Origin: a virus
Reading direction: 5' to 3' (one strand)
Length of the DNA stretch: 20,460 nt
Virus record (IMG/VR): IMGVR_UViG_3300017750_000162
Span: 1-20,460 of that record
A program made the position numbers and the translations under genes. Numbering within the stretch: position 1 is the first letter of the stretch; each line of letters opens with the position of its first letter. The notes under the pieces were generated by a model. It searched no databases and was not told the origin of the DNA. It was given only the letters and a program-made list of their open reading frames with translations. This document shows, piece after piece, positions 1 through 20,460 of the stretch.

Positions 1-43
1 ATATTTTTTGTAGTTTTAGGGGTGTGACATTTGTGCAACCGTC

Positions 44-126
44 GCAACATATAGGGAGACCCCCCAGTTTCCCAATAAAAAACCCCCACTGGGATCAGTG
101 AGGGGTCCAATCTGCAACATTTAGGG
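44..126 (+). repeat. Direct repeat GCAACAT-W-TAGGG, two copies
   Basis: GCAACATATAGGG at 44-56 and GCAACATTTAGGG at 114-126 differ at one base and are exactly 70 bases apart. Each is followed within a few bases by ACCC. Their role is unknown; a protein or phage RNA polymerase binding site is possible. Confidence 0.4.
74..105 (-). terminator. Intrinsic terminator, leftward
   Basis: The minus-strand transcript folds as CCCC, a bulged U, CACTG, loop AUCC, CAGTG, GGGG, followed immediately by UUUUUUAUU. This is a nine-base-pair GC-rich stem with a U-tract, the classic Rho-independent pattern. Read on the plus strand the hairpin is not followed by T residues, so it is directional. Confidence 0.7.
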
Positions 127-174
127 TACCCTATAGGGGTCTGGGAGGATATGGTGTATCTCCCGGCGGGTTAC
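76..174 (-). ncRNA. Candidate phage small RNA, about 99 nt, leftward
   Basis: Reading the minus strand, a sigma70-type promoter (TTGACA at 209-204, 17-base spacer, TATACT at 186-181) predicts a start near 174. Transcription would end at an intrinsic terminator: an arm at 105-96, a 4-base loop, an arm at 91-83, then six U residues from 82 to 77. Between them lies a second hairpin (164-157 with 151-143, one bulge, 5-base loop) and the palindromes at 123-138. No ORF of useful size is present. The RNA carries a CCUCC stretch (minus strand, about 148-144) that could pair with Shine-Dalgarno sequences, but that stretch is inside the first hairpin. All parts are seen directly; that it is a functional RNA is inference. 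Confidence 0.55.
123..138. repeat. Two overlapping 10-base palindromes
   Basis: AGGGTACCCT (123-132) and CCCTATAGGG (129-138) are both perfect 10-base palindromes sharing four bases. They could be an operator for a dimeric regulator or simply part of the folded small RNA, since they lie inside the predicted leftward transcript. Confidence 0.4.
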
Positions 175-180
175 TCCCTG

Positions 181-209
181 AGTATACATGTGGATTTCGC
201 GTTTGTCAA
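181..209 (-). promoter_or_regulatory. Sigma70-type promoter, leftward
   Basis: On the minus strand the -35 hexamer TTGACA (209-204) is a perfect consensus match, the spacer is 17 bases, and the -10 hexamer TATACT (186-181) matches five of six positions. It diverges from the terminase promoter at 292-319 and has no coding gene downstream within the window. Its only visible target is the short unit ending at the terminator near 77-105. Confidence 0.6.
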
Positions 210-226
210 CCCCAAAAACACCCCCC

Positions 227-262
227 GGTGCATTTTTCTAGGAAAATACCCGTAAATGCCCC
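227..262 (+). terminator. Possible weak rightward terminator hairpin
   Basis: Arms at 227-235 and 254-262 pair over nine positions with one mismatch (core GCATTT/AAATGC) around an 18-base loop, and a T-rich stretch follows at 264-279. The long loop and the gap before the T-run make this a weak candidate. It would insulate the terminase promoter from transcription entering from the left. Confidence 0.3.
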
Positions 263-291
263 CTCTAATTTTATTTTTTGGTAAAAAAGGG

Positions 292-319
292 TTGACATAT
301 TGGTTTTAACCACTAGAAT
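292..319 (+). promoter_or_regulatory. Sigma70-type promoter for the terminase operon
   Basis: TTGACA (292-297), a 16-base spacer and TAGAAT (314-319) form a good bacterial housekeeping promoter about 100 bases before the first gene. A start near 326 would give a leader of about 90 nt. The genes downstream are packed without clear gaps, so it could drive the packaging genes and much of the head module. Confidence 0.6.
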
Positions 320-417
320 ATGTAGTAGGGCCACTGTGTAACGGCAAAAGAGAAACAATTATAGACAATATAGTCTTTTACTGCCTCACATGTCCCACTT
401 CATATCAAAAGAGTCCC

Positions 418-819
418 ATGAATCTGTTACCCCAACAGCGTAAGAAGGTGCCACTCAGCGAGAAACAGGAAAAGTTCCTCGACGAGTTGTTCGACAACGG
501 CGGCAACACGAAGGCTGCAGCCATAGCTGCGGGCTATGCAGAGGGTTCTGCCAAATGGTTGCGCGATAGGTTGTCCGACGAGATCATCGAACGCAGTAAA
601 CACGTCATGGCAGCACACGCAGTAAAGGCCGTTAACCGGATAGTTGCAACAATAGACGATGATGGCAGCGAACCACGCGCCGAAGTGCGTCTACGGGCTG
701 CTGAAGCCCTCCTGAACCGTGTTGGACTCGGAAAACAAGAAACAGTTAACCACAACGTACAGGCAGTACACGGCGTAGTTCTGTTGCCGCCTAAAAAGGA
801 GATACAGATCGATGGATGA
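418..819 (+). CDS. Terminase small subunit
   Basis: This 133-residue protein would recognise the phage DNA and load it onto the large terminase. Residues about 13-41 look like the helix-turn-helix of small terminases: a conserved start (LSEKQEKFLDELF), then NTKAAAIAAGYA and an S-containing turn. A helical middle carries RAEVRLRAAEALLNRVGL, typical of the oligomerising part of this family. The call is supported by its position directly before TerL. The ATG at 418 has only a weak purine-rich site (AAAAGAG) upstream. The 3' end overlaps the next start by eight bases (ATGGATGA), so the next gene is probably translated by coupling. Confidence 0.8.
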   Translation: MNLLPQQRKKVPLSEKQEKFLDELFDNGGNTKAAAIAAGYAEGSAKWLRDRLSDEIIERSKHVMAAHAVKAVNRIVATIDDDGSEPRAEVRLRAAEALLNRVGLGKQETVNHNVQAVHGVVLLPPKKEIQIDG

Positions 820-1027
820 CACAAAAGTATACGCTGCCAATAGCACTTCACGTTCTGCAGACGGTTCAGGTTCAGAAATAAGTGCTGAAGCTGCTACACG
901 AGGCACTCCCGAACAAGCAGCCGATATGTACAAACGTCAACAAGAGCAGCTTGAGGAACAGAAGAAAACAATCCGTAAACGTGCCCTTAAAATAGATCCA
1001 GATAACTACACCCCCAGCCGTGACTGA
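812..1027 (+). CDS. Small hypothetical protein between terS and terL
   Basis: A 71-residue protein that I do not recognise. The first half is rich in Ser, Ala, Gly and Thr and looks disordered; residues about 36-60 are a charged, probably helical stretch (MYKRQQEQLEEQKKTIRKR). AAAAGGAG at 794-801 is a good ribosome site for the ATG at 812. It overlaps TerS by eight bases at its start and TerL by eight at its end, so the three genes are tightly coupled. A helper for the terminase complex is possible from position alone. Confidence 0.65.
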   Translation: MDDTKVYAANSTSRSADGSGSEISAEAATRGTPEQAADMYKRQQEQLEEQKKTIRKRALKIDPDNYTPSRD

Positions 1028-2726
1028 TGATGAGAATCCCACTCCGCCCAAACGTCCACGTGGGCGACCTAAGAAGGACCCCGATGCCCCGAAAGCATCG
1101 TACCATCTTTCCCGTGCAGAAACAGCCCGCCGTGAAACTCAAAAGAGAATACGCCGTAACAAGAAAAAAGCGGACAAACTAGAAGGTCAAGCCAAACGCT
1201 ACCGTCAAGTTGTTCGTGAACAGAAGAAAGCCGCACAGAATGTCGAAAATGCTCTCAACGGTGAAAAGTCACGTGTTATCGATCAGGGTGAGATTAACAG
1301 CCTCCCTAAATCAGTTCGAGATCTCGTTGAAGATTCTGAGGTGGTATTTAAGCCTAACGATGGCCCTCAGTTTGATTTCCTCTCGGCTCCAGAGCAAGAT
1401 GTCCTGTATGGCGGAGCGGCTGGCGGGGGTAAATCTTTCGCTCTCCTTGCGGACCCTCTTCGTTATTGTCATAATGCTAATTTTCGTGGCCTTCTGCTCC
1501 GCCGCACTCTAGACGAGCTAACAGAGCTTATCGACAAATCAAAACAACTGTACCCCAAAGCGTTCCCCGGTGCAGTGTTCCGTGAATCCAAATCAACGTG
1601 GAACTTCCCCTCTGGGGCAACTCTCTGGTTCACCTATCTAGAAAAAGACCGTGACGTTACCCGCTTTCAGGGTCAAGCGTTTGCGTGGATAGGCATCGAC
1701 GAGATAACACAGTATCCGTCCTCTTACGTGTGGGACTACCTACGCTCTCGTCTGCGTACGACTGATCCGGAACTCATGGGGCAACTCTCCATGCGTTGCA
1801 CAGCCAACCCCGGTGGGGTAGGAGGCTGGTGGGTCAAGAAGATGTACATCGACGCAGCACCGCACAATACGACATATCCGGCAATAGATATCGAAACAGG
1901 CAAACCGTTCGTGTGGCCTGTCGGTCACGAGAAAGAGGGAGAGCCTCTGTTCTATCGCCGCTTTATCCCCGCACGTCTGACCGACAACCCATACCTCATG
2001 GCGGATGGACAGTACGAGGCGATGCTACGCTCCCTCCCAGAGGTAGAGCGCAAGCGTCTTCTTGATGGGGACTGGGACGTTGCCGAAGGTGCAGCGTTCC
2101 CAGAGTTTAGCAGGGTTCGCCACGTGGTTGATCCCGTAGAGTTGCCAACCAACTGGCCTCGCATCAGAGCCGCTGACTACGGCTACAGTTCTCCGTCATG
2201 TGTCCTGTGGGGCGCAATCGACTGGGACAACAACATCTGGGTCTACCGTGAACTCTACGGCAAGGGTATGACAGGCGAACAGCTTGCCAGCCGTATCATG
2301 GAGATGGAGGCAGACGATCAGCCACCACACTACACGGTGCTTGACTCCTCCTGTTGGAACAAGACTGGGCTAGGCCCGTCTATTGCAGAAACAATGATAC
2401 GGTGCGGCGTGAGGTGGACACCCTCTGACCGGAACCGTTTAGCGGGTAAGATGGAGATCCACCGTCGTCTGTCGGATGATCCGTACACCAACGAACCCCG
2501 TATGAAGATATTCAACACCTGTCAGAACACAATCAAACAACTGTCAGGTATTCCGCTGTCTAAGAACAACAGCGAAGACGTAGACACAAAGGCTGAAGAC
2601 CACGCCTACGACGCACTGAGATATATGCTAATGACAAGAACATCAGGATACGCAACGATCAACAATCAGCTTCGCGGCATCAAAGACCGTGTGTATCAGC
2701 CGATGGATTCGACGTTCGGGTACTAA
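1020..2726 (+). CDS. Terminase large subunit (packaging ATPase and nuclease)
   Basis: This 568-residue motor pumps DNA into the procapsid and cuts the concatemer. The ATPase half shows a Walker A loop GGAAGGGKS at 131-139, Walker B WIGIDE at 223-228 and a coupling motif TANPGG at 261-266. The nuclease half has RAADYGYS with Asp386, a second acidic site near Asp442 (VLDSS) and EDHAYDALR with Asp527 and Asp531, matching the RNase H-like metal site. The start is GTG at 1020, inside the preceding gene. Residues 1-80 form an unusually long, basic N-terminal extension beginning with an AT-hook-like KRPRGRPKKD (11-20), followed by a highly charged helix; this is not part of the usual ATPase fold. 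Confidence 0.95.
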   Translation: MTDDENPTPPKRPRGRPKKDPDAPKASYHLSRAETARRETQKRIRRNKKKADKLEGQAKRYRQVVREQKKAAQNVENALNGEKSRVIDQGEINSLPKSVRDLVEDSEVVFKPNDGPQFDFLSAPEQDVLYGGAAGGGKSFALLADPLRYCHNANFRGLLLRRTLDELTELIDKSKQLYPKAFPGAVFRESKSTWNFPSGATLWFTYLEKDRDVTRFQGQAFAWIGIDEITQYPSSYVWDYLRSRLRTTDPELMGQLSMRCTANPGGVGGWWVKKMYIDAAPHNTTYPAIDIETGKPFVWPVGHEKEGEPLFYRRFIPARLTDNPYLMADGQYEAMLRSLPEVERKRLLDGDWDVAEGAAFPEFSRVRHVVDPVELPTNWPRIRAADYGYSSPSCVLWGAIDWDNNIWVYRELYGKGMTGEQLASRIMEMEADDQPPHYTVLDSSCWNKTGLGPSIAETMIRCGVRWTPSDRNRLAGKMEIHRRLSDDPYTNEPRMKIFNTCQNTIKQLSGIPLSKNNSEDVDTKAEDHAYDALRYMLMTRTSGYATINNQLRGIKDRVYQPMDSTFGY

Positions 2727-2729
2727 GGT

Positions 2730-4514
2730 ATGGCAGAACTAGCAGACAAACTACGCAACAAGACTTTAACGGTAGGAGAGGCATTAGATCTTGCTGTTAA
2801 AGATGCTCCTGAATCGCGTATCAAGAATATCAAATCCTTCGGAAACAAACTGAAGAAGTTAGGCATCGAAGATGCTTCTCCGTTTACGTCTATCGGTGAA
2901 GCTGCTAACTTAGAACTTTTAGCCAAAGAAAAAGGTCAGCCTTTTGCTGCATTGACCACTGTTCAAAACGCAATTAACGGTGCTGCTGCTGCTCAAGATA
3001 TAGAAAATCCATTCCCAGACTATTCCGCTAAAGCACAGTCAGCGGGATTAATTGCAGGTAAACAACTGCGTGGCACCAAAAAGTTTGAGGCTGTTCCTGA
3101 AGCTAAAATTACTTTACCAGCCATCGTTGAAACTATCAGCAAAGTTGAAGATCCTCAAACTCGTGCTGCACTATCTCTTAATTCCCTTGTGCCTCTTCGT
3201 CCCGGCGAAATTGCAAATATGACTTTAGACGATATTAACCTTGAAACGGGAATGTTGAAGGAAAAAGTTCGAGGTCAAAAAACACAAGCCAAAATAAAGA
3301 TTCCGGGTGTTGCACTTGAAATCATTAGAGACGCTGCAGAATTAGCAGAACAAGAAGGTAGAACGAATATCTTCGATACAACTGTTAGTAAGATGACAAC
3401 CGCAATCAACGCTCCGGGCGGTTTGCGGGACCAGCTAAAACCATACGCTTCTGAGATGGGGCGTGAAATTCAAGGTGCGGCAGATTTCCGTAAACTTATT
3501 CCATCAATTATTGCTATGGAATTAGGGTACGCGCAAGAAGCAAGTGAGATTATGGGTCACACCTCTGCTAGTCAGACACTAGATTCTGTAGCTAAAATGT
3601 CGTCGGAACATTATGTATCTCGTATTCTCCGTCAAGGAGAAGAAGCACGTCCCACCATTGCTCTACGTGCCTTGCAGAATATGTATGGTGAAGTTTTAGG
3701 TCTTGAAACTCTTAATGAGCTACCTGCTTCCTTAAACGTGTCAGCTAAACGTATCGAACTTAGCAATGAAGCTATTCCGATTGTTCGTGAAGAGGGCGAC
3801 ATTCTTGCTCCAAGTGAACGACGAGAATTGACACCCGAAGAAAAACAACTTATTGAAGACCGCCGTAAACTAGCATCTACTCAAATTGAAGCTCAAACTG
3901 CACAAGCAGGTGCTGACATAGAAGCGGCAGAAACAGCAAGACAACAGGCTATTGTTGAGCGCGGTCCTATCAGTGAAGAAGCCGCTCGTATAAAATCTGA
4001 AGAACAAGAAACTAAAAATCAAGCACGTCGGGATATTCGAGAACAGAAAAAGGTTGAAACCGCCGCCGCTGAAAAACAGGCGCGAGGCGAAACACTAGAT
4101 AGAGGCATAGCAGCTTTTAAAAATGCGTTTGATAAGACCCTCAAAGCTGTAGGAGTTTTGGCTGTTGGAGACGTGGCAGCTAGAACAGTTTCCTCTGCAA
4201 TGGAGGGAAAGTATGGACAGGCAGCGGCGACTGCTGCTGAATTAGCCGTACCTCTTCCTACAGGAGAAATGTACGAAGATATCGCTGATCCTGAAAAGAG
4301 ACAGCTTAGACAAGAACAACAAACAAGATATGGCGAAGGAAAGCCTGTCTTTGGAGAAACAGTGCAGAGAGGTGCACAGAAAGTTCGTGAGCAAGTCGGT
4401 AGACTGTTCAACGAAGAAGAAGACCCAGAAGAGTTGCTTCCGGGAGAAGCCCCCCTCAGAAAGGGTGCTGCATCCGAGATGGAAGACATACTACGGGTCA
4501 ATATTACAAAATAG
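2730..4514 (+). CDS. Large protein with a degenerate tyrosine-recombinase-like domain
   Basis: This 594-residue protein lies between TerL and portal. Residues about 125-300 follow the catalytic-domain layout of tyrosine recombinases: LRPGE with Arg157 and a following DDINLETG; a beta region with Lys184 and Lys187; DFRK with Arg254; MGHTS with His277, 23 residues after Arg254 as in XerD. The expected histidine three residues before Arg254 is Ala251, and the nucleophile position nine after His277 is Ser286; the nearest tyrosine is Tyr295. Residues 365-450 are a charged, likely coiled-coil stretch, followed by an Ala/Val-rich segment (471-510) and a polar tail. It is more AT-rich than its neighbours. 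It may be a DNA-binding virion or packaging protein that reused the fold. An active integrase is less likely but not excluded. Confidence 0.65.
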   Translation: MAELADKLRNKTLTVGEALDLAVKDAPESRIKNIKSFGNKLKKLGIEDASPFTSIGEAANLELLAKEKGQPFAALTTVQNAINGAAAAQDIENPFPDYSAKAQSAGLIAGKQLRGTKKFEAVPEAKITLPAIVETISKVEDPQTRAALSLNSLVPLRPGEIANMTLDDINLETGMLKEKVRGQKTQAKIKIPGVALEIIRDAAELAEQEGRTNIFDTTVSKMTTAINAPGGLRDQLKPYASEMGREIQGAADFRKLIPSIIAMELGYAQEASEIMGHTSASQTLDSVAKMSSEHYVSRILRQGEEARPTIALRALQNMYGEVLGLETLNELPASLNVSAKRIELSNEAIPIVREEGDILAPSERRELTPEEKQLIEDRRKLASTQIEAQTAQAGADIEAAETARQQAIVERGPISEEAARIKSEEQETKNQARRDIREQKKVETAAAEKQARGETLDRGIAAFKNAFDKTLKAVGVLAVGDVAARTVSSAMEGKYGQAAATAAELAVPLPTGEMYEDIADPEKRQLRQEQQTRYGEGKPVFGETVQRGAQKVREQVGRLFNEEEDPEELLPGEAPLRKGAASEMEDILRVNITK

Positions 4515-4525
4515 GAGTAGACAAA

Positions 4526-4747
4526 ATGCCGGGTAATAACTATAATTATGGTGCGGGCTACATTATGGGTCAAGACAAACAGTCTGTTGATCAAAACGTA
4601 GGCGAAACCCAACTGTACCGTGAATCATTAGAGTTTGATACGAAAACTGCACAAGGCGTTCTCACTGAGGACATGCCTAAGAAGCAGACCAAGCCTACTG
4701 ACACAGGTATTATGAAACAGGCTGAAGATCACAGCATCTACGGCTAA
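4526..4747 (+). CDS. Small hypothetical protein before portal
   Basis: A 73-residue polar protein that I do not recognise. It starts with an Asn/Tyr/Gly-rich segment and has no membrane segment or cysteine. A clear ribosome site (TAGGAG, 4512-4517) precedes the ATG, and only 15 bases separate its stop from the portal start. Conservation of this slot between the recombinase-like gene and portal would help to judge its role; a minor head protein is possible. Confidence 0.6.
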   Translation: MPGNNYNYGAGYIMGQDKQSVDQNVGETQLYRESLEFDTKTAQGVLTEDMPKKQTKPTDTGIMKQAEDHSIYG

Positions 4748-4762
4748 TCCAAAGGGGCCACT

Positions 4763-6889
4763 ATGGACGAGGATATGATGCCATCTGGTGACGATCAACC
4801 AGATGTGATTGACAACGCTGAAGAGATAGCCCCCGGACTTGCAGGTTTGATACAGGAACGGTTCCGCTCTGCGGAGACGGGCCGCTACAACCACGAGCAA
4901 CGCTGGTTGCAAGCCTACAAGAACTTTCGGGGTAACTTTAACGACGGGACGACGCAGTACCGCGATTCCGAACGTTCGAAAGTCTTTCTGAAAATAACAA
5001 AGACAAAGGTCTTGGCAGCATACGGTCAGATCGTTGATATCCTGTTCGCTAACAAGAAGTTTCCGCTGACAGTTGAGAACACACCTGTCCCAGAAGGGAT
5101 TGCTGAGTTCGCACATATGGAAACGCCCCTTGATCAGGCTCAACCCCAACCAGATCCATTCGGGTTTGACGGTGATGGTCGGGAGATACCTCCCGGCGGC
5201 ACAGAAGCCGTAGAGTCTGAAAACTTTCTTGGTGGACTCAAGGACGAGTACGCCGGACTTCCTCTGCGTGAGGGCAAAGCCCGTTTGGGAGAGCCTCAGA
5301 TCTCTCCTGCCGCTGAAGCAGCCCGTCGTCTTGAAAAGCACATCCACGATCAGCTTCTCGATTCTAACGCAGTCAACGTCATGCGTACTGCTGTGTTCGA
5401 GTCAGCATTGTTCGGGACAGGCATCGTCAAGGGTCCTCTCAACTTCCAGAAGACAGTGTGCCGTTGGCAACGAGACGAAGAGGGACAGCGTGTGTACAGC
5501 CCGTTCGAGAAGGTTGTGCCCCGTATCGAAGCTGTATCCGTGTGGGACTTTCACCCAGACCCCTCCGCTACAAGTCTAGAGGACGCAGAGTACGTCATTC
5601 AGCGTCACCGCATGAACCGCCAACAGCTACGTGCGCTACAGCAGCGTCCATTCTTTGATAAAGAAATTCTTGCTGATGTTATTGCTAACGGTCCAAACTA
5701 TACGGACAAGTATTACGAGGATACTGTTCGCAACGACGAGAATGACCCTGCATATCAAGACAATCGTTTTGAGGTTCTAGAATACTGGGGCGTACTTGAC
5801 GCTTACTTTGCCAAAGAGATTGGCATGGACATTCCGGCTGGCATGGACGATCTTGACCAGCTTCAGATCAATGCTTGGGTCTGTGGTCCTCGCGTTTTAC
5901 GCTGTGTGTTGAACCCGTTTACTCCGGCGCGTATTCCGTACTGCGCCATGCCGTTCGAAGTCAACCCGTACAACATCTTTGGTGTTGGCGTAGCTGAGAA
6001 CATGGAAGACGCGCAGATGCTGATGAACGGTCACATGCGTATGGCGATTGACAACCTTGCTCTCGCTGGCAACCTTGTGTTCGACGTAGACGAGGCGGCT
6101 CTGGTTCCCGGACAGAACTTCGATATCTTCCCCGGAAAGATCTTCCGACGACAGTCGGGAGTTACAGGGACAGCAATCAACGGGTTGAAGTTCCCCAACA
6201 CGGCTGGTGAGAACATTCAGATGTATCAGATCGCCCGTCAGCTTGCCGACGAAGAAACAGGTATCCCGTCTATCATGCACGGGCAAACAGGCGTTACGGG
6301 TACAGGGCGCACGGCAGCGGGTCTGTCGATGCTGCTAGGCTCTGCCAGCCTGTCTATGAAAACAGTAATTAAGAACATCGACGACTTCATGTTGAAGCCT
6401 TTGGGAGAAGCATATTTTCAGTGGAATATGCAGTTCAACGATGACGCTCCGGACATTGTAGGGGACTTGGAGATCAAGCCTCGTGGTGCTGCAGCAGTCA
6501 TGCAGAAGGAGGTACGCACACAGCGTCTTACAGCGTTGTTGCAAACGGTAGCTAACCCGATGTTGGCTCCGTTCATCAAACTACCTAACTTGATGCGAGA
6601 GCTTGCGATATCTCAGGATATTGATCCTGATAGTCTGGTCAACAACATGGACGAGGCTGCGCTCTACGCCGAAATGCTCAAAGGACTACAAAATGCTCAA
6701 CAAGGAACAGGCCCGGAAGGTGGCCCCGCTACTCAGCAACCAACAGGCATGGGAGGGGCTGGAGGCGTACCTCAAGGACCTTCACCAACTGACAATTCGG
6801 GGGTTGGTGATGGCACAATCGGAACCGGAGTTGCGCCAACTGCAGGGGAAAGCGGCTTTACTGGAAATGCTCCTGAAGTTGAGACTTGA
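4763..6889 (+). CDS. Portal protein
   Basis: A 708-residue protein that would form the dodecameric ring at the procapsid vertex, through which DNA enters and leaves and to which scaffold, TerL and tail attach. The N-terminal RYNHEQRWLQAYKNFRG, the helical KTKVLAAYGQIVDILF and the central VSVWDFHPDPSA match the podovirus portals I know from marine phages. AAAGGGG (4751-4757) precedes the ATG. Residues from about 644 on are low complexity (Gly, Pro, Thr, Gln), and this is where a second gene is encoded in another frame. Position and length agree with the family. Confidence 0.88.
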   Translation: MDEDMMPSGDDQPDVIDNAEEIAPGLAGLIQERFRSAETGRYNHEQRWLQAYKNFRGNFNDGTTQYRDSERSKVFLKITKTKVLAAYGQIVDILFANKKFPLTVENTPVPEGIAEFAHMETPLDQAQPQPDPFGFDGDGREIPPGGTEAVESENFLGGLKDEYAGLPLREGKARLGEPQISPAAEAARRLEKHIHDQLLDSNAVNVMRTAVFESALFGTGIVKGPLNFQKTVCRWQRDEEGQRVYSPFEKVVPRIEAVSVWDFHPDPSATSLEDAEYVIQRHRMNRQQLRALQQRPFFDKEILADVIANGPNYTDKYYEDTVRNDENDPAYQDNRFEVLEYWGVLDAYFAKEIGMDIPAGMDDLDQLQINAWVCGPRVLRCVLNPFTPARIPYCAMPFEVNPYNIFGVGVAENMEDAQMLMNGHMRMAIDNLALAGNLVFDVDEAALVPGQNFDIFPGKIFRRQSGVTGTAINGLKFPNTAGENIQMYQIARQLADEETGIPSIMHGQTGVTGTGRTAAGLSMLLGSASLSMKTVIKNIDDFMLKPLGEAYFQWNMQFNDDAPDIVGDLEIKPRGAAAVMQKEVRTQRLTALLQTVANPMLAPFIKLPNLMRELAISQDIDPDSLVNNMDEAALYAEMLKGLQNAQQGTGPEGGPATQQPTGMGGAGGVPQGPSPTDNSGVGDGTIGTGVAPTAGESGFTGNAPEVET

Positions 6890-6935
6890 TCACGCAGCAG
6901 TTATGAAACAAGAGAATGTCACAAACAGAACTTGA
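6693..6935 (+). CDS. Small helical protein encoded out of frame in the portal 3' end
   Basis: This 80-residue ORF overlaps the last 197 bases of portal in another frame and the first 20 bases of the next gene. The ATG at 6693 has a good ribosome site, AAAGGA at 6680-6685. The protein has a normal globular, helical composition (for example AWEGLEAYLKDLHQLTIRGL, then ELRQLQGKAALLEMLLKLR), whereas the portal frame here is glycine/proline-rich filler, so this frame looks like the more constrained one. The open frame extends upstream to 6603, but that part is deep in portal and has no ribosome site. I recall similar small proteins after portal in marine phages; the function is unknown. Confidence 0.75.
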   Translation: MLNKEQARKVAPLLSNQQAWEGLEAYLKDLHQLTIRGLVMAQSEPELRQLQGKAALLEMLLKLRLDHAAVMKQENVTNRT

Positions 6936-8979
6936 GAACTCATTTTTAACGACGGGGCTCCCTACAGATCAGAGCACCCCGGATCTTGATGCTGTCGAGT
7001 CCCCTGAACTAGATTTCTCTGCTGTTGAGTCGCCTAGTGTAGACTCACCCGGATTGTTTGAATACGAAGGGCCGTTTGGTGACTTCACACGCCCCGATGA
7101 TGACCTTTGGTTTGAAATTAGACGTAAAGCACGGCGAGACCAACGCCTCTTCGAACGTAGACAAGTCATGGACTTCTATGAAAATTTTAATTTTGAAGAA
7201 GACGGAAGCATTAAATTTAAAGACGGTGGCACGTTTGATTTTGATTTTGATCTAGACATAGACCTTAGAGAATTAGGCTTTAAGCTCCCTGAGTGGAACC
7301 CGAAGCTAAAACTTGAAGATGCTATTCCGCGATTAAACTTTGGATACCTTTTAGAAAAGGACATGATTCCAAAATTTGACACTCCTGAATCTGTTAAGGA
7401 GTTTTTTGAAGGGGTAACATCCGGCTTAGATAACTTGATTGGTGGCATAGATTTAACCAATCTCGAATCTTTCAAAGACAATTTTGATGGGTATGGCAGC
7501 GCAGGTAAATCAGCTTATGACGCAATATCGCAAACTCTCAACTTCTACGAAAATCCGTCTTTGACAAATGCTGAAGGTCTTTTAAACAGTTTAAACAAAG
7601 CCTCTGAAACTTTTGAAAAAATTGGTTTTCAATCTGGCTCTGACCTTGCAAAGTTGTCTCCCAACCTATCAGGACTTCTTTTGGATGCGGGTGCTGTGAG
7701 TGACATAGCTTCATTTGTGGATGATCCTTCTTTGAAATCTGCGGCACAAGCCTACGGAAGCATGAATTTTCTTTTGGAAAATTACACTGATCTAGGAAGT
7801 ATACCGGGTTCTCAGAGCGATATTGCTAAATTAGCGGGCAACGCAGTGACAGTAATAAACGCTGCTACGCAGTTAGATGATTTCTTCAAAGATCCAACTC
7901 TTAGCGGAGCCCTTACCACAAGTGCCGCTGTAGCAAATGCCGCCGCTGTATTTGGTAGCACGTCAACTGCGGCTACTGCAACAAGCATAGCCAATTTTTT
8001 AAATCCAATCACAGCGTTTGTTGCTGGTGTTGGTTTGATCAGGGGGCTCACCCACGACGCTGACTACACACGATCAGATGGAATTGTCTCCTACGGTAAC
8101 GGTAAATTCAGTACAACATCCCTTAACGGTGCAGACGGTGGTCCTCTAGCTTTTAAACATTGGGCTGATGCTCACACATCCACTGCTGTAACCGGACTAA
8201 ACTCCCTGATCAATGACTACGGTTTTACCGTAGATGAAAAAAAGATGGCTACTATATTTAATAGCCACATGAACAAATCCTATATAACAAACAACCCTCA
8301 GTATGCAAGGCAGGGAGGTAGGAATCACTCATCCAGTAACGTCGATATGGTTCTGTCTTTGCTGAAGGCCGGAGCTTTGAAACCGGGAGAGGATACCCCG
8401 CTTGTTTTGGTTCAGGATGAAGGCACGTTCGGATCGTTTATGGGCAGTTTCTTCAGGCAGATGACCAACGATGCCGCAACGTACATGATGGACAACGGCG
8501 GGTTTGTTTCACAACAATATAGACGAGGGGCTGGTCAACAGCGGAAAATAGAATCTCGAACATATCTCCCCTTCGCGGACAAGCAATCTGCACAAGCCTA
8601 TATAGATACTAGAGGTATAGGACTTAAAAAGAGCGGTATGCAGGAGATCGGAAGTAGAAGAGTATACAAAACTCGGAGCATACCTATATTGGGTTTTAAC
8701 GTAACTGGGCACACAATAAACTCTGACAACTCTATAAAACCCACCACTCTTACGTATAACGTCGGAGAGGGCACGGTGAAATACAGAGGCAAGTATACTC
8801 CTCAATACACCAGAACATTTAAAACAGAGGCACAAGCCAAAGCGTTTGTTTCTGCCAATAGCGGAGATGTTGTCGAAAAATATACTCGTCAAGAAGGTAG
8901 GTACAAAGAACGCACTGACTACGCCTACATACTGCATGAAGGCAAATACCTCATAGGCTCAAGAACCGTAAAGATTTAA
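6916..8979 (+). CDS. Large virion-type protein with three helical repeats
   Basis: A 687-residue protein without a family I can name. Residues 20-60 are acidic and proline-rich. Residues 105-125 are rich in Asp/Phe (FDFDFDLDIDL). Three repeats of about 56 residues follow, marked by FYENPSL (210-216), FVDDPSL (267-273) and FFKDPTL (323-329). A hydrophobic, glycine-containing segment near 360-378 could touch a membrane. The C-terminal third (540-687) is basic and tyrosine-rich and has two related segments (RTYLPFADKQSAQAYI and RTFKTEAQAKAFV). Its place between portal and scaffold suggests an internal or ejected virion protein. The DNA is AT-rich: 18 G+C in 60 bases at 7561-7620, against 33 in 60 for portal at 5881-5940. 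Confidence 0.7.
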   Translation: MSQTELENSFLTTGLPTDQSTPDLDAVESPELDFSAVESPSVDSPGLFEYEGPFGDFTRPDDDLWFEIRRKARRDQRLFERRQVMDFYENFNFEEDGSIKFKDGGTFDFDFDLDIDLRELGFKLPEWNPKLKLEDAIPRLNFGYLLEKDMIPKFDTPESVKEFFEGVTSGLDNLIGGIDLTNLESFKDNFDGYGSAGKSAYDAISQTLNFYENPSLTNAEGLLNSLNKASETFEKIGFQSGSDLAKLSPNLSGLLLDAGAVSDIASFVDDPSLKSAAQAYGSMNFLLENYTDLGSIPGSQSDIAKLAGNAVTVINAATQLDDFFKDPTLSGALTTSAAVANAAAVFGSTSTAATATSIANFLNPITAFVAGVGLIRGLTHDADYTRSDGIVSYGNGKFSTTSLNGADGGPLAFKHWADAHTSTAVTGLNSLINDYGFTVDEKKMATIFNSHMNKSYITNNPQYARQGGRNHSSSNVDMVLSLLKAGALKPGEDTPLVLVQDEGTFGSFMGSFFRQMTNDAATYMMDNGGFVSQQYRRGAGQQRKIESRTYLPFADKQSAQAYIDTRGIGLKKSGMQEIGSRRVYKTRSIPILGFNVTGHTINSDNSIKPTTLTYNVGEGTVKYRGKYTPQYTRTFKTEAQAKAFVSANSGDVVEKYTRQEGRYKERTDYAYILHEGKYLIGSRTVKI

Positions 8980-8980
8980 C

Positions 8981-10981
8981 ATGCTAGAATATTTTTTAGA
9001 CGATAACGATACATCCCGCGAGGCTCAGATCATACGAAGAGCCATGCTGGGTATATCAGGACGTAAGGTGGTTCCAACCACTGATCAGCAAGTCGATGGG
9101 ATGATGGCTACTGCATCCACACAGGATCCTCCTAAAGCTCCCTTTGTTTCAGAATTACCTCCTGAAAAACCATCGTCAGCGCAGGCAGATCCAGTGTATG
9201 AGCGAGGACTAAAAGCAGAACAAAGTTTAATTGACTTTGTAAAAAAGGCCGCTGAAGAACCCGGAAAATCTCCTTCTAGAGGAGTTTTCGGTAGTTTCAG
9301 ACCTGAAAGAGCAATAAGAAGTTGGTACGAAAATAATCCTGATCTTGCAAAAGATTATAATGCAGCCAATATACAGATAGGAAATGCCTCTGATCAAGAA
9401 GAGGTAATAGAGAAATTATCAAAAAACATTAATGATTCGCAACCGTTTGGATCGTTAGGTAGAGAAACTGTAAATGAAGACTTTCGTCTGCTGACTCCTA
9501 TCCCCAAAGCAACAGGTGGTGTTTCTCAAGTTCCCACAGAAGAACCCATCCCGCAGGAGGCACCCAACGGACCTCCCTCTGGTGTTATTGGATCTCAGAA
9601 CGCTTCGCCGGAGGAGACTGTAGCTGATGATATTCCGATGGAAGTACCAGAGGGAGCGTTCATCATCAACGCCGCCGCTGCAGAGGTAGCAGGATACGGT
9701 GACATCAAGAAGATGATTCTAGATGCAGTGAGTGTGGCCCGTCGGCTGGGTGTTGAGATATCTACAGGCGAGGACGAAGCCGGGGATGAAGAGGCAGTAG
9801 ACCTGCTCGTGTCAAAGGGCGAAGTCTACATTGAGCCCACTCTGGCTAAGATTATTGGCTACGACGTTCTAGAGAAGATTAACAACAGAGGCAAACGTGA
9901 AGTAGCCCGCCGCCAGCAGGAGGCAGAGGCTAAACAACAACCACCGCAAGAACAGCCGCCGCAAGCTCCGCCACAGCCTCAGATGGCGCAAGAAGGCGGG
10001 TTCGTAAAAAAAAAGTTCGCTGATGGCGGAGAAATACCCCTAGAGAGTGAGCAAGATCTTTTTAACTTCATGTTGAAGCAACAGAGGGAGGTCCCTCAGA
10101 AAGAAGTAAACCCAATATCTGATGATGCTCTAGCACTCGCTGATTTGGAATTTGAAGTTGACATAGTTAACAGGTCTAAAAATGACCCTGTTCTACGTGC
10201 CGCATTTCAAGACGCTCAAGGCAGGATGCCAAGTGAATATATTGAAATGAGAAATATGAGTATTAGAGAGGCAGAACAGATCTTAGCATCTCAAGAACGC
10301 CCCAGTTTTTATGACGTTGAACGAGTTAACCGCGCAAAACGTGAAGGTTACAAAACTTTAGATAGCCCTAGTTTTGATTTTAAAGGTCAATATTCTCAAA
10401 CTATAAAAGGGTTTGGCCCCGACAGAGACACAATATTAACACGGGCACACAGTGAACAAACTGATCCTACAGACGTTTCCGCAACCCTGTACCATGAATT
10501 GTTGCATAAAGGACATCAAAAACTAGTTGGAATACCTACAACTAGCTTTACAAGAGACAAAACAGGCACTCTTAAATACGTCCTTACAACGCCGGAACAA
10601 GCTGATCGTGCAAGACTTTTACATTTAGATGTTCATCGTAGAACTTACGAGGCTTACAAAGACGAGTTATCTTCGGAAGCATTAAAACTTTTTACTGCAC
10701 AAGTATTTGACACTTACGGATCAAGAGCTACTCAGCCTTATATGCAGAAGTTTATAAAAAACTTAATTTCTTCTGAAGCCCCAGAAGTTAATCCTCGTGA
10801 AATTTTTAAGTTTAATATGCTAAAAAAGGATCTTATTCCCGATGATAAGGCGCGACCTATTGCAGACGCTGTATTCGCAGAAGTCGCAAAACTACCGCCA
10901 ATACGCGCTTTAGATGAAGAATTAAAAACTGCTTATCAAAAGCAACGAAAGAATTCTCAGGGATTCATCCCTAAGAAGTAA
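8981..10981 (+). CDS. Mosaic virion-type protein with an HExxH metalloprotease-like domain
   Basis: A 666-residue protein starting one base after the previous stop. The central part (about 210-350) has VPEGAFIINAAAAEVAGYGD, a Pro/Gln-rich linker and a GGFVKKKFADGG element; I know this kind of segment from structural-module proteins of marine phages. The C-terminal part has LYHELLHKGHQ with His505, Glu506 and His509, the zinc-binding and catalytic motif of zincins; a third ligand might be His548, Asp550, His552 or Glu557. Outer parts are AT-rich and the middle is GC-rich (34 G+C in 60 at 9781-9840; 19 in 60 at 10801-10860), as if new ends were joined to an older core. Possible roles are a prohead protease or an ejected enzyme; neither is shown. 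Confidence 0.65.
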   Translation: MLEYFLDDNDTSREAQIIRRAMLGISGRKVVPTTDQQVDGMMATASTQDPPKAPFVSELPPEKPSSAQADPVYERGLKAEQSLIDFVKKAAEEPGKSPSRGVFGSFRPERAIRSWYENNPDLAKDYNAANIQIGNASDQEEVIEKLSKNINDSQPFGSLGRETVNEDFRLLTPIPKATGGVSQVPTEEPIPQEAPNGPPSGVIGSQNASPEETVADDIPMEVPEGAFIINAAAAEVAGYGDIKKMILDAVSVARRLGVEISTGEDEAGDEEAVDLLVSKGEVYIEPTLAKIIGYDVLEKINNRGKREVARRQQEAEAKQQPPQEQPPQAPPQPQMAQEGGFVKKKFADGGEIPLESEQDLFNFMLKQQREVPQKEVNPISDDALALADLEFEVDIVNRSKNDPVLRAAFQDAQGRMPSEYIEMRNMSIREAEQILASQERPSFYDVERVNRAKREGYKTLDSPSFDFKGQYSQTIKGFGPDRDTILTRAHSEQTDPTDVSATLYHELLHKGHQKLVGIPTTSFTRDKTGTLKYVLTTPEQADRARLLHLDVHRRTYEAYKDELSSEALKLFTAQVFDTYGSRATQPYMQKFIKNLISSEAPEVNPREIFKFNMLKKDLIPDDKARPIADAVFAEVAKLPPIRALDEELKTAYQKQRKNSQGFIPKK

Positions 10982-10984
10982 GGA

Positions 10985-11050
10985 CAGCTACCCGTCGCCA
11001 GCGGCCCTGTCTATATCACTAACCGAAGCAGCTACCCTTAATTGGCCCTG
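10985..11050 (+). repeat. Short direct repeats in the gap before the scaffold gene
   Basis: CAGCTACCC occurs at 10985-10993 and 11029-11037, and GGCCCTG at 11003-11009 and 11044-11050. The same order suggests a partly decayed tandem duplication of about 40 bases. No coding frame uses it except an unlikely TTG start at 11042. Confidence 0.35.
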
Positions 11051-11065
11051 CAATGGAGAAGTATC

Positions 11066-11953
11066 ATGGCAAAAGCAAAAGGCCACCGCGCCAACAAACC
11101 GAATGATTCCTTTGGAACAATCAACAATACAAACCTCTATCGTGGTTCTTACCGTGACGACGTGTACAAGGAAGACGAGGACGAGGAACAGGTAGAAGCC
11201 CAAGAAGCGGACCCCTCTGAGGAGGCTACTCCCGAAGAACAAGGTTTCTCCGACAAAAAATCAGAAGACGTAGACTATAAGAAGCGATACGACGATCTCA
11301 AACGACACTACGATGCAAAGCTATCTGAGTGGAAGGACGAGAAAGCCGAACTCGCCGCACAAGGAGAATCATCTCCTGAACTGGATGCGCTCACACGACT
11401 CAAAGCTCCTAAGAGCCTAGACGAGTTGGAGCAGTTCAAACAGGAGTATCCGGATGTCTACGGTATTGTTGAGACCGTATCTGCCCTGAAAGCGGACAGT
11501 CAGTTGGGAGAACTTCGTAGTGAAGTCGAACAGCTACGTGCCCGTGAACAGGACATGGAAGTACAGAAAGCCTATCAGGAGCTTCTGCGTTATCACGAGG
11601 ACTTTGATGACCTCCGTAACGACGAAAAGTTTCTTGAGTGGCTGGACGAACAACCATCATCTTTGAGCGATGCTATCTATAAGAATAACACCGACGCAAA
11701 GATGGCAGCACGTGTCATCGATCTTTATAAGGCTGACGCTGGTTTGTCAAAGAAGAAGAGAGGTAGACCATCTGCATCTGCCGCAGATTCCGTCACCACA
11801 CGTAAATCTAAAGAGGTTAACGTCAACGGTGATGGTGGGCAGCGTACGTGGAAAGCCTCCGAGATAGGCCGCATGAAACCTCACGAGTTTGAAGCCAACG
11901 AAGCAGAACTCGATAAGGCTCGTGCAGAAGGGCGCATCGACTATAACGCTTAA
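11066..11953 (+). CDS. Capsid scaffolding protein
   Basis: This 295-residue protein is strongly charged and helical, as expected for an internal scaffold that guides coat assembly and then leaves. Residues 36-70 are very acidic, 68-170 are likely coiled coil, and a basic hinge KKKRGRP lies at 229-235. The end (TWKASEIGRMKPHEFEANEAELDKA, cited in part) resembles the conserved C-terminus of scaffolds that bind coat protein. It lies directly before the coat gene. I chose the ATG at 11066 because GGAG at 11054-11057 is correctly spaced; the open frame also has a TTG at 11042 without such a site. Confidence 0.82.
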   Translation: MAKAKGHRANKPNDSFGTINNTNLYRGSYRDDVYKEDEDEEQVEAQEADPSEEATPEEQGFSDKKSEDVDYKKRYDDLKRHYDAKLSEWKDEKAELAAQGESSPELDALTRLKAPKSLDELEQFKQEYPDVYGIVETVSALKADSQLGELRSEVEQLRAREQDMEVQKAYQELLRYHEDFDDLRNDEKFLEWLDEQPSSLSDAIYKNNTDAKMAARVIDLYKADAGLSKKKRGRPSASAADSVTTRKSKEVNVNGDGGQRTWKASEIGRMKPHEFEANEAELDKARAEGRIDYNA

Positions 11954-11979
11954 CCATCTAACATAGGAAGGATAATAAG

Positions 11980-12954
11980 ATGGCTTTCAATAGTGCATCA
12001 GGTTATAACAACCTGCCTTCCGGTAATTTTACACCGGAAATTTTTAGCCAGAAAGTTCTCAAGTTTTTCCGTCGTGCTTCGGTTGCAGAAGATATTACGA
12101 ATACCGATTACGCTGGTGAAATTGAAAACTTTGGCGACACCGTTCGGATCATTAAAGAGCCGACCATCACCGTTTCTAGCTACTCACGTGGCTCAGTGGT
12201 GAACCCTCAAGACTTGGCTGACGACCAAATTACTATGGTTGTTGACCAAGCAAACGCTTTTGCGTTCAAAATTGACGACATTGAAGAGCGTCAATCCCAC
12301 GTCAACTTCGAAGCTCTTGCTACTTCTTCGGGTGCATACTCGCTGAAGCGTAAGTACGACGCAGTTGTCTTGGATCAAATCGCAACCGACGCTGGTCTGA
12401 CTGGCGAGTCCGGTGCTGCAACATCTACCGTTGCTGGCATTGGTACTCTTGCTTCTGCCCTCGACATCGGTGGTGCTTCATCTCCGGGTGACACTGCTGT
12501 CAACACGATGTTGAAAATGGCTGAAGCCCTCGACAACCAGTCTGTTCCGGAAGAGAACCGTTGGTTCGTTGCTCCCCCAGCTTTTTACAAGCACCTGTTT
12601 TCTGCAGGTTCGAAGTTTGCTGAAGTCCAAGTTACGGGCGATGCAACTTCACCTCTGCGTAACGGTCTTGTATCGTTGGGCAACATCGCTGGCTTCCAGT
12701 GCTACAAGTCTACTGCCCTCGTTTCAAGCGGCGGCACAGACCAAGTAACGCTGACAGGTCTGGCAACAAACGGCACAGAAAATGTTATTCTGGGCGGTCA
12801 CATGAGCTCGACTGCTACGGCTTCGCACATTGCGAAAACCGAAGTTGTTCGTTCAACTGAAACCTTCAGCGACATCGTTCGTGGTCTTCACGTGTTTGGA
12901 CGCAAAGTCCTTCGCCCTGAAGCCATCGTTCGTGGCGTTGTGAGCTTGGATTAG
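11980..12954 (+). CDS. Major capsid protein (HK97-like fold)
   Basis: A 324-residue coat protein. The start SGYNNLPSGNFTPEIFSQKV, the following RRASVAEDITNTDYAGEIENFGDTVRI (cited in part) and the middle VDQANAFAFKIDDIEERQS are typical of the coat proteins of marine podoviruses and related phages with the HK97-like fold. There is no obvious N-terminal delta domain; scaffold is a separate gene just upstream. AGGAAGGA (11964-11971) gives a strong ribosome site, in keeping with high expression. Codon use is more GC-rich than in the large virion genes upstream. Confidence 0.9.
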   Translation: MAFNSASGYNNLPSGNFTPEIFSQKVLKFFRRASVAEDITNTDYAGEIENFGDTVRIIKEPTITVSSYSRGSVVNPQDLADDQITMVVDQANAFAFKIDDIEERQSHVNFEALATSSGAYSLKRKYDAVVLDQIATDAGLTGESGAATSTVAGIGTLASALDIGGASSPGDTAVNTMLKMAEALDNQSVPEENRWFVAPPAFYKHLFSAGSKFAEVQVTGDATSPLRNGLVSLGNIAGFQCYKSTALVSSGGTDQVTLTGLATNGTENVILGGHMSSTATASHIAKTEVVRSTETFSDIVRGLHVFGRKVLRPEAIVRGVVSLD

Positions 12955-12968
12955 AGGAGGACTAGACT

Positions 12969-13391
12969 ATGGCTACATATACTGTAACTGGTGCTGTTGC
13001 TGGCGTTCCGCTCGGCATCAAGCCACAAATTGTTGAAGTCGTTCTTGACTTCTCCAGCACAAGCCTGACTACTTCAGACTCAGTTGAGGTTTTCGAAATG
13101 AAAGCCAACACTCTGGTTCTGATGGCTGGTGTTGAAGTCCTCACCGCTGCAAGCACTGGTTCTCCAGTTCTTGACTTGGGTGACGACGCTGATGACGACC
13201 TGTACGTTGCTGCTCTGGACGGTACTGCTACCGGACACGAGATCAACAACGCTGCAGGTACAGCGAAACTGTACACCGCTGCTGACACCATCGATCTGAT
13301 TGCTAACACAGCAACGTTCGACGGTAAAGTACGTGTCTTTGCTGTTATCGCAGAACTCGGCACTGCCGAAACTGCGGCATCGTTCGCGTAA
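12969..13391 (+). CDS. Probable head decoration protein
   Basis: A 140-residue protein, mostly alternating Val/Thr/Ala beta-strand sequence with an acidic loop (LGDDADDDLY, about 71-80) and no cysteine. It starts 15 bases after coat with a very strong ribosome site (GAGGAGG, 12954-12960), which fits a protein needed in amounts similar to coat. Small beta-rich proteins in this slot usually decorate or stabilise the capsid. I cannot name a family with certainty; a head-closure role is the alternative. Confidence 0.6.
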   Translation: MATYTVTGAVAGVPLGIKPQIVEVVLDFSSTSLTTSDSVEVFEMKANTLVLMAGVEVLTAASTGSPVLDLGDDADDDLYVAALDGTATGHEINNAAGTAKLYTAADTIDLIANTATFDGKVRVFAVIAELGTAETAASFA

Positions 13392-13427
13392 GTGAACTGG
13401 GGGGGTCTTCGGGCTCCCCCGACTTAC
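13388..13427 (+). terminator. Strong hairpin with UUCG loop after the coat/decoration genes
   Basis: An outer stem GTAAGT/ACTTAC (13388-13393 with 13422-13427) encloses a G-run/C-run stem (13399-13405 with 13416-13420) closed by C-UUCG-G at 13407-13412. The outer stem includes the stop codon of the preceding gene. No T-run follows, so it is not a textbook terminator. It may slow or partly stop transcription, or protect the coat mRNA 3' end. Confidence 0.6.
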
Positions 13428-13438
13428 TGGAGATAAGT

Positions 13439-13735
13439 ATGGCAGAAAAGAAACCACGTAAAAAAGACAGTATGCCCAAGCGCAACAAGAAGAACTTTCG
13501 TTCTACGAAATCTGGCGCGGGCATGACAAAGGCGGGCGTAGCTGCCTACCGCCGTAAGAATCCCGGCAGCAAGCTAAAGACAGCAGTTACTGAGGACAAA
13601 CCTCGTAGCAAAGCCCGTGCTGCACGTCGCAAGTCATACTGTGCACGTTCCGCTGGGCAGATGAAAAAGTTTCCAAAAGCAGCCAAGAATCCTAACAGTA
13701 GGTTGCGTCAAGCACGGAGGCGGTGGAAATGCTAA
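13439..13735 (+). CDS. Small basic protein, DUF6321-like
   Basis: A 98-residue, very Lys/Arg-rich protein. The central MTKAGVAAYRRKNPGSKLKTAV and the C-terminal KARAARRKSYCARSAGQM with a final RRWKC are the hallmarks of a family common in marine phages, which I recall as DUF6321. Function is unknown; the charge suggests nucleic acid binding, perhaps with packaged DNA. The ATG at 13439 follows GGAGATAAG (13429-13437). Its 3' end carries a strong ribosome site for the next tiny ORF. Confidence 0.75.
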   Translation: MAEKKPRKKDSMPKRNKKNFRSTKSGAGMTKAGVAAYRRKNPGSKLKTAVTEDKPRSKARAARRKSYCARSAGQMKKFPKAAKNPNSRLRQARRRWKC

Positions 13736-13815
13736 TCTGTTTTAAATGCTCAGAAGCTCCCTGCAACAGGGACACCTGCAAATGCCCGTGCCACGAAAAG
13801 GACAAAAAATGTTGA
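13729..13815 (+). CDS. 28-residue cysteine-rich microprotein
   Basis: This ORF is easily missed because of its size. The ATG at 13729 has a perfect GGAGG (13716-13720) eight bases upstream. It overlaps the preceding stop (ATGCTAA) and its TGA overlaps the holin start (ATGTTGA), so it forms a continuous translational chain. The peptide has seven cysteines and one histidine in 28 residues, at C4, C7, C12, C17, C19, C21, H22 and C28, with two short CxC/CxxC groupings suited to binding one or two metal ions, and no hydrophobic membrane stretch. The pattern is seen directly; metal binding is inference. Confidence 0.6.
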   Translation: MLICFKCSEAPCNRDTCKCPCHEKDKKC

Positions 13816-14177
13816 ACGCACTAATCGGGCCTGTGACCAATCTCGCCGGAACTTGGATGAAGAACCGCGCTGAGAAGGCACAAGCCAAACAGAAACTTGC
13901 TGTTGCCAAGATAGAGGCACAGACAAAGAAGGTAGAACAAGATGGGGCGTGGGAGTTAGAACAAGCTCGTGCCTCTGCAGACTCGTGGAAAGACGAGCTC
14001 TGGACAATTTTTTTCGTGGGCTTGCTGTCCGCTTGTTTCTATCCTCCAGCCCAGCCGTACATTGAGGATGGTTTTCGTTTCCTACGAGAAGACCTACCTG
14101 AGTGGCTGAGTTGGTCAATCATGGCGAGTATCGCCGCTTCATTTGGCTTGAAGTCAATCGGCAAAATGCGAGGCTAA
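13809..14177 (+). CDS. Holin, GTA 3TM family-like
   Basis: A 122-residue protein whose first part (LIGPVTNLAGTWMKNRAEK, then AKIEAQTKK and ASADSWKDELWTI) is the signature of the holin family first described in the gene transfer agent of alphaproteobacteria. Two hydrophobic segments follow (about 66-85 and 99-116). The protein would permeabilise the inner membrane to start lysis, and the peptidase gene is next. AAGGAC (13798-13803) and the conserved sequence decide for the ATG at 13809 over a frame start at 13746, which would add 21 residues in conflict with the microprotein. Confidence 0.8.
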   Translation: MLNALIGPVTNLAGTWMKNRAEKAQAKQKLAVAKIEAQTKKVEQDGAWELEQARASADSWKDELWTIFFVGLLSACFYPPAQPYIEDGFRFLREDLPEWLSWSIMASIAASFGLKSIGKMRG

Positions 14178-14181
14178 AACG

Positions 14182-14625
14182 ATGCGGTTATCTAGAAACT
14201 TCACGTTATCTGAACTAACTCGCAGCCAAACAGCAACCCGCAGGGGTATCGACAACACTCCAGACGATGAACAGATCAAGAATCTTGAACGGGTGTGCTC
14301 TGAGATACTACAACCTGTACGTGAACACTTTGGTGTTGGGTTCTCTCCTTCATCTGGATTCCGTAGTGTTGCCCTGTGTGAGGCGATTGGGTCTAGTTCC
14401 AAGAGTCAACACGCGAAGGGAGAGGCTGTAGACTTCGAGATCCCCGGACAGGACAACAAATCTGTTGCAGAATGGGTGCGAGATAATCTGAACTTTGACC
14501 AGTTGATACTGGAGTACTACACCCCAGAAGACCCAACATCCGGCTGGATACACTGTTCTGTACGAGAATATAGCAACCGTAAGGAGTGCTTGGTGTATGA
14601 CGGTAAAAGTTATTCTAGATTTTAG
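14182..14625 (+). CDS. Endolysin: M15 family D-Ala-D-Ala-type peptidase
   Basis: A 147-residue zinc peptidase that would cut peptide cross-links of the cell wall at lysis. Zinc ligands are visible as SQHAKGEAVD (His77 and Asp84) and WIHCS (His124); SGFRS gives Arg61, and Glu111 is a candidate general base. FTLSELTRSQTATRRGIDN at the start and the length are typical of the short M15_3-type phage enzymes. There is no signal peptide, so it depends on the holin. It begins four bases after the holin stop. Confidence 0.88.
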   Translation: MRLSRNFTLSELTRSQTATRRGIDNTPDDEQIKNLERVCSEILQPVREHFGVGFSPSSGFRSVALCEAIGSSSKSQHAKGEAVDFEIPGQDNKSVAEWVRDNLNFDQLILEYYTPEDPTSGWIHCSVREYSNRKECLVYDGKSYSRF

Positions 14626-14654
14626 TTGACTTTTTCGTTGTTTTAGTGTATCAT
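14626..14654 (+). promoter_or_regulatory. Sigma70-type promoter after the lysis genes
   Basis: TTGACT (14626-14631), a 17-base spacer and TATCAT (14649-14654) match the bacterial consensus at five of six and five of six positions. The -35 box directly abuts the TAG stop of the endolysin. A start near 14661 would leave a leader of only about 12 nt that contains the ribosome site of the next gene, so the exact start matters. Confidence 0.6.
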
Positions 14655-14672
14655 AAAGGCAAGGAGTATTCC

Positions 14673-14933
14673 ATGAGCCAGTTAATTGTACAAGCACTTT
14701 CTCACAGATACCTGTCTAAAAAACGGGACGCAGAACAGATGTTCGACTTTTTCAACGGTGTGATCATTGCCGATACAGATGTCGAACAAGTTTACGAAAA
14801 ACTAGAACAAGCACTAGAGGATTGGCTTGAAGCAGACTTGAAGCTAGGAGCACTCAGTCTCTTGTCAGGAGAGCCCAATCATCCATTCGAGAGAGTAACA
14901 ATAAATGACCAAGAAACGATCTTCAAAAACTAA
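14673..14933 (+). CDS. Small acidic hypothetical protein
   Basis: An 86-residue, mostly helical, acidic protein that I do not recognise (for example VEQVYEKLEQALEDWLEADL). AAGGAG at 14661-14666 fixes the ATG at 14673; the open frame also has a GTG at 14646, but that lies inside the promoter spacer and has no ribosome site. It is the first gene after its own promoter, hinting at expression independent of the late transcript. Confidence 0.7.
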   Translation: MSQLIVQALSHRYLSKKRDAEQMFDFFNGVIIADTDVEQVYEKLEQALEDWLEADLKLGALSLLSGEPNHPFERVTINDQETIFKN

Positions 14934-15081
14934 AAGCAAGAAGAGCCCAACACCTAAGAATAAGGCTCTGTATGCTCGTGTAAAATCTGAAGCCAAACGA
15001 AAATTCAAAGTATATCCAAGTGCTTACGCGAACGCTTGGTTAGTTAGGACATATAAGAAACGTGGTGGTACTTACGCATGA
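14905..15081 (+). CDS. 58-residue basic protein
   Basis: This short ORF fills the apparent gap between two longer genes. It overlaps the previous gene by 29 bases and shares ATGA with the next. The first 20 residues are Lys/Ser-rich; the second half reads RKFKVYPSAYANAWLVRTYKK(R)GG in substance, a sequence type I know from small proteins of marine phages, where KFKVYPSAYAN is the conserved core. The ribosome site is weak (GAGAG), consistent with coupling. Function unknown; the charge suggests nucleic acid or virion binding. Confidence 0.75.
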   Translation: MTKKRSSKTKSKKSPTPKNKALYARVKSEAKRKFKVYPSAYANAWLVRTYKKRGGTYA

Positions 15082-15407
15082 GCCTAAAAGAATGGTTTGG
15101 AAGCGGACCAAGAGGAGACTGGGTGGATATAAGCCGGAAGAACGAGGATGGAAGCCACCCTCAATGCGGGCGGAAAAAGGCTTCTACTGCCCGATCCGGC
15201 TATCCGAAATGTGTGCCTCGTGCAAAAGCAAACCGTATGAGTTCTGCACAGAAGAAGAGTGCAGTTCGTCGGAAGCGGGCTAAAGCACAAGGAGTGGGCG
15301 GTAAGCCTACGAATGTTGCCACAGACTCTCCTAAAACGACACAAAAGGCAGCATACGGAGGTAAGGTTTACTCCTGCGGTAGCACTTCAAGACGGGCGAT
15401 GTACTAA
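15078..15407 (+). CDS. Basic cysteine-containing protein, DUF5872-like
   Basis: A 109-residue protein. MSLKEWFGSGPRGDWVDISR, CGRKKAS, YPKCVPRAKANRM and KKSAVRRKRA form a pattern found in small proteins of marine phages, which I recall as DUF5872. Four-base coupling (ATGA) with the previous gene and a shared A with the next start (TAATG) place it in a tight operon. Cysteines at CGRK and PKCVP may bind metal. The function is not known. Confidence 0.72.
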   Translation: MSLKEWFGSGPRGDWVDISRKNEDGSHPQCGRKKASTARSGYPKCVPRAKANRMSSAQKKSAVRRKRAKAQGVGGKPTNVATDSPKTTQKAAYGGKVYSCGSTSRRAMY

Positions 15408-15772
15408 TGTTGAGAGAAAACAGCAAGCATCAGACGACAGGAGCTACTATAGCATCCACCTCTGCTGACGGTAGTGCTACTGTTGTGTACACCACTCCCA
15501 GTAACTACAGCGGAGCCGTGAGGTTCTTGCACATATCAAACAACAATTCTGCTACAAAAAAAGTATACGTTCAATACTACGATGCTGCAAATACAACGTA
15601 TCACTACATTGCTAACGGTTTAAGCATGGCAGGACACAGCGTAGTAGATCTCGTTAACGGTAATTTTTTCTTTACCAATTCCGGAGATAAGATTGTGGCG
15701 TTTGGCGAAACGACTAACACGATGGAAGTGTTGGTATCTGTCGAAGAGTTTTTTGATCCGCACAGAGGTTAA
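15407..15772 (+). CDS. Small beta-rich structural protein
   Basis: A 121-residue protein dominated by beta strands: TVVYTTPSNYSGAVRFLHIS, then KVYVQYYD, TTYHYIANGLSMAGHS and DLVNGNFFFTNSGDKIVAF. It resembles minor structural proteins next to tail genes of marine phages. Its layout also matches the 116-residue protein at 19892-20242, so the two may be paralogues. A tail or neck component is likely; the exact part is unknown. Confidence 0.6.
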   Translation: MLRENSKHQTTGATIASTSADGSATVVYTTPSNYSGAVRFLHISNNNSATKKVYVQYYDAANTTYHYIANGLSMAGHSVVDLVNGNFFFTNSGDKIVAFGETTNTMEVLVSVEEFFDPHRG

Positions 15773-15774
15773 TA

Positions 15775-16437
15775 ATGAATTACTTACAGCTTTGCAACGC
15801 AGTTCTTAGAGAGCTTAACGAGGTAGAAATCACAAACGTGACTTCAACTCGTGGGCTGCAAACGGCTGTAGCTGACTTCATCAACAAGTCACAGCGCGAT
15901 ATCATTAACTCTGAAGTCGAGTGGCCTTTTACTGTAGCCAACGATTCAGACACAACGGTTGATGGTCAACGCCTCTACACGTTCGAGACCAATGCCAAGA
16001 CCCTCAAGTGGTCAACGTTCACCGTGCAGGAGTCCGCAAGTCTACCAGAACGGCGACTAGACTACATCAGCTACGACGAGTATCTGGACAAGTACCATGA
16101 GTCAGACACCAACCCAGACGGTAGCGCAGAGGGACTGCCAGAGTTTGTGTATCACACACCTGACGACAAGTATGGTCTGTCTCCGGCTCCGGACAAGTCT
16201 ACCTACACGATCCGTTACGCATACTACACCACAGTATCTGACTTAGCTGCCAACACAGACACTCCGTCCATACCGGATCGTTTTCACGATGTAATCGTTA
16301 ACAGAGCAAAGTACTACGCATACCTTTTGCGTTCCGACCCACAAGCCGCTCAATTTGCACAGAGGGACTACGAACAAGGGCTACGTCGGATGAGAGTGGA
16401 ACTCATCAATCGTAAAGACTACATGAGAGCAGTCTGA
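15775..16437 (+). CDS. Tail tubular protein A / head-tail adaptor (T7 gp11-like)
   Basis: A 220-residue protein. MNYLQLCNAVLRELNEVEI, VADFINKSQRDIINSEVEWPF and the C-terminal FHDVIVNRAKYYAYLLRSDP are typical of the gp11-like adaptors that bind the portal and connect to the nozzle. The start is two bases after the preceding stop and the end overlaps the next gene (TGATG). The pair of this gene and the next is the main argument for a short-tailed phage. Confidence 0.8.
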   Translation: MNYLQLCNAVLRELNEVEITNVTSTRGLQTAVADFINKSQRDIINSEVEWPFTVANDSDTTVDGQRLYTFETNAKTLKWSTFTVQESASLPERRLDYISYDEYLDKYHESDTNPDGSAEGLPEFVYHTPDDKYGLSPAPDKSTYTIRYAYYTTVSDLAANTDTPSIPDRFHDVIVNRAKYYAYLLRSDPQAAQFAQRDYEQGLRRMRVELINRKDYMRAV

Positions 16438-17966
16438 TGCCTGATACTTCAATTATTAGTCCATACGTGGTGAAGTTAGGTGGCGGTCTTATTCTCAACA
16501 GAGATTCATTCTCTATGCCCCCCGGAGCCGCATCAGAGTTAATTAACTTTGAGCCGGACGTTGCAGGTGGCTATCGTCGCATCAACGGTTACGCCAAATA
16601 CAACTCTAACATTGTACCGCAGACGAGTGCCTCGACAGAAAAAGTTCTAGGGGTTGCAGTGTTTAAAAACAAGATCGTTGCTGCTAGAGGAACAAAAGTA
16701 TTTTTTGGTGGTGCTACAGGATCTTGGACAGAGATAGACTCTAGTAGAACAAGTGCTGGTCGTTACGACTTTACAATTTACAATTTTAATAACACAGAAA
16801 AAATAGCGTACGCGGACGGTGTAAACAGAGCTTCTATTTTTGATGGTTCATCTGTTACAGACATCAACGCAACAGGCGCACCGTCTGATCCGGAATCAAT
16901 CGCAGTGTTTAAGAACCACATGTTCTTTGCAGGTATGTCAGCAAACCCTCAAGAGATTGTGTTCTCTGCACCGTTTACTGAGACAAGTTTCTCTACGGCA
17001 AACGGAGCCGGATCCATCAAGGTAGATAGTGCTGTTGTTAAGTTGGTTACTTTTAGGGATTCCCTATTTATATTCTGCGAAGATCAGATACACCAGCTTC
17101 AAGGATCGTCCATCGCAGACTTTGTTCTGAAACCAGTTACTCGTAGGATTGGTTGCGTAGACAGGTTCAGCGTTCAGGAACTTGGCGGTGATATTGTTTA
17201 TCTCGCACCGGATGGTCTTCGCACACTGGCTGGTACAGCTAAAATTGGTGACGTAGAACTCGGAACCGTATCGAAGCAAATTCAGGATAGACTCCTTCTT
17301 CGTAACATTAGCCTAGATAGAATATCTTCTGTCGTTATCCGTAACAAAAGTCAGTACCGAATATTCTTTGCAGCAGATAGCGCGATTGAAGCGTCTGCCC
17401 CCGGAGTTGCCGGAGTGTTGAAACAAACAGATCAGGGCGGCATTGGCTGGGAATACTCTGATCTAAAAGGTATTAAACCGTCATGTTGCGATTCAGGCTT
17501 TGTTAGTAACGTAGAGACAATCGTACACGGAGGCCATGACGGTTACGTCTATCAGCAAGAAACAGGGAACACCTTTGATAGCACAAACATCATAGCTAGG
17601 TTCTCGTCTCCAGATCACAACATGGGCGATGCAGGTATCCGTAAGAATATGCAACGCATCATTTGGAACTATGAGAACGAAGGAAACATCAACACTAAGT
17701 TTCGTATTCGGTATGATTTCTTTTCATCCGACAGTCCGCAACCCTCGCAGTATTCTCTCTTAACAGGAGGTTCTGCTGCTATTTACGGCAACCCCGTCAG
17801 TGCCTACGGAACAGCGGTGTACGGATCATCGGGAGCTCCTCTTGTTCGTCAGACCGTTGAGGGTGGGGGATTTACCGTAGCGGTTCGTGTGGACGATAAT
17901 GGAGGACTGGCTCCGTTCTCTCTAAAAGGATACCAACTAGAATTTACCCCCGGAGGAAGAAGGTAA
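16437..17966 (+). CDS. Tail nozzle / tail tubular protein B-like
   Basis: A 509-residue protein beginning with a conserved stretch (VKLGGGLILNRDSFSMPPG, then LINFEPDVAGGYRRINGY) seen in nozzle or DNA-stabilising proteins of podoviruses. Repeated beta strands through residues 60-420 (for example FKNKIVAARGTKVFF, FKNHMFFAG, FRDSLFIFCED) suggest a propeller-like body, as in the nozzle. It would sit below the adaptor and anchor fibres. Overlap with the adaptor gene implies coupled translation. Confidence 0.72.
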   Translation: MPDTSIISPYVVKLGGGLILNRDSFSMPPGAASELINFEPDVAGGYRRINGYAKYNSNIVPQTSASTEKVLGVAVFKNKIVAARGTKVFFGGATGSWTEIDSSRTSAGRYDFTIYNFNNTEKIAYADGVNRASIFDGSSVTDINATGAPSDPESIAVFKNHMFFAGMSANPQEIVFSAPFTETSFSTANGAGSIKVDSAVVKLVTFRDSLFIFCEDQIHQLQGSSIADFVLKPVTRRIGCVDRFSVQELGGDIVYLAPDGLRTLAGTAKIGDVELGTVSKQIQDRLLLRNISLDRISSVVIRNKSQYRIFFAADSAIEASAPGVAGVLKQTDQGGIGWEYSDLKGIKPSCCDSGFVSNVETIVHGGHDGYVYQQETGNTFDSTNIIARFSSPDHNMGDAGIRKNMQRIIWNYENEGNINTKFRIRYDFFSSDSPQPSQYSLLTGGSAAIYGNPVSAYGTAVYGSSGAPLVRQTVEGGGFTVAVRVDDNGGLAPFSLKGYQLEFTPGGRR

Positions 17967-17969
17967 AAA

Positions 17970-19844
17970 ATGGCAGGATACGCAGCAAGACAATCAACCT
18001 ATGTGGATGGTGACGTTATTGATGCCGCCGATAGTAATGACGAATTTGACGCAATCTTAGCGGCGTTTGGATCTACTAGCGGGCACAACCATGATGGCAC
18101 AGCGGGCGAAGGCTCCCGCATCACTGTTGTTGGAACATCTTCTGACAACGTTACGTTTGGGTCGGCCCTGACACCTGACGCAAACAATACCATAGATATC
18201 GGCACAAGTAGCGCGCAGTTCAAAGACCTATACATCGATGGTACAGCCTATTTGGACGCGATTGATTTCAACGGCACAGCCATCAGTTCAACCGCTGCAG
18301 AACTGAACATCGTAGACGGTAGCACTGCCGCCACCTCTACGACGCTTGCAGATGCTGACCGTGTGGTCGTCAACGACAACGGCACGATGGTGCAGGTTGC
18401 TTTGACTGACTTCGAGACATACTTTGAGTCGGCTCTGGATACGCTGTCTAACGTGACAACCGTCGGTGCCCTCAACGCAGGTTCGATTACCAGCGGGTTC
18501 GGGGCGATTGACAACGGCTCATCCGCTATCACCACTACAGGATTAATTTCTGGTGGTTCATTAGATATTGATGATGTTCTTATCAACGGCACAACTATTG
18601 GTCATACAGATGATACAGACCTTATAACTCTATCTAATGGTGTGGTTACAGTTGCTGGTGAAGTATCTATGACCACTCTAGACATAGGGGGCACAGACGT
18701 TACCTCTACGGCTGCAGAGTTGAACATAATGGACGGGAACACGTCAGCCTCTAGCACTACAGTGGCAGATGCAGACCGTGTGGTGTTTAACGACGATGGC
18801 ACCATGAAGCAGGTAGCAGTCACAGATTTAGCTGCATATTTCGATGATGAAATTACAGCTATGCCAAATCTCGTTACCACTGCAGCTACTACGGTGGGTG
18901 CACTTAACAGCGGTTCTATCACATCAGGGTTTGGTGCAATCGACAACGGATCGTCTGCCATCACTACTACAGGTACGGTTACTTATGGTAGTCTGTCTGA
19001 CGGAAGCATCACAATCACTGCGTTCGTTGACGAAGACGATATGAGCAGTAACAGCGCAACGCTGGTGCCAACACAACAATCTGTCAAAGCGTACGTAGAC
19101 ACACAGATTACTGCTGAAGATCTTGATATCACCACAGACAGCGGAACTATCGCTATCGATCTAGATAGTGAGACTCTGACTGTTGCGGGAGGCACAGGTC
19201 TTGACTCTAGCGCAACTAGTAACACGGTTACTCTAGCTATCGACAGCACCGTTGCAACACTGACAGGCTCCCAATCCCTAACTAACAAAACTCTCGACAT
19301 CGATAATAACACGTTGTCAAATGTTGAAGTGGATAACTTTAAGGCTTCTGCCATTGTTATAGAATCAGAGGGCATTGGATCAAATGACAATGACACGACA
19401 CTGCCAACTAGTGCTGCAGTTAAAGATTATGTAGACACTCAGATTACTGCTGAAGATCTAGATATCACTACAGATAGTGGGACCATTGCTATTGATCTAG
19501 ATAGTGAGACTCTAACTGTTAGTGGCGGAACAGGCATTGACTCTAGCGCAACGGGTAACGCTGTGACGGTGGCTATAGATAGCACAGTTGCTACTCTGGC
19601 AGGATCTCAAACTTTAACTAACAAGACCCTAACAACTCCAATCGTTAACGCCGGACTGCAACTTAAAAACGGATCAACCAGTGCAGGTTTCTTAGAGTTT
19701 TTTGAAGATTCTGACAATGGAACTAACAAAGCAACTCTTATTGGACCTGCCTCCACAGCAGATGTAACTCTTACATTACCCACCGCTACTGGAACTATTG
19801 CAACCACTGATGATGCAACAGCTTTAGCTATCGCTTTGGGTTGA
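17970..19844 (+). CDS. Repeat-built tail fibre protein
   Basis: A 624-residue fibre, poor in Lys/Arg/aromatics and rich in Thr, Ser, Asp, Ala and Gly, probably a trimeric beta shaft. GHNHDG at 38-43 is a histidine motif common near fibre attachment or metal-binding sites. The body is made of duplicated units: STAAELNIxDG modules (near 104-151 and 243-290), GSITSGFGAIDNGSSAITTTG modules (near 165-191 and 309-335), and a long YVDTQITAEDLDITTDSGT module (near 370-442 and 481-554), each ending in TLTNKTL-type sequence for the last. GGAGGAAGAAGG precedes the ATG. No chaperone or enzymatic domain is visible. Confidence 0.8.
   Translation: MAGYAARQSTYVDGDVIDAADSNDEFDAILAAFGSTSGHNHDGTAGEGSRITVVGTSSDNVTFGSALTPDANNTIDIGTSSAQFKDLYIDGTAYLDAIDFNGTAISSTAAELNIVDGSTAATSTTLADADRVVVNDNGTMVQVALTDFETYFESALDTLSNVTTVGALNAGSITSGFGAIDNGSSAITTTGLISGGSLDIDDVLINGTTIGHTDDTDLITLSNGVVTVAGEVSMTTLDIGGTDVTSTAAELNIMDGNTSASSTTVADADRVVFNDDGTMKQVAVTDLAAYFDDEITAMPNLVTTAATTVGALNSGSITSGFGAIDNGSSAITTTGTVTYGSLSDGSITITAFVDEDDMSSNSATLVPTQQSVKAYVDTQITAEDLDITTDSGTIAIDLDSETLTVAGGTGLDSSATSNTVTLAIDSTVATLTGSQSLTNKTLDIDNNTLSNVEVDNFKASAIVIESEGIGSNDNDTTLPTSAAVKDYVDTQITAEDLDITTDSGTIAIDLDSETLTVSGGTGIDSSATGNAVTVAIDSTVATLAGSQTLTNKTLTTPIVNAGLQLKNGSTSAGFLEFFEDSDNGTNKATLIGPASTADVTLTLPTATGTIATTDDATALAIALG
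18278..18975 (+). repeat. Two interleaved duplicated units in the tail fibre gene
   Basis: Unit A is at about 18278-18422 and 18696-18839; unit B at 18459-18542 and 18892-18975. The protein copies are close, while the DNA copies differ mainly at synonymous positions, so the duplication is old and the protein is under constraint. Confidence 0.75.
19078..19630 (+). repeat. Long duplicated unit in the tail fibre gene
   Basis: Copies at about 19078-19297 and 19411-19630, each about 220 bases, encode nearly the same 73 residues. Shared DNA blocks such as CAGATTACTGCTGAAGATCT remain identical, while other codons differ. Confidence 0.78.
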
Positions 19845-19869
19845 CATACAGGCAAAAAGAGTATATAAT
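19841..19869 (+). promoter_or_regulatory. Perfect-consensus sigma70 promoter in the tail module
   Basis: TTGACA (19841-19846), a 17-base spacer and TATAAT (19864-19869) match the bacterial consensus at all 12 positions with the ideal spacing. The -35 box contains the TGA stop of the fibre gene. The ATG of the next gene is 22 bases after the -10 box, with TAGGATT at 19880-19886 as ribosome site. Confidence 0.75.
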
Positions 19870-19891
19870 ATAGAAGCTAATAGGATTAATC

Positions 19892-20242
19892 ATGGCTAAT
19901 ACCTTTAAAGTAAAAACAAATGCTGCTATGCCAGCCTCCGCTGGTACGCCTCTGACTCTTTACACGTGCCCCGGCTCGACCACTTCGGTTGTGCTGGGTT
20001 TAATTTTGTGTAACGTAGGCACAGCACAGCACACTGTAGACGTTCAACTAGTGTCTGATACCAGTGACACGGAAACAAACGAAACAGTAAAGCTGCTGGA
20101 AAACGTACCGATACCCGCAGGTTCATCACTAGAGGTGCTGTCAGGTGGCAAGGTCGTAATACAAGCTACAGACGTTATAAAGATTGACGCAGATACGGCG
20201 GCAAAGATTGACGCGACACTGAGCATTATGGAGATCACCTGA
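19892..20242 (+). CDS. Small beta-sandwich structural protein with its own promoter
   Basis: A 116-residue, beta-rich protein: LYTCPGSTTSVVLGLILCN, then VDVQLVSD, LLENVPIPAGSSLEVLSGGK and VIQATDVIKID. Similar small proteins are found beside tail fibres and may cap or join them. Spacing of the strands parallels the 121-residue protein at 15407-15772. It is the first gene after a consensus promoter, and its stop overlaps the next start (TGATG). Function unknown. Confidence 0.6.
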   Translation: MANTFKVKTNAAMPASAGTPLTLYTCPGSTTSVVLGLILCNVGTAQHTVDVQLVSDTSDTETNETVKLLENVPIPAGSSLEVLSGGKVVIQATDVIKIDADTAAKIDATLSIMEIT

Positions 20243-20460
20243 TGGCTTACACTGGCAACAAGCCGACCAATGTAGTCGATGTCAGCGAAACGCAATCACT
20301 TACGGTTGATGGCGACCTTACTGTTGATACCACCACCTTGAAGGTAGACAGCACGAACAATCGTGTAGGCATCGGCACGAGTTCGCCTGACGCAAGTTTA
20401 CACATTGAGGGTTCTGGTGTTTCTGCTCTGAGATTTGGGAACATTGGCCCATCAAGCAAT
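20242..20460 (+). CDS. Tail fibre protein, 5' part only
   Basis: The frame is open from the ATG at 20242 to the window end (73 codons). The sequence has SLTVDGDLTVDTTTLKVDST and VGIGTSSPDASLHIEGSG, the common repeat-like start of phage fibre or appendage proteins, in which NNRVGIGTxxP often precedes a variable tip. The rest of the gene lies outside. ATG overlap with the previous stop indicates coupling. Confidence 0.75.
   Translation, partial: MAYTGNKPTNVVDVSETQSLTVDGDLTVDTTTLKVDSTNNRVGIGTSSPDASLHIEGSGVSALRFGNIGPSSN

Follow-up and report, generated by a model that had tools for sequence, protein, structure and literature searches.

A leftward unit ahead of the terminase genes

The window analysed here (20,460 bases, an IMG/VR record in full) carries the genes for the small (TerS) and large (TerL) terminase subunits, the portal and the major capsid protein, all rightward and in that order. 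TerS (418–819, plus strand; Pfam PF03592, phrog_51) opens this rightward operon. TerL is ~50–56% identical to its counterparts in Roseobacter, Pelagibacter and Puniceispirillum (HMO-2011) phages, and querying phage records with TerS returned no match; the window phage thus represents a branch without cultured members that is related to the HMO-2011 type. Searches for nucleotide-level relatives of the window among phage records, and for a TerL relative in bacterial genomes as a clue to the host, came back empty. Elsewhere in the window, a 594-aa protein encoded between TerL and portal (2730–4514) weakly matches an integrase family (phrog_1, E 1.3e-7) but nothing in Pfam, and a perfect rightward promoter, TTGACA-17-TATAAT (19841–19869), lies directly ahead of a 116-aa gene at 19892.

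The leader left of TerS, within which the window breaks off, holds a leftward unit. On the minus strand, a –35 hexamer TTGACA (204–209) is followed after a 17-base spacer by a –10 hexamer TATACT (181–186), the two matching the consensus at 11 of 12 positions, and transcription is predicted to start near 174, ~7 bases past the –10. The predicted start falls in a conserved 5′ element, GGGAGTAACCCGCCGGGAGATACACCATATC (148–178, minus strand), which gives way to a variable, C-rich and G-poor body (105–147, minus strand) and an intrinsic terminator (77–104, minus strand), composed of a hairpin (104–83) and the run TTTTTT (82–77; U6). This terminator is the best scorer of the window's terminator scan. 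All of these promoter and terminator signals, the six T residues included, lie where an initial annotation of the sequence had placed them. The unit faces TTGACA-16-TAGAAT (292–319, plus strand), the divergent promoter that serves the terminase operon.

The initial annotation had also considered the minus strand to be free of protein genes here, and this is borne out: there is no ORF of ≥60 aa at the unit and no gene opposite 76–174, and the short ORFs found at the unit in relatives vary from locus to locus and are not shared. A hidden peptide encoded in the leftward RNA was entertained and rejected, the frame not being shared and measuring 6–30 codons in the five variants with an ATG. Likewise, none of the Rfam 15 covariance models matched at its gathering score, and the best weak matches were far below threshold.

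Taken alone, the window is a poor judge of such a unit. It contains 22 promoter-like sites, with 23.7 expected by chance and hence no excess, the leftward promoter being among the best four; the predicted RNA fold (–33 kcal/mol, z –1.97) is modestly better than that of shuffled sequences. With promoter matches at chance level and a modest fold, comparative evidence was needed.

Conservation of the unit among relatives

Loci around TerS and TerL were gathered by two protein searches. The leftward unit is present in all but 11 of the 134 loci that include the upstream side of TerS; ten of these exceptions hold <370 nt of upstream sequence, and the remaining one is L154. The promoter and the first 30 bases of the RNA are kept in more than 100 related phage contigs. 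Among 65 non-redundant loci, the –35 sequence TTGAC is invariant (65/65) and the spacer measures 16 or 17 bases throughout (65/65), while the bases within it carry little information. The –10 hexamer drifts at its inner positions (TATACT, TACAAT, TATAAT, TACACT, CATACT, TATCAT, TACCAT and others), with the consensus positions, TAnnnT, kept. A regular expression for the promoter matched 0–5 of the 65 leaders after dinucleotide shuffling, and 1 of 65 when the opposite strand was read. An invariant TTGAC, a –10 that drifts around a preserved consensus, a fixed spacer and low counts in shuffles form the pattern of a selected promoter, and the leftward promoter is very probably under selection. A facing plus-strand promoter equivalent to that of the terminase operon was found in 65/65 relatives, in support of the two-way control region originally proposed.

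Within the window's clade, mean pairwise identity differs between the parts of the unit, from 100% in the hexamers over 82% in the 5′ element, 76% in the terminator and 68% in the spacer down to 48% in the body. The consensus of the 5′ element, CCYGCCGGG-n-ATAxACCYATA, spans ~30 bases; model R1 matches the window's copy with 25.8 bits (E 3e-6), the window sequence being part of the model by construction. In the shortest relatives, L014 and L012, the body is gone and the RNA consists of 5′ element and terminator only, which marks the RNA body as dispensable.

Terminators are found in 43/65 relatives, as compared to 6–15/65 in shuffles, and their stems have unrelated sequences in different relatives, with pairing maintained. 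On the TerL tree, the terminator was lost or gained ~8 times, yet it is present in every member of the window's clade. A clear intrinsic terminator is missing from 22/65 relatives and likewise from the HTVC103P and HTVC033P clades, so a universal function cannot depend on it: what all of this group shares is the promoter and the 5′ element, without the intrinsic terminator. The initial annotation's notion of a self-contained leftward non-coding unit, with a promoter and terminator of its own, thereby gains comparative support; its expectation that otherwise conserved relatives retain both signals holds for the promoter, which is never lost, and fails for the terminator in those 22 relatives. 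For the window phage itself, the production of a discrete RNA is likely.

How far does the unit reach beyond the clade? A similar arrangement precedes TerS in the cultivated pelagiphages HTVC115P, HTVC103P/104P and HTVC033P. In HTVC115P, the same place is occupied by TTGACA-17-TATAAT-ATATATAGACCTGCCGGGAGCATTAACACCTATATC and a strong terminator, the spacing being 16 or 17 depending on the placement of the –10; the promoter recurs, together with a related 5′ sequence, in HTVC103P/104P, HTVC033P and many of their metagenomic relatives. At E 5, a sequence-only model of the 5′ element missed the pelagiphage copies, and homology with these therefore rests on position and motif. The combination of promoter and element was not seen in the roseophages CRP-2, CRP-603 and CRP-212, nor in phiM6. 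A transcriptome study of pelagiphages does not mention HTVC033P, HTVC115P or HTVC103P (PMC12753301), and a non-coding RNA beside the packaging genes of HMO-2011-type phages is undescribed in Rfam and in the literature searched.

Leader copies after the capsid operon and the left flank

The model search also gave second copies of the 5′ element on the opposite strand in at least eight relatives (G002, G003, G005, G009, G021, G023, G029 and G031). These lie ~11.5–13 kb downstream of TerS, just past the terminator of the capsid operon, behind a promoter TTGAC-17-TATAAG (a variant thereof in G009), and each rightward copy is shortly followed by an ATG, with a GGGAG-like stretch where a ribosome site would be expected. 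The resulting module of terminator, promoter, leader and gene (G002, 11749–11772; G003, 17792–17818; G005, 40636 in reverse-complement coordinates) precedes at least four different genes, including a ferredoxin-like (phrog_3704), a DUF6321-like and an MFTAVIIAC-family gene. Of the 56 leftward units that can be aligned, 51 have ATA and 5 have ATG at the start-codon position. With an ATG behind the element in the cassette and ATA in the leftward copy, the leftward RNA looks like the leader of an mRNA from which the gene is missing. A second leader copy is absent from the window. Separately, some relatives (e.g., L019, L148 and L123) carry a small gene, with an MFxA... start and a GPYxTExxC motif, between the plus-strand promoter and TerS; it is missing from the window, and G005 and G031 encode a similar protein behind their post-capsid module.

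To the left of the unit, the window ends inside a conserved A-rich block (1–21, minus strand; CTAAAAnTACAAAAAATATGnCGGGATTGC in relatives), the end of which is cut. Also to the left of the unit, and beyond the end of the window, there is an element with deep conservation, G..GTGGGGTGGCCCTTGCCCGCCC, related to GTGGCCCTTGCCCGCCC. It takes the form GTnC..(G/C tracts)..TGGCCCTTGCCCGCCC at minus 29310 in G006, minus 636 in L155, minus 4322 in L190 and ~40–66 in L188, the tract before it being G-rich in some phages of the window's group and C-rich in others, and is recognisable as a related sequence in CRP-2, CRP-603, CRP-212, HTVC033P and phiM6. Position 1 of the phiM6 record is a pac cut predicted by PhageTerm (PMC6256558). 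Since the phiM6 element lies within ~70 bp of this predicted cut, we take the left element to be a probable packaging-start region. In the CRP phages, the element is present without the leftward promoter.

Several further observations concern this flank. A repeat occurs once inside the RNA (CCCTAAATGTTGC; 114–126, minus strand) and once past the terminator (CCCTATATGTTGC; 44–56, minus strand). Further copies of the repeated motif, CCCnAnnTGTTGC, lie farther left in G004 and G006, with up to five upstream of TerS in G004, and CCCTAACAnGTTCGCGGGAA is found on both sides of the terminator in other relatives; these repeats are possibly protein-binding sites. The IMG/VR contig of L121 (G002), although classed as linear, has two ends that overlap by ~91 bases inside the A-rich, pac-like region, and is thus probably a complete genome of ~54.8 kb. 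A replication origin at the unit was considered on the basis of GC skew and rejected, because the switch lies elsewhere (in G004, at the early divergent region) and tracks gene direction.

Possible roles of the leftward RNA

What might such a unit do? Judged by these sequence comparisons, it is probably a genuine, undescribed, leader-like non-coding RNA of phages, with a regulatory role. It fits the generic kind of an independently transcribed phage small RNA, of an undescribed family, in having a predicted promoter of its own, no conserved reading frame and, in the window and throughout its clade (43/65 in the wider group), an intrinsic terminator of its own. In the mechanism that we propose, a host sigma-70-type polymerase would read the leftward non-coding unit and, in the window phage, give an RNA of ~98 bases ending at the terminator. 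The functional part would most likely be the first 25–30 bases, with CCC-GCC-GGG as a very short hairpin close to the 5′ end and ACACCATA behind it; the remainder would act as spacer and terminator, yielding a discrete RNA and shielding the left conserved element from transcription. In relatives, the 5′ element forms the leader right before the start codon of a post-capsid cassette gene, and the leftward RNA would most likely be a regulatory RNA or a decoy, binding the factor or the pairing partner of such leaders. For this statement as a whole, a non-coding unit acting at the RNA level as regulator or decoy, we put the chances at about even. Weighing against it are the relatives that have no clear intrinsic terminator, the search of the phage for a conserved base-pairing target, which gave none, the pelagiphage link by position and motif, and the absence of a second leader copy from the window, so that a decoy aimed at a sister leader cannot work at that same site here. 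A bolder reading, in which a start-less leader copy divergent from the terminase operon serves as an RNA decoy or as a packaging-linked RNA, appears rather unlikely.

Several features of the unit are reminiscent of known systems. The PR′/6S RNA of phage lambda combines a strong sigma-70-type promoter, a short RNA and an intrinsic terminator near the late genes. The present unit shares the type of promoter, the terminated short RNA and the proximity of late genes; its RNA, in contrast, points away from these, and no leftward gene stands behind it. As the genes left of the unit run rightward, the leftward promoter has no co-directional late genes behind it, in contrast to PR′/6S. Lambda OOP is likewise a short, leftward, terminated RNA adjoining a control region, but is antisense to cII, whereas the RNA described here overlaps no gene. 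The pRNA of phi29 is a non-coding RNA encoded beside packaging functions, a position that the leftward unit shares; unlike pRNA, it lacks conserved secondary structure and has a dispensable body (48% identity, deleted in L014 and L012), and packaging here proceeds via a TerS/TerL terminase. Finally, moron-type cassettes of promoter, gene and terminator resemble the post-capsid modules, in which the same 5′ leader precedes added genes, one of them ferredoxin-like, but the leftward copy is gene-less.

The main rival to a role at the RNA level is an operator at the DNA level, whereby the promoter and a dyad at the start site would form part of the divergent control region, through binding of a repressor or activator or through interference with the terminase promoter, and the RNA would be a by-product removed by the terminator. 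The dyad, directly past the –10, covaries between lineages (GGGC-ATAA-GCCC, AGGA-CTTAC-TCCT, GGACT-CT-AGTCC, CGGAG-TAACAC-CTCCG, GGCAG-TACAC-CTGCC), and its stem reaches at least 4 in 22/37 unique types, whereas exchanging arms among the sequences gives 11.5 such types on average and 18 at most. Since the predicted start comes only after its 5′ arm, the dyad belongs to the DNA rather than to the RNA and may be an operator, in keeping with divergent promoters in 65/65 loci. We nevertheless regard this explanation as possible yet doubtful: the conserved CCGGG-ACACCATA sits within the transcript, its distance to the –10 shifts by 3–4 bases, and terminators are kept or renewed. Alternatively, leftward transcription toward the A-rich and G-rich elements could act in cis, priming replication or opening the probable pac region. 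The deep conservation of the left element and its place within ~70 bp of the predicted pac cut of phiM6 (PMC6256558) would suit such a role, which we nonetheless deem unlikely given the terminator that separates promoter and element in 43/65 relatives and the whole window clade, and a GC-skew switch situated elsewhere, in the early divergent region (G004). The CRP phages, with the element and without the leftward promoter, make it less likely that the RNA has a strict role in cis at this place.

The shared leader itself invites another explanation, namely that a promoter-plus-leader module was copied out of the post-capsid cassette, lost its gene and persists as a slowly decaying relic. The ATG of the cassette copies against the ATA of the leftward ones, and the placement of the module before different genes in different phages, would both be expected from such a history. 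Decay predicts neither promoter hexamers kept across lineages, with TerL down to ~75% identity, nor renewed terminators, and we hold a relic to be very unlikely. Least of all do the data favour the suggestion of the initial annotation that a CCUCC stretch in the RNA masks GGAGG-like ribosome sites in trans. The stretch is present in the window (151–146) but reads CCCCACC in L007 and is missing from L006, L014 and L012, and the pairing energies of the RNA with phage start regions in seven genomes were mostly within the range of shuffled RNA. The few stronger pairings hit different genes, with the exception of portal, which came out on top in the window and in second place in its near relative G006. 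An anti-Shine-Dalgarno role is thus extremely improbable.

HMO-2011-type phages are dominant among the phages of the ocean. Among their cultivated kin with a similar unit, HTVC033P has been ranked among the most abundant pelagiphages (PMC9038755), and since the non-coding RNA unit also occurs in pelagiphages that are in culture, it is open to direct testing. Were it functional, it would give access to the control of late genes or packaging in HMO-2011-type phages, a subject on which the literature searched yielded nothing. Should the reading of the RNA as a decoy or packaging-linked molecule prove true, late-gene or packaging control would be coupled to a factor that binds or otherwise recognises the CCYGCCGGG-ACACC leader, and this in phages some of which rank among the most abundant of the ocean.
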